Below are positions 1-64,000 of a stretch of DNA of 64,000 bases, piece after piece. A program made the translations under genes and the position numbers. This DNA comes from Chelatococcus sp. YT9. Its GTDB lineage: Bacteria > Pseudomonadota > Alphaproteobacteria > Rhizobiales > Beijerinckiaceae. Each line of letters starts with the position of its first letter. Within the stretch, counting starts at the first letter, position 1. The stretch covers positions 790,637 through 854,636 of the forward strand of contig NZ_JAHBRW010000002.1 in NCBI RefSeq assembly GCF_018398315.1, written 5' to 3'. The notes beneath the pieces were generated by a model. It made no database searches, was not told where the DNA came from, and was given only the letters and a program-made list of their open reading frames with translations.

Positions 1-158
1 GCAGTGACAGCCTTGAGGCGCTCCGGCGGCATCGGACCCGCGATCACGAAGCTCTCGACAAGGACGGCGCCGATCGGCACGCCGATGAAGACGATCAGCA
101 GCAGCGCTACGCCGCCGCTGACGAGCGCGCGCGGGGCCGCGCGAAGAAATCGCGTCAT
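1..158 (-). CDS. ABC transporter permease, N-terminal part (cut by window edge)
   Basis: About 52 residues are visible, reading leftward out of the window. After a basic N-terminus (MTRFLRAAPRA) comes one strongly hydrophobic segment, typical of the first membrane helix of an inner-membrane permease of the Fe3+/thiamine/polyamine/aminoethylphosphonate class. The ATG overlaps the stop of the ATPase upstream by four bases (ATGA), so the two are translationally coupled. Together with the ATPase and the binding protein it forms a three-part importer. The remaining helices and the EAA loop lie outside the window, so the family assignment rests mainly on context. Confidence 0.75.
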   Translation of the reverse strand, partial: MTRFLRAAPRALVSGGVALLLIVFIGVPIGAVLVESFVIAGPMPPERLKAVT

Positions 159-1270
159 GGCGAGATCCGGCGCGGGATCACCGTCGCTCGCTGCGGATCC
201 GGCGCGAGCGTGATAGGCGTGCCACGCGCACCGAACGGCTCCGCCAAATGCGACGGACAATCCACGATCACGGTCCGTCCGGATTCGAGCGCGACGGTGA
301 GGCGAACCAGCGCGCCGAGGAAGGCCGAGCTTGCGATGCGCCCGGCAAGCCCTTCGCGCTTGGCGGTGATCGCGACATGTTCGGGCCGGAAAACGGCGGT
401 CACGAGTTCTCCCCCCTCGATGCCCGCCGGCAAAGCGGCGGGCCAGAACTCGCCATAGGCATCGATGCCGCCGCGGACGGCATGGCCCTCAACGAGATTG
501 GAGATGCCGACGAATTGCGCGACGAAGGCAGAGGATGGCCGGTGGTAGATCTCGGTCGGCGTGCCGATCTGCTCAATGCGGCCGTTGCGCATCACGGCGA
601 CCCGATCGGAGAGAGCAAGCGCCTCCTCCTGATCATGCGTCACATAGAGCGTGGTGATGCCGAGCTTGTCGATAAGCATGCGTAGCTCATTGCGCAGCTT
701 GACCCGGATGCGCGCATCCAGCGCCGACATCGGCTCGTCGAGCAGCAGCACCTCGGGGTCGGAGGCGAGCGCGCGCGCCAGCGCAACGCGCTGCTGCTGC
801 CCTCCGGACAACTGGTGCGGATAGTTTTCGAGCAGCCTCTCGAGCTCGATCAGCCGCGCGAGCTCGGAAATCCGCCGGTCGCGCTCGGCTCGGCTGCGCC
901 CGGCGATCGCAAGGGCGAAGCCGATATTCTCCGCAACGGTCTTAGTCGGGAACAATGCATAGGACTGGAACACGAAGCCCATGCGCCGTCGGGCAGGGTC
1001 CCTGTCCGTGAGGTCCTGGCCGGAGCGCATCACTCGCCCGCCATCCGGCCGCACGAAACCGGCGATGATCCTGAGCAGCGTAGTCTTGCCGCAGCCGGAA
1101 TCGCCCAGCAGCGTGACGAACTCGCCCTTGCCGAGATCCAGCGAGACGCCGTCGACGGCACGCACCGGTCCGCCATAGGATTTGACGATATCGCGCACCG
1201 CCAGATGCGAGCGGTCGGTCGCGAGGACCGGCTGCCTGAGATCCGCAAGTTGGTCCGCAATGATGCTCAC
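155..1270 (-). CDS. ABC importer ATPase (PotA/FbpC/PhnT-like)
   Basis: 371 residues. Walker A is GDSGCGKTT, the Q-loop region reads FVFQSYALFP, the signature is LSGGQQQR, Walker B is VLLLDEP, and the switch histidine is in TLYVTHDQEEA. A C-terminal TOBE-like region of about 120 residues follows, as in the CUT1/Fe3+/polyamine ATPases. It would hydrolyse ATP in the cytoplasm to drive import through the neighbouring permease. It lies 14 bases downstream of the binding-protein gene and overlaps the permease start. The binding protein and LysR partner resemble 2-aminoethylphosphonate importer loci (PhnSTU), but sequence alone does not fix the substrate. Fe3+ or thiamine uptake are the alternatives. 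Confidence 0.9.
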   Translation of the reverse strand: MSIIADQLADLRQPVLATDRSHLAVRDIVKSYGGPVRAVDGVSLDLGKGEFVTLLGDSGCGKTTLLRIIAGFVRPDGGRVMRSGQDLTDRDPARRRMGFVFQSYALFPTKTVAENIGFALAIAGRSRAERDRRISELARLIELERLLENYPHQLSGGQQQRVALARALASDPEVLLLDEPMSALDARIRVKLRNELRMLIDKLGITTLYVTHDQEEALALSDRVAVMRNGRIEQIGTPTEIYHRPSSAFVAQFVGISNLVEGHAVRGGIDAYGEFWPAALPAGIEGGELVTAVFRPEHVAITAKREGLAGRIASSAFLGALVRLTVALESGRTVIVDCPSHLAEPFGARGTPITLAPDPQRATVIPRRISP

Positions 1271-1284
1271 GGCCCGCTGGTCCG

Positions 1285-2250
1285 TTACTGCTTGAGGATG
1301 CGGCTGGCGAATTCACGCCGGAAGGCAGTCATGTCGACCGGACGACGCATCTGCCAGAGCGCGATCTCGTTAAGATCGACAAGGCCGTAACCCGGCACCG
1401 CCGTCGCTCCGACCACCTTGCCGAGCACGGCGGCAGCCTCGTCGCTCGCCATGAAGTCGAGGAAGATCTTGGCCTCGACCGGGTTAGGCCCCCCGGCAAC
1501 CAGGCCGCCACCTTCGGTGACGTTAGGGGTGATGCGGCCATAAACGATCTCGACCGGCTTGCCGGCGGCTTTGGTCTCGAAGCATGTGGTGTCGAAGGTC
1601 AGGCCGATCGCGACCTCTCCCGCCCCCGCGAGCTGCGCGCCGCCGGAGCCGCCATCCGAGTACTGATAGACATTCTCGTTCAGGTTCTCGACGAAGGGCC
1701 AGCCGAAAGCATCGACGAAGGTCGTCAGGATTGCGCCGCCGGTCCCCGACTTCAGCGGAGAAGGCAGCGAGATCTCCTTGCGATAGACCGGCTTGATCAG
1801 GTCCTCCCAGGTAGCCGGCATGGGCAGTCCCTTCTGCGCCAGCCGCTCCTTGTTGACGACCATGCACATCGTCGTCGCGAAGTACTTGCTGTAGAAGCCG
1901 TCCTCGTCGCGGAAAGCGGGGAGGATCTTCGAGCCTTTGGGCTCGTATGGCTCGAACACCCCCGCCTGCTTGAGCTGGTCAAGCGCGACATTGTTGACGA
2001 GATAGACGATATCCGCCTGCGGCTTGCCCTTTTCGGCGATCGCGCGCTCGGCGATCGGCCCTGTCGAGCCGGAGACGAATTTCACCTCGATGTCCGGGTG
2101 CTTCTTCTTGAACGCGCCGACCAGCGCGCTGTTGACGCTGTCGGAGGCATTGTAGATCACGACCTCCTTGGCGAGCGCGGCACCGCCCGCCAGCATGAAT
2201 GCAGCGGAGGCGAAGAGGCGCGCGATCATCGTGTTCGTGAGGCTGGGCAT
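1285..2250 (-). CDS. Periplasmic substrate-binding protein of the first ABC importer
   Basis: 321 residues from the ATG at 2250, which has a GGAG six bases upstream. An in-frame ATG 12 bases further upstream has a poorer site. A signal peptide (hydrophobic stretch ending near AGGAALAKE) precedes a mature domain starting VVIYNASD. The domain has the type 2 periplasmic-binding fold of the FbpA/AfuA/PhnS group, with the typical AERAIAEKGKPQADIVY region. It would deliver ligand to the permease and ATPase downstream. Transcription is divergent from a LysR regulator across an 80-94 base gap holding inverted repeats, as in aminoethylphosphonate loci. No phosphonate-degrading enzyme is visible in the window, so the ligand is unproven. 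Confidence 0.85.
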   Translation of the reverse strand: MPSLTNTMIARLFASAAFMLAGGAALAKEVVIYNASDSVNSALVGAFKKKHPDIEVKFVSGSTGPIAERAIAEKGKPQADIVYLVNNVALDQLKQAGVFEPYEPKGSKILPAFRDEDGFYSKYFATTMCMVVNKERLAQKGLPMPATWEDLIKPVYRKEISLPSPLKSGTGGAILTTFVDAFGWPFVENLNENVYQYSDGGSGGAQLAGAGEVAIGLTFDTTCFETKAAGKPVEIVYGRITPNVTEGGGLVAGGPNPVEAKIFLDFMASDEAAAVLGKVVGATAVPGYGLVDLNEIALWQMRRPVDMTAFRREFASRILKQ

Positions 2251-2285
2251 CGAATGCTCCATCGCTTCGGGCTGTTCGTTGTGAT

Positions 2286-2331
2286 ATAAGTGTCGCTAAA
2301 TTGTGTGACAGCGAAATGAAGCATCACTTAT
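2286..2331. promoter_or_regulatory. Nested inverted repeats, candidate LysR operator
   Basis: The divergent intergenic space holds two nested dyads: ATAAGTG (2286-2292) with CACTTAT (2325-2331), and TCGCT (2293-2297) with AGCGA (2310-2314). Their position between the binding-protein gene and the LysR gene, just upstream of the LysR start, is where a LysR-type regulator usually binds. The role is inferred from position and symmetry. Confidence 0.55.
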
Positions 2332-2344
2332 TTTTGGCCTTGCG

Positions 2345-3238
2345 ATGAATCTTGCCCAGCTCCGTGCCTTCAACGCTGTCGCGAACCACCGCACCTTTTC
2401 GGCCGCCGCACAGGCGCTCGGCGTCAGTCAGTCGGCGATCACGCAGCATGTGAAATCCCTGGAGGACTCCGTCGGAGCGCGTCTCTTCCTGCGCATGGCG
2501 GGTGGCGTCGAGCTGACTGCAGATGCGCGCGATCTTCTCCCGAAGGTGCGTCAGGCAATTCTCATGCTCGATGACATCTCTGCGCGGATGAGCGACGGCC
2601 GGAGCCTCGCGACCGGCCATCTCGCGATCGGTCTCTGCGCGCCGTATGTGGCGATGCCGATGCTGGAGCGCTTCACTGCCGAGCATCCCGGCATCCAGCT
2701 TGAGGTCCGGCTGGAGAATTCGAGCAGCCTGCTCGAACTCGTCGCGCAGCACCGCGTCGACATCGCCATTGCGACGCTCAGGGCGCCACACCCGGATTTC
2801 GCTTGCGACTTCGTGGTTGACCAGCGTGTGGAGATTCTGGTGCACGCCGACCATCCCTGGTGGAACCGCCGGCGGGTCGAGACGTGGGAACTTGTCGGCC
2901 AGCGCCTTGTCACGCGTGAGGCCGGCTCCATGACCCGCCACCTTTTCGAGGAGGCCATGGCGGCGCGTAACATCGAGCTGCCGCCGCACCTCATCCTCGG
3001 CAGCCGGGAAGCCGTCAAGGAAGCGGTTGCCGCCGGTATCGGCATCGGGATCGTGCTTGATCAGGAGCGGGGCTTAGACCCCCGGCTGAGGTCGATCACC
3101 GTGTCCGATCTCGATATCTCCGCTGGTGAGTACATCGTGACGCGGCGCGAGACTCGCGGCCTCGGCAGCGTCGCTGCCTTCCTTGCCATTGCCAATGAGA
3201 TCGCCAAATTCAAGACGGGGCAGGTGTGCGGCCCTTGA
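2345..3238 (+). CDS. LysR-family transcriptional regulator
   Basis: 297 residues. The N-terminal winged helix-turn-helix is clear (NLAQLRAFNAVANHRTFSAA, then ALGVSQSAITQHVKSLE), followed by the two-lobed effector domain from about residue 90. It is divergent from the ABC importer at 0-2.25 kb and probably controls it through the dyads in the gap. It resembles LysR proteins that accompany 2-aminoethylphosphonate transport loci, but the effector is unknown. Confidence 0.92.
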   Translation: MNLAQLRAFNAVANHRTFSAAAQALGVSQSAITQHVKSLEDSVGARLFLRMAGGVELTADARDLLPKVRQAILMLDDISARMSDGRSLATGHLAIGLCAPYVAMPMLERFTAEHPGIQLEVRLENSSSLLELVAQHRVDIAIATLRAPHPDFACDFVVDQRVEILVHADHPWWNRRRVETWELVGQRLVTREAGSMTRHLFEEAMAARNIELPPHLILGSREAVKEAVAAGIGIGIVLDQERGLDPRLRSITVSDLDISAGEYIVTRRETRGLGSVAAFLAIANEIAKFKTGQVCGP

Positions 3239-3472
3239 GTGTTCCGAGCCTGCGCCCCGGATCGTAAGTGTGACGAAAGCAGTGAGGCCGCCGGAGCTGG
3301 TCGAGGTTCCTCGGTCGGCGGGGGCCTAGCTACGCGCCGAACAAGCGTCTATCCGAAAAACAGGCTGATGGAGGCTAACTTGTTCTTCAGGTTGGCGTCT
3401 CCCTTTTCCACGGGCGAGAGCTTCTGGCAATTGGATGCTACAGCGCTCGGCCGCAGGGACCGGCCGAATTCG

Positions 3473-3883
3473 TCAGGTCTGTTCAAAGCGAATTTCTTGC
3501 GCGCCTTCCCACAGCACCTTTTTGCCAAGCTCCGGGAGCTTGTCGAGGTTCGAAGTCAGCGTGATGAAATGATTGCCGGCGAGTTGGCCCATCTTGGACG
3601 AGAAGTCGACGGCGCCGTAGGCGAGCAGGATTTCGGTCTCGCTGATACCGCCCGGATAGAGCAGGATCTGCCCCGGAGCAGGGTGACTGGTGTGGTTCTC
3701 GTAACCGACGCCGAAGTTGAAATCTCCCAATGGGATCCAGACACCTTCGCCTGACCAGCGTACATGCACGATCTTGCCTTCAAACGGCATGCGCTCGAGA
3801 AACGCCTTGGAGGTTTTCGGCGCTCTTTCTGTTTCCAGCACCGCGTCGAAGACGAATGGGCCGGCGGTCACCTTCATTTTCAT
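3473..3883 (-). CDS. DUF3830 (cyclophilin-like fold) protein
   Basis: 136 residues, no signal peptide. The family has a small cyclophilin-like beta-barrel, here with the characteristic start (MKMKVTAGPFVFDAVLETER) and the segment HPAPGQILLYPGGISETEI. Its start overlaps the hydantoinase stop by four bases (ATGA), so it is the last gene of the leftward catabolic operon and translationally coupled. DUF3830 proteins recur beside amidohydrolases and amino-acid-type transporters, but no reaction is established for them. A second protein with this type of fold appears at 30168-30623. The biochemical role is unknown. Confidence 0.8.
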   Translation of the reverse strand: MKMKVTAGPFVFDAVLETERAPKTSKAFLERMPFEGKIVHVRWSGEGVWIPLGDFNFGVGYENHTSHPAPGQILLYPGGISETEILLAYGAVDFSSKMGQLAGNHFITLTSNLDKLPELGKKVLWEGAQEIRFEQT

Positions 3884-5313
3884 GCTTGCGTTTCCAATGC
3901 GGCTTGCTGCGAATGGTGTGCACGGGTGCGGGCCGAGCGGTAGTCACCGTCGCCCTTTCTGCCAACAAGTTCGCCGTCCCGGACCATCGTCTTGCCGCGC
4001 AGAATCACGGTCGTCGGCCAGCCGGTGATTTCCACTCCCTCGTAAGGCGAATAGTCGGCGCCATCGTGCAGGTCGGCATGGCGGATCGTGCGGTTGACGG
4101 ACGGGTCCCAGATCGCAATGTCTGCGTCCGAGCCTACCGCAATAGTGCCCTTTTCCGGATAAAGGCCGTAGATCTTGGCGTGATTGGTCGCCGTCAGGGC
4201 CACGAAACGTGTCAGGTCGATGCGTCCTTTCATGACACCTTCCGAGAACAGAATCGGCAGACGCGTCTCGACGCCGGGAATGCCGTTCGGGATATGCCTG
4301 AAGCTTTCGCGGCCCTTCGGGAACTTCTTGCCACGTTCATCATCATATTTGAACGGGCAATGGTCCGACGAGAACAGTTGGAACACCTCCGTCTCGATGC
4401 CGCGCCAGCATTCTTCTTGCGCGCCCTTGTCTCGGGGAGGGGGGGAGCAGACGAATTTTGCGCCTTCCCAATCCATGCCATCGAGATCATCAGCCGTCAG
4501 CATAAGATATTGCGGGCAGGTCTCGCCATAAACTTTAAGGCCGCGGGAGCGGGCGCGGGAAATCTCATCCGCCGCCTGACCGTTCGAGACGTGCACGATG
4601 ACAATCGGCACATCCGCGATTTCGGCGAGCGTCAGCGCGCGGTGAGTGGCTTCGCGCTCGACGGCGACAGGGCGCGTCGAGGCATGCGCGCGGGGCGCGA
4701 CATCGCCGGCGGCTTCGTGACGCGCGATCAAGAAGCGGATGGCGTCCTCGTTCTCGCAGTGGATCATGACGGTTGAGCCAGTCGAGCGGGCAACATCGAG
4801 CGTCTTCAGGATCTCGGCATCGTTGAGGCGCAGTCCCTCGTAGGTCATGAAGACCTTGAAGGAGGCGTAGCCATCGGCCGCAAGCGCGGGAAGTTCCTGG
4901 CCGAGCAGCGCATCCGTCGGGTTGGAGATGATCAAGTGGAAGCTGAGATCGGTGTAGGAATTCCCCCTGGCAAGTTCATGATAGGCATTCAACGTCTCAC
5001 GCATCGGCCGGTCTTTTTCCTGCAAGCAGAACGGCATGATGGTCGTATTGCCGCCAAAGACCGCCGACAGTGTTCCGCTTTCAAAGTCATCGGCCATCGA
5101 GATGCCGTCCCCTGACGGCTGCGAGATGTGCACGTGGCTGTCGATGCCGCCTGGCAGGACGTATTTGCCGATCGCGTCGATGATTTCACAGTCACCGCTG
5201 AGGCGTTCGCCAATCTGCACGATCTTGCCGCCGCGAATGCCAATGTCGGCTTTAAAGATATCCGACGCCGTCGCGATCGTTCCGCCTTTGATGATAAGGT
5301 CGAAAGGGCTCAT
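3880..5313 (-). CDS. Dihydropyrimidinase / D-hydantoinase-like amidohydrolase
   Basis: 477 residues, usual length for the family. The binuclear metal site is complete: H60 and H62 (DSHVH), K153 as the lysine to be carboxylated (SFKVFMTYEG), H185 (MIHCEN), H241 (VHVSNG) and D317 (SSDHCPF). Such enzymes hydrolyse cyclic amides (dihydropyrimidines, hydantoins and related rings) in the cytoplasm. The gene sits eight bases after the transport ATPase and overlaps the DUF3830 gene. The operon lacks the other pyrimidine-reduction genes, so a cyclic amide produced in this pathway is more likely than dihydrouracil. The exact substrate is not readable from sequence. Confidence 0.9.
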   Translation of the reverse strand: MSPFDLIIKGGTIATASDIFKADIGIRGGKIVQIGERLSGDCEIIDAIGKYVLPGGIDSHVHISQPSGDGISMADDFESGTLSAVFGGNTTIMPFCLQEKDRPMRETLNAYHELARGNSYTDLSFHLIISNPTDALLGQELPALAADGYASFKVFMTYEGLRLNDAEILKTLDVARSTGSTVMIHCENEDAIRFLIARHEAAGDVAPRAHASTRPVAVEREATHRALTLAEIADVPIVIVHVSNGQAADEISRARSRGLKVYGETCPQYLMLTADDLDGMDWEGAKFVCSPPPRDKGAQEECWRGIETEVFQLFSSDHCPFKYDDERGKKFPKGRESFRHIPNGIPGVETRLPILFSEGVMKGRIDLTRFVALTATNHAKIYGLYPEKGTIAVGSDADIAIWDPSVNRTIRHADLHDGADYSPYEGVEITGWPTTVILRGKTMVRDGELVGRKGDGDYRSARTRAHHSQQAALETQA

Positions 5314-5321
5314 GGTCGCTC

Positions 5322-6050
5322 TCAGTGATGGAGGATCTTGCCGAGGAAAGTTTCGGTGCGCGGGTTGTGGCGATTATTGAAGAACTCCTCCGTCGGACGG
5401 TCCTCGACGATTTCGCCCTGATCGATGAAGACCATGCGCGTGGCGACCCGGCGGGCAAAACCCATCTCATGAGTGACGACCATCATCGTCATGCCTTCGC
5501 GGGCGAGCGTCGTCATGACGTCCAATACCTCTGAGATCATTTCCGGGTCGAGCGCCGAGGTGGGCTCGTCAAACAGCATCGCTTTGGGGTTCATCGCGAG
5601 CGCCCGCGCGATAGCGACGCGCTGCTGCTGGCCGCCCGAAAGCTGGCTTGGAAACTTCTTGGAGTGATCACTCATGCCGACGCGGTCCAGAAGGGCAGCG
5701 GCGCTCGTCTTCGCCATGTTTTCGCTGCGGCCAAGCACGATGCGCTGCGCCAGCATGATGTTCTCATCGATGCGCAGATGCGGGAATAGCTCGAAATTCT
5801 GGAACACCATGCCAACGCGCGTGCGCAATTCTGGCAGGTTGGTCCGCGGGTCGTTGACCTCAATTCCATCGACTTTGATTGAGCCTTGATCGATAGGCTC
5901 CAGCGCATTGACGCATTTGATGAGGGTCGACTTTCCGGAGCCCGACGGTCCGCATACGACCACCACTTCGCCCTTGGCAACGTGGGTCGAGCAGTTCTTG
6001 AGAACGGTGAAATTGCCGTAAGTCTTGGTCACGTCGGTGATTTCGATCAT
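5322..6050 (-). CDS. Polar amino-acid-type ABC transporter ATPase (GlnQ/HisP-like)
   Basis: 242 residues from the ATG at 6050; a second ATG directly upstream at 6053 is possible. GGAG lies seven bases before 6050. Walker A is GPSGSGKST, the signature LSGGQQQR, Walker B AMLFDEP, and the H-loop is [11 protein letters not shown], a hallmark of the polar amino acid uptake ATPases. Its start overlaps the end of the big oxidoreductase gene. Permease (9878-10570) and binding protein (13787-14662) are in the same cluster, so the complete importer is spread over both arms. Confidence 0.92.
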
Positions 6051-8950
6051 CATCGGTCTCCACAAAACCGGCGGATGGAATAGGGGGCCAGGTCGCGGTC
6101 GGGATCGCGACCGCACACGAGATCTGCCGTGAGCTGGCCGACAATCGGACCCAGCGTAAAACCGTTGGATGTGACGGCGTTGAAGAAGCCCGGCATCGCC
6201 GGGTGCTCGCCCAGGATCGGTGCGCCGTCGATATTGATGTTCATCGCTGCCCAGCTGCGGATGAGGTGCAGCTTGCGCAAACCTGGCACGACATGCTGCG
6301 CGACCCAGAGATTGCCTTCGAGGCTGGAAAACATCGGGCGCGGATGGCTGTGCACAGGATCAAGTCCTGCTGTCCAACCGCCGCCAATCAGGAAGTTCCC
6401 ATTGGCCGCCTGTTTGAGGGTCAGATGGCGATCGGCATGTGCGACGAGATGCGAGATTGCGGGGGCCGCCGCTTCGGTCACCGCCATCTGCAACGGCGCT
6501 CCGAACACTGGCACGTTGAGGCCGAGCATCGCGCCGATCCGCGCGGCGAAAGCCCCGGCGGCATTGACGATCTTGCCCGCGCGGATCTTGCCGCGCGACG
6601 TCGTCACCAGGAAACGGCCATTGTCGCTCGCGATGGACAACACCTCCGTCCGGTCGAACACGCGGGCACCGGCGGCGATCGCCCCGTCGAAGACGTGTCG
6701 CGTTGCGACCAGCGGATTGATCTTGCCTTCCTGCGGGCAATAGGCCGCGCCGATCAACGAGGGCGACAGGGAAGGCTCGAGACGCTCCAAGTCGGCCTTG
6801 CCGATCACGTTGCATTCCACGCCGCTTTCGCGCTCAACGCGGGTCTTTTCCTCCAGGAAGCGCATATGTGCTTCGGTCTCGGCGACCATCAGGCCGCCGG
6901 TGATCGTCATCTCAAAGTCACGGCCCAGTTCCTGCTCCAGTCTCTGCCAGAGAAGGATCGAATCGCGCTGCAGCGGAAGGGTGCGGGCGGCGGCGCCTCC
7001 TCCCCCTTCGGCGCGCGCGCCATGGTCGAAGGAAAGAAGCTGCGCGTGGAGGCTTCCCGCATTGCCGCCGGAGGCGAGACCGCCGGGGAAGCCGCGCTCC
7101 AGTACGATGACATCCTCCCCGTTGCGGGCCAGGAAGAGCGCCGTCGAGAGACCGGCGATCCCCGCGCCGATAATCAGGGTTGCGGTATCGTTGACAGGCA
7201 GCGGCTCGGGATTGGCGAGCGGTGGGCGCTCCGGCAGGAGGGCGCGCTTGTGGCCACCCCATTCCGGCTTCTCCACGGCAATAGCCGAGATGGGGATGGG
7301 TCGCAGGGGCATCTGCGGCGCGAGCAAGCCGTTCGTCTCGCTGGCGGGCAGTCCTACCAGCCTGGTCATCGTGCGGGCGCAATAGCGGCTCTGACACCGA
7401 CCCATACCCGCGCGCGTCAGTCGCTTGAGCGTAGCGATGTCTCGGGGGCCGGCAGCGACGGTTGTCTTGAGCTGCCCTGCCAGAACGCTCTCGCAGCGGC
7501 AGGCGACAGCCGCGTCCGGCAGGTCCATTTCAGGCCTCGCAGGGGCAAACAGCCTCCAAAGCGCCGCCTGGAACGATGTTGCGCGCGCGAGCTTGCGCGA
7601 CGCGGCCTCGTCTTTCTCGACCTTGAAGCCAAGCTTTGCCGCGACAGCCAATCCGGCGAGACGGCCTGCTGCCATCGCCACATGGGCACCCGCGAAACGT
7701 ACCGCTTCCCCGACAATATGCACGTTCCGCAGTGAGCTCTCGCCATCGATGCGGCAAACCGCCTTCAGCGCTCCGGTCTCAGTGACGGTGTGGGCGCATC
7801 CGAGCAGCCGCGACAACTCATTAGACGGGGTGAAGTCGCCGCCGAGAAGAACGGTGTCGACATCGATGGTCGTCCTGCCCTTGGGACCGGATACGGTAAC
7901 GGCGCTGACACGCCCGTCTTCGCCGTGGATTTCATTGACCTCAGATTGCCACGCGACGCGCACCCCTGCCTGCCGCAGCCAGGCAAGCTCCTTCATGCCC
8001 TTCATCGCAAGGGCCGGATCATGCCGCAGCAAGGCGGCAGCTTCGAACGGCCGGGTCCATGGCGCAGCCGCGCGCTCGACGAGCTGGATCACCGTGCCGC
8101 CTGCCCGGATGATCTCCGCTGCGATCTGGATGTTGAGCGGGCCGTTTCCGGCGACAAGCACGCGCTTGCCGGGAAGCGTGGCGTAGCTCCGCAGAAGCGT
8201 CTGCGCCGCACCCGCGGTCATGACGCCAGGAAGCGTCCAGCCGGGAACCGGGGCCGGCCGCTCGAAGGCACCTGTGCCGATCACCAGCATTCTGGGATGG
8301 CAATAGAACGCGCGCTCCGGGCCAAGGCAGGCGATAACGGGCAAGCCGTCATCATCAAGCGAGGCGCCCCAGACGGTGACGCCGCCGAGAAGCGTAACGC
8401 CCAGATCCGCGGCCTTCGCGACCAGCGCCGCGCCATCCCTGGACTGCTGGTCGCCCGACAAGGCATGGCGAGCGGCGTTGGTGTTGGGCTGCTTGTAGAA
8501 CTGGCCGCCGGCAGAGTGGCGTTCATCGACGATCGTCACCGAAGCACCAGCAGAGGCAGCGGCGATGGCGGCGGAGAGGCCCGATGGGCCCGCGCCGATG
8601 ACGAGCAAATCCATTGCCACCCGGTCAGGCCCTGGAGGGACGGGGCGAAGATCGGCGAGCATGTCGGATCTAAGGTCGGGGCGTGCGTGCTGGCGCTCGA
8701 TCCGCATGCCTTCGGCGACAGGCGTCATGCAGGAGCGCTGGCTGGTGCGTCCGTCGATGGTGACAAGACAGTCGTGGCACACGCCCATGCCGCAGAAGAG
8801 GCCACGCCTGTTAGAGGCAACGTCGGTCGAGAAATCCGGGCGGCCAAGCGCGGTGAGGGCAGCGGCGACGGACAGGCCTGGTTCGACCTCGTGCGCCACA
8901 CCATCCATGTAGACAGTTGCCCTGGCTTCTTGTCGCGTTGGAGCCGGCAT
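6050..8950 (-). CDS. Four-module HcnA-HcnB-BFD-HcnC-like FAD oxidoreductase fusion
   Basis: 966 residues from the ATG at 8950, chosen because it lies 14 bases after the lyase stop; upstream ATGs fall inside that gene. Order of modules: a small [2Fe-2S] ferredoxin-like domain (C53, C58, C61, C74); an FAD/NAD-binding domain (GAGPSG near residue 119, second dinucleotide motif GNGPLN); a BFD-like cysteine cluster (ACRCES, then MGRCQSRYC); and a D-amino-acid-oxidase-type FAD domain (IIGAGIAG near residue 585). These equal the HcnA, HcnB and HcnC subunits that are normally separate. Members of this group include hydrogen cyanide synthase, octopine/nopaline oxidase and D-hydroxyproline dehydrogenase. 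It probably oxidises a secondary amine or imino acid at the inner membrane. The single-chain fusion is unusual. Confidence 0.85.
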
Positions 8951-8964
8951 CGTTCTGATCCTGA

Positions 8965-9855
8965 TCAGATCAAAAATCGGAGGTTGAACCGCTCGACGAG
9001 CGCCTTCATGGCCGCCTCCTGCTCTGCCGCCAGCTTCAGGCGTGGTGGCAGTGGGTTTCCGGCGGCAAAGCCCATGTGACTGAGGAGTGATTTGGAACCT
9101 GCAACATACGCCTGACCGCCGACCGCCGAGATGATTGGCAACCACTCGAGATAAAGCTCACGCGCCTCGTCGTATTTCTGCTCGTCGGCGACCAGCTCGA
9201 AGATCCGCGCCATCGGGCCCGGCGCGACGTTGGAGGCGACGGCGACCCAGCCCTGAGCGCCCATGACGAAGGATTCGTAGCCGAGGATGCCGCCAAAGGG
9301 CGTCATGTTTTCACCCGCGAGGCGAACGATGTCGCGAATGCGAGTGACTTCAAGCGTTGATTCCTTGACGTAATCGCAGCCCTTGATCTCGGCGATGCGG
9401 GCCAGCAGTTCCGGCTTCATGTCGACATTCGAGGTGGCCGGATTGTTGTAGACCATGATCGGGATCGAGATCGCCTCAGCGATGGTGCGGTAATGCTGCA
9501 CGAGCTCGTCATCGGTCGGGGTCGAATAAAAAGGCGGGATGATCATCACGCCATCGGCGCCGAATGCTTCCGCCTTCTTGCTCAGACGGGCGGCCTGGCG
9601 CGTATCCTCGTGACCCGTGCCGATCAGGACGGGGAGGCGTCCTGCCGCGGTATCAATGACGGTGCGGGCGACCGCATCCCAGTCTTCTTCCGAAAGGGAG
9701 AGAAACTCGCCGGTCGAGCCGAGCGGGATCAGGCCATGAATGCCCTGGTCGATCTGCCAGTTGGTGAAGTCAGCAAGAGCAGCAAGATTAGCGCGGCCAT
9801 CAGCGTCGACCGGGGTGATCATCACGGTAAAGACGCCGCGAAAGTTCTTAGTCAT
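8965..9855 (-). CDS. DapA-family aldolase/lyase
   Basis: 296 residues from the ATG at 9855. The TIM-barrel signature segments are present: GSTGEFLSLS, the tyrosine in IMVYNNPATSN, and the Schiff-base lysine in GCDYVKEST. The family includes dihydrodipicolinate synthase, N-acetylneuraminate lyase and pyrroline-4-hydroxy-2-carboxylate deaminase. It lies between the permease and the HcnABC-like fusion. In hydroxyproline catabolism the same two families act in sequence, so a deaminase or retro-aldolase acting on the oxidised imino acid is the best guess. A housekeeping lysine-biosynthesis role is unlikely in this context. Confidence 0.88.
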   Translation of the reverse strand: MTKNFRGVFTVMITPVDADGRANLAALADFTNWQIDQGIHGLIPLGSTGEFLSLSEEDWDAVARTVIDTAAGRLPVLIGTGHEDTRQAARLSKKAEAFGADGVMIIPPFYSTPTDDELVQHYRTIAEAISIPIMVYNNPATSNVDMKPELLARIAEIKGCDYVKESTLEVTRIRDIVRLAGENMTPFGGILGYESFVMGAQGWVAVASNVAPGPMARIFELVADEQKYDEARELYLEWLPIISAVGGQAYVAGSKSLLSHMGFAAGNPLPPRLKLAAEQEAAMKALVERFNLRFLI

Positions 9856-9877
9856 GCATGTTTTCCTTGTCTGACGT

Positions 9878-10570
9878 TCAGCGCTTCTGGGACAGGGCCG
9901 CAGTGGCTGTCGATTGTCCGAAGCGCCGCTCGATCCGCCGCTGGACGAAGTCCCATGCGGTGGTGAGCAGGAGGTAGTAGAGGGCGGCAACGGCAAACAG
10001 CTCGAGCACCATGAACTTCTCCTGAATGAGGATCTGCGTCCGGCGCAGCAACTCCTCCATGGAGATGACCGAGGTCACTGAGGTGGTCTTGAGGAGCCCG
10101 TTGACCGAGTTTCCGAGCGGCGGGATGATCACCTTGAAGGCCTGTGGAATCACGATGTGACGCATGATCTTGGGTTCGGTCATGCCGAGCGCGCGGGCGG
10201 CGCGTGACTGACCTTCGGGCACCGCTTCGATGCCGGCACGGATGATTTCCGCAAGATAGGCCGCCTCGTTCAGAGCAAGGCCGATCAGGGCCGCTTCCAC
10301 GACGGAGAAGCGAATACCGAGCTGGGGCAGGGCGGTATAGATCACGATCAGCTGCACCAGAAGCGGGGTACCGCGGAACAACCAGATGTAGAACCACGCG
10401 ATACTGCGAAGTATGGCCACCTTCGAAAGGCGCATCAGCGCTATGACGAAGCCGATAATCAGCCCGGAAACCAGCGAAACGCAGGTCAGCCATATGGTCG
10501 TATAGACCCCGCCAAGGATGAAGGGGTTAAAGAGATAATCAAAAAAGCCGGACCAGCTCCAAATTGACAT
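9878..10570 (-). CDS. Polar amino-acid-type ABC transporter permease
   Basis: 230 residues from the ATG at 10570, with AAAGG seven bases upstream. Several membrane helices are evident, and the EAA-type cytoplasmic loop reads EAVPEGQSRAARALGM, typical of HisM/GlnP permeases. It is followed 22 bases later by the lyase gene. It partners the ATPase at 5322-6050 and the binding protein at 13787-14662. Only one permease is present, so it may act as a homodimer. Confidence 0.9.
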   Translation of the reverse strand: MSIWSWSGFFDYLFNPFILGGVYTTIWLTCVSLVSGLIIGFVIALMRLSKVAILRSIAWFYIWLFRGTPLLVQLIVIYTALPQLGIRFSVVEAALIGLALNEAAYLAEIIRAGIEAVPEGQSRAARALGMTEPKIMRHIVIPQAFKVIIPPLGNSVNGLLKTTSVTSVISMEELLRRTQILIQEKFMVLELFAVAALYYLLLTTAWDFVQRRIERRFGQSTATAALSQKR

Positions 10571-10627
10571 CGCGAAGCCTTTCAAGCCTTAGGGAGTTGG
10601 CGCCAGCCGGGCGCCGGCGCGGGGGGG

Positions 10628-11015
10628 TTACTTTACGTGAGCGACTCCAAGCGAAGCTGCTTGGGTCTCCGACCCCCACTGTGTGTTCACTTCCAGGCAT
10701 CTGCGCATGTCGGGACTTCCGCTGAACACGCCGCCGGCGGCGATCACGCCCGGCGTCCCGGCCGCAAGGTCAGAAAACATCGCGGGAACTCGGCGCCGAC
10801 GCATGCAGGTGTCTGATAGCGACGCTTCAACGGTTTCCTTGCCGCGCACCATCAGCGCTTCCGAACTGCTCCGACGAGAGGCGCGGGTTCGCGGTGCGGA
10901 CCGGCAGGCCGGCGACGATCAGTTCGCGGATGGCGCTCGCTTTGCGATCCGCGGCGAGGAACGATGCCGTTCTGGCGAGAAGGACGACGGCGCAAAATGC
11001 AGGCTGACGGCACAT
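10628..11015 (-). pseudogene. Frameshifted small gene of unknown family
   Basis: Two open stretches on the minus strand join through a single frameshift near 10840-10860 into about 120 residues: an apparent N-terminus (MCRQPAFCAVVLLARTA), then a second half ending ETQAASLGVAHVK. The gene would be the first of the leftward operon, placed between the GGTATACC operator and the permease. GC-rich hairpin sequence follows at about 10599-10615. No family was recognised. Either it is a decayed gene or the frameshift is a sequence error. Confidence 0.3.
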
Positions 11016-11080
11016 CGGGGGACCTCTGGAATGATCTTCTGCGGATCGATCGGCGCATGCTTGATGCGCTCGAATTCATC

Positions 11081-11090
11081 TGGTATACCA
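11081..11090. promoter_or_regulatory. TGGTATACCA palindrome, candidate GntR (FadR-type) operator
   Basis: A perfect 10-base palindrome in the gap between the GntR gene ending at 11187 and the leftward operon. FadR-subfamily GntR regulators typically bind TGGTnnnACCA-like sites. A second copy of the core GGTATACC lies at 13716-13723, in front of the binding-protein gene. The likely binders are the two GntR regulators between the sites. Confidence 0.6.
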
Positions 11091-11186
11091 ATTCCATACA
11101 CATCGATGAGGCGCGTTGCAAGTGCTTTTCCAACGCCAGGTCGACGAAGCGATTTGAATGGGGAGATGGAAGCGAGCGTGAAGCTG

Positions 11187-11885
11187 TCAGTAGGTCGCCA
11201 GAACGTTCTTACGAACGCGCTCCAGATGAAGCGCCATCGCGCTCCGCGCTGCGTCGGCGTCTCGACGGTCCAGAGCGTGGATGATGGCCTGGTGATCGGA
11301 AAGGCCGGGCTTTCTTTGCGCGAGCTTGCGCTGCCTTTCGAAAATCGTGGTGTAGCGGCGCATCTGCAGGATGGTCTCGGCCATGAACGGATTGCCGCTC
11401 GCAGTTGCAATGCCGTTGTGAAGCGCGTCGTCGAAGGCCCAGATGAAGGACGGCTCCGGGTCTGGGTCCGCGTCGATCGCCTCGAGCATTGTGGCGAGTT
11501 GCGCAACTTGCTCGGCCGCGATTTTCTCGCAGGCCTGTGCCGCGGCGCTCGGTTCAAGCAGAACGCGGATCGACATGCTGTTGAGGTAGTCGGCCAGCGA
11601 AATGACACGCACAATCAGCACGCCCTTGGCATTGCGCACCAGCAGCCCCTGACCCTCGAGCCGGCCCAGCGCATCGCGCATTGGCGAACGCGACACGCCC
11701 AGACGGTCCGCCAGACGCCGTTCCTGCACGACCGTTCCACCCGACAGCTGCGCCGACAGAATCTCGGCCAACAACGTGTCATAGGTCTCGTCGGCGAGGC
11801 TCTTGTCCATAACGGCGCTGTCGTCCATACCTTGACGCTCCGATGCAGTTTCGTCTCCTTTGCTATGAACGATGGCGCGGAGCAT
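11187..11885 (-). CDS. GntR-family regulator with FCD domain (first of a divergent pair)
   Basis: 232 residues from the ATG at 11885, which has GAAAGG six bases upstream; further upstream starts would run into the divergent gene. The N-terminal winged helix contains RRLADRLGVSRSPMRDALGR. The C-terminal FCD ligand domain shows the metal-binding pattern (FDDALHNGIATASGN and later DHQAIIHALDRRD). It is divergent from a second FCD-type GntR gene 58 bases away. It most likely represses or activates the 3.4-16.8 kb cluster through the GGTATACC sites. Confidence 0.88.
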   Translation of the reverse strand: MLRAIVHSKGDETASERQGMDDSAVMDKSLADETYDTLLAEILSAQLSGGTVVQERRLADRLGVSRSPMRDALGRLEGQGLLVRNAKGVLIVRVISLADYLNSMSIRVLLEPSAAAQACEKIAAEQVAQLATMLEAIDADPDPEPSFIWAFDDALHNGIATASGNPFMAETILQMRRYTTIFERQRKLAQRKPGLSDHQAIIHALDRRDADAARSAMALHLERVRKNVLATY

Positions 11886-11943
11886 GAAAAGCCTTTCGAA
11901 CAGCTGCAGTGGGATGGGCTGATCAGCGGGAAGGAGGCGAACC

Positions 11944-12624
11944 GTGACGCTGCCTGATACGAGCATCGGGGCCGGAAAGCCCGCCAAGGCTGGCGACAAG
12001 CTGGCCGCGCTCGCCTACCGCGCGATTTCCAACATGATCCGCCGTCGCCGGCTCGGTGCGGGTCATGTCATCGTGGAAGCCCGTCTTGCCGAAATGCTGG
12101 GGGTATCACGCACCCCGCTGCGCGAAGCGCTGCAGCGACTGGAGGGTGAAGGGCTTGTGCACAAGGGTGATGGGCGCAACTACGTCGTACGCAATGTCGA
12201 CATCGGCGAGTACATCCAGAGCCTGAAACTGCGCCTGCTCATCGAGCCGCACGCGGCGGTGCAGGCGATGCCTGTTATTCCCGGCCGCAAGCTGATCGAA
12301 GTCCGCCGCGAGATCGACGAGCTGATGGGCGCGACGACCTATCATACCGACGCGCACTGGTTTTCCGACGATCATCTGCACAACCTCATCATCGATTACT
12401 GCGGCAACGAAGTGATGGCAGAGGTTTTGCGGAATCTGCGCGCAACAACGCGGCTGTTCGAGATTGGTCAGTTGCAGGATCGGCTCAAGCCGGACTCAAC
12501 GGAGCATCTGGTGATCATCGACGCGCTGCAGCGCGGCGATGCAGAAGCCTGCTTCAAGGCTGTCGCCGCACATATCGAGAGCCTCATCGCTTTTGCCCGT
12601 ATGCATATCCAGATCGGCGACTGA
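11944..12624 (+). CDS. GntR-family regulator with FCD domain (second of the pair)
   Basis: 226 residues with a GTG start at 11944, supported by a strong AAGGAGG immediately upstream. The winged helix holds ARLAEMLGVSRTPLREALQR. The FCD domain shows DDHLHNLIIDYCGN and EHLVIIDALQRGD, the usual metal/ligand-binding helices. It is a diverged paralogue of the neighbouring regulator. Having two FCD regulators back to back within one cluster suggests two signals, for example the imported compound and an intermediate. Confidence 0.88.
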   Translation: MTLPDTSIGAGKPAKAGDKLAALAYRAISNMIRRRRLGAGHVIVEARLAEMLGVSRTPLREALQRLEGEGLVHKGDGRNYVVRNVDIGEYIQSLKLRLLIEPHAAVQAMPVIPGRKLIEVRREIDELMGATTYHTDAHWFSDDHLHNLIIDYCGNEVMAEVLRNLRATTRLFEIGQLQDRLKPDSTEHLVIIDALQRGDAEACFKAVAAHIESLIAFARMHIQIGD

Positions 12625-12633
12625 AGGCAGAGG

Positions 12634-13662
12634 TCAAGTCAGTGTGAGCAACCGCGCCGGCGTCTCGACCAGCAGCTTGCTGATCTCGCTGTCGCCGAAA
12701 CCGCGATCGCGCATCAGGGGGATGACATTGCGCAGCATATGGCTGTAGCCGTGGCCCCCAAAAGACTGCAGGCGCGAACGTGTGCAGATGTCATGCGAGG
12801 CGACGACATTATCCGATAATCCTTCGTCGAAGAGCCGGCGGATGGCGTAAATGCGCATCCAGTCGGTCGGAAGGTCGGCAACGCCCATCCAGTATTGCGA
12901 CTGTTCGATGCCGAAGAAGTCATACTCGACCACACAGCCGCGGCGTGCCAGCGCGACGACCTCATCGTCACGCGCGAACGTGCGTTCCATATGATCGATG
13001 ATGACGCGCGAGAGATCGGCGCCGGCCTGATCGAGGATATCGATGATCTCGAACGGCGCATCGGGATGGCGGCCGGGATGAACAGTGATCGATGCTCCAG
13101 TCTTCCTCTGCGTGCGCGCAGCAGCCTGAAGCGAGCGGCGTTCGAATGGCGTGAGCGGCCATGAGCATCCGATCTCACCGATAATACCGCAACGTACGCT
13201 CGTACCCCAGGCACCCTCGGTGATCTGGGCCGTCATGATGTCCGTCAAGGCGTCCACGGATAGCGAAAGCGTTTCCGCGTCCTGATAGGCTTCCGTGTAG
13301 AAGCCACAGCCCAGAACGATATGGACACCGGTGTTGCGGCTGATCGCGCGCAACTGTTCCGGCGCGGGACTTAGTCCGCCGATCGTCATCTCCACGATCG
13401 TACCTCCACCAGAAGAGCCGAAACGCTCGATCTCGCGGGTCGCGACGGAAACGTCGTGCATGCGGTGGTTGCCTGGATAATCGTTTGGCCGCCATGAGAC
13501 GTCGAAGACATTCTCCAGCGTGATCACCACCTCGTCCTCCTGCGGAACGCGACGAGACTCTGGCGTGAGGTCGAAGAGAATATGCTCGTGCATCAGCGTT
13601 TGGCCGAGATCCTCCGGGGAAACGGGGCCGCAGACCGTCTGCACCAGTCCCTTTTGTGTCAT
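12634..13662 (-). CDS. Phosphotriesterase-family metal-dependent hydrolase (Php/lactonase-like)
   Basis: 342 residues; GGGGAG five bases before the ATG. The amidohydrolase-type metal motif HEH is at about residue 25. The position that is a carboxylated lysine in true phosphotriesterases reads GEIGCS, with a bridging glutamate as in E. coli Php. Later metal ligands follow (ITVHPGR, IDHMERT, ASHDIC). Such proteins are mostly lactonases or esterases of unknown physiological substrate. The gene is divergent from the binding-protein gene across the second GGTATACC operator, so it belongs to the same regulon. It converges with the preceding GntR gene. Confidence 0.85.
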   Translation of the reverse strand: MTQKGLVQTVCGPVSPEDLGQTLMHEHILFDLTPESRRVPQEDEVVITLENVFDVSWRPNDYPGNHRMHDVSVATREIERFGSSGGGTIVEMTIGGLSPAPEQLRAISRNTGVHIVLGCGFYTEAYQDAETLSLSVDALTDIMTAQITEGAWGTSVRCGIIGEIGCSWPLTPFERRSLQAAARTQRKTGASITVHPGRHPDAPFEIIDILDQAGADLSRVIIDHMERTFARDDEVVALARRGCVVEYDFFGIEQSQYWMGVADLPTDWMRIYAIRRLFDEGLSDNVVASHDICTRSRLQSFGGHGYSHMLRNVIPLMRDRGFGDSEISKLLVETPARLLTLT

Positions 13663-13712
13663 CTGATCTCCCCCTCAACACCTTCATCGTGGCCGCTTGT
13701 GCATCGCACATA

Positions 13713-13725
13713 ATTGGTATACCGT
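13713..13725. promoter_or_regulatory. ATTGGTATACCGT, second GntR operator candidate
   Basis: It shares the perfect core GGTATACC (13716-13723) with the site at 11081-11090. It lies between the divergent phosphotriesterase-family gene and the binding-protein gene, about 50 and 65 bases from their starts, where it could control both. Confidence 0.6.
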
Positions 13726-13786
13726 GATAATACAATCAGAATGCAGGCGAAAAAATGGGCTTGCAAGAGTGGGAAAGAATGAAGCC

Positions 13787-14662
13787 ATGACCAATGATTT
13801 CCGGAAACCTTCGGTGCTCACCACGGGGATCTCGCGACGGGGCGTTCTGTTAGGCGCGGCCGCTGGCGCGGGCGTTGCCCTCGGCGGCCGCGCCGCATGG
13901 GCGCAGCCAAAGCTCTCACCGCCGAACATCATCAAACAGGGCACGCTGGTGATGTCGACGAACCCGACCTTGCCGCCGCTTCAGTTCGTCGATCAGGCTG
14001 GCGAAGTGCAGGGCATGCGCATCGAGCTTGGCAAGGAACTCGCGAAAGCACTCGGCCTGACGCCGGAATATGTGAAAGTCGAATTCGCGACCATGGTTCC
14101 GGGTCTCGCCAGTCGCCGCTGGGACATGATCAATACGGGCATCTTCTGGACGGAAGAGCGTTCCAAGCTGATGTACATGATCCCGTATGAGCGGGCCGCG
14201 ATCAGCTTTCTGGTGCCGTTCAACAATCCGAAGAAGATCGAGAAATGGCAAGACATGGCCGGCCTCTCCGTCGGCGTCGAACTTGGCGGGATTGAAGAGC
14301 GCCGCACCCGCGAGGTCGACAAGATGCTGAAGGATGCGGGTCTCGCAGGGATCACCATCCGCGTCTTCAACAATTTCTCCGAAGCCTTTCAGGCTTTGCG
14401 CGCAGGTCAGGTCGATGCTGCGACCTCCATCGACGCAACCGCCCAGTTCATGCAAAACCGCAAGGAGTTCCACCGGGCCGTTTCGGGCCTTTTCCCGCAG
14501 ACCGCAACCTTCGCCTTTGCCAACAAGCAACTGGCGGACGCGTCTGTCGATGCGCTGAACGGCCTGCGCAAGTCCGGCTATTACGACGAGCTACTTGCTA
14601 AATACGGCGTCCTGACGATCGAGGAACCCTTGTTCGCGATCAAGAGTAGCGGCCCGGCGTAA
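13787..14662 (+). CDS. Amino-acid-type ABC substrate-binding protein with Tat-like signal
   Basis: 291 residues from the ATG at 13787. The N-terminus has a twin-arginine-like signal (SRRGVLLGAAAGAGVALGG, cleavage after AWA) followed by a family 3 solute-binding fold (LPPLQFVDQAGEVQGMRIELG and later FQALRAGQVDAATSI). It would capture the cluster's substrate in the periplasm for the permease and ATPase on the leftward arm. Its stop codon lies inside a hairpin, which could protect its mRNA relative to the downstream genes. Confidence 0.9.
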   Translation: MTNDFRKPSVLTTGISRRGVLLGAAAGAGVALGGRAAWAQPKLSPPNIIKQGTLVMSTNPTLPPLQFVDQAGEVQGMRIELGKELAKALGLTPEYVKVEFATMVPGLASRRWDMINTGIFWTEERSKLMYMIPYERAAISFLVPFNNPKKIEKWQDMAGLSVGVELGGIEERRTREVDKMLKDAGLAGITIRVFNNFSEAFQALRAGQVDAATSIDATAQFMQNRKEFHRAVSGLFPQTATFAFANKQLADASVDALNGLRKSGYYDELLAKYGVLTIEEPLFAIKSSGPA

Positions 14663-14671
14663 GCGCCGGGC
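14652..14671 (+). terminator. GC-rich hairpin spanning the binding-protein stop codon
   Basis: GCCCGGCG and CGCCGGGC form a perfect eight-base stem around the loop TAAG, which contains the TAA stop. There is no T-run, so it is more likely an attenuator or mRNA-stability element, raising the binding protein over downstream enzymes, than a full terminator. Confidence 0.5.
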
Positions 14672-14682
14672 AGGGCCTCATC

Positions 14683-15495
14683 ATGAAAATGAGTGGCGAG
14701 CCGCTGGGCATCATCGGGCTTGGGCCGATCGGCAGAAGGCTCGCAAGATGCTTCGCTGCATCAGGGGAAGGGCCGCGCCTAGCGGCTCTTCTTGTTCGCG
14801 ACAGGCAACTGGAAGAAGCGAGGACGATCGCCCCCGATGCGGTCCTCTGCACCGACCTTGAGGCATTCATCGCTACCGGCCCAAGCGTTGCGGTCGAGTG
14901 TGCGTCGCCTGCGACCTTCGTCGCCAGCGCGCCAAGGCTGCTGGCGACGGGCTGCGACGTCATTCCTTTGTCGTTGGGGGCGTTCGCCGACGCGGAAACG
15001 GAAAAGGTTTTGGCCGCGGCCGCCGAACGCGGTCCGGGACGGATCGAGATTCCAGCCGGCGCTCTTGGCTCCATCGGCTTTCTAGCCGCCGGGCGTGCGA
15101 ACGGCCTCTCCCGGGTCAAGGTTACGGTGGGCTATCCGCCGGCACGCTGGCAAGCGATGGGCGCTGAATTATTCGCTCCGATTGCTCGCCTGGAAACCGC
15201 CGTAACCTTTATGCAGGCCAGCGCACGCGACATTGCCCTGTGTTTTCCAGGTCATCTCAATGTCGTAACGGCGGCGGCTCTGGCGGGGCTCGGTCTCGAT
15301 GATACGCAGGTCGAGCTTGTCGTCGATCCGGGTGCGAGCCAGGCTTGGTTTCGTATCGAAGCCCTGTCGCAGTCCGGGCCTGTGACCCTCCACGTAGGCG
15401 GGCGCGACGCGCCCGTGGAGCAGGATCCCATCGATTACACCACTTTCAGCGTCGCCCGCCTCCTGCTTCGCCGCTGCGCGCCGATCGCGATCTAG
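14683..15495 (+). CDS. Aspartate dehydrogenase-like NAD(P)-dependent oxidoreductase
   Basis: 270 residues. The Rossmann motif GIIGLGPIGRRLAR is at the N-terminus. The rest follows the L-aspartate dehydrogenase (NadX) architecture, with GALGSIGFLAAGR in the middle and a C-terminal dimer/catalytic domain. Known members convert aspartate to iminoaspartate or oxaloacetate reversibly. No NAD biosynthesis genes are nearby. Its place between the binding protein and an M20 hydrolase suggests a catabolic amino- or imino-acid dehydrogenase role. Confidence 0.8.
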   Translation: MKMSGEPLGIIGLGPIGRRLARCFAASGEGPRLAALLVRDRQLEEARTIAPDAVLCTDLEAFIATGPSVAVECASPATFVASAPRLLATGCDVIPLSLGAFADAETEKVLAAAAERGPGRIEIPAGALGSIGFLAAGRANGLSRVKVTVGYPPARWQAMGAELFAPIARLETAVTFMQASARDIALCFPGHLNVVTAAALAGLGLDDTQVELVVDPGASQAWFRIEALSQSGPVTLHVGGRDAPVEQDPIDYTTFSVARLLLRRCAPIAI

Positions 15496-15504
15496 AGATT
15501 TACC

Positions 15505-16812
15505 ATGAACAACCTGATCGAGACGATCCGCAGCCAGGCAGAACGCGACAGGGAAAAGATCCTTGCTTCGCTGCGTGTATACATCGAGCGCGGCAAGCGC
15601 GGCGAGGATGCAGTTCAGGCGCTGTTCGCTACGACCGCCGAGGCGCTCGGCTGTACCGTCACCTATCATGACTACCACCCGACGGATGTGGCGCTTGTCG
15701 AGGAATTTGCCGGCAAGGCAGCCATCGACCCTGAGCAGCGCCGCAGCGTCGTTGCCCACCGCAAGGGAACGGGTGGCGGCCGCAGCCTGATCCTGTTTGC
15801 CCATCCGGACAGCGAACCGGTCCCGGTGCCCCCCGGCTGGACGCATGATCCCTTCGCTGGCGACATCGTCGACGGGCGCATGTACGGCTGGGGAATTGCA
15901 GATGATCTCTCCGGCATCGCCGCGGGTCTCCAGGCACTTGAGCTTTTGCGCTCGCTCGATCTGTTGCCGGCAGGCGATATCTATATCGCCAATACGCCTT
16001 CCAAGCGGCACGCACGCGGCGTCGCGCGCCTCCTGCAAGAGGGACTGAGCGCCGATGCGGCGGTGTACCTGCACCCCGCCGAGTCCGGGGTCGGCTTGCG
16101 GGAGGTCAAGGCTTTTACCTCGGGGGAGGTGACCTTCAGGGTCGTTATCGAAGGCAAGCAGCCGCCGACCACTGAGCCGCTGCAAACCGCCTTCGCGCAT
16201 CTTGGTGTCAACGCCATCGACAAGGCCTATGTGATCTGGAACGCACTGAAAGCGCTCGACGAGCAGCGCGCGATGCGGGTAGAGCATCCGTTGCTTCAGG
16301 CCAAGGTGCGCCGTTCGACAAATCTCATGATGTCCTACATCACGGCCGGCGATCCGAAGCGACTGTCCCGCATCGCCGACCAGTGCACGCTGGGCGCGGC
16401 GCTTGCTTTCCCGCCGCCTGAGACGCTGAGTTCAGTTTGCGCGCAGATCGAGCAGGCGATTGCCAAGGCGGCGCAAGCGGATGAATGGCTGCGTGACAAC
16501 CCCCCGAAGGTGATTTGGGATGCGGGCACAACAGGTGCGGAAGTTGCGCGCGATCACCCGTTGGTCAACGCGGCGTTCATGGCAGTGTCGGGAGTTTCAG
16601 GCATTCAGCCAATGATCAATCCGATGCACACGGGCAGCGATATTCGCGTGCCGAACGTCCAGAAACAGATCCCAACGATCGGTCTTGGCCCCTTATGCGG
16701 CGATCTGACCCAGAACGGCGGCCATGACGAGTGGGTCGATGCCAACGATCACGTCCGCTTCGTCGCGGCCATCGCGGGTATCATTGCTGGCTGGTCTGGT
16801 GTCAGGCAATAG
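15505..16812 (+). CDS. M20-family metallohydrolase (ArgE/DapE/carboxypeptidase-like)
   Basis: 435 residues. Metal and catalytic motifs are LFAHPDSEPV, GRMYGWGIADDLSG and the late NGGHDEWVDANDH. The first motif reads HPDSEP rather than the usual HxDVVP. No signal peptide is seen. M20 enzymes hydrolyse N-acyl or N-carbamoyl amino acids. Paired with a hydantoinase-like enzyme in the same regulon, it could open or deacylate the product, as N-carbamoyl-amino-acid amidohydrolases do. It lies nine bases after the dehydrogenase and ends the rightward arm. Confidence 0.85.
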   Translation: MNNLIETIRSQAERDREKILASLRVYIERGKRGEDAVQALFATTAEALGCTVTYHDYHPTDVALVEEFAGKAAIDPEQRRSVVAHRKGTGGGRSLILFAHPDSEPVPVPPGWTHDPFAGDIVDGRMYGWGIADDLSGIAAGLQALELLRSLDLLPAGDIYIANTPSKRHARGVARLLQEGLSADAAVYLHPAESGVGLREVKAFTSGEVTFRVVIEGKQPPTTEPLQTAFAHLGVNAIDKAYVIWNALKALDEQRAMRVEHPLLQAKVRRSTNLMMSYITAGDPKRLSRIADQCTLGAALAFPPPETLSSVCAQIEQAIAKAAQADEWLRDNPPKVIWDAGTTGAEVARDHPLVNAAFMAVSGVSGIQPMINPMHTGSDIRVPNVQKQIPTIGLGPLCGDLTQNGGHDEWVDANDHVRFVAAIAGIIAGWSGVRQ

Positions 16813-17232
16813 ATGCGGTATCTGCGGGCCGAACGCAGTATGCCGGGGCTCCCTCGCGGAATGTGTCCGGATGATGCCGGGCCAAATCGAAAACATCGCC
16901 CGTGAAAGCCGATGCTGCCACTGGTGTGCCTCGGATGCTCTACCGTTCACCACTGCGCATGGTTCATCGCTCGAACCGGCGAAACCATTGAACACTGGAA
17001 TAATCGGACACCTGGAATACTCGTACTGGCGCCACTTCCCGTTGTCGGAACACTCCACTGCGTCGGATACCCCTACTGAAGACGGCTTTGTCCCGTCAGA
17101 GCAGTCCACTGGGACAGATGATATCCAGCGGCGAAGCGAGTGAGGTGTACAATATCGGCGGACGCAAGAAAGCGGTAGCTACGTTCGCGATCTAAGCCAG
17201 GTCGGGAGATCGAGCGCCATCCACAGGTGACA
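16813..17232. other. 420-base gap, nothing recognised
   Basis: The end of the M20 gene and the end of the convergent sulfatase gene face this gap. Short open frames exist on both strands, but none shows a recognisable motif or ribosome-binding site. Confidence 0.4.
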
Positions 17233-18636
17233 TCAACGCTGAGCGCCTTCCTCCGCAGCAAGTAACGGATCGCCGACCTTTTGCTGCCATGCGTCCAGCG
17301 CCCGCGCGAGCCGCTCCCGATGCGCGGCATAGGCCGGCAAGGCGGCAAGATTGATGGTCTCCCCCGGATCTGCGACGAGATCGAAGAGCTGCTCAGTGCG
17401 CGATCCCCGCGAAGGCGTATTGTCTGCCCGATAGGGGCCGCGTCCCAGCGGCGCCTGATCGATGTAGCGGATCAATTTGTAGCGGCTGTCGCGTATCATG
17501 CGCTGGCTGAAGCGATAGGCGGCCGCGAAAGTGTCCCGCCAGCCCGCTTCGGTGTCGCTCATGATCGGCACAAGGCTGCACCCCTCGGCCATCGGATCAA
17601 CCGGGCAGCCGGCCAGTTCAAGCAGCGTGGCGCTGGTGTCAGCATGCCAGACGAGATGCGGCACACGTTTTCCCCGGGGCAGGTCCGGTCCGGCGATGAT
17701 CAGCGGAATATGGAGGCTGTGCTCATAGAGGTTCTGCTTGCCCATCAGCCCATGTTGCCCCAGCGCCAGGCCATGGTCCGCAGTATAGACGACGATGGTG
17801 TTGGCATCGTCGCCGTTGTTTGCGAGCGCTTTCAGGATATCGCCGATCGCCGCGTCGAGATGGGCGATCATACCGTAGTAATCGGCGATATGCTGCCGCA
17901 CCGCATCCGCCGGCCGGGGCAATGCCTCGAGGAGTTCATCTCGAACCAGCATTTCGCCGTTGTCGAACGGATGGATCGGGAGAAAGTTGGCGGGTAGCGA
18001 GACGGTGTCGCCGCGCCGCGCGTAAGCATCTGGCGGCGTTCGCGGATCATGGGGCGCGGTAAAGGCCACATAAAGGCAGTACGGCTGGTCGGGGGAGCGC
18101 TCTCGCAGGAAATCGAGGGCGGAATCGCGGAAGAGATCTGTCGACAGCCCGTCCTCGTAGTAAATCTCTGATGCGGGAAAGTAGCCGTCGGGGTCGTGAT
18201 GGCGCAGAGGCACCCGGTCGTGGTCGCTCATCCCCCCGAACATCAGCCGGTCTCCCGAGCTGAATGAGCGCGCAAAGGCCTCCTTGTCATTGTGCCATTT
18301 GCCGATCGCATGCGTCACATACCCTTGCGCGCGCAGGCGCTGGGGGAAAGTCTCCAGGGCGGCCGGAATCGCAAAGGCGGAGGCCTCGTAGTCATCGCCG
18401 GTAGGGTCGACCGCGGAGGCGAAAATATTGCGGCCCGTCAGAAAGGAAGCGCGGCTCGGCACACAGACCGCCGGATGCATGCCACCCTGGCAGTGGGCTC
18501 CGTCAAATGTCACGCCGCGCTGTGCAAGGCCATCGAGATTAGGCGTCTCGACCTCGCTATTGCCATTGCAGCCGATGGATTCGTAGCGATGGTCGTCAGC
18601 GATGAGGACGACAATATTGGGCGGTTGGCGGTTCAT
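17233..18636 (-). CDS. Sulfatase (type I, formylglycine-dependent)
   Basis: 467 residues from the ATG at 18636 (an in-frame ATG 15 bases upstream is also possible). Metal ligands begin with LIADDHRYES. The formylglycine signature CVPSRASFLTGR has its cysteine at 58, and the later metal motif is YTADHGLALGQHGLMGKQ. No signal peptide is visible, suggesting cytoplasmic action. It follows a sugar ABC importer 49 bases upstream, so it probably removes sulfate from an imported sulfated sugar or glycan fragment. No formylglycine-generating enzyme is in the window. Confidence 0.92.
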   Translation of the reverse strand: MNRQPPNIVVLIADDHRYESIGCNGNSEVETPNLDGLAQRGVTFDGAHCQGGMHPAVCVPSRASFLTGRNIFASAVDPTGDDYEASAFAIPAALETFPQRLRAQGYVTHAIGKWHNDKEAFARSFSSGDRLMFGGMSDHDRVPLRHHDPDGYFPASEIYYEDGLSTDLFRDSALDFLRERSPDQPYCLYVAFTAPHDPRTPPDAYARRGDTVSLPANFLPIHPFDNGEMLVRDELLEALPRPADAVRQHIADYYGMIAHLDAAIGDILKALANNGDDANTIVVYTADHGLALGQHGLMGKQNLYEHSLHIPLIIAGPDLPRGKRVPHLVWHADTSATLLELAGCPVDPMAEGCSLVPIMSDTEAGWRDTFAAAYRFSQRMIRDSRYKLIRYIDQAPLGRGPYRADNTPSRGSRTEQLFDLVADPGETINLAALPAYAAHRERLARALDAWQQKVGDPLLAAEEGAQR

Positions 18637-18685
18637 GACAGAATGTCTCATCGATGCGATCGAAGTTTGACCGGACAGGCAGCGG

Positions 18686-19567
18686 CTATTTCACGGCACC
18701 GGCTGTCAGCCCGGCGCTGAGCCGTGCCTGCAGAGGCAGAAAGAGCAGGAGCGTCGGAATGGTGGTGATCACCGAGGCGGCCATCACGGCCCCCCAGTCG
18801 GCGCGATCATCGCCAAAGAGCTGGTAGAGCCCGATGGGCAGGGTCTGCACCGCCGGTTTGGTGAGGAACGCCAGCGCGAAAAGATATTCTGTCCAGCAGA
18901 GCATGAAGGCGTAGGTCGCCGTCGAGACGATACCCGGCATCAAAACCGGAAAGACGATCCGCCAGACGACCTGGTAGCGCGATGCGCCGTCGATGAGCGC
19001 CGCCTCGTCGAGCTCACGCGGCACCGTCGCGAGATAGCCAGTCAACATATAGACCGAAAACGGGATGCTGATCGCCGTATAGCAGAAGATCATGCCCGTA
19101 TAGCTGTTCGTGAAGCCGGCCTGGGTCAGCAGGATGAACAGTGGATTGACCAGCACGATCCAGGGAAACATTTGCCCGAAAAGGACGCTGCCGAAGATCA
19201 GCCCCTTGCCCCGGAAGCGGAAGCGCGAAAATACATAGGCCGCGTTCACCGAGACCAATGTGGACAGCGCGGTTGCGGCGACGCAGATGACGAGGCTGTT
19301 GACGAGGAAGCGGCCAAACCCGCCCGAAAATAACGTGATGTAGTTGGCCCAGGTGAAGGCGGTGGCGCTTGCGAGCAACCCGCCCTGCGCCTTGAACGAG
19401 CCGACCAGGATGAAAACCATGGGGTAGACCAGGGCGAAGAGGATCGCCAGCAGGCCGGCGAGAATAAGGAGCGGCTCGAACAGGCGGCCCGGGCCCGAGA
19501 CCATGCGGCGGTGCCAGTGGGATGTGGCAGCCGGCTTACCGCTTACCGGAGAAGAGGCGAGGGTCAT
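18686..19567 (-). CDS. Sugar ABC transporter permease (MalG/UgpE-like)
   Basis: 293 residues with several membrane helices. The EAA loop ATVPRELDEAALIDGASRYQ is characteristic of CUT1 sugar importers. Its ATG overlaps the stop of the first permease by four bases (ATGA). It forms the membrane channel with the MalF-like partner. Confidence 0.93.
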   Translation of the reverse strand: MTLASSPVSGKPAATSHWHRRMVSGPGRLFEPLLILAGLLAILFALVYPMVFILVGSFKAQGGLLASATAFTWANYITLFSGGFGRFLVNSLVICVAATALSTLVSVNAAYVFSRFRFRGKGLIFGSVLFGQMFPWIVLVNPLFILLTQAGFTNSYTGMIFCYTAISIPFSVYMLTGYLATVPRELDEAALIDGASRYQVVWRIVFPVLMPGIVSTATYAFMLCWTEYLFALAFLTKPAVQTLPIGLYQLFGDDRADWGAVMAASVITTIPTLLLFLPLQARLSAGLTAGAVK

Positions 19568-20466
19568 AGCACCTCCTCGATCTGGCGGCGTCCAATCATG
19601 CGGAAATAGAAATAGCCGAAGACTGCCATGATCAGCGCCATGACGATGCCGATGGCCGCGCCATAGCCGAGCCGGAAATCAACAAAGGAGCGGATGTAGA
19701 TCTCCGTCGCCAGAACATTGGTGAAGGTTCCGGGGCCGGCGCCTGTCGCGAGCCATACATAGACGAAGTTATTGAACGTCCAGAACACGGACGTGAGGCC
19801 AAGAACAACCATCGTTGGCTTCAGGAAGGGCAGGGTGATGTGCCAGAATTTCGCTGAGCGGCTGGCACCGTCGAGTTCGGCGGCTTCGTAGAGGTCAGCG
19901 GGCACGGCCTGCAGTGAGGCAAGCAGGGACAAGGCGATGAGCGGCACCGTGTTCCAGACGACAATGGCGATCACCGACGGCCACACTGTCCTGAGATCGG
20001 ACAGGAACGCGATCGGCGTGTCGATGATCCCGAGGGTGACGAGCACCGTGTTCAGCGCCCCGTCGGGCGCCTCGAGCAGCCAGCGCCAGATAATGATGGC
20101 GACGACCGGAGGCGTCGCCCAAGGCACGAGGATCGCTATCCGCGCGATGGTCGCGAGCTTCAGATGGCGCACGAGCGGCGTGTTGACGATGAGTGCGATG
20201 GCGAGCCCCAGCAGCAGGCGCACCGCGACTGAGATCGCGGTGAGCCAGATGAAGGTATTCATCATCAGCCGCCCGGTTTCGGGGCTGGTGAGGAATTCCT
20301 CGTAGTTGGCAAGGCCGATCCATTGGCCGCCAACCCGCAGACGCAGCAACGTGAGGTCCGTGAAGCTCACCCGCAGATTCTCCACCATCGGCCAGAGATA
20401 GAACAAGGCCAGGATGATGAGCGCCGGGCCCAGCATCACGGTGATGAACAGGCGGTCACCCCGCAT
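19564..20466 (-). CDS. Sugar ABC transporter permease (MalF/UgpA-like)
   Basis: 300 residues, multiple membrane helices. The EAA-like loop reads QAVPADLYEAAELDGASR. It starts 24 bases after the binding-protein gene and is coupled to the MalG-like gene. This operon has no ATPase; a shared MsmK/UgpC-type ATPase elsewhere in the genome would be needed. Confidence 0.93.
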   Translation of the reverse strand: MRGDRLFITVMLGPALIILALFYLWPMVENLRVSFTDLTLLRLRVGGQWIGLANYEEFLTSPETGRLMMNTFIWLTAISVAVRLLLGLAIALIVNTPLVRHLKLATIARIAILVPWATPPVVAIIIWRWLLEAPDGALNTVLVTLGIIDTPIAFLSDLRTVWPSVIAIVVWNTVPLIALSLLASLQAVPADLYEAAELDGASRSAKFWHITLPFLKPTMVVLGLTSVFWTFNNFVYVWLATGAGPGTFTNVLATEIYIRSFVDFRLGYGAAIGIVMALIMAVFGYFYFRMIGRRQIEEVL

Positions 20467-20490
20467 GGCGTCGCGCTCCTGCCTCGGGCC

Positions 20491-21804
20491 TCAGCGGCCC
20501 GCGTTCAATTTGCCGACCTGAGTGAGGAGATCGCCCGCGGCTGCATCCACCGACGTCTGCCCCGACAAGGCTGCTCCGAAGGCGCGACCCGTCAGGTTCC
20601 ACATGGAGCCCATCGCATAGGGGCCGTCCGCATAGGGGCCCCAGGTCCGTGCATGGGTGAGCTGCTCGGCGAAGCCCTTCAACTCCGGCCCGAAATCGAC
20701 GCTCTGCAGCAGGCTGCGTTGCGCCGGGAACTGAGACTTGTAGGCGCCGGTGAAGATCGATGCATCATTCAGGAACTGCACGAGCTTCCACGCTTCCTGC
20801 GGGTGCTTCGATGTCGCGCTGATGCCCAGCATACGGCCGCCGAGATGCGACGTGCCCACAGTCGTTCCCTTCGGCACGGGACCGGAGGTGAAAGGCGCCG
20901 CCTTGCCGGGATTCGCCGCCGTATAAGCGTTGATGGCCTCGCGGAAAGAGGCTGGCGGCATGATGCCGATCGCAATGCTGCCATCAGCGAGGCCGCGGAT
21001 GATCACCGGGTCCGCCCAATCGCTCACGCCGAGCATCGATTTGGGCGTGTCGCCGTCGTCGAGATAGCTCTTGAAGTAATTCATGGTGCCGGCGACATCG
21101 GCCTTGTCGACACCGACCGAGAACTTGTTGTCCTTCTCGACGACGAGCGCCTTGCCGTTTGACCACCAGTTGTAATTGGCGAGGAACCACAGGCTGCCAG
21201 ATGAGGCACTGCCGGCAGGGAAGCCGAAGCCGGTCTTGCCCGTTTTCGCATGGACGTCGCGGCTCACCTGGCGCAGTTCATCCCAGGTCGCCGGCAAGCC
21301 CTTGACGCCGGCCTGATCGAGAAGGTCCGTCCGATAGACCATCGCCCAGGTGTCGGTGGTCCAGGGCAGCGCGTAAATCTTGCCATCTTTGCCGGTCGCC
21401 AGGTCCATGGCGATGAAATCGCCGAGGCCCTTGCCGGGCGGGCTCGCCTTGATAAGCGCATCGAGGGGCGCAAGGGCGCCTGCCTCGCCCATCTCCTTGG
21501 CCCACACGAAGGCGATGTGGACGACGTCAGGCGTTTCCCCGACCGCCGCCTCGCGCAGGAACTGGTCACGGGCATCCTTCCAGGCCATGCGCTCAAGATT
21601 GATCTTAATGCCGGGATTGGCCTTCTCGAAGGCATCGAGCGCCGCGCGCATCTCCTTCTGCTCTGGGTCGTTGAAGCGGAAGGTGAGCGTTACGGGGTCC
21701 GCAGCCTGCGCAATCCCGGGCATCACGGCGGCGCCTGCCATCAATGCTGCCATGGCACTACCCAAGCTGATGCCGAGGCAGGCGGTAACATGCTTCCAAA
21801 TCAT
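20491..21804 (-). CDS. Sugar ABC transporter substrate-binding protein
   Basis: 437 residues from the ATG at 21804, chosen for the strong AGGGAGG five bases upstream. A signal peptide ends around GIAQA. The family 1 sugar-binding fold follows (TLTFRFNDPEQKEMRAALDA, WTTDTWAMVYRTDLLDQAG). First gene of the leftward importer-sulfatase operon, divergent from the LacI regulator across a perfect operator palindrome. The likely ligand is an oligosaccharide, perhaps sulfated, judging from the linked sulfatase. Confidence 0.92.
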   Translation of the reverse strand: MIWKHVTACLGISLGSAMAALMAGAAVMPGIAQAADPVTLTFRFNDPEQKEMRAALDAFEKANPGIKINLERMAWKDARDQFLREAAVGETPDVVHIAFVWAKEMGEAGALAPLDALIKASPPGKGLGDFIAMDLATGKDGKIYALPWTTDTWAMVYRTDLLDQAGVKGLPATWDELRQVSRDVHAKTGKTGFGFPAGSASSGSLWFLANYNWWSNGKALVVEKDNKFSVGVDKADVAGTMNYFKSYLDDGDTPKSMLGVSDWADPVIIRGLADGSIAIGIMPPASFREAINAYTAANPGKAAPFTSGPVPKGTTVGTSHLGGRMLGISATSKHPQEAWKLVQFLNDASIFTGAYKSQFPAQRSLLQSVDFGPELKGFAEQLTHARTWGPYADGPYAMGSMWNLTGRAFGAALSGQTSVDAAAGDLLTQVGKLNAGR

Positions 21805-21850
21805 GTGAACCTCCCTGTAGGGATCGCCAAGGATCCCCATTTTTGTTTGA

Positions 21851-21866
21851 ATGCTAACGTTGTCAT
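21851..21866. promoter_or_regulatory. LacI-family operator palindrome ATGnnAACGTTnnCAT
   Basis: ATGCTAACGTTGTCAT has ATG/CAT arms and a central AACGTT, symmetric except for the four n positions. The central CG is typical of LacI-family operators. It lies between the divergent importer operon and the LacI gene and could control both. Confidence 0.75.
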
Positions 21867-21931
21867 CGTACAGGGTCAATGCGCTTCACGAGATAACCAG
21901 GCAAGGCAGCCGCGAGGGATACACGACCGGG

Positions 21932-22960
21932 ATGGACAAGCGAGTGAGGACGAGCGCCGACGGCCGGCGCAAGATGGAGGATGTCGCGCGTCTGACGGGC
22001 GTTTCACTGTCGACTGTCTCGCGGGTGATCCGCGAGCCCCATCGCGTGGCAGAGCCGACGCGCCTGAAGGTCGAGAGGGCGATCGCCTCAACCGGCTATG
22101 TGCCGAACCTCGTCGCCTCGAGCCTGAAGTCCGAACGGTCGCGCCTTGTTGCCTGCGTGGTTCCGAGCGTCGAGCATTCCTTCATCGCCGATGTCGTGCG
22201 TGGCGCGTCGGAAGTCCTGCGGCCGCAGGGTTTCCAGCTGATGCTTGCGACCAGCGATTTCCGGCCGGAGGAAGAGGAGGATGTTGTCCACGCCTTTCTC
22301 TCTCGCCGGCCAGACGCCATCATATTGACAGGCCTGACGCATACTGACCGGACGCGGGCCATGCTTGGCGCTGCAGGCATCCCCGTCGTCGAGGTTGGCA
22401 ACCTCAGCCATCGGCCGATCGACATGGTTGTCGGTTTCTCCAATACGGACGCGCAGAAGCAGCTGACATTGGCCATGATCGATGCCGGCCGTCGCCATGT
22501 CGGCTATCTCCTGCACGACGGTTCCGCCCAGAACGAGCGCAGCCGCGATCGGTACAACGGCTACCGCGCGGCGCTCGCGGAGCGTGGCATCGCCTGCGAT
22601 GATCAGCTGACGGCTGAGGTGGAGTTCAGTTATCGCGGGGGCGCTGCAGGTGTGGCCCAACTGCTGGCGCAGGGGTATCCGATCGATGCCTTGTGCTGCT
22701 CGAACGATATCATCGCGCTCGGTGCGCTCTATGAGCTGCAGCGCCGCGGCATCAAGGTGCCGGATACCATCGCCATCGCCGGTTTCGACGACCATGATGC
22801 CTCCTCCCAATGCGTTCCGCCGCTCAGCACGGTGCGCATTCCGCGGCTTGCCATGGGCCGGCAGGCCGGCAAGCTGATCGAGCAGGTGCTCGCAGGCGAG
22901 CCGCCCACCAGCAAGATCGTCGATGTCGGCTTCAGCCTGCAGATCAGGCAGACCTTCTGA
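21932..22960 (+). CDS. LacI-family transcriptional repressor
   Basis: 342 residues from the ATG at 21932; upstream in-frame ATGs would include the operator. The N-terminal helix-turn-helix and hinge are clear (KMEDVARLTGVSLSTVSRVI). The periplasmic-binding-like effector domain starts near RSRLVACVVPSVEHSF, and the C-terminal part carries IAIAGFDDHDASSQ. It is divergent from the sugar importer and sulfatase operon, which it most likely represses until the imported sugar binds. Confidence 0.92.
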   Translation: MDKRVRTSADGRRKMEDVARLTGVSLSTVSRVIREPHRVAEPTRLKVERAIASTGYVPNLVASSLKSERSRLVACVVPSVEHSFIADVVRGASEVLRPQGFQLMLATSDFRPEEEEDVVHAFLSRRPDAIILTGLTHTDRTRAMLGAAGIPVVEVGNLSHRPIDMVVGFSNTDAQKQLTLAMIDAGRRHVGYLLHDGSAQNERSRDRYNGYRAALAERGIACDDQLTAEVEFSYRGGAAGVAQLLAQGYPIDALCCSNDIIALGALYELQRRGIKVPDTIAIAGFDDHDASSQCVPPLSTVRIPRLAMGRQAGKLIEQVLAGEPPTSKIVDVGFSLQIRQTF

Positions 22961-23159
22961 CCAGGCACGGCAATAGCTGATTTTGCATGATCACGGCCGT
23001 GCACAGGTTCCAGCGCCAGCCCAGCAATCAAGGGGCGCCTTCATAAAGCTGAAGGGAGCACACAATCTTCTACGGCTTCATAGTCTAACATCGTCGGGAA
23101 AATGCGATTTCCCTACGTCATGCCCCAAGATGCGTCGGATACGGCACTGGACCGATAGA

Positions 23160-23490
23160 GTCTCCGGTTCCGCATCGTGAAGCGCGGCGGGCGCAAGGCG
23201 ATCCCGTGCCGACGGACGCGCCCGAGCACCGCGAGACGGACAACACGCTGATCAAGGCACTGGCCGCCTTCCGCTGGAAGCGGATGCTGGACTCGGGCGA
23301 GTTCGCTACAATTGCCGTACTGGCGGCGCATGAGAGGATCGCTGCTTCGTACCTCATCAGAACGACGCCGCTTTCGCAGTTATCGCTGGACGTGAGCGAG
23401 CGATCCTCAACGGACGTCAGCAGCGCCGTCTCACGCTGGAGGCGCTGAGGCAACCTCCGCCGAAAGACGACATCGGGCAGAAGCGCATGC
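23160..23490 (+). pseudogene. Remnant of the HTH protein that accompanies serine recombinases
   Basis: Translated pieces read FRIVKRGGRKAIP, then DNTLIKALAAFRWKRMLDSG with EFATIAVLAAHERIAASYL, and after frame changes RAILNGRQQRRLTLEALRQP. This matches the small DNA-binding protein commonly encoded with resolvase/integrase genes in Rhizobiales. At least two frameshifts break it. It marks an old mobile-element insertion. No recombinase catalytic domain remains. Confidence 0.6.
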
Positions 23491-23591
23491 GTGGCACAAC
23501 CTACAATACTAAAGATCCGGCGTGCCTCCAGGGGGTCTCCTGAGACTTGAGCGTATTAGGTTTGAGAGTGATGAGGCGGGTACGGGCATAG

Positions 23592-23720
23592 TATTCACGG
23601 GGGTAAGGGAACCGATATTGACCGGTTTGTTCGGGCGCTGAACGCGGTCGGCATCAAGAGGCTCGCCGATGTCGGGGCGGTAGTGGTCTCACGCAAAGCC
23701 GAGCATGCCTCCAAGGGCCG
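23592..23720 (+). pseudogene. DUF488-family fragment
   Basis: One frame gives DIDRFVRALNAVGIKRLADV followed by GAVVVSRKAEHASK, preceded in a broken frame by a degraded version of the usual FTIGYEG start. DUF488 proteins are about 150-200 residues; only the N-terminal 45 remain, then the frame is lost. Confidence 0.5.
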
Positions 23721-23904
23721 CACGTCATTCCTCCGGGGAACAGGTCGATCACCATGGCAGATACGAGAAAGATCCAAACAATCGCCCTTGGCAGCGAGAC
23801 ACTGAAGGCGAACTCCTCCAAAGGGTCAGCGCTAGGTGTCGCTAGGCCTGTTTAGGGCCAACAGGGGGCGATCTAGAAAATGCTCATAACACGCCTCATT
23901 ACCA

Positions 23905-24150
23905 CTCGATCACGTCGGCGGCCCAGGCTCGCTCGAACTTGGCGCCGGCTTCCCGTTGGATATTGCAGACACTGCCCACGTCGGCCGCCTCGTATTCGCA
24001 GATCATGCGCAAATGGTCAGCAGACCAGTAATCCAACGCACATTGTAGAGGTCGAGGCAGGGTGCCATGCGAACCTCGACCGCATTGAGGTCCTCTTGAG
24101 TGAACGCGCCTCGAAGCTCCGCGCGACGATGACACGTGGAATGGTTTATC
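23905..24150 (-). pseudogene. DUF4242 (nickel-binding SCO4226-like) fragment
   Basis: In two frames the minus strand reads EVRMAPCLDLYNV, then HLRMICEYEAADVGSVCNIQ and AGAKFERAWAADVIEW. The RMICEYEAADVGSV portion and the closing W-A-A-D-V-I-E motif resemble the C-terminal half of small DUF4242 proteins. It is frameshifted and truncated. Confidence 0.45.
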
Positions 24151-24169
24151 TCCTATTCCGTTCCGGCCT

Positions 24170-25015
24170 TCATATCTCCACCTTGGGCGCGGGCGCCGCC
24201 GTGGGAAGCGCGGGCGGCAGTTCCGGAACTCCGCACAGCGCCGATCGCGCCCAGGCGCTGAGATCGTCAGGACCGCATGCAGCGGGGTCGAAGAAGTCAG
24301 CATCTTGAGCGGTGGCTTCTGAGCCGAGTGCCGTGAGGATTGCCTGTGCAATGGCAATCTCGTTCCGTTTACGCATAATTGAGGCGATCGTCAGAGCCTC
24401 AGCGGCGCAGTGCCGGGCTTCCTCAGCGCGATCGTCTGTCGATAGAGCCCCGCGGCACGATTGAGCGCGTAAGCGAGGTAAGACTTGTCATCGACCGCTC
24501 GGAGCCGAGCTAGCGCTTTCGCCAACACCGCGTTGTCGGAATGCTCGGCCGAGGCCAACATGGCAAGCGCCTGTAGCGTCTCGACGAACGGTGTCTCATC
24601 CTCCTTCAGCCGAACCGCCACCGTGCGTAGCTCCTCACAGCGGGCCTGCATGTCCGCGTACCTGCCCATCTCCTGTTCAAAGCATAGCAAGCCAGTCAGG
24701 CGCTTGTATTCGCGCCAGCGATCTTGGTCCCGTCGCGCGAGAGCGAGCGCACGCGACAGCGAAGACCAGGCTTCGTCCTCGCGGCCATCCCATCGTTTCG
24801 GGAGCCCCCGCGCCCAATGCAGTTCGCAGAGCTCCAAACCAAGCGCCTCGGCAATGCCGGCAGCCTCGCCGATAAACTCCTGCGAACGGGCGATCTCCGT
24901 CTCGAGTTCAAGCACGCAGCGCGCCGTGTTGGCGAGCTGGCACGCGCGTTGTGTTGTCGGCCGCGCGCCCGACCGCCGTGCGATGAGCCTTCAGATGAAT
25001 GCCTCAATCAATCGG
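24170..25015 (-). pseudogene. C-terminal TPR-like region of a large regulator/ATPase, truncated and frameshifted
   Basis: The longest open part (24391-24915) encodes helical repeats such as ELCELHWARGLPKRWDGRED and AWSSLSRALALARRDQD, resembling the C-terminal repeats of large AAA/adenylate-cyclase-type regulators. A one-base shift near 24400-24430 moves the frame: corrected, the reading continues EEARHCAAEALTIASIMRKR and runs to 24170 (PAPKVEI stop). An in-frame stop cuts the upstream side at about 25000. The N-terminal ATPase or cyclase domains are absent. Confidence 0.6.
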
Positions 25016-25023
25016 TCCTGAGC

Positions 25024-25875
25024 CTAGCTGGAGCGCTGACCGACGAAGACATTCAGACCGACTAGTTTGTCAATTAGGTATATCACGATGACCGACCCGA
25101 CCATCGTCCATACCGAGACTGCAGCGATCACTGGCCGGTACTGATAAAGAAGATATTCATAGATCTGGACCGGGAGCGGCTTGAATTCGGCGGGAGATAG
25201 AAAGATGGATATCGAAAAATCATTCCAGGACGTTATGATGGCAAAGAGAAACCCCGCCAAAATACCTGGCTTGATGAGCGGTAATGTTACATGAACGAAG
25301 GTATGAAGCGGCCCCGCCCCGACGCTGCTTGCCGCATCTTCTAACGCCGGATCGAGACCCTCGGTTACGGCGGCGATTGTGCGCAGTGGAAAGGGCATTG
25401 TGATGAGTACATGACCAATAAACAAGCTGATCAAACTGGTCGCTCCAAACAGCAGCATTATCGTCTGATAGAGTGCCAAAGCGAAGATGATAGTGGGGAC
25501 GAGGAGCGGGCCCAAAAACGCTAAGCTTAGCATCCTGGCAACATTAGGATTAGCCCTCCTGAGAGCGAGCGAGATCGGCAGAGCGAAGAGCGTAGCAGAT
25601 GTCGCAGAGCCCACAGCGAGCGCGAAGCTCACGGAAGCCCCTAGCTTGAAGTTGTGGTCCTGGAGAGCCTCGACGAACCACCGCAACGTAACGGTGCGTG
25701 GCGGAAACGCCATCTCGTCGGCGTTTAGCGCAGCACCAATCACGACAATCAAAGGGGCCAACACAAATAGAAATGCAAACGAAGTCGCTATCCCTAGTCC
25801 ACTCGGCAGTAACGCGTGAGTGTGTCTTCTGCGCCTGCCTGGCGGTAGAATCGTGGGTTGGGCCGCGGAAATCAC
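25024..25875 (-). CDS. ABC transporter permease (PotC-like)
   Basis: 283 residues if it starts with the GTG at 25875, which overlaps the stop of the preceding permease as GTGA; there is no ATG at a suitable place. Membrane helices and the EAA loop (GLDPALEDAASSVGAGPLHT) fit the polyamine/Fe3+/opine importer class. It is the last gene of the importer operon, immediately before the decayed region. Confidence 0.88.
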   Translation of the reverse strand: MISAAQPTILPPGRRRRHTHALLPSGLGIATSFAFLFVLAPLIVVIGAALNADEMAFPPRTVTLRWFVEALQDHNFKLGASVSFALAVGSATSATLFALPISLALRRANPNVARMLSLAFLGPLLVPTIIFALALYQTIMLLFGATSLISLFIGHVLITMPFPLRTIAAVTEGLDPALEDAASSVGAGPLHTFVHVTLPLIKPGILAGFLFAIITSWNDFSISIFLSPAEFKPLPVQIYEYLLYQYRPVIAAVSVWTMVGSVIVIYLIDKLVGLNVFVGQRSS

Positions 25876-26786
25876 GATCTGAGTGCCTTGAATTTGTGGT
25901 TGACGACATACAGGTAAACAACGGTGATGATTAAGCTCATCGCAAACAGACAAATTCCCACTGTGGCAGCGAATGGAAAGTTGCCGTTGATTGACGCCTG
26001 CTGGTAGGCCAACATTCCCATCATGCGCACGCGCCCCCCACCCATCATAGCCGGGATGGCAAACGCCGCAGCATTCAATGTAAAAACGATAAGCGAGCCG
26101 GCGATTATGCCTGGGATAGACAGTGGGAAGGTGACGTTCCAAAAAGTACGCATCGGGCTGGCACCAACGCTGGCCGCCGCTTCTTTGAGAGCTGGATCTA
26201 TCGCGGCGAGCACACCGATGAGCGGCAGGACCACATACGGCACGGCGATCTGCACAAGCCCGATCAGCACACCCGTCTCCGTGTACATTATACGTAACGG
26301 CCGATCGACCACACCTAGCCAGAGCAGACTGGGATTAAGCAGGCCGTTATTCATTAGAAGGACATTCAATCCGAAGATGCGGATGATGATATTGACTGCG
26401 AGCGACACCACGACCAGGCCGGTTAAAAACCCGCGTCTGTTCGCTGGCAGCTCAGCTATATAGTAAGCGATGACGTAGCCGATCCCAAGGGCGAACAATG
26501 TGGAGATCAGCGCAAGGCGCACAGTCGTCCATAGGCTGGTGACGAGATAGAAAGGGTCCCCGAGGTAGTCGACATAATTTTGGATCGTGAACGTGAGTTG
26601 TGGCACCGACCCGATCTGGTAAGTCGATAGGCTTGTGAGCACCAACCAGATCATGGGTCCGAAAAAGAATACCAGCACGAAAAGAAGAGGTGCAGCCACG
26701 ACCCCGAAGGAAAGGAGGCGCCATGGCACCACTTTTTCCGGTGCTGCCAACTCAGCTTTCTGAGACGATAACAGCGTTATTGACAT
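25872..26786 (-). CDS. ABC transporter permease (PotB-like)
   Basis: 304 residues from the ATG at 26786, inside the last 35 bases of the ATPase gene, with GAGG nine bases upstream. Six or so membrane helices are visible. The EAA loop reads AIDPALKEAAASVGASPMRT. It pairs with the PotC-like permease to form the channel. Confidence 0.9.
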   Translation of the reverse strand: MSITLLSSQKAELAAPEKVVPWRLLSFGVVAAPLLFVLVFFFGPMIWLVLTSLSTYQIGSVPQLTFTIQNYVDYLGDPFYLVTSLWTTVRLALISTLFALGIGYVIAYYIAELPANRRGFLTGLVVVSLAVNIIIRIFGLNVLLMNNGLLNPSLLWLGVVDRPLRIMYTETGVLIGLVQIAVPYVVLPLIGVLAAIDPALKEAAASVGASPMRTFWNVTFPLSIPGIIAGSLIVFTLNAAAFAIPAMMGGGRVRMMGMLAYQQASINGNFPFAATVGICLFAMSLIITVVYLYVVNHKFKALRS

Positions 26787-27825
26787 TGAACGAGACCTCA
26801 TCGCCGGGATGGAACCCATTGGCGGCAGCCAACTCCTGTATAAAAATCAGGTTCTCGTCTGACCCGGGAACACCTATACCGTAACGAATAGAGGCGCCTT
26901 CAAAGATAACTTCGCGCACCTGTGCTTTAATCCCGCCAGTCGTTGTTTTGCGATGAATTGACAACCATTCCGGCCTTGCAGCGATGCGGACAACATCGCC
27001 CACACGCACGGGACCGTTGCATGATGCAACTGTGGTGAGTCCCGCGTCCAATGCGACGCGCGCCATCTCCTGCTCAACCATCTCGATCCGGCCGGGAAGA
27101 AAATTCGCATCGCCTAGAAAACTCGCGACGAACGCCGTGGCTGGCCGCTGATATACCGTGCGCGGATCCGCCATCTGCTGAATACGTCCGCCGTGCATCA
27201 CCACGACGAGGTCAGACATCGACAAGGCCTCTTCCTGGTCGTGAGTTACGAATAGCATCGTAACGCCCAGCGAGCGCTGTAATCGCTTTAACTCGAGCCT
27301 CATCTCTTCGCGCAAGCTTCGATCAAGATTGCTGAGCGGCTCGTCAAGAATGATGACCTCAGGATCTATGGCGAGAGCTCGGGCCATGGCAACCCGCTGC
27401 TGCTGTCCGCCGGATAATTCCCGCGGATAACGATGCTCGAGCCCTTCAAGACGTACCATGCCGAGCGCTCGACTCACACGGGATGATATGTCCTCTTTGC
27501 CGAGCTTCCGGAGCCGCAGCCCGAATGCGATATTCTCAAATGCCGTCATGTGCGGCCAGAGAGCGTAATTTTGAAAGACGACTCCGATATTGCGCAGATA
27601 GGGCGGCAGGTCTGTAACGCGCCGCCCCCGTATCGTTACCTCGCCGACATCGGGGGTAACAAATCCACCGATGACGCGAAGCGTGGTCGTCTTGCCGCAA
27701 CCTGACGGCCCGAGAACCGTGACAAATTCACCGGTTTTTACCTTGAGAGACACATCGTCGAGGACGCAAATGGCTCCATAGGACTTCGAGCAACCGGCGA
27801 GCTCTATGTCGATCCCGTTGCTCAT
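26752..27825 (-). CDS. ABC importer ATPase (PotA-like)
   Basis: 357 residues from the ATG at 27825, which overlaps the binding-protein stop (ATGA). Walker A GPSGCGKTT, Q-loop region FQNYALWPH, signature LSGGQQQR, Walker B VIILDEP, H-loop FVTHDQEEAL, then a TOBE domain of about 110 residues. It energises the PotB/PotC-like channel. Confidence 0.92.
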   Translation of the reverse strand: MSNGIDIELAGCSKSYGAICVLDDVSLKVKTGEFVTVLGPSGCGKTTTLRVIGGFVTPDVGEVTIRGRRVTDLPPYLRNIGVVFQNYALWPHMTAFENIAFGLRLRKLGKEDISSRVSRALGMVRLEGLEHRYPRELSGGQQQRVAMARALAIDPEVIILDEPLSNLDRSLREEMRLELKRLQRSLGVTMLFVTHDQEEALSMSDLVVVMHGGRIQQMADPRTVYQRPATAFVASFLGDANFLPGRIEMVEQEMARVALDAGLTTVASCNGPVRVGDVVRIAARPEWLSIHRKTTTGGIKAQVREVIFEGASIRYGIGVPGSDENLIFIQELAAANGFHPGDEVSFNVNNAVIVSES

Positions 27826-28850
27826 CACCGCACCACTTCCCGATCCCAACGACGCTGCCATTCGTCGTAAACCGTGACAATGTACTTCCAGTCAGCGGTC
27901 TGAAGCCGAGCAATATTTTCCCTATTTATCACTAATTTGGCGGCAACTTCTTTTGGAAGTTCAGCTCTCGAGTTTGTTGGAAAGTATCCAAGCCTGGTTG
28001 CCATAATAATGCCGGACCGCGGGGACAACAGATGGTTCACTAGCTTCTGAATGAGCTCGCCGTTGGGGCGGCCAGCAACAATGCTCATTGTCGAAGACAG
28101 TGGGAAGAAGCCCTCCTTCGGCACGGCTCCGACGACTTTGACCTTTTCCGTATCATTGGCCCATGCGATGCGACCATCGGTCCAAATGCTCGCGTCAATC
28201 TCGCCATTCCGGTAAAGCTGTAGAACCTCAGCATGGCTATTGACCCAGGCATGCACATTCTCGGCAATTTTGGCCATTTGCCGAAAACCAGCGTCAGGAT
28301 TACGCTCATCACCACCCGCGAGCTTGGCGAATAACGTGATGAGATCTATGGACTCGGGCCGGAAGTTCCGCAGAGCTAGGCGGCCGGCAAATTCCGGTCT
28401 GGCTAGATCAAACCATGACTGTGGTGCGTCAGAAACGCGGTCAGGACTATAGGCTATTATATAGCCACCGAAGTTGGCCGCCACCGTGAAGTCGGAGTAT
28501 CTCGCCTGGGGGTAAAGATCCTTCAAGTTCGTCACCAAATCAGGATTGAGCTTGCTAAAAGCTCCCTCGCTCTCCAGGCGGAGCGCAAATAATGGATCAG
28601 AGATCAGTATATCGACTTCCTTGTTCCGTACTTTGACGATTGTATCAGCACCTTCTGCTGGTACCAGTCGAACCTTTACATCGTTTTCCGCTTCAAAAGA
28701 CGACAAACTTTCGGCTAGCGCCTGATCATAAGCGCCGCCAAAGCTATTAATCACCAGTTCTGTTTGCTGAGCCACTGCCATATCCAGGGCAAGTACCGTG
28801 GTGAACACGGTCAAAGCGCCGAACAATAGGCGCCTGCACATCTTAATCAT
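27825..28850 (-). CDS. Periplasmic binding protein of the PotABCD-type importer
   Basis: 341 residues from the ATG at 28850, which has GGGGAG five bases upstream. The signal peptide ends near ALDMAVAQQ. The mature part begins ELVINSFGGAYDQALAESLS, typical of the PotD/opine-binding group. It is the first gene of the importer operon. The spectrum of this family includes polyamines, mannopine-type opines and similar cationic compounds. The linked cucumopine-synthase-like pair and HutC-type regulator make an imidazole compound a plausible ligand, which is inference. Confidence 0.88.
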   Translation of the reverse strand: MIKMCRRLLFGALTVFTTVLALDMAVAQQTELVINSFGGAYDQALAESLSSFEAENDVKVRLVPAEGADTIVKVRNKEVDILISDPLFALRLESEGAFSKLNPDLVTNLKDLYPQARYSDFTVAANFGGYIIAYSPDRVSDAPQSWFDLARPEFAGRLALRNFRPESIDLITLFAKLAGGDERNPDAGFRQMAKIAENVHAWVNSHAEVLQLYRNGEIDASIWTDGRIAWANDTEKVKVVGAVPKEGFFPLSSTMSIVAGRPNGELIQKLVNHLLSPRSGIIMATRLGYFPTNSRAELPKEVAAKLVINRENIARLQTADWKYIVTVYDEWQRRWDREVVR

Positions 28851-29569
28851 CGCAACTCCCCTCTGAAGCATGATGAGCATTGCTGTTAAGCGGCGCTGAA
28901 ATAGAATGCCAATGGGGCGCGCAAAACGCTCCGGCACCTTGATCGATAGACCATGCTGGCGTTGTCTATTCAGCTTTCGTTATCGCCGATCTACTGTCGA
29001 CGTTGTAAACGTCTATACATCTTGCACGAGATCTCTGGAGCCTGCAAGTGCGAATCGCGAGTCGAATAACGTTCGCGATGAATTGCAATTCCCAACGCTG
29101 CCGAGCCATTGGGGGCAAGCAGTCTCTTGACCGGGAGATCGTGATCTTGTCACGTTGGCCGGTGCGCAGCCGTTAATTGAGCCTGTGGCGCGGCTCGGGA
29201 GTGACGTCACTCACATCGCCGCCGTGTCGTGGGGCCGGCTGGCATCGGTCAGGCGCATCGACCAGGCTTTCGCCAAGATGGGCGGAGCCCTTGGCGATAT
29301 TCGTCCGCGTGGCCATCAGACCGGGCAAGCCGTTTGTTTGAGCGGTTGCAGGCCAGCCTATGGTCAACGGCTGCCCCGCGGCCGCGTGCGCAGCCCAGAC
29401 CATCCGGCCGACTTCCATTGTCAGCCTTCAGATCTCATCAAAGCTGCGCGCCACTGTAAGACGAAAAAACGCCAGCGCGGGATATGGGTCCAACATCTAC
29501 GACCGGCCGAGTCAGAGTAGTATGTCCGGGCAATGTTGATTGCCCGGACCGCGCGCCGCAAAGGCACGT
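28851..29569. other. 720-base gap upstream of the importer
   Basis: It contains the promoter region of the importer operon and the motif at 29011-29021. Open frames at 29155-29520 (both strands) show no recognisable family or ribosome-binding site. A vanished gene is possible. Confidence 0.4.
29011..29021. promoter_or_regulatory. GTCTATACATC, candidate HutC-type operator (copy 1)
   Basis: Its reverse complement GATGTATAGAC matches GATGTATACAC at 30853-30863 in 10 of 11 positions. It stands about 160 bases upstream of the binding-protein gene. HutC-subfamily GntR regulators bind short dyads with a TATA-like core, so the regulator at 31373 is the natural candidate. Confidence 0.5.
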
Positions 29570-30163
29570 CTAGCTCGGCACCTTCCAGTTCGCGGGCTGT
29601 TCGAGTACCGATGCTGGCAGCTCTCCTTCCCGAACAAGATTTTCGACCTCACGCCGACTCCTGAGGGGGAGCTGATCGCCGAGATGCCACGGAAATACGA
29701 GAAAGAACCAGCGATAAAGTCGTTGGGTGTAATTAAACCAGCTCCAAAGGAGACTGTCGAGATCCTGCTTTGTGTCGATGCTTTCGAACGAAGCAATAAC
29801 TTTTTCCCCCAAGTCGGACAGTTTGCCCAGATTGAGCCATGGCGCTGGACAGTTGGGCTCTGAGACATCTCCCATAAGCTGGTACATATGCCGGCTCATG
29901 TATATCCAAAAGCGCTTGCAGTGCTCCAGGGGAATATCGGGATCGTCAATGGCTTGCTTCATCGCGGGACCTGCGGTCCACCATCCGATGGCTTGCATAT
30001 CGCCAGTTAGGAAGAAGAGATTACCTAAATTCTGTCCGTCTGTGCCCGCGCCACTCGGGAATACACCCAAGCGCGACATCTTTACCTCAAGCGGCTCTTC
30101 CCACATGATCCGGTCGAGGTCAGCTTCGATCTCGTCCTTTACAACCCGCCAGTGAATTGACAT
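29570..30163 (-). CDS. Helical protein resembling the cucumopine synthase C-terminal bundle
   Basis: 197 residues, no signal peptide, rich in predicted helices and aromatic residues (WWTAGPAMKQAIDDPDIPLE, RFWIYMSRHMYQLMGD, WSWFNYTQRLYRWFFLVFPW). Directly upstream, four bases away, is a cyclophilin-like protein. The order (cyclophilin-like domain, then helical bundle) equals the two halves of Agrobacterium cucumopine/mikimopine synthase, which condense histidine with 2-oxoglutarate. I assign it to the cucumopine-synthase-related helical-bundle family from recall of that architecture. The reaction here may be synthesis, breakdown or isomerisation of a similar compound. No catalytic residues can be named with confidence. 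Confidence 0.55.
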   Translation of the reverse strand: MSIHWRVVKDEIEADLDRIMWEEPLEVKMSRLGVFPSGAGTDGQNLGNLFFLTGDMQAIGWWTAGPAMKQAIDDPDIPLEHCKRFWIYMSRHMYQLMGDVSEPNCPAPWLNLGKLSDLGEKVIASFESIDTKQDLDSLLWSWFNYTQRLYRWFFLVFPWHLGDQLPLRSRREVENLVREGELPASVLEQPANWKVPS

Positions 30164-30167
30164 CGTA

Positions 30168-30623
30168 TTACGCTCCCCTTCTGGAAATCATAATAGTGAC
30201 GAGCTTCGCGTTTTTATGTTGCTTCCAAACATGGCGCCCGGCGCGATAAAGCACGTCGAGATCTTTCGCTCGCGCAACGATAGGGCCGGGCGCGGAGACT
30301 GGTTCGGTGTTGTCGGGTCCATAGTTTATTGCGATAAACTTGTTGCCGGCGTAAACGATTGAGCCCTGGCCGAGGTTTGAAAGATGCTTAGTCTTGCTGC
30401 CTAACGGCGAGGCTTGCGTGCCGGTCGGCTGCGGCTCCCGCTCAGGCCGACCTCTCGCCAAGATGTAGTCTCCAGTGGAGGTCGTGTGGGAACACCATAC
30501 TTTGAGGGGTTCCTTGACCTCCTCCCACAGAAGCTGTGAGCATTTTGGCTCTTCATCCTCAAGCAGGGCCACTACAGCCTCCTCAGGAAAGCCCTCAAAT
30601 TTAAGTACAAGCTCCTTCGGCAT
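30168..30623 (-). CDS. Cyclophilin-like small protein, partner of the helical-bundle gene
   Basis: 151 residues, cytosolic. The start (MPKELVLKFEGFPEEAVVAL), the tryptophan-rich middle (LWEEVKEPLKVWCSHTTSTG) and the segment GSIVYAGNKFIAINYGPDNT follow the same layout as the DUF3830 protein at 3473-3883: N-terminal strand, barrel, late GxIxxY. It would supply the barrel half of a cucumopine-synthase-like enzyme, with the helical half in the next gene. First gene of a two-gene unit, transcribed away from the HutC-like regulator. Function remains hypothetical. Confidence 0.6.
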   Translation of the reverse strand: MPKELVLKFEGFPEEAVVALLEDEEPKCSQLLWEEVKEPLKVWCSHTTSTGDYILARGRPEREPQPTGTQASPLGSKTKHLSNLGQGSIVYAGNKFIAINYGPDNTEPVSAPGPIVARAKDLDVLYRAGRHVWKQHKNAKLVTIMISRRGA

Positions 30624-31372
30624 TTCTTATTTCCTTGTGGTGCAGCCAGGTGTCAGTGGTGGGTCTGCATAGTCGGTCTCCCCGGGAGACAACCATATTC
30701 CTGCGCCCGGACCTTCGGATGCGAATAGTATGTACATTTAACAGTTCGGTCCGCGCGGCCATAGCTGGAACCGCCACAGAAAAGTGGTTCATTTCATGCG
30801 AGTGTCACGACCGCTCGCAGACAGGAAAGGAACAATCATTTCCTAGGCACTAGATGTATACACAACTTATGAACGAAGGGAAGGGGCATTTTGTCCACTT
30901 TTTGCGGAGTGCATGTTTTTTGCTGAATCGATGTTCTGGGTTTCGCCCCCGTCTCTGCGACGGTGCGATTGTAACCTTAGCTCTTAAGAGCTTCGCTCGC
31001 TCGGCGCGTTGCGTGCCAACCTTGCGACTGAGCACGGTGGCGCATAGGGTTATCGTCTGGGGAAGGGCCCGGCCGCCGTGTGGTCGCGCGACAAAGTTGT
31101 ATATAGGTTTAATCTCGTGGTCCTGTTACGGATAGGGAATTAGTGCTACTTTGGCGGCCATCGAGTTGTAGCCGGTGCGTTTCATAGCTCTCCTCGTCGT
31201 CAAACGGAGCTGATACCCGGTTGGGGCGAAACTGAGGGATGGTCACCGAGGGCAAGCGTGGGGAGTTGCGAAGATAGTCATGCAACGTGGCCCAATGGGT
31301 ACACTCGACAGAAGGCGCCGGTGCTAGGTTCTTTGCTGCAGACGCACGAATGGTGATTGGAGTTAGTTTCGC
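30624..31372. other. 750-base divergent intergenic region
   Basis: It lies between the cyclophilin-like gene and the divergent GntR/HutC gene. It holds the dyad-containing motif at 30853-30863 and a weaker similar one, GTTGTATATAGG, at 31096-31107. No coding sequence is recognised. Its length leaves room for more regulatory sites or a small RNA. Confidence 0.4.
30853..30863. promoter_or_regulatory. GATGTATACAC, candidate HutC-type operator (copy 2)
   Basis: It includes the palindrome GTATAC and matches the reverse complement of the site at 29011-29021 in 10 of 11 bases. It is 230 bases upstream of the cyclophilin-like gene and 510 bases upstream of the GntR gene. Confidence 0.5.
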
Positions 31373-32146
31373 ATGTCAGGCATTGGGTCTCAGAACGACA
31401 TAGCTGATGATGGCGACGACGAAGCGCTCCCGATCTATCAGCAGATCCGCCATGACATCGAACGCAAGATTATGTCGGGCGACTGGAGAGAAGGGTATCG
31501 GGTGCCATCTGAGAGCGAGTTGGCTACAATGTACGACTGCTCGCGCATGACAGCGAACAAGGCGATTTCCAGCCTGTCGTCTGCCGGTTTAATCGTGCGG
31601 CGGAGAGGAAGCGGTTCGTATGTCGCTCCTCCACGCTCCCAAGAGCCACTGCTCGCGATGCAGGATATCCGTTCCGAGATCCTCTCGATCGACCGAGCAT
31701 ATAGCTGCACAGTCTTGAACCGCACGATCAGTTCTATAGGCGACCCGGTTGAGGCGGTTCAGGTCGGAGCGCCAGTCGGCACGAAGATACTTCTTTTGGA
31801 CATGGTCCATTATGCCGATAGCCTGCCGTACGCTCTCGAGACACGCCGGATCAATCTAATGGCGGTTCCCGAAGCCGAGCGAGAAGGCTTCGAGATGTCC
31901 TCACCCGGTTCGTGGCTTGTCAATAACGCTACGTGGACAAAAGGTGAGCATTCCGTTCGTGCTATTTCGGCAGATAACGCGATCGCCAAGCAGCTTCGTG
32001 TGCCACGCGGGACCGCCTGTATCTCGATCGCACGCCGAACCTGGCGAGCCGGCGATCTCATCACCTTTGCGCGCTTCATATACCCCGGCGATCGCCATCG
32101 ATTTGTCGTGCAATTCACTCCCACATCATCTGGATCTCCCGCTTAG
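31373..32146 (+). CDS. GntR-family regulator, HutC subfamily (UTRA domain)
   Basis: 257 residues. The winged helix contains YRVPSESELATMYDCSRMTA and NKAISSLSSAGLIVRRRGSG. The UTRA-type effector domain follows, with LPYALETRRINLMAVPE and the closing CISIARRTWRAGDLITFARF that is typical of histidine-utilisation repressors (HutC, whose inducer is urocanate). It is divergent from the cyclophilin-like/helical pair. It probably controls that pair and the importer through the GATGTATAnAC sites. The effector could be an imidazole compound, which is inference from family likeness. Confidence 0.88.
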   Translation: MSGIGSQNDIADDGDDEALPIYQQIRHDIERKIMSGDWREGYRVPSESELATMYDCSRMTANKAISSLSSAGLIVRRRGSGSYVAPPRSQEPLLAMQDIRSEILSIDRAYSCTVLNRTISSIGDPVEAVQVGAPVGTKILLLDMVHYADSLPYALETRRINLMAVPEAEREGFEMSSPGSWLVNNATWTKGEHSVRAISADNAIAKQLRVPRGTACISIARRTWRAGDLITFARFIYPGDRHRFVVQFTPTSSGSPA

Positions 32147-32209
32147 GCCCATTCAAATGGTCGATCACGATCTTTAGCGATCGGGGGCGGGATGTGTGAT
32201 AGCAGCGAT

Positions 32210-33232
32210 GGCCGGCCTTACGCGCTGCGCGTGACACGGGTTCGGAAGCCGGCGTAAGGGAGCCCGCGATGGAGCGGATTGAGATGACCGCCGCCCGCAC
32301 GCGCTCGTAGAAATTGGGCTCCCGCGTCTCGGTGACAGCGGCCGCGAATTCTCGCTCCAGGCGGATCTTCAGCGATGGGCGGCGCGCCCGAGCCGCAGCC
32401 GCCGAGGCGTCAGCGCAAGGCTCGTCGAGGATTTTTCGGTGATCGTCTTGTAGGGGGCCATGGCAAAGGACGAGCCATGCTGGGTAAAGGCTGCGAGGAT
32501 CGCTTGCAGGTCGGCTCCCATCGCGCGTGTGACGACAGCGACATTGTCTTGCAATTGCGTCGCCGCAATGCTGCGCCCGAAGTCCGCGACGACGGCACCG
32601 ACCGCGGCCGGGCCTGCGCCGGCCGGTAGCTCCGCGCGGACAGGGCGGGGATACTCCTCGGAGGGCATGAAAAATCGGTCAGTCCTGCGAGAATCGCGCC
32701 CGACGCGCCGCAGCCTCGCCGGTCAGCGCCAGATAGGTGCCCACCTCATTCACCGGCCGTGACAGCAGCCACGTGCCGCCGATATCTGGCACGAAGCCGA
32801 TCCCGGTTTCCGGCATCGCGACACGCGTGCTTTCGGCAACGATGCGGTGCACTCCATGGGCCGAGATCCCGACACCGCCGCTCTGGGGATGCCGTCCATA
32901 AGCCCGACGTAAGGTTTCGGGAAGTGGGAGATGCGCGCATCGAGGCGGTATTCCTCCCGCTAGAACGCGTGGCGGCACAGTCGTCGCCGTTGCGCACGCT
33001 CTCTGAAGGGCGCGGATGTCACCCCCGGCACAAACGCCACGTTCTCCCTCGCCGGTATCAAGCACGGCACCAACAGCTGGATCCGCCTCGAAATCGTCGA
33101 GCGCCGCCTGATCCTGCGCACCATGGGCAAGGTCAGGCTGTTCACGGTCTTCGGTCGGTTGTGTCGGATGCGGCCCAACGTCCCCTGTCGCTCGACAATG
33201 ACTTTGGACGGCGCGGATTGACTGCCGGTCAT
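32210..33232 (-). pseudogene. 3-hydroxyisobutyryl-CoA hydrolase pseudogene
   Basis: The start (VIVERQGTLGRIRHNRPK, then NSLTLPMVRRI) is followed by a frameshift into GERGVCAGGDIRALQ, GGVGISAHGVHRIVAEST and AMPETGIGFVPDIGGTWLLS, all hallmarks of the enzyme. After a stop and deletion come AILAAFTQHGSSFAMAPYKT, and after another shift REFAAAVTETREPNFYERVR. At least three frame breaks make it inactive. Its ATG overlaps the acyl-CoA dehydrogenase stop (ATGA), so the two once formed a valine-degradation operon. Confidence 0.8.
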
Positions 33233-34374
33233 GAGCGTCCACCAAGAACAGAGCGGGCAATGATGATCTGCATGATCTCGTTCGTTCCCTCAAGAATCTG
33301 GTGTACTCGCAGGTCACGCACGATTTTCTCGATGCCATACTCGGCGAGATAGCCATAGCCACCATGCAGTTGAAGCGCCTGGTTGGCGACCTCGAAAGCG
33401 GCATCGGTAACGAAACGCTTCGCCATGGCGCAGAGCGTTGTCGCGTCGGGCGACTTGGCATCGAGCGCCGATGCGGCGCGCCAGAGGAAGGTGCGGGCCA
33501 CTTCCAGCTCGGTCGCCATGCCGGCCACGCGAAACTGCAGCGCCTGGAATTCGGCAAGTGCCTGGCCGAAAGCGTGGCGCTCGCGCAAGTAGAGAAGCGT
33601 CTTGTCCAACGCCGCCTGGGCACCGCCAAGGGAGGAGGCAGCAATATTGAGGCGGCCTCCGTCAAGCCCCGCCATGGCGATGCGAAAGCCGTCGCCTTCC
33701 GCGCCAAGCCGGTTGGCGACCGGCACCCGCACCCCTTCGAACACGACAGTGCGGGTGGGCTGGGCGTTCCAGCCCATCTTCCGTTCGTTGGTGCCGAAGG
33801 ACAGTCCCGGCGTGTCGCCGGGCACAACGAGCGCCGAGATGCCGCGCGGTCCTTCCCCACCCGTGCGGGCCATCACCACATAGATATCGCTGACACCAGC
33901 CCCTGAAATGAACTGCTTCTGGCCGTCCAGCACGTAGTGGTCACCTTCCCGCACCGCACGTGTTCTCAACGCGGACGCATCCGAGCCGGCGCCGGGCTCC
34001 GTGAGACAATAACTCGCGAGCGTCGCCATCGACGTAAGCCCCGGCAGGAAGCGCTGACGCTGGTCCTCGTCCCCGTGAGCGTCGATCATCCAGGCGCACA
34101 TGTTGTGGATGGAGATATAGGCGGCAATCGTCGGACAGCCCCTGGCGAGCGCCTCGAAGATGACAGCAGCTTCCAGCCGCGTGAGACCAGATCCACCGAC
34201 GTCGTCGCGCACGTATATGCCAGCAAAGCCGAGTTCCGCAGCCTGGCGCAGGATCTCTATTGGAAAATGTTTGCGTTCGTCCCACTCGAGTGCATGGGGA
34301 GCCAATTGCTCTTTGGCGAAGCGGGCCGCCATTGCGCCGATCGCCGCCTGCTCCTCGTTCAGTCCGAAATCCAT
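33229..34374 (-). CDS. Acyl-CoA dehydrogenase (isobutyryl-CoA dehydrogenase-like)
   Basis: 381 residues from the ATG at 34374, giving the standard N-terminus MDFGLNEEQ. FAD and substrate motifs: YCLTEPGAGSDASALRTRA, QALQLHGGYGYLAEYGIEK, and the catalytic-end motif HQILEGTNEIM. Full family length with no visible defect. It oxidises a branched short-chain acyl-CoA, passing electrons to ETF. Its association with the decayed 3-hydroxyisobutyryl-CoA hydrolase points to valine catabolism. With the next step broken here, it may be a relic that still translates, or be served by another copy. Confidence 0.9.
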   Translation of the reverse strand: MDFGLNEEQAAIGAMAARFAKEQLAPHALEWDERKHFPIEILRQAAELGFAGIYVRDDVGGSGLTRLEAAVIFEALARGCPTIAAYISIHNMCAWMIDAHGDEDQRQRFLPGLTSMATLASYCLTEPGAGSDASALRTRAVREGDHYVLDGQKQFISGAGVSDIYVVMARTGGEGPRGISALVVPGDTPGLSFGTNERKMGWNAQPTRTVVFEGVRVPVANRLGAEGDGFRIAMAGLDGGRLNIAASSLGGAQAALDKTLLYLRERHAFGQALAEFQALQFRVAGMATELEVARTFLWRAASALDAKSPDATTLCAMAKRFVTDAAFEVANQALQLHGGYGYLAEYGIEKIVRDLRVHQILEGTNEIMQIIIARSVLGGRS

Positions 34375-34926
34375 CCAGTGCCTCCCATTAGAACGCTGGC
34401 GCAGGCGGAAGCGCCGCGATCCCCCTTTGCCGCGACGTTTTCGCATTTTCAGGAGCAAATGCTGCTATTTTTCACAACCATGATGCAAGTTTGCACAACA
34501 AGGGACAAGCTGTGAATGCGCGCAAGCCGCATCCGCGCTTGAGAGCCAGTGACACGAACTCCACCGCGCGCCACTTCCAGCTGAACCGGCCCACGTGTTG
34601 GCAATTGAAAAGCGCGGCATTTCCGCAATACACGCCGGAGACCAGAGGTAGAGCCTAACTCTTCCGACGCCTTCGACGCTTGGCCAAGGCGAAGACACTA
34701 TCGTTCACAAATCCTATAGCCGGCCCGATTATGATCATCGTCCACCGGTAGGGGATCGAGCACGCATTCCCAATCAACCTGTCCTGCCTGACGACTGGAT
34801 AACGCGCCCCAGCAGCGCAGGTAAGTATTCTTGGGATCAAGCGGAATGAATCCGCCCCTAATGAGAAGAAGGGCGGATTCTATGTCCAGTTCTAGCCAAA
34901 GATCATTCAGTGCTGGTACCAAACCG
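34375..34926. other. 550-base gap, nothing certain
   Basis: It separates the acyl-CoA dehydrogenase from a LysR fragment. A TTG-started frame at 34698-34922 on the minus strand (about 74 residues) shows no family. It may be junk created by rearrangement. Confidence 0.35.
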
Positions 34927-35550
34927 TCAGATCTTCAGAGTGCGCCCGTATGCCACCAGATGGTCAATCAGCAATCTTACTTTCAAAGGCATATAGACCG
35001 AACGCTGGAAGACGGCATAGATGTTATGGTCGAAAGTTGTCGGCGTTATTTCAAGGCCCCGCAGGATTGCGACGAGGCGGCCTGCCCTGATGTCTTCATC
35101 GCATGTCCATTCCGGCAATAGCCCGACGCCAAGTCCGGCCAAGGCAGCCCGTCGGATCATATCATTGCTGTTCGCTTGAAAACTGCCGCTGACTCGCAGC
35201 TCCCGAACAACTCCGTTGGTCCTAACCTTCCAGATTGCGCTGCCATTTTCGAAGCGCCCGTCGAGAGGCCACGTCAGACAATTATGGTGAAGTAGATCCT
35301 CCGGCTCCCGGATAGGTGGCTGATGCGCCAGGTATTCCGGGGACGCAAAGAGTATCCGCGGGTTGCCTGCCGCTAGCTTTCGGACTGACAGTAATGGCCC
35401 GTCGAGGTTGCCAAGGCGTATCGCCACGTCGATCTTGTTCTCAATAACTTCGCGTGGCTCTTCGCTTAACCACAGTTTCACGCGAAGCGCGTGCATGAAC
35501 GCATCGTAACGCTCGGAATCCAGCACGAACAGCCGTTGGTCGAGCAGCAC
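34927..35550 (-). pseudogene. LysR-family regulator, effector domain only
   Basis: About 200 residues match the LysR substrate-binding domain (ENKIDVAIRLGNLDGPLL, then LAAGNPRILFASPEYLAHQP, and AGLGVGLLPEWTCDEDI). The DNA-binding helix-turn-helix and linker, normally about 85 residues, are absent; the upstream sequence is instead an ammonia-lyase fragment. Without the DNA-binding domain it cannot act as a normal regulator. Confidence 0.75.
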
Positions 35551-35606
35551 AACAATCGCCTGCCGTCAGGCGGAGGGGAATCGGGACATCGGCGCTCCCG
35601 GTTTTG

Positions 35607-35883
35607 TTCCGAAGTGGCGGAGAAGTGGGAAAGAACAATGTTGCGCTGGAACTTGTCGTTGCCAGCCTGGCTGATGGGAAAGTCCTTAAGCTTGCCGACG
35701 CCTGTATTGAAACCATAGTTTGGGGGGGGGGGGGGGGGCAGTCAGCCGGTTTCCCTCGATGTAGGCCCGCACGCGCACGATCTGGTGGCGCGGGATCTGC
35801 GATCGCGACCTTCGTTCTTTACGGGCAATCTGCACGACATCTTCGATCGTCGGGCTGTTACCATCTAGAATGATAGTACTCAA
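35607..35883 (-). pseudogene. Histidine/aromatic ammonia-lyase, N-terminal fragment
   Basis: From a TTG at 35883 the start reads STIILDGNSPTIEDVVQIAR. After the C-run (poly-G on the plus strand) a different frame continues NYGFNTGVGKLKDFPISQAG and RNIVLSHFSAT. The YGxNTGxG motif carries the conserved catalytic tyrosine of the family. Only about 95 of 500 residues exist; the Ala-Ser-Gly that forms the MIO cofactor is missing. The run of 17 bases puts the two halves out of frame by one. It abuts the LysR fragment, marking a deletion or recombination junction. Confidence 0.75.
35722..35738. repeat. 17-base poly-G run
   Basis: A pure G homopolymer inside the ammonia-lyase fragment, coding for a proline stretch on the minus strand where the family has no such insert. 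Sixteen bases, or nineteen, would restore the frame. It is exceptional in a window otherwise free of long homopolymers. Confidence 0.9.
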
Positions 35884-36094
35884 TTGACCGATCCTTGCGA
35901 CTCTTCTCCGCCGCTAAGCGATATCCAGCTCACTGATTCCAGGCCAAGGGTGACGCGCGCTCCATGACATCATCCATCGAGTCTGAACGACGGCCATCCA
36001 TGACATTTGTTCGGACGCGCAATCAAGCGGGTACATCTGAAATCCGAAAGCGGCCAATAGGAATTCGATTGTTTCGCGATGCGCATCCGGTCCG

Positions 36095-36240
36095 TGCCTG
36101 CCGATCCGGAAGGCGACCCGGGCCCTTCTCGCTGTTGTGGTGTTCTGGTCCGCCTTTCCGATCATCTATATGTCCTCGGCTCGTTCCGACCGCCGGCCGA
36201 GATCTGGGCTATCCCGCGGCGCTTTAGCTGGAATAAATCG
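36095..36240 (+). pseudogene. N-terminal scrap of a sugar ABC permease (MalG type)
   Basis: One frame gives RKATRALLAVVVFWSAFPII, and another continues YVLGSFRPPAEIWAIPRRFS. Joined, they equal the first membrane helix and the SFKPPAEI-type motif of a CUT1 permease. About 45 residues survive with a frameshift between. Confidence 0.45.
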
Positions 36241-36696
36241 GCGGACAGTTGCGCAAGAGAGATCTGACCTATAATTGCTTTAAGTGTATTTGTGGTGAAA
36301 TACATTGTGACTCAGCTGAGATGCCGATTAGACATGCGGTATGGGTCGTTGCGTCTTATCGTCAATCAATAATGGATGTCTCATCGGGATGATTTCGAAC
36401 GCGCTGCCCGACCATAACGCCATCTGGGGGCAATATCTTTCACAGTCTCTTCTGCCTCGCCAGCGGCTCGAGGCTTTCCTGCCCAAGAGCCCAGTGAAGG
36501 CCGGGTTTGACACGAGGATAGAGCCCTTGCAGGATCGCCGAAGTGAACCCTGAATGTCCCGCACGTGGTAAACAGCACCTGAGGCAACGAGTGAGCAAAG
36601 GAGTGGTGAAGCGAGCTTCGCACACATTGCGGCTGCCGCGCCAGCCCAGCCGTTAGTCAGGCGACTCTTCGTTAAGGCGGATCGGCGCTGCCCAAC
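36241..36696. other. 455-base gap, nothing recognised
   Basis: Short open frames on both strands between the permease scrap and the PerM-fusion stop show no family. The sequence looks like the tail of the decayed zone. Confidence 0.35.
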
Positions 36697-39096
36697 TTAC
36701 TTGGGCACCTGCTGTCCCACCGTTGCGGATGACGCTGCAGATGGGGGTGTCACCCGGACTTCGTCCGCTTCACTCGGCGTTATGACGGCTGCGACATCGG
36801 CGGCCATGGTTTCTAGCAATGCGATCTCGTGGTCCTCGAGCGTACGGGGTTCGGAATCGAGAATGCACAGCGCTCCCACGATCAGACCATCGGACACGCG
36901 CAGCGGCGCGCCGGCGTAAAAGCGCACATCCCACTGCTTAATCGCCTCATTATCGGCAAAACGCGGGTCACGCTGGATATCCGGAACCACCAGAGACTCA
37001 TCGTCGCCGACAACATAGTTGCAGATCGCATGTTCGCGGTCCATCGGTAGCAGCGTCCCGGCATCGTCGGTGACGGCATTCGGGAATCTCCCACTTTGTC
37101 CGACGAAATATTCGCGGTCCTTGTCGATCGTGGAGATCACGGCAAGGCGTGTGTTGAAAATGTCGGCGACGCGCTTAGCCAACGCATCCAGCGCTTCGCG
37201 CTTCTCGCCCTCCAGCACTCCGGTCGCTTCCAGCGCATCCACGCGCTCGGCGTCGTTGTGAGGTAGCGCAGCCTCCTGGGCGGCCTTTGCTTCTTCCGGA
37301 TTGACAATACGGTGGATACGGAGAACCGCCTCCTGCACCGACGTCACGACTGCATCGGCTCTGAGCGCTTCAACGGACTCGTCCGTCAAGAGCTCTGGCG
37401 GCGCGTTCCACAGCGCCAGAACGATGCGCAGATCGGGCCATCGCCGCCGCAGACGCCGGCAGGCGTGGCGCGCAGGGGTGTTCGGACGCGAAGTGAAGTA
37501 GCTGAGACAGACGACATCCGCACCTTTCAGATCAAGCTTGGCGAGATAGTCAGCATTCATGCTGGCAGGGGGGTGGAAGTCGGCGGCGATCCCTTCAATG
37601 GCGAGCGCATGGGCCAGCATCTCGCCCGCGACGGCATCGATCTCCCATTTTCCTCCAATGCACAGGACCGCCGGTCTTGCCTCCGGGCTGAGGGAGGAGG
37701 GGTATTGATCTCTCAGATCGTCGAGCAATCGATCCAGTCCGTTTGCCAGACGCAAACGATGCTCCGCGCTTGCATTGCGGAGATGTTCTTGGCTTGCCAG
37801 CCGAAGGACCTCAATGCCTGCTGCGTCGTAGAATGAAACGAGCGAAGACTTTTCGATCTCGCTGTTCGCAATCTCGATAGCTTCGTCGGCGTCATCTGCG
37901 ATCAGTCGTTGATAGATGCGGGTGGGAACATCCAGCGCGGGCGCAGAGCCCAGCATGGTGTCGAGGAATTGTAACTGAGGCAGATTGCGTCCGAGGACCA
38001 GGAGACAGACCGTGAGAGGGGTGGATAGGATCAGTCCCACGGGCCCCCACAGTGCCGTCCAGAACATCGCCGCGGCGATCAGCGAGATAGCCGATAGGCC
38101 AGTGCTGGTGCCGTAGAGGAGCGGCTCGACAATATTGTTACTTACCAGTTCGAGGACGACAATCAGCGCGACAGTCCACAGCAGCATGCTCCAGCCACTG
38201 TCGACTGCAAAGGCGAGAGCGATGGGAAAGACCGCAGCAAGCAGTGGGCCGATATAGGGGACAAAGCGCATGGCCGCGGCCACGGCGCCCCACAACAAAG
38301 CGCCTGGCACACCAATGACCCAGAGGCCGAGAGCGAGCGGCACACCGTAACTGACGTTTACGAGCAATTGCATCAGCAGATATTTGCTGATGCGCGCACC
38401 GGCCTCCTCGATAGCATCGGTTGAACGATGGAAGTTGCCACCCAGCAAGCGCAGGAATCGGTCGCGGAGGTCGCTGATATCAAGCAGTGCCAGAAAGACG
38501 AAGATGAAGATGATGCCGGCGGTAGCGAGCGGCTCCAATGACCGCAAAAGCCAAGTAGATGCCTGTTCAAACGGCGTTTCGGGCGTGGGGACCACTTCGA
38601 CGCGCTCTGGAGGGGGGCCGTCGGCGGGCTTGTCATCCTTCGCCTCGACCTCCTTCTGCACGCGTTCGACAGTTTTCAGCACGCCATCGAGCAACCCAGG
38701 CGCTTTGAGGCTCTCCCGCAGATCCGACAGCTTCTTCAGGATCGTCGATTGATAAGCCGGCAGTTCGACCGCGATGGAACGGACCTGTGCACCGAGAATG
38801 ATGCCTAGTCCTGTCAGGGTGCACAGGACGATTGCCATGACCAAGCTTGTGGCGAGCAGCCTTGGCAGGCCGCGTCGCACCAGCCACGTAACCGCCGGGT
38901 TCAGCGCGAAGGTAATCAGGAAGGCAGTTGCGATTGGAATCAGGAGGTCGCGACCATAGTAGAGGGCAGCGACGACGACGGCGGCCGCCACCAAGCCAGC
39001 CGACACATTCCGGAGATCGAGTTCGCTGGAGGGCGTCGAATCTCGCCTCTGCCCCCGGGGTGATGTAGATCCTGGCGCGGTGGACACTCCCGACAT
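36697..39096 (-). CDS. PerM/AI-2E-family permease fused to B12-binding-like and GAF domains
   Basis: 799 residues from the ATG at 39096. Residues about 35-400 are an AI-2E/PerM-type membrane domain: two helices, a long charged periplasmic or coiled segment, then further helices including VPYIGPLLAAVFPIALAFAV. Residues about 400-590 are soluble; PAVLCIGGKWEIDAVAGEML and LDLKGADVVCLSYFTS resemble a B12-binding fold without the DxHxxG cobalamin motif. Residues about 620-780 are a GAF domain (VADIFNTRLAVISTIDKD, FYAGAPLRVSDGLIVGALCI). A sensor-transporter role is suggested, but the transported molecule is unknown. Confidence 0.85.
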   Translation of the reverse strand: MSGVSTAPGSTSPRGQRRDSTPSSELDLRNVSAGLVAAAVVVAALYYGRDLLIPIATAFLITFALNPAVTWLVRRGLPRLLATSLVMAIVLCTLTGLGIILGAQVRSIAVELPAYQSTILKKLSDLRESLKAPGLLDGVLKTVERVQKEVEAKDDKPADGPPPERVEVVPTPETPFEQASTWLLRSLEPLATAGIIFIFVFLALLDISDLRDRFLRLLGGNFHRSTDAIEEAGARISKYLLMQLLVNVSYGVPLALGLWVIGVPGALLWGAVAAAMRFVPYIGPLLAAVFPIALAFAVDSGWSMLLWTVALIVVLELVSNNIVEPLLYGTSTGLSAISLIAAAMFWTALWGPVGLILSTPLTVCLLVLGRNLPQLQFLDTMLGSAPALDVPTRIYQRLIADDADEAIEIANSEIEKSSLVSFYDAAGIEVLRLASQEHLRNASAEHRLRLANGLDRLLDDLRDQYPSSLSPEARPAVLCIGGKWEIDAVAGEMLAHALAIEGIAADFHPPASMNADYLAKLDLKGADVVCLSYFTSRPNTPARHACRRLRRRWPDLRIVLALWNAPPELLTDESVEALRADAVVTSVQEAVLRIHRIVNPEEAKAAQEAALPHNDAERVDALEATGVLEGEKREALDALAKRVADIFNTRLAVISTIDKDREYFVGQSGRFPNAVTDDAGTLLPMDREHAICNYVVGDDESLVVPDIQRDPRFADNEAIKQWDVRFYAGAPLRVSDGLIVGALCILDSEPRTLEDHEIALLETMAADVAAVITPSEADEVRVTPPSAASSATVGQQVPK

Positions 39097-39465
39097 GTTG
39101 TTTCGCCCCTCCGCGATTAACGCGAAAGCTTCTAGCAAGTTCCCCTCGTGCTTCTGTCCCGTGAGGTTAAGCGCAGCGGTACTGACATTGTGCCTCCTTC
39201 TTGTCAGGTCCGGGGCGACCTTCACCTCGTCGAAGGCGTTTACTGCATCATCGAGGGCCTCTCGGGGCTTTGCTAGGCCACGCGACACCTCGTTGGACGA
39301 GTGTCGAGTGTCTTGACGCGGAGCGGCAATCAGCGCTGCGAGGTTGCCACTCTTAGCGGCATGCCCCCGCGGTACCGTCCACGCCGGTCACTGGGTAGTG
39401 GACTGATTGGACGCCCCCATGTCTCCTCTACCGCCTACAGCCGCATAGCCGGCTGAGCCGCCCGC

Positions 39466-39592
39466 TAGGATTGACCGCCTTCCTGCCAGCCCGTCGCACA
39501 GATGCACTTCATAGTTGCGGCGCTCGAACGAACGGCGCAGCGCCCGGGCGAAGGTTGCCTCATCCTCAAAGATCGTCAGCGACGTCTGTATC
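39466..39592 (-). pseudogene. Response-regulator receiver fragment
   Basis: The minus strand reads QTSLTIFEDEATFARALRRS and FERRNYEVHLCDGLAG, the first strand and helix of a RegA/ActR-like receiver domain with its acidic pocket (EDE). The rest of the domain and the DNA-binding part are missing. No start codon is in frame. Confidence 0.5.
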
Positions 39593-39718
39593 GGGGAGGA
39601 GCGGCAGTAGACATAAAGCAGTACTATGCGGCTGACTATTCATGCTAAACAGTAACGATCCGACAGCCTCACGTGGGCGTGCGCGCCACCGAGTCACCTG
39701 CGTCGCTTGGAGGGCAGT

Positions 39719-40312
39719 GTGAAACCGCCAGCGGTAAGAGTGATGACCGCGGCCGATGACGATCTAGCGGTCGAAATCATCGTGCTGGCGTTTGCAGCGG
39801 ACCCTATGGCGCGGTGGACTTGGCCGGACGCACACCAATACGTTGCGGCTATGCCGCGACTAGCCCGCGCACTTGGGAGCAAGGCTTTCTCTAACCGAAG
39901 CGCGTTCTGCACTGACGGTCGCGGCGGGACCGCATTGTGGTTGCCCCCCGGGGTGCATCCCGAGGAGGAGGAGCTTGGCGCCATCGTCGAGAGCACGGTT
40001 GAACCTGCTCTCGCCGCTGAGACTGCTGCCATATTCGAGCAGATGGCCACGTACCATCCAACCGAACCGCATTGGTATCTGCCCTTGATCGGCGTCGACC
40101 CGGCGCATCAAGGCGAAGGTCACGGCGATGCCTTGATGGCGTACGCACTCGCGCAGTGCGACCGCGATCACGCGCCAGCCTATTTGGAATCCTCGAACCC
40201 CCGCAACATACCATTCTATCAGCGGCACGGCTTCGAACCGATTGGCGCTATTCAGGTCGGTTCTTCGCCGACGCTTGTCCCGATGCTGCGAAGATCTCGG
40301 AAAATCGGATAA
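39719..40312 (+). CDS. GNAT-family N-acetyltransferase
   Basis: 197 residues from a GTG at 39719 with GGAGG five bases upstream; a TTG 12 bases earlier is less likely. The acetyl-CoA-binding region is clear (HWYLPLIGVDPAHQGEGHGD, with the Q/RxxGxG/A-type loop QGEGHG). The C-terminal motif is PAYLESSNPRNIPFYQRHGF. The family acetylates amines of small molecules or proteins. The substrate is unknown; the neighbours give no hint. Confidence 0.88.
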   Translation: MKPPAVRVMTAADDDLAVEIIVLAFAADPMARWTWPDAHQYVAAMPRLARALGSKAFSNRSAFCTDGRGGTALWLPPGVHPEEEELGAIVESTVEPALAAETAAIFEQMATYHPTEPHWYLPLIGVDPAHQGEGHGDALMAYALAQCDRDHAPAYLESSNPRNIPFYQRHGFEPIGAIQVGSSPTLVPMLRRSRKIG

Positions 40313-40688
40313 CTCCAACGGGTCAAAGAGCGTCGCGAGGCGAGAATTCGAGAAAAGATCCGCCAGAAGGTGGCGCACTCGTCACTTTCGCCGTGCACGT
40401 GCCTGGAGTGGTGGGTGACATTCTAAGTCTTATCGAGCGCCTGTTTCCAGGCGTAGCCTTGGTGCGATGCGCGCTGCAGAGGGCCGGTTGCATTGGAAAC
40501 CAATACAAACGTTTCAAGCAAACGGCGTTCCAATGCAGAATCTGCTCCAGCAACTTCATCGTGCACGGATGAGCTGCGGACCGGCTTGGGATTGATCAAT
40601 CGCTTTCATCTGAGCCGACTGGATAAAAACCCGAAGCTGAGGGGGAGAAACAGCCCGGCCGGGCCGCTTTGGTCTTTCGTCCGCGTCG
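40313..40688. other. 375-base gap, nothing recognised
   Basis: It lies between the ends of the acetyltransferase and of the convergent dehydrogenase gene. No coding motif was seen. Confidence 0.4.
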
Positions 40689-41762
40689 TTAGGCGACCGC
40701 CGCCGCGATGGCACCGCCGCAGGTGACCGTGTCGGCGGTGCCGCCGAGGTCGCGCGTCCTGAGGCTCGGGTCGGCGAGCACCGTCTCGATAGCCGTAATA
40801 ATGGCGACCGCTGCCTCGCGGTGCCCGAGGTGCTCCAGCATCATCGCACCAGCCCAGATCTGGCCGATCGGGTTGGCGATCCCCAGGCCGGCGATGTCCG
40901 GCGCCGATCCGTGGACCGGTTCGAAGAGGGAGGGAAAAAGCCGCTCGGGATTGATGTTGCCGGAGGGCGCGATTGCGATTGTACCTGTGCAGGCAGGCCC
41001 CAGGTCCGACAGGATATCGCCGAACAGATTCGAAGCCACGACCACGTCGAAGCGGTCCGGGTTCAAGACGAAATGCGCGGTCAGGATGTCGATGTGATAC
41101 TTGTCCCGGTGCACCTCGGGATAATCGGCGGCAATAGTTTCAACGCGGGAATCCCAGTAGGGCATCGTGATTGAGATGCCGTTCGACTTGGTCGCCGAGG
41201 TGAGATGACGCGCCTTGCGTTGGCGGGCAAGCGAGAAGGCATAGCGCAGCACACGGTCGACACCGATGCGGGTCATGACCGTTTCCTGCACCGCGAATTC
41301 GCGGTCCGTGCCGGCGAACATGATGCCACCCAGGGACGAATACTCGCCCTCGGTGTTCTCCCGGACAACGACGAAGTCGATGTCGCCAGCCTTGCGACCG
41401 GCGAGCGGCGACGGCACCCCCGGCATCAACCGGCAGGGTCGCAGGTTGATATACTGGTCGAACTCGCGGCGGAACTTGATCAGCGATCCCCAGAGCGAGA
41501 TGTGGTCCGGAACAAGGTCCGGGGCGCCGACTGCGCCGAAATAGATGGCATCGTGGCCGCCTAGTCTCGTCTTCCAGTCGTCCGGGAGCATGTCCCCGTG
41601 CTTGAGGTAGTAATCGCATGACGCGAAATCGAATTCGTTGAAATCAAGCGCGATGTTGAACCGGCGCGCAGCCGCTTCGAGCACGTGCACACCCTCCGGC
41701 ACGACCTCCTTGCCGATACCGTCGCCGGGGATCAATGCAATCTTCAATCTGTTGCCCGCCAT
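40689..41762 (-). CDS. Tartrate/D-malate dehydrogenase-type decarboxylating enzyme
   Basis: 357 residues from the ATG at 41762, with GGGAGG seven bases upstream. Isopropylmalate-dehydrogenase fold: LKIALIPGDGIGKEVVPEGV at the start, RENTEGEYSSLGG in the substrate loop, SNLFGDILSDLGPACTG near the metal-binding aspartates, and EPVHGSAPDIAGLGIANPIG at the NAD site. Closest in pattern to the TtuC/DmlA group acting on tartrate or D-malate. Last gene of the organic-acid operon, consistent with a dicarboxylate or hydroxyacid substrate. Confidence 0.9.
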   Translation of the reverse strand: MAGNRLKIALIPGDGIGKEVVPEGVHVLEAAARRFNIALDFNEFDFASCDYYLKHGDMLPDDWKTRLGGHDAIYFGAVGAPDLVPDHISLWGSLIKFRREFDQYINLRPCRLMPGVPSPLAGRKAGDIDFVVVRENTEGEYSSLGGIMFAGTDREFAVQETVMTRIGVDRVLRYAFSLARQRKARHLTSATKSNGISITMPYWDSRVETIAADYPEVHRDKYHIDILTAHFVLNPDRFDVVVASNLFGDILSDLGPACTGTIAIAPSGNINPERLFPSLFEPVHGSAPDIAGLGIANPIGQIWAGAMMLEHLGHREAAVAIITAIETVLADPSLRTRDLGGTADTVTCGGAIAAAVA

Positions 41763-41889
41763 CGCGGTTCCTCCCGAAGGCCACATGCCACGCGGATCCG
41801 ATCCGTGTGTTGGCGGACCTTGCCGTTCTCGATCATAAAAAAGAAAATTAACCAATCTGGCACGCTTGATAGACTTGGATGGTGTCGAA

Positions 41890-42555
41890 TTATTCTGTCT
41901 TTTCGGGTCGGCCCTCGTCCGAGACAACGCCGCTTCCGAGCACCCCGGTCGCGCGTCCGCGCGCGATGGCGACACAATCTGGGGGAAAGGCTTGTTCGAA
42001 GGAGAAGCCGCGGTCCTTCAACGTGCCGAGGAAGCGGTCGAGATGGCGCATGGCGGCGGCGTGGACATCGTGCAGGACGACCAGCGGCCAGGCGAGCGGC
42101 TCGACCTGCGCAAGCGCGGTGGCGGGCCAGCCGTCGTAGTCCTTGAAGTCGCCCGGCACGGCATTCCAGAGGACGCAGGTGAACCCACCTTTTTCAAGAT
42201 GCGCAGCCGCGTTTGAGGTGAGCGCGCCGTCGAGACGCCCCTGTCCGCCGTAAGGCCGGAAGAGCCGGTCCGGATGGGCGAGATCGCCGATGACGGCCTG
42301 CGTATCGTCGATCTCCGCGCGTACGAAAGCGTCATCGCTCCTCTCGCGGAACGGCAGGGAGTGGCTCCAGGTGTGGTTGCCGATCCAGTGCCCTTCGTCA
42401 TGGGCGCGCTCGCTGACCGCGCGCGCGTCGGCGAGGCGATTGCCGACGACGAAGAATGTCGCACTTATGCCGTGCCGGCGCAGCGTATCGAGCACCCCGG
42501 GGGTGACTTCCGGATCGGGACCGTTGTCGAACGTCAGTGTTATCGGGCGCATCAT
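41890..42555 (-). CDS. NodB-fold polysaccharide-deacetylase-family protein (cytosolic)
   Basis: 221 residues, no signal peptide or membrane anchor. The first metal motif reads TFDNGPDPE where the family has TFDDG, so a metal aspartate is replaced by asparagine. The H-x-x-x-H motif is present (GNHTWSHSLPF), as are the RPYGGQG and LHDVHA motifs. Placed seven bases after tctA in an organic-acid operon, it is more likely to act on a small amide or N-substituted compound, as allantoinase PuuE does, than on polysaccharide. The Asp-to-Asn change might lower or alter activity. Confidence 0.85.
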   Translation of the reverse strand: MMRPITLTFDNGPDPEVTPGVLDTLRRHGISATFFVVGNRLADARAVSERAHDEGHWIGNHTWSHSLPFRERSDDAFVRAEIDDTQAVIGDLAHPDRLFRPYGGQGRLDGALTSNAAAHLEKGGFTCVLWNAVPGDFKDYDGWPATALAQVEPLAWPLVVLHDVHAAAMRHLDRFLGTLKDRGFSFEQAFPPDCVAIARGRATGVLGSGVVSDEGRPEKTE

Positions 42556-42561
42556 GTCTGC

Positions 42562-44070
42562 CTAATCATCGGCATTGCTGAAGACGACCTTGCGGGTGCT
42601 CAGGAGCGAGGGCACGAAGGTGAGCAGGGCGAGCACGACGACCGACAGCATGAGCACCGCGCTGATCGGCCGTTCGAAGAACACGCCGAGGTTGCCCTCA
42701 GAGATGAGCATTGCCCGTCGGAAATGCTCCTCGACCATCGGCCCGAGCACGAAGCCGAGAAGGAAAGGCGCGGCATCGCAGCCGATGCGCGTGAAGATAT
42801 AGCCGGCGAGACCCGCGGCGGCGAGAATATACAGCTCCATCGTGCTGCCATTGGCACTGAAGGTGCCGATGCATGAAAAGGCCAGGATCCCGGGGAAAAG
42901 GATGCCGTAAGGGATGCGGAGCATGCTCACCCAGGCTCCGACGAGCGGCAAATTCAACACCACCAGCATGGCGTTGCCGATCCACATGGAAGCGACCAGC
43001 CCCCAGAACAGCTCGGGCTGCGTGACGATGACGCGCGGCCCCGGCTGGATGCCCTGCACGACCATCGCACCGATCATCAGCGCCATCACGGCGTTGGAGG
43101 GGACGCCAAGGGTCAGCATGGGGATGAACGAGGTCTGCGCACCGGCGTTGTTGGCACTCTCGGGCCCCGCGACGCCTTCGATCGCGCCCTTGCCGAATTC
43201 TTCGGGATGCCGCGAGAAGCGCTTTTCCACCGCATAGGACGCGAATGACGACAGGAAAGCGCCGCCTCCCGGCAGGACGCCGAGCAGGGAGCCAAGAAAC
43301 GTCCCGCGCAGGATCGGCCCGACACTGCGGCGGAAGTCCTCGCGCGTCGGCATAAGACGATTGATCTTGTGCAGGGCGCGCGGGGTGGTGGAATCCTGCT
43401 CCAGGTTACGCAGGATCTCGGCGATGCCGAACACGCCCACCGACACAGCGATAAAGCTGACACCACTGCGCAACTCGTCGAGCCCGAAGGTGAAGCGCGT
43501 ATCGGAGGTGAAAACGTCGGTGCCGACCTGGCCGAGCAGGAGGCCGAAGGTGGCCATGGCAAGGCCCTTGAGGAGAGAGCCGCGGGACAGCACCACGACG
43601 AGGACGATGCCGAGCAGCGTCAGCGCGAAATACTCGGGAGCCCCGAACTTAAGCGCCACCTGGCTCAGCGCGGGCGATGCGACCGCCAGGACGACGGTGG
43701 CGATCGTGCCGGCGATGAAAGAGCCTATCGCAGAGATGGCGAGGGCTGAGCCGGCACGGCCCTGGCGCGCCATCTGATAGCCGTCGATGGCGGTCACCGC
43801 CGTCGAGGGCTCCCCCGGCAGGTTGACCAGGATCGCCGTGATCGACCCGCCGTACTGGGCACCGTAGTAGATGCCGGCCAGCATGATGAGCGCTGTCAGC
43901 GGGTCAAGCCCGAGCGTGATCGGCAGGAGCATGGCAATGGTCGCGCTCGGTCCGATACCGGGAAGGACGCCGATGAGCGTGCCGAGCAGGACACCGATGA
44001 GACAGAACAGGAGTGCTGTTGGGGTCGCGGCTTGCGTAAAGCCGAGCAGAATGCCGTCCAGAATACCCAT
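42562..44070 (-). CDS. Tripartite tricarboxylate transporter large membrane subunit (TctA)
   Basis: 502 residues with about twelve membrane helices. Family hallmarks: GVLPGIGPSATIAMLLPITL near the start and GLDPLTALIMLAGIYYGAQY. The second conserved block is GVLPGGGAFLSSFASYAVEK. It forms the ion-coupled channel for a carboxylate delivered by a TctC protein. Thirteen bases after tctB. Confidence 0.95.
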   Translation of the reverse strand: MGILDGILLGFTQAATPTALLFCLIGVLLGTLIGVLPGIGPSATIAMLLPITLGLDPLTALIMLAGIYYGAQYGGSITAILVNLPGEPSTAVTAIDGYQMARQGRAGSALAISAIGSFIAGTIATVVLAVASPALSQVALKFGAPEYFALTLLGIVLVVVLSRGSLLKGLAMATFGLLLGQVGTDVFTSDTRFTFGLDELRSGVSFIAVSVGVFGIAEILRNLEQDSTTPRALHKINRLMPTREDFRRSVGPILRGTFLGSLLGVLPGGGAFLSSFASYAVEKRFSRHPEEFGKGAIEGVAGPESANNAGAQTSFIPMLTLGVPSNAVMALMIGAMVVQGIQPGPRVIVTQPELFWGLVASMWIGNAMLVVLNLPLVGAWVSMLRIPYGILFPGILAFSCIGTFSANGSTMELYILAAAGLAGYIFTRIGCDAAPFLLGFVLGPMVEEHFRRAMLISEGNLGVFFERPISAVLMLSVVVLALLTFVPSLLSTRKVVFSNADD

Positions 44071-44083
44071 ATCGCCACGCCTT

Positions 44084-44539
44084 TTAGTGGAAGAGGCCGG
44101 AATTCACGAGCTCGACCGGCACGCGCAATCCGTAATAGAAGACGGCCACACAGAAGACTGTCATGCCGGCGACGATCGCAGCGCCCTTCAGGAAACCGAT
44201 GGTGCGGCTCGCCGTGACGGCGAGGGACATCGCGATGACGAGCGAGGGCACGAGCCCGAGGCTGCGCAGCGTCATGCCGAAGGCGATCGGCGCCGCCATG
44301 ACGAAGATCACGGCGCGCCAGTTGACTGGTGCGGCGGGCTCGGCCTCGTCGTTGCGGGCACCGAAGAGGATGCCGGCCCCGAGCACGGCGAGGATGACGC
44401 AGAGCGCGAGCGGAAAGAAGCCCGGCCCCATCGCGGCTGCCGACCCGATCTCAAGCGTCGCCAGCGCATAGACGGCCAGAACACTTCCGATCCCCAAAAA
44501 GATCAGCCCCGCGGCGACATCCGCCCTGTTCCACGTCAT
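44084..44539 (-). CDS. Tripartite tricarboxylate transporter small membrane subunit (TctB)
   Basis: 151 residues from the ATG at 44539, with GGAGGA just upstream. Four membrane helices are expected; SAAMGPGFFPLALCVILAVL is the family hallmark. It works with TctA and a TctC-type binding protein. Confidence 0.9.
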   Translation of the reverse strand: MTWNRADVAAGLIFLGIGSVLAVYALATLEIGSAAAMGPGFFPLALCVILAVLGAGILFGARNDEAEPAAPVNWRAVIFVMAAPIAFGMTLRSLGLVPSLVIAMSLAVTASRTIGFLKGAAIVAGMTVFCVAVFYYGLRVPVELVNSGLFH

Positions 44540-44703
44540 GGTCTCCTCCGTAACCGGCACTTGCCGTTCTTTCGTTCTTATGATGGCGCTCACGCAATCT
44601 GGGCGCATGCCATGAACCGCATTTCTCACGGATCACTCAAGGCTTGTTTCGTTCCATGTCATCGCGCGGAACGCGCCACCTTCCCCCAGGACAGGGGTCA
44701 GAA

Positions 44704-44799
44704 CATTTCCGGTAAACTCCGGTTCACCGGAAATGCTCTAGGTCTTTGATTTTACGCATTTTCTTCACGCGAACCAGTGTCCCCTTCGCTCGAAAATGC
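44704..44799. repeat. Palindromic intergenic element of rhizobial type
   Basis: Two adjacent dyads: CATTTCCGGT (44704-44713) with ACCGGAAATG (44726-44735), and GCATTTTC (44756-44763) with GAAAATGC (44792-44799). The unit GCTCTAG closes both ends. Such modular, palindromic AGAGCATTTnC elements are widely repeated between genes in Hyphomicrobiales. It ends on the stop codon of the CoA-transferase gene and separates it from tctB, so it may act as a processing or termination hairpin. Confidence 0.75.
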
Positions 44800-44800
44800 T

Positions 44801-45997
44801 CTAGCAAGCCGCCTTTTTGCCATCCGCCCCGTAAAGTTCTTCGAGAATTTCGCGGGTGTGCTGACCGAGACCGGGCGGGTCGCGCTGGATGCGAGGGGCT
44901 GCGACATCCCTCCAGGGCATGCCCGGAATGACAACCCGGGTGCCCGAACCGGGCGGGTATTCGATCTCCATGAGCGAGCCCCGTTCTTTAATATGCGGGT
45001 GCGACACGACCTCCGGCAAGGTGAGGATGGGCTCTGACGGAATGCCGCGCTTGTCAAGTTCCGCAAGCCAGTATTCAGCTGGCTTCATCCTGAAGACGCG
45101 ATAGATCTCTTCAAGCATCTTCACCCGATTGATATTGCGGTCGACCTGCGCCTTGAACTCCGGGACTTCGTCGAGATGCGCGAATTCCGGAATGGAGATG
45201 AAGGCCTTCCAGGCCTTCTCGTTGGTCACGGCCATCACAAATTCGCGGTCGGAGGCCGGAAAACTCTCGTAAGGCGCCATCAGCGGATGGGCATTGCCGA
45301 CGCGCGCATAGGGCTTGCCAGTCGCCGTATAGGTGACGATCTGCTGGTTGAGCACCATCATCAATGCATCCAGCATCGCGATGTCGATATAGCGTCCGCG
45401 CCCGGTCTCGCGGCGCTCCATCAGCGACGCCATGATCGAGACCACCGCCGAGAACCCTCCGACGATGTCGGCGATCGGACCGCCCGCCTTCATGGCGCGC
45501 CCGTCCGGCTCGCCGGTCTGCGACATCAGTCCGCTGACGGCTTGCACCATCAGGTCGATGCCCGGGCGGTGCGACATGGGACCCGTCTGCCCGTAGGCGC
45601 TGATCGAGCAATAGATCAGATCGGGTTTGATCTTCGCGACAGTCTCGTAATCGAGCTTGAAACGCTTCATCGTGCCAGGGCGGAAGTTCTCGACAAGCAC
45701 ATCGGCGTTGCGAATGAGGTCGAGACAGATGTTTCGGCCCTCTTCGGTATGCAGGTCCACCTCCGCCGACCGCTTGTTGCGGTTCGATGACATATAAGTG
45801 GCGAAGGGAGGCCCCCAATAGCGCGATTCATCCCCCGTGCCGGGCATTTCGAGCTTGATGACGTCAGCCCCCAGATCGCCCATGAGCATGGTGGTGAAGG
45901 GACCGGCGAGCGCACGCGAGACATCGACCACGCGGATGCCGTTGAGCGCACCCTTCTTCAGCGCGCCTGAATTGTCGATCGTATTGGAAGAGACCAT
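44801..45997 (-). CDS. CaiB/BaiF family III CoA-transferase (first copy)
   Basis: 398 residues from the ATG at 45997. Family motifs: GIRVVDVSRALAGPFTTMLM with the following GDLGADVIKLE, then RNKRSAEVDLHTEEG and the catalytic-aspartate region RPGIDLMVQAVSGLM. It moves CoA between an acyl-CoA donor and a carboxylic acid, activating the imported acid for degradation. It lies 46 bases after the FAH-family gene and ends in a palindromic element. Confidence 0.93.
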   Translation of the reverse strand: MVSSNTIDNSGALKKGALNGIRVVDVSRALAGPFTTMLMGDLGADVIKLEMPGTGDESRYWGPPFATYMSSNRNKRSAEVDLHTEEGRNICLDLIRNADVLVENFRPGTMKRFKLDYETVAKIKPDLIYCSISAYGQTGPMSHRPGIDLMVQAVSGLMSQTGEPDGRAMKAGGPIADIVGGFSAVVSIMASLMERRETGRGRYIDIAMLDALMMVLNQQIVTYTATGKPYARVGNAHPLMAPYESFPASDREFVMAVTNEKAWKAFISIPEFAHLDEVPEFKAQVDRNINRVKMLEEIYRVFRMKPAEYWLAELDKRGIPSEPILTLPEVVSHPHIKERGSLMEIEYPPGSGTRVVIPGMPWRDVAAPRIQRDPPGLGQHTREILEELYGADGKKAAC

Positions 45998-46043
45998 ACT
46001 CACGTTCCTATGCTGTGGCAGGCAGCCGCGCGGGGCTCCCGCC

Positions 46044-46934
46044 CTAGACGGCCCGAACCCTGTTTGTGATATGTCCAATCCCGTCGATTCCGGCCTCGAT
46101 GACGTCGCCGTCCTTCAGCCAGATCTGCGGGTCGAGGCCGAGGCCGACACCGGACGGTGTGCCCGTGGTGATGATGTCGCCGGCCTCGACGGTCATGCCG
46201 GCCGAGAGGCTCTCGAGGATGCGTGCGCAGTCGAAGATCATGTCCGATGTCACCGAGTCCTGGCGCGGCTCGCCGTTGACGGTCAGCCAGAGCCGATGGC
46301 CGGCCCGCAGGTCGAACTCGTCCGTGGTGACGATCCACGGTCCGATCGGACAGGACGTATCAAGCCCCTTGCCCTTGAACCATTGGCCGTGGCTTCGCTG
46401 CAGGTCACGCGCCGTCACGTCATTGAGGACGGTGACGCCGAAGATATGATCGAGTGCGTCCTCGGCGCGGATGTTGCGGGCCGTGCGCCCGACGACGAAG
46501 GCGAGTTCGACCTCGTAGTCGAGCTTGTTCGTTATACCAGGCAGCTCGATGTCGGCTTCCGTGCCGATGACAGCCGTTGGCGGCTTGGTGAAAAACTCGG
46601 GAACCTTGGGGTAGTCGACCGGCACGCCCCGGGCGCGCGCACCTTCCTCCACATGAAGCTTGTAGTTGCGTCCGACACAGACCACGTTCTTCGAGGGGCG
46701 GGGAATGGGCGCCAGCAGGCGGACGCTGTCGAGCGGCCGCCAGGCACGCGCCTCGGCGCCATCGATCTGTTGCTGCAGAAGCGCGAGGGACGGCCGTCCG
46801 CCAGCGATGACGTCCAGCAGGGAGTGCGGAGGCGTGCTGTCCGCGCGCCACCCCGCCGTGATATCGAGCACGCGCTCGCCGAGGACGGCGGCCGGTCGCG
46901 GGCCGGCCTCGGTTGCAATGGTTGCCAATCTCAT
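46044..46934 (-). CDS. Fumarylacetoacetate hydrolase (FAH)-family enzyme
   Basis: 296 residues from the ATG at 46934. The C-terminal FAH domain has VVCVGRNYKLHVEE, the metal ligands around DIELPGITNKLDYEVELAFV, and ITTGTPSGVGLGLDPQIWL. Relatives hydrolyse or decarboxylate 2-oxo acids such as acylpyruvates and oxaloacetate. In the operon it would act on a beta-keto or 2-oxo intermediate. Substrate not determinable. Confidence 0.9.
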   Translation of the reverse strand: MRLATIATEAGPRPAAVLGERVLDITAGWRADSTPPHSLLDVIAGGRPSLALLQQQIDGAEARAWRPLDSVRLLAPIPRPSKNVVCVGRNYKLHVEEGARARGVPVDYPKVPEFFTKPPTAVIGTEADIELPGITNKLDYEVELAFVVGRTARNIRAEDALDHIFGVTVLNDVTARDLQRSHGQWFKGKGLDTSCPIGPWIVTTDEFDLRAGHRLWLTVNGEPRQDSVTSDMIFDCARILESLSAGMTVEAGDIITTGTPSGVGLGLDPQIWLKDGDVIEAGIDGIGHITNRVRAV

Positions 46935-46980
46935 CTGGTTTTGGATCCTTGCGGGACGCCGGTTGCCCGAAGCGGCCGAT

Positions 46981-47370
46981 TCACGCCGGCTCGAACATGG
47001 GGAGGGTGATGTCGTCCGACGCCTTCTCGTAACGGACGCGCACGGGCATGCCGATGTGCACGTTTTCCGGCGCACTGGTAATGATATTGCTCACCATCAT
47101 CGCGCCTTCGTCGAGTTCGATGAGAGCGACCACCAGCGGCCCCTCGATGTCGAAGCTCGAACGGGCCGCGACCGTGAATGTGTGGACCGTCCCCGCGCCG
47201 CTGACGCTCGTCCAGGTCAGGGCGCGCGAAGCGCATTCGGGGCAGACGTAGACGGGATAATAGGCGTAGGTGCCGCAATCGTCGCAACGCTGGAGCCGCA
47301 TGCGCTCAGCTTTGCAGGAATCCCAGAAGGGCTGCGAGATCTTGGAGGGAACAGGCAGTGATCGAGACAT
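46981..47370 (-). CDS. DUF35 zinc-ribbon/OB-fold protein, thiolase partner
   Basis: 129 residues from the ATG at 47370. A zinc ribbon with four cysteines (QRCDDCG and VCPECASR) precedes an OB-fold (AGTVHTFTVAA). Such proteins act as small subunits of SCP2-type thiolases, possibly as acyl-CoA-binding partners. The thiolase-like gene is 10 bases upstream. Conserved pairing supports a joint complex. Confidence 0.9.
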   Translation of the reverse strand: MSRSLPVPSKISQPFWDSCKAERMRLQRCDDCGTYAYYPVYVCPECASRALTWTSVSGAGTVHTFTVAARSSFDIEGPLVVALIELDEGAMMVSNIITSAPENVHIGMPVRVRYEKASDDITLPMFEPA

Positions 47371-47380
47371 GGCAAACCCC

Positions 47381-48583
47381 TCAGTCGCGGCCGAGAATGG
47401 CAATGGAATGGTTGGAAGCGACCGCGCTGACATTGGTGGCCAACGCGAGCTGCGCATTCGGTACCTGGCGCTCGCCACCTTCTCCGCGCATCTGACGCGC
47501 CGCCTCGATGATGTGATTAATGCCACCGCTCGAGCCGAAGGAAAGCAGTCCGCCGTGCGTGTTCACCGGCAGTTCCCCGCCGAGTTCGAGCCGCCCGCCG
47601 GCCGCGAAGGCGCCGCCCTCGCCCTTGGCGCAATAGCCGAGGTCCTCAAGCTGCAACAGGACCGTAATCGTGAAGGAATCGTAGAGCTCGGCGACGTCGA
47701 TGTCGCTCGGCTTGACGCCGGCGCGGCCGAAAGCCTGTTCGGCAGCCACCGATTGAACGGTCCGCGTCAGACCGAAGCGCGCCTTGTCCTCGGCGCGCGC
47801 GCCGGTTGCCCGCGCGAGATGGGCGAGGTGATAGTAGGATTGCGCCTGGCCGGTGCCAAGGATGCGCACCGGCTTCGTCTTGAGGTCGCGAGCCCTTTCG
47901 AGGGAAGTGATAAGGATCGCACCCGCGCCGTCGCAGATTGGGCTGCAATCGAGAAGACGCAGCGGCGTGCTGACCATGGGCGATTCCAGCACATCCGCGA
48001 TCGTGATCGGCTCGCGCTTGAACGCCTTGGGGTTCATGGATGCGTGTTTGCGGCAGGCGACCGCGATGGCGGCAAGCTGCTCTGGTGTCGTTCCGAATTC
48101 GTGCATATGGCGCTGCGCCACCATGGCGTAGACACCCGGTACGGTGATGCCAAAGGGGACTTCGAACTCCAGGGGATGCGCGCCATAATCGATATAGGCC
48201 TTGAGTCCTGTACCCTTTGGGACACCGGTGAGAATATTGTCGCCGCGCAGCAGCAGAACAGCCTTGCACTGGCCAGTCTCGACGGCCCATTTCGCGATCT
48301 GCACGCCGTTGAGATAGGATTGCCCTCCGGTCCGCAAGGTATCGCAGAACGTCTTGCAGTGAAGTCCTAGATGTTCGCCGATGATCATGTGATGACGAAT
48401 ATTGTCGTTCAGGAATGTTCCTGATGTCATCAATCCATCGATATCGTGCTTGTCGATGCCGGAATCCTCGATTGCAAGCATCGCTGCTTCGACATGCAGC
48501 TCGGTCGGATTGGAGCCGGTAAGACGTCCGACAGGCGGCTCGCCGAGGCCGGCAATCACGGCTTCTGCGCCGGGGTGGGGCAT
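47381..48583 (-). CDS. SCP2-type thiolase-like protein
   Basis: 400 residues. Thiolase fold, with ICDGAGAILITS and the late AELYDSFTITVLLQLEDLGY and GGLLSFGSSGGINHI blocks. At the position of the nucleophilic cysteine the sequence is DTLRTGGQSYLNG, with no cysteine. The closing HGGLLSFG keeps the His-containing motif of thiolase-like proteins. It pairs with a DUF35 partner and probably performs aldol or retro-aldol-type C-C chemistry on a CoA ester, as SCP2-thiolase-like aldolases do. Inference. Confidence 0.85.
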   Translation of the reverse strand: MPHPGAEAVIAGLGEPPVGRLTGSNPTELHVEAAMLAIEDSGIDKHDIDGLMTSGTFLNDNIRHHMIIGEHLGLHCKTFCDTLRTGGQSYLNGVQIAKWAVETGQCKAVLLLRGDNILTGVPKGTGLKAYIDYGAHPLEFEVPFGITVPGVYAMVAQRHMHEFGTTPEQLAAIAVACRKHASMNPKAFKREPITIADVLESPMVSTPLRLLDCSPICDGAGAILITSLERARDLKTKPVRILGTGQAQSYYHLAHLARATGARAEDKARFGLTRTVQSVAAEQAFGRAGVKPSDIDVAELYDSFTITVLLQLEDLGYCAKGEGGAFAAGGRLELGGELPVNTHGGLLSFGSSGGINHIIEAARQMRGEGGERQVPNAQLALATNVSAVASNHSIAILGRD

Positions 48584-48711
48584 TGAAACGCTCCGGAAAG
48601 TGAGAGTGGCTGTATCCGCCGGCGAAAGGCCAAGGCAGACGGAGAGGCACTTGCGGGAACCTGCGCGGCATCGGCGGAGGCGGGGAATGGCGCGCGGTGG
48701 TTGGCGTCGAA

Positions 48712-49680
48712 CTACTTCTTCGGGATGCCGGCTGCCGCGATGAGTTCGCCGTAGCGGGTCCGCTCCACATCAGTGAATTTCTGGAATTCGGCCGGCGATG
48801 CGGTCGCATAGACCTCGGTGCCGGTTTTTTCGAGCGCCTCGATCACGGCCGGCTCGGTGAGCGCCTTGTTGACGGCGGCCGCCATCTTTTCGATCGCTTC
48901 CGAGGGCGTTCCGGTCGGCGTGTACAGGCCGTACCAGGAGTTGATCACCACGTCGTAACCAAGTTCACGCAGGGTGGGCAGGTCGGACTTGAACTTGGTA
49001 CGCGTCTCGCCGGCATTGCCGAGCAGGATCAGTTCGCCCGACTGCAGGCCGGGCTGGAACTGGGCGAGCGAGTAGAACATGGCGTCTGTTTCGCCCCGCA
49101 TAAGGTCGAGGACCGATTGCGAACCGCCCTGATAAGGAATGTGGCGCAGCGGAATCCCCGTGCGAAGTTTGAGCAGTTCCGCGGAAAGATGAGCCGAGGT
49201 GCCGATGCCGGCCGACGCGTAGCTCATGTTCCCGGACTTCCTCGCCTTGGCGACGAATTCATCGATTGTTTTGACGCCGCTCACTTTCGGCACCGCCATC
49301 ACGAGGCTCTGGCCGGCGACCCGCGCGACAGCCGTGAAGTCCTTGGACGGATCGTACGGCAACTTGTTGAAAATATTCGGGTTTGAAGCTTGTGTCGCGA
49401 CCGTGCCGAACAGAAAGGTATAGCCATCGGGCTTCGCCTTGGCGGCGCGGGCCGTGCCGGGTATGGACGCCGCCCCGCCCTCGTTTTCGATGATGATCGG
49501 CTGGCCCAGCAATTTCTCGGCCGCGGGCATGACGATCCTGGCCACGCCGTCGGCCGCCGAGCCGGCGGGCAGCGGCACGATCACATGGATGGCTCTGCTG
49601 GGATAAGCCTCCTGCGCCTGGGCGGCAGATCCCAGGGCGACGGCCAGCAATAGCGACAACCCACCCTGTCTCATAAACAT
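48712..49680 (-). CDS. TctC/Bug-family periplasmic binding protein
   Basis: 322 residues with a signal peptide (MFMRQGGLSLLLAVALGSAA, cleavage near AQAQEA). The Bug hallmark is YPSRAIHVIVPLPAGSAADG followed by VARIVMP. The ligand pocket region reads YASAGIGTSAHLSAELL. First gene of the leftward operon with tctB and tctA further down, so it is the binding component of that transporter. The ligand is presumably a carboxylate. Confidence 0.93.
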   Translation of the reverse strand: MFMRQGGLSLLLAVALGSAAQAQEAYPSRAIHVIVPLPAGSAADGVARIVMPAAEKLLGQPIIIENEGGAASIPGTARAAKAKPDGYTFLFGTVATQASNPNIFNKLPYDPSKDFTAVARVAGQSLVMAVPKVSGVKTIDEFVAKARKSGNMSYASAGIGTSAHLSAELLKLRTGIPLRHIPYQGGSQSVLDLMRGETDAMFYSLAQFQPGLQSGELILLGNAGETRTKFKSDLPTLRELGYDVVINSWYGLYTPTGTPSEAIEKMAAAVNKALTEPAVIEALEKTGTEVYATASPAEFQKFTDVERTRYGELIAAAGIPKK

Positions 49681-49834
49681 TCTGCGCTCCTCCGGTGTTT
49701 CCGTATAGCGAAAATCTTTCCGTTATTCGAAGACTGCTCCGGTTAGGAGAGGGTGTCAAGCATCCGGCCTGATTTTTTGGGCGGTGGCGCAGCCTGGATT
49801 GACAGGCCACTCCGACACCAGCTACGAGATGTTT

Positions 49835-49855
49835 CGGATATAGGAGAATTATCCG
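49835..49855. promoter_or_regulatory. Inverted repeat in the divergent promoter, candidate IclR site
   Basis: CGGATA (49835-49840) and TATCCG (49850-49855) are a perfect six-base dyad separated by nine bases, 24 bases before the second CoA-transferase start. A similar TTTCCGTATA occurs near 49702. The IclR regulator encoded downstream is the likely binder. Confidence 0.5.
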
Positions 49856-49878
49856 CATACCGGAGATAGAGATTGCCC

Positions 49879-51348
49879 ATGCAAACAATGCCGAGCGACG
49901 TGCTGGCGCGATTGCTGGAGCGCCTTGACCTTCCCGTGGGTAATGCCGATAGAGACGTGGCGATCCATGGTACTGATCCCGTAGTGCCGAGCCGCTTTCG
50001 ACCCGGGCTGGCCAGCGCTGTGGCGCTCGCCGCGCACGCCATCGGCATTCGCGAGATCTGGACAGAACGCGGCGGGGATCACCAGGGGATCAGCATCGAT
50101 CTACGGCGTGCGGCCGTGCCCGGGCTCAGAACGCTCTCTTACGTCAAGCGCGATGGCCATAAGCTGCAACTGATGCGCCCGGCCTCGGAGGACAAGGTGT
50201 TCTTTGAGACGGCCGATGGGCGCCTCATGTATGTGCTGCGGCATGCCTTCTACCACGAGCATTTCAGCCGCCTGCTCGCCTTTCTCGATTGTTCCCCCGC
50301 AACGGCTTCTCTGGAGAAGGCGATCGGCCGCTGGAAAGCCGAGGAACTCGAGGATGCGATGGCCGACGCCAAGGTGATCGGTGCGATGGTCCGCACGCGC
50401 GACGAATGGCTCGCAAGCCCTCAAGGGCGGCACCTCGCGCCCCGCATTCCCGTCGAGATCGAACGCATCGGCGAAGGACCGCTCGTCCCTCTACTGGCCG
50501 CAGAGCGGCCGCTTTCCGGAATTCGGGTGGTGGACATGGGCCACGTGCTTGCGGGGCCGGTCACATCGCGTCAGCTCGCCGAGCAGGGCGCGGAGGTGCT
50601 GCACGTGTCGGCCCCCTTTCAGCCTGATCCCCCGCATATTCAGATCGACACCGGCTTCGGCAAGCGGTCGGCTTTCGTCGATCTCAACAGCGCGGGCGAT
50701 GTCGACAGTCTCCGCGATCTCATTGCCGGCGCGGATGTGTTCGCGCATTCATGGCGGCCGGGCTCGCTCGACGCGCGGGGCCTGTCGCCGCAGGCGCTTG
50801 CGGAACTGCAGCCAGGGCTCATCTACGTCTCTGTCAGCTGCTACGGCTACGACGGGCCGTGGGCGACACGGGCTGGCTACGACCCCCTCGGCCAGGTGGT
50901 CAGCGGGCTCGTCGCAGGCGAGGGCTCGATCACAGCACCACTCATGGCGCCGACCTTCACGCTCAACGACTATCTCGCCGGCTATCTGGCCGCTGCGGGC
51001 GTGACGAGTGCACTGTTGAAGCGGGCGCGCCTTGGTGGCAGCTACCACGTCAAGGTCTCGCTCACCGCCTGCTCGATGTGGCTGCAGGACCTCGGCCGCC
51101 TGCCCGCCGTGCAGTGGCCAGATGGCCCCCAAGGCGTCACCGAGCTGCCAGTACCCCGCCCGGATGAGCTCACGGTGACCCCAACGCCCTTTGGGCTCGT
51201 GGAACACCCTCTGCCGATCGTAAGCTATTCCGGCACCCCAAGCCGTTGGGACTTGCCGCCCGAGCCGGCCGGAGCCTCGCCTTTGCGCTGGAGAACGGCG
51301 CTCGACAATGACATTCTTGATGTTGCGACGCCTCCACTTGTCTCTTGA
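49879..51348 (+). CDS. CaiB/BaiF family III CoA-transferase (second, long copy)
   Basis: 489 residues from the ATG at 49879; a TTG six bases earlier and an ATG at 49888 are alternatives. The C-terminal half has the family motifs (LSGIRVVDMGHVLAGPVTSR, GFGKRSAFVDLNSAGD and RAGYDPLGQVVSGLVAGEGS). The first 200 residues are a partial duplicated domain lacking the first motif. Divergent from tctC. Carries a role like the first copy, on a related or the same acid. Followed by the IclR gene, whose start lies 67 bases beyond its stop. Confidence 0.9.
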   Translation: MQTMPSDVLARLLERLDLPVGNADRDVAIHGTDPVVPSRFRPGLASAVALAAHAIGIREIWTERGGDHQGISIDLRRAAVPGLRTLSYVKRDGHKLQLMRPASEDKVFFETADGRLMYVLRHAFYHEHFSRLLAFLDCSPATASLEKAIGRWKAEELEDAMADAKVIGAMVRTRDEWLASPQGRHLAPRIPVEIERIGEGPLVPLLAAERPLSGIRVVDMGHVLAGPVTSRQLAEQGAEVLHVSAPFQPDPPHIQIDTGFGKRSAFVDLNSAGDVDSLRDLIAGADVFAHSWRPGSLDARGLSPQALAELQPGLIYVSVSCYGYDGPWATRAGYDPLGQVVSGLVAGEGSITAPLMAPTFTLNDYLAGYLAAAGVTSALLKRARLGGSYHVKVSLTACSMWLQDLGRLPAVQWPDGPQGVTELPVPRPDELTVTPTPFGLVEHPLPIVSYSGTPSRWDLPPEPAGASPLRWRTALDNDILDVATPPLVS

Positions 51349-51415
51349 CGGGCGTTCCAGGCTTTCGGATGAAAATCGCTGTCGCGACAGAACGAGGTTG
51401 GGTGTGTCGAAGAAT

Positions 51416-52192
51416 ATGTCCGAAGGCGAAGATCCCGATTTCATCAAGTCGTTGGCGAAGGGCCTTGCCGTCATAGAGGCGTTCGGGCCCGATTCGCCGT
51501 CCATGACCTTGAGCGCTGTGGCCCAGAAGGTGGGGCTCAGTCCCGGATCGACGCGGCGCGTGCTGATGACGCTGTCGAAGCTCGGTTACATGACCTACGA
51601 TGAGAAAGACCGGCGCTTCCACCTCTCGGCACGCACGCTCCAGCTTGGCTATTCCTATCTTGCCTCGCTGCCAGCCTTCAGTCTGATACAGCCGCGTCTT
51701 GCCGAACTTTCAGACAGGCTCAACGAAAGCTGCTCGGTGATGACGCGCGACGGGCGCGAGGTCGTCTGCATTGCACGGGCGACGGCAAAGCGTCTGCAGC
51801 GCGACTACATGTCCGTCGGAACGCGCTTTCCCGCGCATGCGTCTTCCTCCGGGAAGCTGCTCCTCGGCGATCTCCCGCCGGATGATTTCGAGGCGCTGTA
51901 TGATGGGACGAAGCCGCTTGCGGCGGTCACCCCGTTCACGGTCGCCGATCTGCCTCGCCTCAAGAAACAGATGGAGGAGGCGCGCCGGCAGGGTTGGATC
52001 TACACCTGCCAGGAGACCGCGCTCGGCATGGCTTCGCTCGCGGTTCCGATCCGTGTCGGAGGGCGCGTGCGTTACGGGCTCTCGACCAGCGCCACCTTGA
52101 CCTACGACGGTCCGACGATCGTCGACCGCTATCTGCCCGATCTCCTGAAAGCGGCGGAGGCAATGGAGCGCTTCCTGGAGACACGGAGCTAG
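51416..52192 (+). CDS. IclR-family transcriptional regulator
   Basis: 258 residues from the ATG at 51416; a GTG 13 bases earlier could also serve. The N-terminal winged helix (IKSLAKGLAVIEAFG, then VAQKVGLSPGSTRRVLMTLS) precedes the IclR effector domain (ADLPRLKKQMEEARRQGWIY, GMASLAVPIRVGGRVRYGLS). It resembles PcaR/PobR-type regulators of aromatic acid degradation. It probably controls both arms of the organic-acid module at 40.7-51.3 kb. Confidence 0.9.
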   Translation: MSEGEDPDFIKSLAKGLAVIEAFGPDSPSMTLSAVAQKVGLSPGSTRRVLMTLSKLGYMTYDEKDRRFHLSARTLQLGYSYLASLPAFSLIQPRLAELSDRLNESCSVMTRDGREVVCIARATAKRLQRDYMSVGTRFPAHASSSGKLLLGDLPPDDFEALYDGTKPLAAVTPFTVADLPRLKKQMEEARRQGWIYTCQETALGMASLAVPIRVGGRVRYGLSTSATLTYDGPTIVDRYLPDLLKAAEAMERFLETRS

Positions 52193-52224
52193 AGCACGTC
52201 GATCTCTTGCTGCCTTGCTCCAGG

Positions 52225-52372
52225 TCACTCATAAAGCGCATCCCAGATCCGTGCTGCGACGAGTTTGACGGCAGCGAGGAAGTTTGCGGTGAGCTTTTCG
52301 TATCGTGTTGAAACGACGCGGTAGGGCTTGAGCTTTGAGAAGAAGCGCTCGACGAGGTTGCGCTGGCGATAG
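52225..52372 (-). mobile_element. IS5-family transposase, C-terminal fragment
   Basis: The minus strand ends with YRQRNLVERFFSKLKPYRVV, then STRYEKLTANFLAAVKLVAA and RIWDALYE followed by stop. The RNLVERFFxKLK pattern is the C-terminal catalytic motif of IS5/IS427-group transposases. About 49 residues remain and no terminal repeats were identified. Confidence 0.85.
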
Positions 52373-52389
52373 AGTCACGGGCTTGATGC

Positions 52390-52555
52390 CGTTCAGCACC
52401 CTCCGGTCGCAGGCACGCGGCACGCCGCGCGGCTCGCGTTCAGGCAGTTCCATGCCGATCGCTTCGGCCAGCGCGAGATTGGCGAACTCGTTCTCCGGCA
52501 CGCCTGAAAAGGCCGTTAAGAGCGGTCGATTGACGGTGCCGCTCGGGGACAGGGA
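52390..52555 (-). pseudogene. HipA-like kinase fragment
   Basis: The minus strand reads NRPLLTAFSGVPENEFANLA followed by LAEAIGMELPEREPRGVPRA. The PENEFxxLxLAxAxGxxxPE pattern is a HipA hallmark near the ATP-binding region. Only about 40 residues are recognisable, and they run into the IS5 fragment. Confidence 0.45.
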
Positions 52556-52558
52556 CGG

Positions 52559-52971
52559 TCAGTCCATCGCCAAATTTCCTTCAGCAGCTGCATCCGACGG
52601 CATGATCATTACGGCCCGACAACCGGCTTTTTGGGCTGCGGTCGCCAAAGCATGACCGCGATTTCCGGCTGAGAAAGTGACGCTGCCGCGCGCTCGTTCT
52701 TCCTCGGTTAGCACTTGCACACGATTGAGCGCGCCGCGAACTTGAATGAACCAGTGCGTTGAAGGCACTCGGCCTTCACTAGAAGGCGCAAGCCGAGTTC
52801 CTGCCGCGGGCCCTCTATAGGGAGGTGAATACGGCTGAGCCCAACTGGCTGTTTGGATCCTCCGAGCACAAAGTCGGTGCACCGGCTGGCACCCGTGAAC
52901 GGCGCGAATATTTCAACAGGTGAAAACCGGCGCCATGGCCGGCAGACCCGGGTGAGAAATCTGCTACGCAC
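52559..52971 (-). pseudogene. Threonine/serine dehydratase, N-terminal fragment, frameshifted
   Basis: A first frame holds the PLP-lysine motif in AECLQRTGSFKFAARS. A shifted frame continues RGALNRVQVLTEEERARGSV, then TFSAGNRGHALATAAQKAGC and VMIMPSDAA. Together they equal the first 120 residues of a fold-type II dehydratase (IlvA/TdcB family). The C-terminal two thirds are gone at the HipA/IS junction. Confidence 0.75.
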
Positions 52972-53109
52972 GTGACCTCAAGTGTAGCGAGCGACAGTTG
53001 CCAACTCCTAGGGTTCCCCATGATGACTTGTTCGGTGTCCTCCCAGTATCGATAGATGCTCGCAGGATAAAGTTGGACGGCCGGACTTGAGTTGGCGAGG
53101 AGACGATGC

Positions 53110-53925
53110 ATGAGCCAAACACGCGCTGACTGGTTGGATGACTTCGCTGCGATTGTAAAAACTGGATCAATCATCGATTTGGCCAGGCCGCTAGCTTGGG
53201 ACACACCGAGCCATGTGATGCATACGCCCTTTATGGGGCGGCTCGCTAGCCAGCATGGTGACGCGGCCCGGCCAGGCGATGTTTCAGTGGCCAGTGACGT
53301 CTTCACAATGGGCACGCACGTCGGCACGCATATTGATGGCCTAGGCCATATTGGTCACTGTGGATTGATCCATGGCGGGGTCGATCCTCACACAATATCG
53401 ACCCGTCGAGACGGCTTTACCCAATTCGGCGCGGAAACCATCAGACCTTTCGTATGTCGCGGCGTCCTGCTTGATGTTGCTGGCTATCTAGGTGTGGAGC
53501 ACCTCCCTGCTGACCGGGAAATTACACTTTCTGATATTCAGGGCACCGCTCATAGCCAAGGCATCAGCATCAAGGCCGGTGACTGCGTTTGCATCCGAAC
53601 AGGCTGGACAAAAACCTGGCATGATATCCCCACCTATATCGGAGGCCGTGGTGGGGCACCCGGGCCTGGCCGAGAAAGTGCAGTGTGGCTGGGCGAGCAG
53701 AAGATATTCGCGACGGGAGCGGACACCCTGGCCTGGGACAAGATGCCCAGCAACGGCATGCCGGCCCATGTGGAGTTTTTGGTGAAGCGCGGCATCTATA
53801 TCATTGAGGTCCTTGATCTCGAGGAGCTTGCAGAACGAGCCATATACGAATTCATTTTCGCAGCTGCGCCGCTCAAGATCGTAGGCGCAACGGGCGCGCC
53901 TCTACGTCCGTTTGCCATAATCTGA
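53110..53925 (+). CDS. Cyclase-family (kynurenine formamidase-like) hydrolase
   Basis: 271 residues from the ATG at 53110, with GAGGAG seven bases upstream. The family metal motif HVGTHIDGLGH starts at residue 70. The active-site region around GDCVCIRTGW and the C-terminal HVEFLVKRGIYIIEVLDLEE fit the KynB-like PF04199 family, which hydrolyses formamides, lactams, or cyclic and ester bonds. It is followed 510 bases later by an orphan Bug binding protein. No kynurenine genes are near, so tryptophan breakdown is not supported. Confidence 0.88.
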   Translation: MSQTRADWLDDFAAIVKTGSIIDLARPLAWDTPSHVMHTPFMGRLASQHGDAARPGDVSVASDVFTMGTHVGTHIDGLGHIGHCGLIHGGVDPHTISTRRDGFTQFGAETIRPFVCRGVLLDVAGYLGVEHLPADREITLSDIQGTAHSQGISIKAGDCVCIRTGWTKTWHDIPTYIGGRGGAPGPGRESAVWLGEQKIFATGADTLAWDKMPSNGMPAHVEFLVKRGIYIIEVLDLEELAERAIYEFIFAAAPLKIVGATGAPLRPFAII

Positions 53926-54435
53926 CTCGAGATCAGTCGCTGAACGACCGCGAAGCCCTTCTACTCGGAATTAACGCCCATAGGCCCAAGATATTGATCC
54001 CGCTGCATGAAATCGGCATGATCGAAACTATCCAAATAATTGCCGACTATAAAATTTCTGTTGCGTGACACGCAACAACACGGCCTCTAACCTTCTAGAC
54101 AAAATTTCCGACCCGTTGACTATAGTTGATTCGCGAGCAGTGACAGCTTGGTAAGCTGAGAAATACGTTGGTCTCCGGCATAGCGACCCGCTGCTATTCA
54201 TTGGCGCGAGCATATGTTCGCACGCCTGTTCCAAAGCCCTTGTATTGAACGGTTGACCGTGTGTGATGCATTCCTATTTCGCCACGTGAAATGGGCGCGA
54301 TCCACGATTGATCATCTTGCACCCTCTTACACTTTAGGAGGGCCTGGAAAAGCAGGAGAAGATGGGGGTAAACAAAAAACGTACCAGATTCATTGCTTTA
54401 GCGCAGGCCTACAAAAGTAACTTTCGGGAGGAAAC
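53926..54435. other. 510-base gap upstream of the orphan Bug gene
   Basis: A lower-GC stretch without recognisable genes. A ribosome-binding site (GGGAGG) sits seven bases before the Bug ATG, and the promoter must lie here. A weak CCCTC/GAGGG hairpin lies near 54322-54342. Confidence 0.4.
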
Positions 54436-55395
54436 ATGGACACCAAGAAGTGCGTCGCAATCTTAGGCTCTAGCATTGTCGCGTTCTGTCTCGCAGAGGC
54501 CGCTTATGCTGCCCAATGCCCGGCAGGGTTCCCGAGTAAGCCCGTCCAAATGTGGGTGGGGTATACGCCGGGTGGCCTGAGTGACCAGCTTACGAGAGCG
54601 CTTTCCACGATCATCAAGAAGCAGCAGGGATGGACTGTGGTCGTGCTCAACAAGGGCGGCGCCGGTAGCGGCGTCATGTTTGCTGAACTCGCTAGAGCGC
54701 CGGCCGACGGCCATACCATAGGCGTTTCGGCGGGGCCGAGCGCGGTCACCTCAGTCCCAATTACGCAGCCCAACAACCCCTATAAGCCGGAAGATTTTAC
54801 CTATTTGGGCACAGCGCAGAAGCTCGACACAGGCTTTGCGTCACTGAGCACGGCGCCGTTCACCAACTGGAAAGAGATGGTTGCTTATGCCAAGAAGAAA
54901 GGCCGGCTAACCGTGTCAACGGCAGGTGCCGATCACCAGTTCTTCGCAGATCAGATCTCGAAAGCTGAGGGCATCAATATGGTCATCGTACCAGCAACCG
55001 GGGCGGCTGATGCTGTGATGATGGTCCTGGGGGGGCACACCGACATGGCCATTTCCGGAACAACTCACATCGAGTATCTGAGATCTGGCCAAATGCGTCA
55101 GATATTCACGCTGGGTGCAACGCGAGCCGCCTTCGCCGACTATGCGCCTTCCACTACTGAGTTGGGCTACGACATTCCGGGTGCTGACTACTACGTTTAC
55201 TACGCTGCACCGGCGGGCCTCAGTCCGGAGTTGACAGCCTGTCTGTCGGGCGCTCTTGATGAAGCGGTGAATACGGAGGAATTTGCCGCCGTGGCCGCCA
55301 AGTTCGAGGCCAAACCGCATAACCTCGGCCCGCAGGGGCTGACCGACTTTATCCTGAGCGACGCAGCTAAATTCAAGAAATACTACAGTAAGTAG
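54436..55395 (+). CDS. Bug/TctC-family periplasmic binding protein (orphan)
   Basis: 319 residues with a signal peptide ending near AEAAYA. The Bug hallmark is present (FPSKPVQMWVGYTPGGLSDQ), as is the LSTAGADHQFFADQISKAEG-like pocket region (VSTAGADHQFF). Codon use and GC look lower than in the tct operon, suggesting separate acquisition. There is no tctA/tctB beside it; it may serve a transporter encoded elsewhere or act as a sensor. Possible functional link to the cyclase gene upstream. Confidence 0.9.
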   Translation: MDTKKCVAILGSSIVAFCLAEAAYAAQCPAGFPSKPVQMWVGYTPGGLSDQLTRALSTIIKKQQGWTVVVLNKGGAGSGVMFAELARAPADGHTIGVSAGPSAVTSVPITQPNNPYKPEDFTYLGTAQKLDTGFASLSTAPFTNWKEMVAYAKKKGRLTVSTAGADHQFFADQISKAEGINMVIVPATGAADAVMMVLGGHTDMAISGTTHIEYLRSGQMRQIFTLGATRAAFADYAPSTTELGYDIPGADYYVYYAAPAGLSPELTACLSGALDEAVNTEEFAAVAAKFEAKPHNLGPQGLTDFILSDAAKFKKYYSK

Positions 55396-55943
55396 GTATC
55401 TGCGTAGGACGTCGCCCCATGAAGTCCCTTTTCCGAGCCGTTTTGCATTAAAGCGAGTCAGGACATCGCAGAAGCGCCTTAGCAGGAAATGCCATCCGTC
55501 TACTACGGTGCAGAGACGGGCAAGTTCACGGTGACCTTTTAGTAATTTCTCGTACGCACCCCCAAGCGCAATATCGGAGCGGCAGCAACGCCGTCGATGA
55601 TGGCGACTTTTTCTTCCTCAGCCACGCCAGCATCAGCGCAGTCCCGGATGAACCGGCGAAGTTCGGCGAAGTGTACGGCGCGTTGCCCATAGATCTCCTA
55701 TGCGCCATTGGCAAATATCCGTCAATGGCGCAATTCACGTTGCTGCGCTTACAAGCCCAGGTGGGCTGCCCGCTCATCAGCCGTCAATACTCGGCTCAAT
55801 TCCGATGCCTGCAAAACATTACGCAAAAAGGCCGGGCTGAGGGCAGAAGCAAACGCCAGATCGAGCGCGAGACGGTGGCGCCGGGTTAGCAAACTGCTTT
55901 CGCAAACGGCGAAACGGCCACAGACGATTGACCGTGATGTTAA
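55396..55943. other. Decayed coding remnants, unrecognised
   Basis: The minus strand contains pieces of apparent protein in different frames, for example RHRLALDLAFASALSPAFLR with SELSRVLTADERAAHLGL, and VHFAELRRFIRDCADAGVAE with EEKVAIIDGVAAAPILRLGV. They look like one broken gene of about 150 residues, but the family was not recognised. Confidence 0.35.
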
Positions 55944-55963
55944 ATCGTATAATCGTATACGAT
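55944..55963. promoter_or_regulatory. ATCGTATA repeat with perfect ATCGTATACGAT palindrome
   Basis: The 12-base palindrome ATCGTATACGAT (55952-55963) is preceded directly by a further ATCGTATA. It ends 28 bases before the deacylase start, overlapping the probable promoter. This is the type of site bound by FadR-subfamily GntR repressors. No GntR gene is adjacent. Confidence 0.65.
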
Positions 55964-55991
55964 ATTGAACGTCGCGCGCAGGGGGTGGTCT

Positions 55992-57044
55992 ATGAGCCGT
56001 GTCGTGGAGTGCAGTATTGATCTTGGCCGGAGTGGTCGTCAGGTGGGCCATATTCGGCTACCGGCCGATACCAGCACGGGGGGCGAGGACACGCTGGTGC
56101 CGATCGCCTCGCTCGCCAACGGCCCGGGCCCCACGGTGCTCGTCTCCGGCGGCAATCACGGCAATGAGTACGAAGGTCAGCTCGCCGCGCTCCGGCTCAT
56201 CCGTGACATTGCGCCGGCGCAGGTCTCCGGCCGGATCATCGTCGTCCCGGTCATCTCGACAGCGGCTTCCCGACTGAATTCCCGGTTCTGGCCAACCGGC
56301 GAGAATTTCAACCGGTCCTTCCCCGGCAATCCGGACGGCTCGCAGATTGAGCGGCTCGCCCACTTCTTCTCTAGCGTACTTTTTCCAGCGGCTGACGTTG
56401 TCGTCGATATGCACTCTGCCGGCAGCACGGGGTGGATCACGCCATGCTCGCACATGTGCGTCCCTAAGAATCCGGCGCAACGCAAGTCGATGGTCGAGGC
56501 GATGGAGGCCTGGAACTCGGACTTCCACTTTCTCTACACCTCGCACGGGAATTACCTCCCCAATGAGGCCGAGCGCCAAGGCAAGATCGTCGTCACCACC
56601 GAGCTTGGCGGCAGCACTCGCATTCCCGTGGCCGTGCAAGATCTTGCCTGGAGCGGGCTCACGAATGTCCTCAGACATGTCGGGGCCCTCGAGGGGAAAG
56701 TAGTGACCCGTGCCTCTCTTGGCCTGCCGCCGGCGACAATTGTCGACTGTCGGTTCGACGACGGCCACGTAGGCGATGTCGGCAGCGGTCTCCATGATGC
56801 TATTGTCGCGCCAGCCTCCGGGCTGTTCGAAGTCTTGATCGATCCCGGCAACCCGGTGGTGGAAGGCGAGCCCGTGGGCCGCATCTGGTCGCCAGATGAC
56901 CCGACGCTGCCGCCGGTGGATGTGACGTCACCGATGACCGGCTATCTCATGGGTCTCAAGACGCTTCCGCCTGTCGAGAAGGGGCAGAGCTTGGCGCTCA
57001 TTGGCCGCCCGATAGATCGGGAGGTCCTGCTCGCGGAGCGGTGA
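55992..57044 (+). CDS. Succinylglutamate desuccinylase/aspartoacylase-family (AstE/DoeB-like) deacylase
   Basis: 350 residues from the ATG at 55992. Zinc ligands follow the family pattern: H56 and E59 (GGNHGNEYEG) and H141 (DMHSAG). GENFNRSFPG is the substrate-carboxylate motif. A C-terminal beta domain (VVEGEPVGRIWSPDDP) resembles that of DoeB, the N-acetyl-diaminobutyrate deacetylase of ectoine breakdown. Other ectoine genes are absent, so a different N-acyl amino acid is possible. Controlled by the palindrome just upstream. Confidence 0.9.
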   Translation: MSRVVECSIDLGRSGRQVGHIRLPADTSTGGEDTLVPIASLANGPGPTVLVSGGNHGNEYEGQLAALRLIRDIAPAQVSGRIIVVPVISTAASRLNSRFWPTGENFNRSFPGNPDGSQIERLAHFFSSVLFPAADVVVDMHSAGSTGWITPCSHMCVPKNPAQRKSMVEAMEAWNSDFHFLYTSHGNYLPNEAERQGKIVVTTELGGSTRIPVAVQDLAWSGLTNVLRHVGALEGKVVTRASLGLPPATIVDCRFDDGHVGDVGSGLHDAIVAPASGLFEVLIDPGNPVVEGEPVGRIWSPDDPTLPPVDVTSPMTGYLMGLKTLPPVEKGQSLALIGRPIDREVLLAER

Positions 57045-57942
57045 TGCGATCGGCGCGATCCACGACATGTGACGGGCGCGTTCGATGGGGAAGCAGCGTC
57101 TCAAGAAGGGTCTCCCATGCGCCCCCGGCCCGCATGGGCGCTACGCTGGCTCGACGGCGCAAGAGACGGGTTGCCCGGTGCGCTTCCGAGGCGGAAGACT
57201 GTCGCGGCGCGCGGAGGATTGTGACGTTCAAAATGCCGCCACCCTCGGGCTCTTTGAAAGCGTGCAGAACCATGCTCTGAGTTCCGCCGCGAAGCCATCC
57301 GTCCTTCCCAGATGCTGCGGCGGCGCGGGGCCTGCGCGCATGGAAGTCATGCGCTTCTGAGAATAGGCCCGGGCAGAGCGCCGTGGCGACGCCTCGGATA
57401 CTTGGTAATACGACGTGCTGGCTGCAACTGCGGTGCGCTTGCGTCCCGTTTTGGGAAGCAATGGTAAAGCTGCAGCTCCCGAGGGCCGCGAAATCTATGC
57501 AACTCTCGAATGGATGCTCGGTGGACGCAGGCATGTTCTCAGCCGAGAGGGGCTCCAGCTGGCTCGCCCGTCGCGGGACGACGCTCCACATCGATCCGCA
57601 ATCATCAGCGAACAAAAAACTCCACTCTCGCTTCCATTACATCCCGCTTCGCGCGAAAGTGGCGGCAACCAGATCGGCAATGTGTGTCTGATGTCGATGA
57701 AGGCCCGCAAAATGTACAGATCGAGTATCGTACAACAGTTTGCAGATCGCTCGATAAGTTTGTCGCCCCTATCCCTAGAGGTCCTGATTCCTCCACCTCC
57801 TCGTCAACGCCGAAGAGGTTTGGGCATGCCCTGCCGAAAGGTTCTTTCCTGTCGTCTTGTCCACCCTGGACCTGCCTCGTTTGTGGCCATGGTGATGCGC
57901 ATTGACGACCGTTCTCACGAAACCAGCGGCGCAGGAGCTGCG
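57045..57942. other. 900-base gap before the efflux genes
   Basis: It separates the deacylase from the RND adaptor. An open frame continuous with the adaptor extends upstream to 57415, but its sequence has no domain, and the signal peptide begins only at 57943. No TetR-type regulator, usual for RND pumps, was found. Confidence 0.45.
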
Positions 57943-59106
57943 ATGAAACATGCCGTTTCCCGCATTCTGATCATGGCGGCGCTGTTCGGCACACCTGCCC
58001 TGGTCAATTCAGCTCATGCGGAGCCGCCGTCCGACGCCCCAATGGTCGGCGTTGCGTCAGTCCATGCCAGGGACGTCGCACCAACCACCGAACTGATCGG
58101 GCGTATCGAAGCAATCAACGCCGTTGATATCCTGTCGCGTGTCAGCGGCTTCGTGCGCGCGCGCCAATTCACGGAAGGCGGTGTCGTCACGAAGGGACAG
58201 GAACTCTACACGATCGAGGCCGACGCCTATGAGATTGCCCTCAGCGAGGCCCGGGCGGCCCTTCAGACGGCCGAAGCCGCTCGGCTCGATGCCGAACGGC
58301 AATTGCAGCGCAACCGCACGCTGATCGGCCGCCAAGCAGTCGCACAGAGCGCGTTGGAGCTCAGCGAAACGGCCTTCGACACCGCACGGGCGAACGTTAT
58401 GTCTCAAGAAGCGCGGGTCAGGCAGGCTGAACTGAACCTCAGCTATACGACCATCCGGTCTCCGCTGAACGGCAGGATCGGCGTAAGCGCATTTTCGGAA
58501 GGGAGCCTTGTGGGACCGTCGTCGGGTGCGCTCGCGCGCGTCGTGCAGACGGATCCCATCCGCGTTGTCTTCTCGGTCAGCGATCGGACGCTCCTCGATC
58601 TGCGCGAGAAGACGGACGGGCTCAGCAAGGAGCAGCTCGGCAAGCGTTTTTCAGTGCGGCTTCGGTTGTCCAACGCAAGTGACTACGACCTGCCCGGGCA
58701 CGTCGATTTCTTCAACAACGAGGTCGACCCGCAGACTGGCACTCTCGCCATACGCGCGCAATTCGCCAACCCACAATCCCTGCTCGTGCCTGGCCAGTTC
58801 GTGACGGTCGTCGTCAGAGAGACCGAACCCCTCCAGCGCCCGGTCGTGCCGCTCGGAGCCGTCCAGCAGGATCGGGAGGGCAAGTTCGCCCTCGTGGTCG
58901 ATGACGGCAACCACGTGGCGATGCGGCGCATTCGCGTCTCCCGGCAACTCGAGGGGAAGTGGGTCGTCGATGACGGGTTGAGCGAGGGGGACAAGGTCAT
59001 CGTGGAAGGGCTGCAGAACGCAGCGCCCGGCGCGATCGTCAAAGCCATACCGGTCGATCAGGAGACGACACAGAGCGGTCGCGGCGAATCCGGACCGGCG
59101 CAATGA
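57943..59106 (+). CDS. RND efflux periplasmic adaptor (membrane fusion protein)
   Basis: 387 residues from the ATG at 57943, with GGAG eight bases upstream. The signal peptide ends near VNSAHAEP. The adaptor order is visible: biotinyl-lipoyl half (INAVDILSRVSGFVRARQFT, EGGVVTKGQELYTIEADAYE), coiled-coil hairpin (ALQTAEAARLDAERQLQRNR), second lipoyl half (LSYTTIRSPLNGRIGVSAFS), and beta-barrel. No lipid-attachment cysteine, unlike AcrA. It bridges the pump to an outer-membrane channel. Overlaps the pump gene by four bases (ATGA). Confidence 0.94.
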   Translation: MKHAVSRILIMAALFGTPALVNSAHAEPPSDAPMVGVASVHARDVAPTTELIGRIEAINAVDILSRVSGFVRARQFTEGGVVTKGQELYTIEADAYEIALSEARAALQTAEAARLDAERQLQRNRTLIGRQAVAQSALELSETAFDTARANVMSQEARVRQAELNLSYTTIRSPLNGRIGVSAFSEGSLVGPSSGALARVVQTDPIRVVFSVSDRTLLDLREKTDGLSKEQLGKRFSVRLRLSNASDYDLPGHVDFFNNEVDPQTGTLAIRAQFANPQSLLVPGQFVTVVVRETEPLQRPVVPLGAVQQDREGKFALVVDDGNHVAMRRIRVSRQLEGKWVVDDGLSEGDKVIVEGLQNAAPGAIVKAIPVDQETTQSGRGESGPAQ

Positions 59107-62100
59107 ACCTTTCAGGGCCCTTCATCGACCGGCCGCGGCTTGCCATCGTCGTTGCGCTTGTCATGACGATCGCCGGCGCTCTGGCGCTCTCGCGCATTCC
59201 GGTTGCGCAGTTCCCGCAGATCACCCCGCCGGAGGTGCAGGTCACTGCGAGCTACCCGGGTGCCAGCGCCGCGGTCATGACCGACAGCGTCGGCGCACCG
59301 ATCGAGGATCAGGTCAACGGTGTCGAGGACATGATCTACATGTCCTCCTCCAGTACAGACAACGGCACCTATACGCTAACTGTCACCTTTGCTGTGGGAA
59401 CCGACCCGGCGATTGCGCAGGTCAACGTGCAGAACCGCGTCGCGATGGCGGCCGCGCGGCTGCCGGCGGCCGTCACGCAGACGGGGGTGGCCGTCCGCAC
59501 CCGGTCCTCCAGCATGCTCATGGGCATCTCGCTGTATTCTCCCAAGGGAAGCCGGGATAGCCTGTTCCTCAGCAACTATGCCACGATCAATGTTCGTGAC
59601 GCGCTAGCCCGCATTGCCGGAGTAGGCGAGGCGAGCGTGTTCGGTCCGCTCTACAGCATGCGAATCTGGATGGATCCGGACCGTATGCAGGCGCTCAGCA
59701 TAACGGCCGCAGATCTTACGGCCGCCATTCAATCGCAGAACGCTCAGGCCTCCGCCGGATCGATCGGCTCGGCCCCGTCGGTTCCTGGCCAACAGATGCA
59801 GCTCACGGTGACGGCGCTGGGCCGCCTCGCCAGCGCCGCCGAGTTTGCCAACATCGTCATCCGCACGAACCGGGACGGCGCCATTGTTCGTCTACGCGAC
59901 GTCGCGCGCGTCGAGCTCGGCGCGCAATCTTTCGACACGACCTCGACTCTCAACGGCCGGCCGAGCGCCACCGTCATGATCTATCAGTCGCCCGATGCCA
60001 ATGCGCTGACTGTCGCCAATGCTGTGCGCGCGCAGTTGCAGACGCTTTCCGCGCGTTTCCCCGATGACGTCGCCTACACGCTCGTCTTCGACACGACGAG
60101 CTTTCTCACCGAGACGATCCGAGAGATCCTGATTACCCTTGCGATCACCTTCGTACTCGTCGTTGCGGTCACGTATCTGTTCCTCCAGGATTGGCGCGCC
60201 ACGCTCATTCCCACCTTCACGATCCCGGTCTCCCTCGTCGGCGGCTTCGCGGTGCTTTATTTGCTCGGCTATTCGGCCAACACGATTACGCTCTTCGCCA
60301 TGGTGCTGGCGATCAGTCTTGTGGTGGACGATGCCATCATCGTGCTGGAGAACGTGCAACGTCTGATGCGCGACGAAGGGCTCGACGTGCGGGAGGCGAC
60401 GATCCGCACGATGAGCCAGGTTACCAGCCCGATCATCGCCACTACGCTTGTGCTCGCGGCGCTGTTCGTTCCCGTCATCTTCCTGCCGGGTATCACCGGC
60501 CGCCTCTACCAGCAGTTTGCCACGACCATTCTCGTCACGATCACATTTTCGACCATCAACGCCCTGACGCTCAGTCCCGCGTTATGCGTCGCGATGCTCG
60601 GCGCTCCGAAGCCGCCCAGGACCCGCGGAGTGCTTGGCCGCTTTAATCGCGGCCTCGACCGCGCCCGCGCCCTCTATCGCGACACGGTGTCTGGATTCGC
60701 CCGAAGACTTCTATTCGTCGCGATCTTCGTCGCTGCGGTCTTCGCCGGCCTTTACGGGCTCTACCGCGTTCTGCCGACGGGCTTCGTGCCGCCGGAAGAC
60801 CAAGGCTTCGTTTTCGTGAACGTCCAGCTTCCGAACGCGGCATCCTTGGAACGGACCAGCGAAACGCTCGCGCAGGTTGCCTCCGTCCTTCGGCGCACGC
60901 CGGGCGTGGCGAATGCGATCGGCATTGCCGGTAGCAGCCTTGTCGGTGGCAGCGGTTCGAATATGGGCATGTTGATCGCCGCACTTGAGCCTTGGAGCGA
61001 GCGTGGCGCGGATCAAAGCGTCGACGCTATCATGGGCCGACTGCGTGGGGAGTTTGCTCGGATTTCGACCGCCTCGATCGCCGTGTTCAACCCTCCCGCT
61101 GTGCCCGGGCTTGGCACCACCGGCGGCTTCGACATGCGCCTTCAAGCTCGCGACGGCCAAAGCCAGGAGGAACTGGCCGAGGTGATGCGCGCCCTGGTGG
61201 TAAAAGCAAACCAGACGCCGGGGCTCACAGGCGTTTTCAGCACATTCTCGGCGGATGTTCCCCGGCTCTTCCTCAACATCGACCGTAGCCGGGCGGAGCT
61301 CTTGCGGGTCTCGCCGGCAACGATCTTCGCGACGCTGCAGGCGCATCTCGGCTCAAGCTATGTCGACGACTTCAATATTTTCTCACGCATCTATCAGGTG
61401 AGGCTGCAGGACGAACCGCGATTTAGGAGCCGCGTTGAGGATATTCAAAGACTACGGGTTCGGAGTGAGAACGGAGCGATGGTTCCGCTTCAGGCCCTTC
61501 TTTCGATTTCGACAACCTATGGCCCCAGCGCCATCAACCGATACAACCTCTTCCCCTCGGCGGCCATAAACGGCCAGGCTGCGGGCGGTGCGAGCACCGG
61601 TCAGGCGCTAGACCGCATGGAGGCGCTTGCCGCCTCAGTGCTTCCATCGGGCTTCGGATTCGAATGGACCGGCTTGGCTCTACAGGAGACGGAAGCTGGC
61701 AATCAGACCGCGTTACTTTTGGCGATGGGACTGCTGTTCACCTATCTGTTCTTGGTCGGCCAATATGAAAGCTGGTCGATCCCGCTCGCGGTGATGCTGT
61801 CAGTGACGGTGGCAGCGATTGGGGCATTGGCGGCTCTTCTCATCGGGCGGATCGACCTGAACATTTACGCACAGATTGGACTCCTGCTGGTGCTCGGCCT
61901 CGCGGCCAAAAATGCCATCCTCATCGTCGAATTTGCGAAAGAGCGCCACGAGCGCGGAATGACCCACGCGGAAGCGGCGCAGGCCGCCACGTCTGAGCGG
62001 TTTCGGCCTGTTCTGATGACAGCGGCGGCTTCAATCCTTGGCGTCATCCCCCTCATTATCGCAACCGGCGCAGGCGCCGCGAGCAGACGCGCGATTGGCA

Positions 62101-62249
62101 TGACGGTTTTCGGCGGCCTTACTTTGGGTACGATCATTGGCCTCTTGCTCATACCGGTGCTTTACGTCCTGGTCGAAGCAGTGTGGAGCAGAATTGGTCG
62201 AATTCACGCAGGCAAGACCAAAGCCAAGGATGCAAATCCCGCGAGCTGA
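59103..62249 (+). CDS. RND multidrug efflux pump (HAE1/AcrB family)
   Basis: 1048 residues, full length. The N-terminal helix is followed by the PN1 start (IPVAQFPQITPPEVQVTASY, PGASAAVMTDSV). TM4 has the proton-relay aspartates (LVVDDAIIVLENVQR), and the second half repeats the pattern (PTGFVPPEDQGFVFV, then GLAAKNAILIVEFAKERHER). Exports hydrophobic or amphiphilic compounds from the periplasm or membrane, driven by protons. The outer-membrane channel (TolC/OprM type) is not encoded here. Confidence 0.97.
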   Translation: MNLSGPFIDRPRLAIVVALVMTIAGALALSRIPVAQFPQITPPEVQVTASYPGASAAVMTDSVGAPIEDQVNGVEDMIYMSSSSTDNGTYTLTVTFAVGTDPAIAQVNVQNRVAMAAARLPAAVTQTGVAVRTRSSSMLMGISLYSPKGSRDSLFLSNYATINVRDALARIAGVGEASVFGPLYSMRIWMDPDRMQALSITAADLTAAIQSQNAQASAGSIGSAPSVPGQQMQLTVTALGRLASAAEFANIVIRTNRDGAIVRLRDVARVELGAQSFDTTSTLNGRPSATVMIYQSPDANALTVANAVRAQLQTLSARFPDDVAYTLVFDTTSFLTETIREILITLAITFVLVVAVTYLFLQDWRATLIPTFTIPVSLVGGFAVLYLLGYSANTITLFAMVLAISLVVDDAIIVLENVQRLMRDEGLDVREATIRTMSQVTSPIIATTLVLAALFVPVIFLPGITGRLYQQFATTILVTITFSTINALTLSPALCVAMLGAPKPPRTRGVLGRFNRGLDRARALYRDTVSGFARRLLFVAIFVAAVFAGLYGLYRVLPTGFVPPEDQGFVFVNVQLPNAASLERTSETLAQVASVLRRTPGVANAIGIAGSSLVGGSGSNMGMLIAALEPWSERGADQSVDAIMGRLRGEFARISTASIAVFNPPAVPGLGTTGGFDMRLQARDGQSQEELAEVMRALVVKANQTPGLTGVFSTFSADVPRLFLNIDRSRAELLRVSPATIFATLQAHLGSSYVDDFNIFSRIYQVRLQDEPRFRSRVEDIQRLRVRSENGAMVPLQALLSISTTYGPSAINRYNLFPSAAINGQAAGGASTGQALDRMEALAASVLPSGFGFEWTGLALQETEAGNQTALLLAMGLLFTYLFLVGQYESWSIPLAVMLSVTVAAIGALAALLIGRIDLNIYAQIGLLLVLGLAAKNAILIVEFAKERHERGMTHAEAAQAATSERFRPVLMTAAASILGVIPLIIATGAGAASRRAIGMTVFGGLTLGTIIGLLLIPVLYVLVEAVWSRIGRIHAGKTKAKDANPAS

Positions 62250-62425
62250 AACGGTGGGAATAGAGCTCGATCGCATAGCTCATCATTTCAGCCGGAATGC
62301 GACGACGCACACAGCGAGGATCATTGCCCGGTTCCACATCCCGTCACGGACGGGGTAACCTGACCGCGCAGAAAACCTCATGCTCGCCTTTATCGAGACG
62401 TGAACAACCGCGCAGCGCTCGGCCG

Positions 62426-63871
62426 TTAACCCCGGCGCGCCCGCTCGTCGATGCCCCGCGCCGACTCAGTCGCTTCGCGCACAATTTTGGTCAGATCGAC
62501 TGCGGTGTGGGCACCGCTCCGCACGAGGATGCGCCCGTCTACCATAACCGTATCCACGTTTGACGGCAGCCCGTGGAATACCATGGCGTGGTAGGGATCC
62601 TTCACAGGAGCCAGATTTATATCCGACGCACGTATCATAATCAGATCGGCGCGTTTCCCAGGCGTCAGCGAACCGATCTTGTCACCGAGCCCCATAACCC
62701 TTGCACCACCGATTGTCGCGACGCTGACGAGTTCGCGCGGCTTGACGCGCACCGGTGCGCCCGTGCGCTGCCAGTCCGACCACATCAGCGCGCGCATGAC
62801 GTTGAAATAATCGGTGTTCGTCGCCGCCGACGCATCAATCGAAAGCCCGAATGGCACGTCCAGCGCCTTGACTTCGGCATATTGCGTCCTGCCACTCCGC
62901 ACAAACGAATAGGACATTTCAATCACCGGCGAGGCGCTCCACGGAGACTTGGTCTCGCCAATCATTTTCAACTCGTCAGCGGTCATGCCCTGCGGGTGAA
63001 CGAGCAACAGACCTGGCCCAAGCAGCTTGTTTTTGCCGAGGAGATCGATGAGATTTTTCGGCCCGCAGTGAATGGTGGCTTGCAATCCCAGTTTCGCGAC
63101 GGCCTCAAGCTCTGTGCGAAACATGTCGAGCGAAATCGCGCCCCTTGTATTGTCGAACGCTGGCGTTCGCAGGCACGCCCCAACACTGAGCATGCTGTCG
63201 TCTGACGTCCACTGCCTCTGAACCCGCGCGAGATCGGGCAGATCCATCTGTTTGTCGGTCGGATAGCCTTGCGCGGCACCATAGGAGTAACGGCCGCGAA
63301 TGCCGGTGTCCCGCATCGCCTGAAGCTCGGCGTCGGCGTGCTCGGGAGATACCGTATTGTGGCACCAGTTATGGACGGTCGTAATGCCGGATAAAAGGCC
63401 CTCGGCAAGTCCAAAGCGGACGTTGATGTAAGAGTCGTCCGGCGTGTAATATTTTCCGACGCGGATCGTGGTCGGGAAATAGCCGTCCCTCGGATCGTCC
63501 GCGCGCACGATCATCCGCAAAGCCGTCGACCATAGATGCCAATGGGTATCGACGAAGCCGGGCATTACGATCATCGATGTCGCGTCGACGATCTCGGCCC
63601 CAGGCGCGGAGAGCTTTTCACCGACGGCCACGATCGCTCCGTCACGGATATGGACGTCGCCGACAGAAAAGTCGCCGAGCGCATCGTCCATTGTCAGCAC
63701 CTGTCCGCCCCGTAGCAGGATGTCCCCCCGCCGAGGCAGATCCGTGCCGCTCCCTAAGCGCGGCGCAGAGGATTGTGCTAGGGAAAGCAACGGAGTTGCC
63801 ATTGTCGCGGCGAACGCTCCCGCCGCGGCTTTGAACAACCCGCGACGATGTATCCCACAGGCGCAAAACAT
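62426..63871 (-). CDS. Exported amidohydrolase (cytosine deaminase/TRZ-ATZ superfamily)
   Basis: 481 residues. The start has a twin-arginine-like signal (HRRGLFKAAAGAFAATMA). The metal motif H110-W-H112 (VDTHWHLWST) matches HxH. Further ligand regions are ATIHCGPKN and LSIDASAATNTDYF, where the family usually has the metal aspartate. The closing domain ends LVRSGAH. It would hydrolyse or deaminate a heterocyclic or amide compound in the periplasm. It converges with the RND pump. Substrate unknown; no adjacent transporter. Confidence 0.88.
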   Translation of the reverse strand: MFCACGIHRRGLFKAAAGAFAATMATPLLSLAQSSAPRLGSGTDLPRRGDILLRGGQVLTMDDALGDFSVGDVHIRDGAIVAVGEKLSAPGAEIVDATSMIVMPGFVDTHWHLWSTALRMIVRADDPRDGYFPTTIRVGKYYTPDDSYINVRFGLAEGLLSGITTVHNWCHNTVSPEHADAELQAMRDTGIRGRYSYGAAQGYPTDKQMDLPDLARVQRQWTSDDSMLSVGACLRTPAFDNTRGAISLDMFRTELEAVAKLGLQATIHCGPKNLIDLLGKNKLLGPGLLLVHPQGMTADELKMIGETKSPWSASPVIEMSYSFVRSGRTQYAEVKALDVPFGLSIDASAATNTDYFNVMRALMWSDWQRTGAPVRVKPRELVSVATIGGARVMGLGDKIGSLTPGKRADLIMIRASDINLAPVKDPYHAMVFHGLPSNVDTVMVDGRILVRSGAHTAVDLTKIVREATESARGIDERARRG

Positions 63872-64000
63872 GGACGCTTCCTCTCTGCGATCACGCTGCT
63901 GTGAAGTGCCGTTATCTTTTTTAATTTCTGGCCGACGCGCGGTAGTCGATATGAATTATTTTAGGTTCAAAGTAATTCCATTGTCAAGCTGGAGCCAGTG

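Follow-up and report, generated by a model that had tools for sequence, protein, structure and literature searches.

What does a short motif that recurs in front of an importer operon and a cucumopine-synthase-like gene pair do, and what would the genes behind it do together? Cucumopine is a nutrient derived from histidine and is known from the plant tumours crown gall and hairy root. The locus in question lies in a 64,000-nucleotide stretch of DNA, hereafter the window, on a 2.0-Mb contig in a Chelatococcus genome of 6.74 Mb (G000). Three copies of the motif are present, and judged from the sequence they very probably serve as binding sites of a HutC-type repressor that senses histidine.

An importer operon and a split Pictet-Spenglerase-like enzyme

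The importer is encoded on the reverse strand by genes for a substrate-binding protein (SBP_bac_6/8, 27825..28852), an ATP-binding protein (26752..27861) and two permeases (25872..26819 and 25024..25926). The substrate-binding protein shares 63% identity with the importer protein of plasmid pRi2659, and the ATP-binding protein shows 63-66% identity to Ti/Ri plasmid loci and Chelatococcus sister loci. The enzyme pair lies on the same strand. The product of cucC (29570..30163) is the helical-bundle half of a cucumopine-synthase or Pictet-Spenglerase-like enzyme (PF18631 Cucumopine_C, 33.2 bits, cut-off 27), and cucN (30168..30623) is a separate ORF for the cyclophilin-like half. A profile search gave no Pfam match for CucN. 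Its AlphaFold model (pLDDT 76), run on sequences from the window and from genomes only, resembled McbB (Z 17.4) and KslB (Z 16.9), with ordinary cyclophilins scoring about 11. CucN is thereby modelled as the cyclophilin-like half seen in KslB and McbB, in a prediction that is not fully independent because its alignment included fused relatives.

Both parts of the Pictet-Spenglerase fold, the PF18631 helical bundle and the cyclophilin-like domain, are present on these two ORFs. KslB and McbB also consist of a cyclophilin-like and a helical-bundle half, but the window enzyme is divided between two separate ORFs, shares 15-20% identity with them and differs from them in that they use tryptophan; KslB has a solved structure in complex with the product formed from L-Trp and 2-oxoglutarate. 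The same split pair was found in a distant genome of another family, near hutI, hutF and a partial hutH-like gene and with two TGTCTATACAT sites. In Chelatococcus asaccharovorans (G001), the pair occurs without importer, HutC or motif and adjoins a different GntR gene, so that its link to HutC and the motif is not universal.

A regulator of the HutC type

The regulator gene (31373..32146, forward strand) encodes a HutC-type GntR/UTRA protein (PF00392, 65 bits; PF07702, 87 bits). It scored above the cut-off of the TIGR02018 HutC equivalog (258.1 bits, cut-off 220) and below that of the stricter PRK14999 model (154, cut-off 424). Among PDB entries it best matched 2pkh, in which a histidine utilization repressor is represented by its effector domain. 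A tree built from 40 HutC-type proteins grouped the window regulator and its counterpart in the congener G003 with the HutCs of cucumopine-type loci (100/99 support) and separated this group from the canonical hut regulators in the sample.

The HutC operator of Pseudomonas hut is TGTA-N2-TACA (PMC12977541). Operators 1 and 2 of the window, described below, match it at 6 and 7 of the 8 fixed positions, with one weak half-site. The window shares with the Phut/HutC system the regulator family, the core TATACA of a near-palindromic operator, a site ahead of the regulator's own gene and the histidine theme. It differs in its targets, which are an importer and a cucumopine-synthase-like pair instead of hut enzymes, in the degenerate half-site of its operators and in the separate clade of its protein.

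Putative operators and their conservation

A preliminary description had reported two 11-mers on opposite strands that agree at 10 of 11 bases, and both were found where it placed them. Putative operator 1 is GTCTATACATC at 29011..29021 on the forward strand (matrix core 29010-29019), about 160 bp upstream of the likely start codon of the importer. Putative operator 2 is GTGTATACATC at 30853..30863 on the reverse strand, or GATGTATACAC on the forward strand (matrix core 30855-30864), 230 bp upstream of the enzyme pair and about 510 bp upstream of the regulator gene. The weaker third site described there was also present: putative operator 3 is GTTGTATATAGG at 31096..31107 on the forward strand (matrix core 31098-31107), 266 bp upstream of the regulator ATG, and it likely serves the predicted autoregulation of this gene. 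A promoter scan found no sigma-70-like promoter beside the sites.

The conservation check did not refute the proposed regulon: both motif copies are kept without change in G003, the only close orthologous locus detected. The whole locus is present there, with importer, cucC, cucN and HutC at 90-95% identity. Operator 1 is exact within a fully conserved block of 22 bp, the longest in the alignment of the noncoding DNA upstream of the importer (73.5% identity), and operator 2 is exact within an identical block of 19 bp upstream of the pair, where the noncoding alignment has 62.5% identity. Fully identical 11-column stretches make up 12% of the noncoding alignment on the importer side and 4% on the pair side; the sole longer identical block on the pair side (29 bp) is at the leader and start codon of the regulator. 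The counterpart of operator 3 in G003 is AGTTGTATAGATATTT, with a matrix score of 14.4.

These scores come from a palindromic weight matrix built on 37 distinct sites from the hut and cucumopine-type loci of other genomes, the window locus and its G003 copy being excluded. The five best matches in the 64-kb window were at 29899 (19.0), 30727 (16.0), 29010 (14.5), 30855 (12.5) and 31098 (11.3), which puts operators 1, 2 and 3 at ranks 3, 4 and 5; the next-best match scored 8.8. Single scores are not decisive, because top scores in random windows ranged from 6.8 to 17.3. The decisive evidence is the clustering of all five matches within 2.1 kb (29010-31107). At the G003 locus, the top four matches were the counterparts of 29899, 29010, 31098 and 30855.

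The two best matches in the window are not among the three operators. The top one (29899-29908) lies within cucC and is identical in G003; its conservation is uninformative because it falls within codons for W-I-Y-M. It is either an intragenic operator or a codon accident, and may be due to chance. The match of rank 2, AGTATGTACA at 30727..30736 on the forward strand, is a possible extra site 104 bp upstream of the enzyme pair. Its role as an operator is doubtful, since it is not conserved in G003.

Distribution of the motif in the genome

The motif GTSTATACATC has four exact copies in the 6.74-Mb genome, versus none for the reversed control. Half of these copies are operators 1 and 2, and the other two are within ORFs. 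One of these two, an exact GATGTATACAC copy in the window that the preliminary description missed, is located at 15575-15585 on the reverse strand within an M20-type peptidase ORF (15505-16812). It is probably a chance occurrence, and its coding position in an unrelated gene rules it out as a member of the regulon. The other, at C2:337763 within the ORF of a FAD protein, was ruled out as well.

The looser GTNTATACAW was not enriched, with 11 sites genome-wide versus 11 for the reversed control, and the raw count alone was therefore rejected as evidence. The placement of the sites gave a different result. Six of the 11 have a HutC-type regulator gene no more than 6 kb away, three such genes being involved (two sites at the window locus, three at a sister locus and one at the chromosomal hut operon), where 0.06 would be expected, so the frequency check did not refute the proposed regulon. 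Across four Chelatococcus genomes, 19 of 44 GTNTATACAW sites were within 6 kb of HutC-type regulators, versus 0.19 expected; the binomial figure for this clustering (2e-33) is overstated because the genomes are related. What exceeds chance is the placement of the copies, their conservation and their score against an independent matrix, and not the raw count of the loose motif.

The genome also has, at G000:C2:984093-984323 (L156, about 8130-8324), the C-terminal part of a HutC-like regulator, interrupted by an internal stop and approximately 1 kb from a GTATATACAT site. It resembles the decayed remains of a further locus of this kind.

Sister clusters on cucumopine plasmids and in other bacteria

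A related cluster was found in Chelatococcus genomes, Microvirga puerhi, Neorhizobium, Agrobacterium vitis and Rhizobium rhizogenes. Its importer is 60-69% identical and is accompanied by HutC, two fused Cucumopine_C proteins and, in most cases, hutH; GGTNTATACA-type sites precede the importer, cucF1, cucF2 and hutH. The sister cluster on the cucumopine Ri plasmid pRi2659 contains hutH and extends to formimidoylglutamate deiminase, hutI, hutG and hutU; its importer is 60-64% and its HutC about 57% identical to those of the window. The cluster is also carried by pTiAg57 and pAtAG67, and the mikimopine plasmid pRi1724, which the search covered, gave no match. PMC10745273, following Hooykaas et al. 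2022, mentions that pAtAg67 has a cucumopine-catabolic region; the sister cluster of pAtAG67 is presumably this region.

The window locus resembles the regions of pRi2659, pTiAg57 and pAtAG67 in its importer (60-66% identity), its HutC (about 57%), its Cucumopine_C proteins and the same motif before each unit. In contrast to them, it lies on a 2-Mb Chelatococcus replicon, lacks hutH, the other hut genes and oxoprolinase, and has one split pair where the plasmids have the two fused proteins CucF1 and CucF2. The fused plasmid proteins share only about 20-27% identity with CucC and CucN, and the substrate of the window enzyme may therefore differ. No HutH, HutU, HutI, HutG or HutF was found in the 64-kb window; a complete hut set is present elsewhere in the genome (G000:C1 near 3.63 Mb, L055).

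At the sister cucumopine-type locus of this genome (G000:C1 near 4.25 Mb), only a remnant of hutH is left (L041, 6854-7237); the gene is intact in G003 (509 aa). In L041 (4402-6710), CucF1 has the helical domain followed by the cyclophilin-like one, and CucF2 has the reverse order. A gammaproteobacterial version in Sodalis sp. dw_96 (L061, 6370-13702) comprises oxoprolinase, HutC, CucF2 and a different, amino-acid-type importer, together with three TGTATATACA sites. No paper that links bacterial cucumopine-synthase-like enzymes to HutC was found in the literature searched.

Proposed function of the locus and alternative explanations

The single HutC-type regulon suggested by the preliminary description gains support from conservation in G003, from the clustering of sites at HutC genes and from a regulator above the TIGR02018 cut-off. 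We consider with good confidence that the motif is the operator of the HutC-type GntR/UTRA repressor encoded at 31373-32146, a conclusion drawn from sequence comparison. Through the copies at 29011, 30853 and 31096, one repressor would repress the importer operon, cucN-cucC and its own gene, and an imidazole compound, either urocanate or the imported compound itself, would release it. The compound taken up by the importer would derive from histidine and be opine-like, resembling cucumopine or spinacine in type. CucN and CucC would form one Pictet-Spenglerase-like enzyme working in the breakdown direction (retro-Pictet-Spengler) to yield a 2-oxo acid and histidine, the latter feeding the chromosomal hut pathway. 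Binding and repression, the inducer, the substrate and the direction of the reaction are what we infer from the features observed, namely the sites, their conservation, their clustering with HutC genes, the regulator family, the domain folds and the kinship with the clusters of cucumopine plasmids. As a whole, we lean somewhat towards reading the locus as a HutC-controlled module for the uptake and breakdown of such a compound.

A match by chance, selected by eye, is a very improbable explanation of the shared 11-mer. The genome-wide count of the loose motif, which equals that of the reversed control, and the third exact copy in an unrelated ORF would fit such a match, but the exact conservation within diverged noncoding DNA, the independent matrix and the clustering at HutC genes all speak against it. 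Another explanation is that the sites are HutC-type operators not private to this locus but also read by another HutC paralogue, such as that of the chromosomal hut operon or of the sister cucumopine-type locus, within a wider histidine regulon. Three intact HutC-type regulators occur in the genome, with nearly the same motif at all three loci, and their target sequences overlap heavily. Against such sharing, operators 1 and 2 have a common right flank, ATCT, that the sister sites lack, and the locus has its own directly adjoining HutC gene, which is kept with it in G003. We regard a shared regulon as possible but doubtful.

The direction of the enzyme allows another explanation, in which the product of CucN-CucC is a histidine-derived opine or metallophore-like compound that the importer retrieves. 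KslB, a characterised relative, works in the condensing direction, as its product complexes indicate, and the same direction is taken by McbB and by the plant T-DNA cucumopine synthase. However, relatives of the window locus adjoin hutH, hutI, hutG, hutU and formimidoylglutamate deiminase, which make up a full histidine degradation route; such relatives sit on plasmids known for opine catabolism, and no exporter was seen at the locus. A biosynthetic module appears unlikely. A more specific form of the breakdown reading, which we put forward only tentatively, is that of a chromosomal module for an opine-like nutrient outside Agrobacterium, with a split Pictet-Spenglerase running in reverse and under the control of a HutC paralogue that would sense the imported histidine adduct and not urocanate.

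Through the shared and conserved operator, a family of Pictet-Spenglerase-like proteins whose role has been obscure is tied to histidine breakdown. The locus also suggests that ordinary soil bacteria use cucumopine-type compounds through related modules, and that a module of this kind, HutC switch included, is present on Ti/Ri plasmids.
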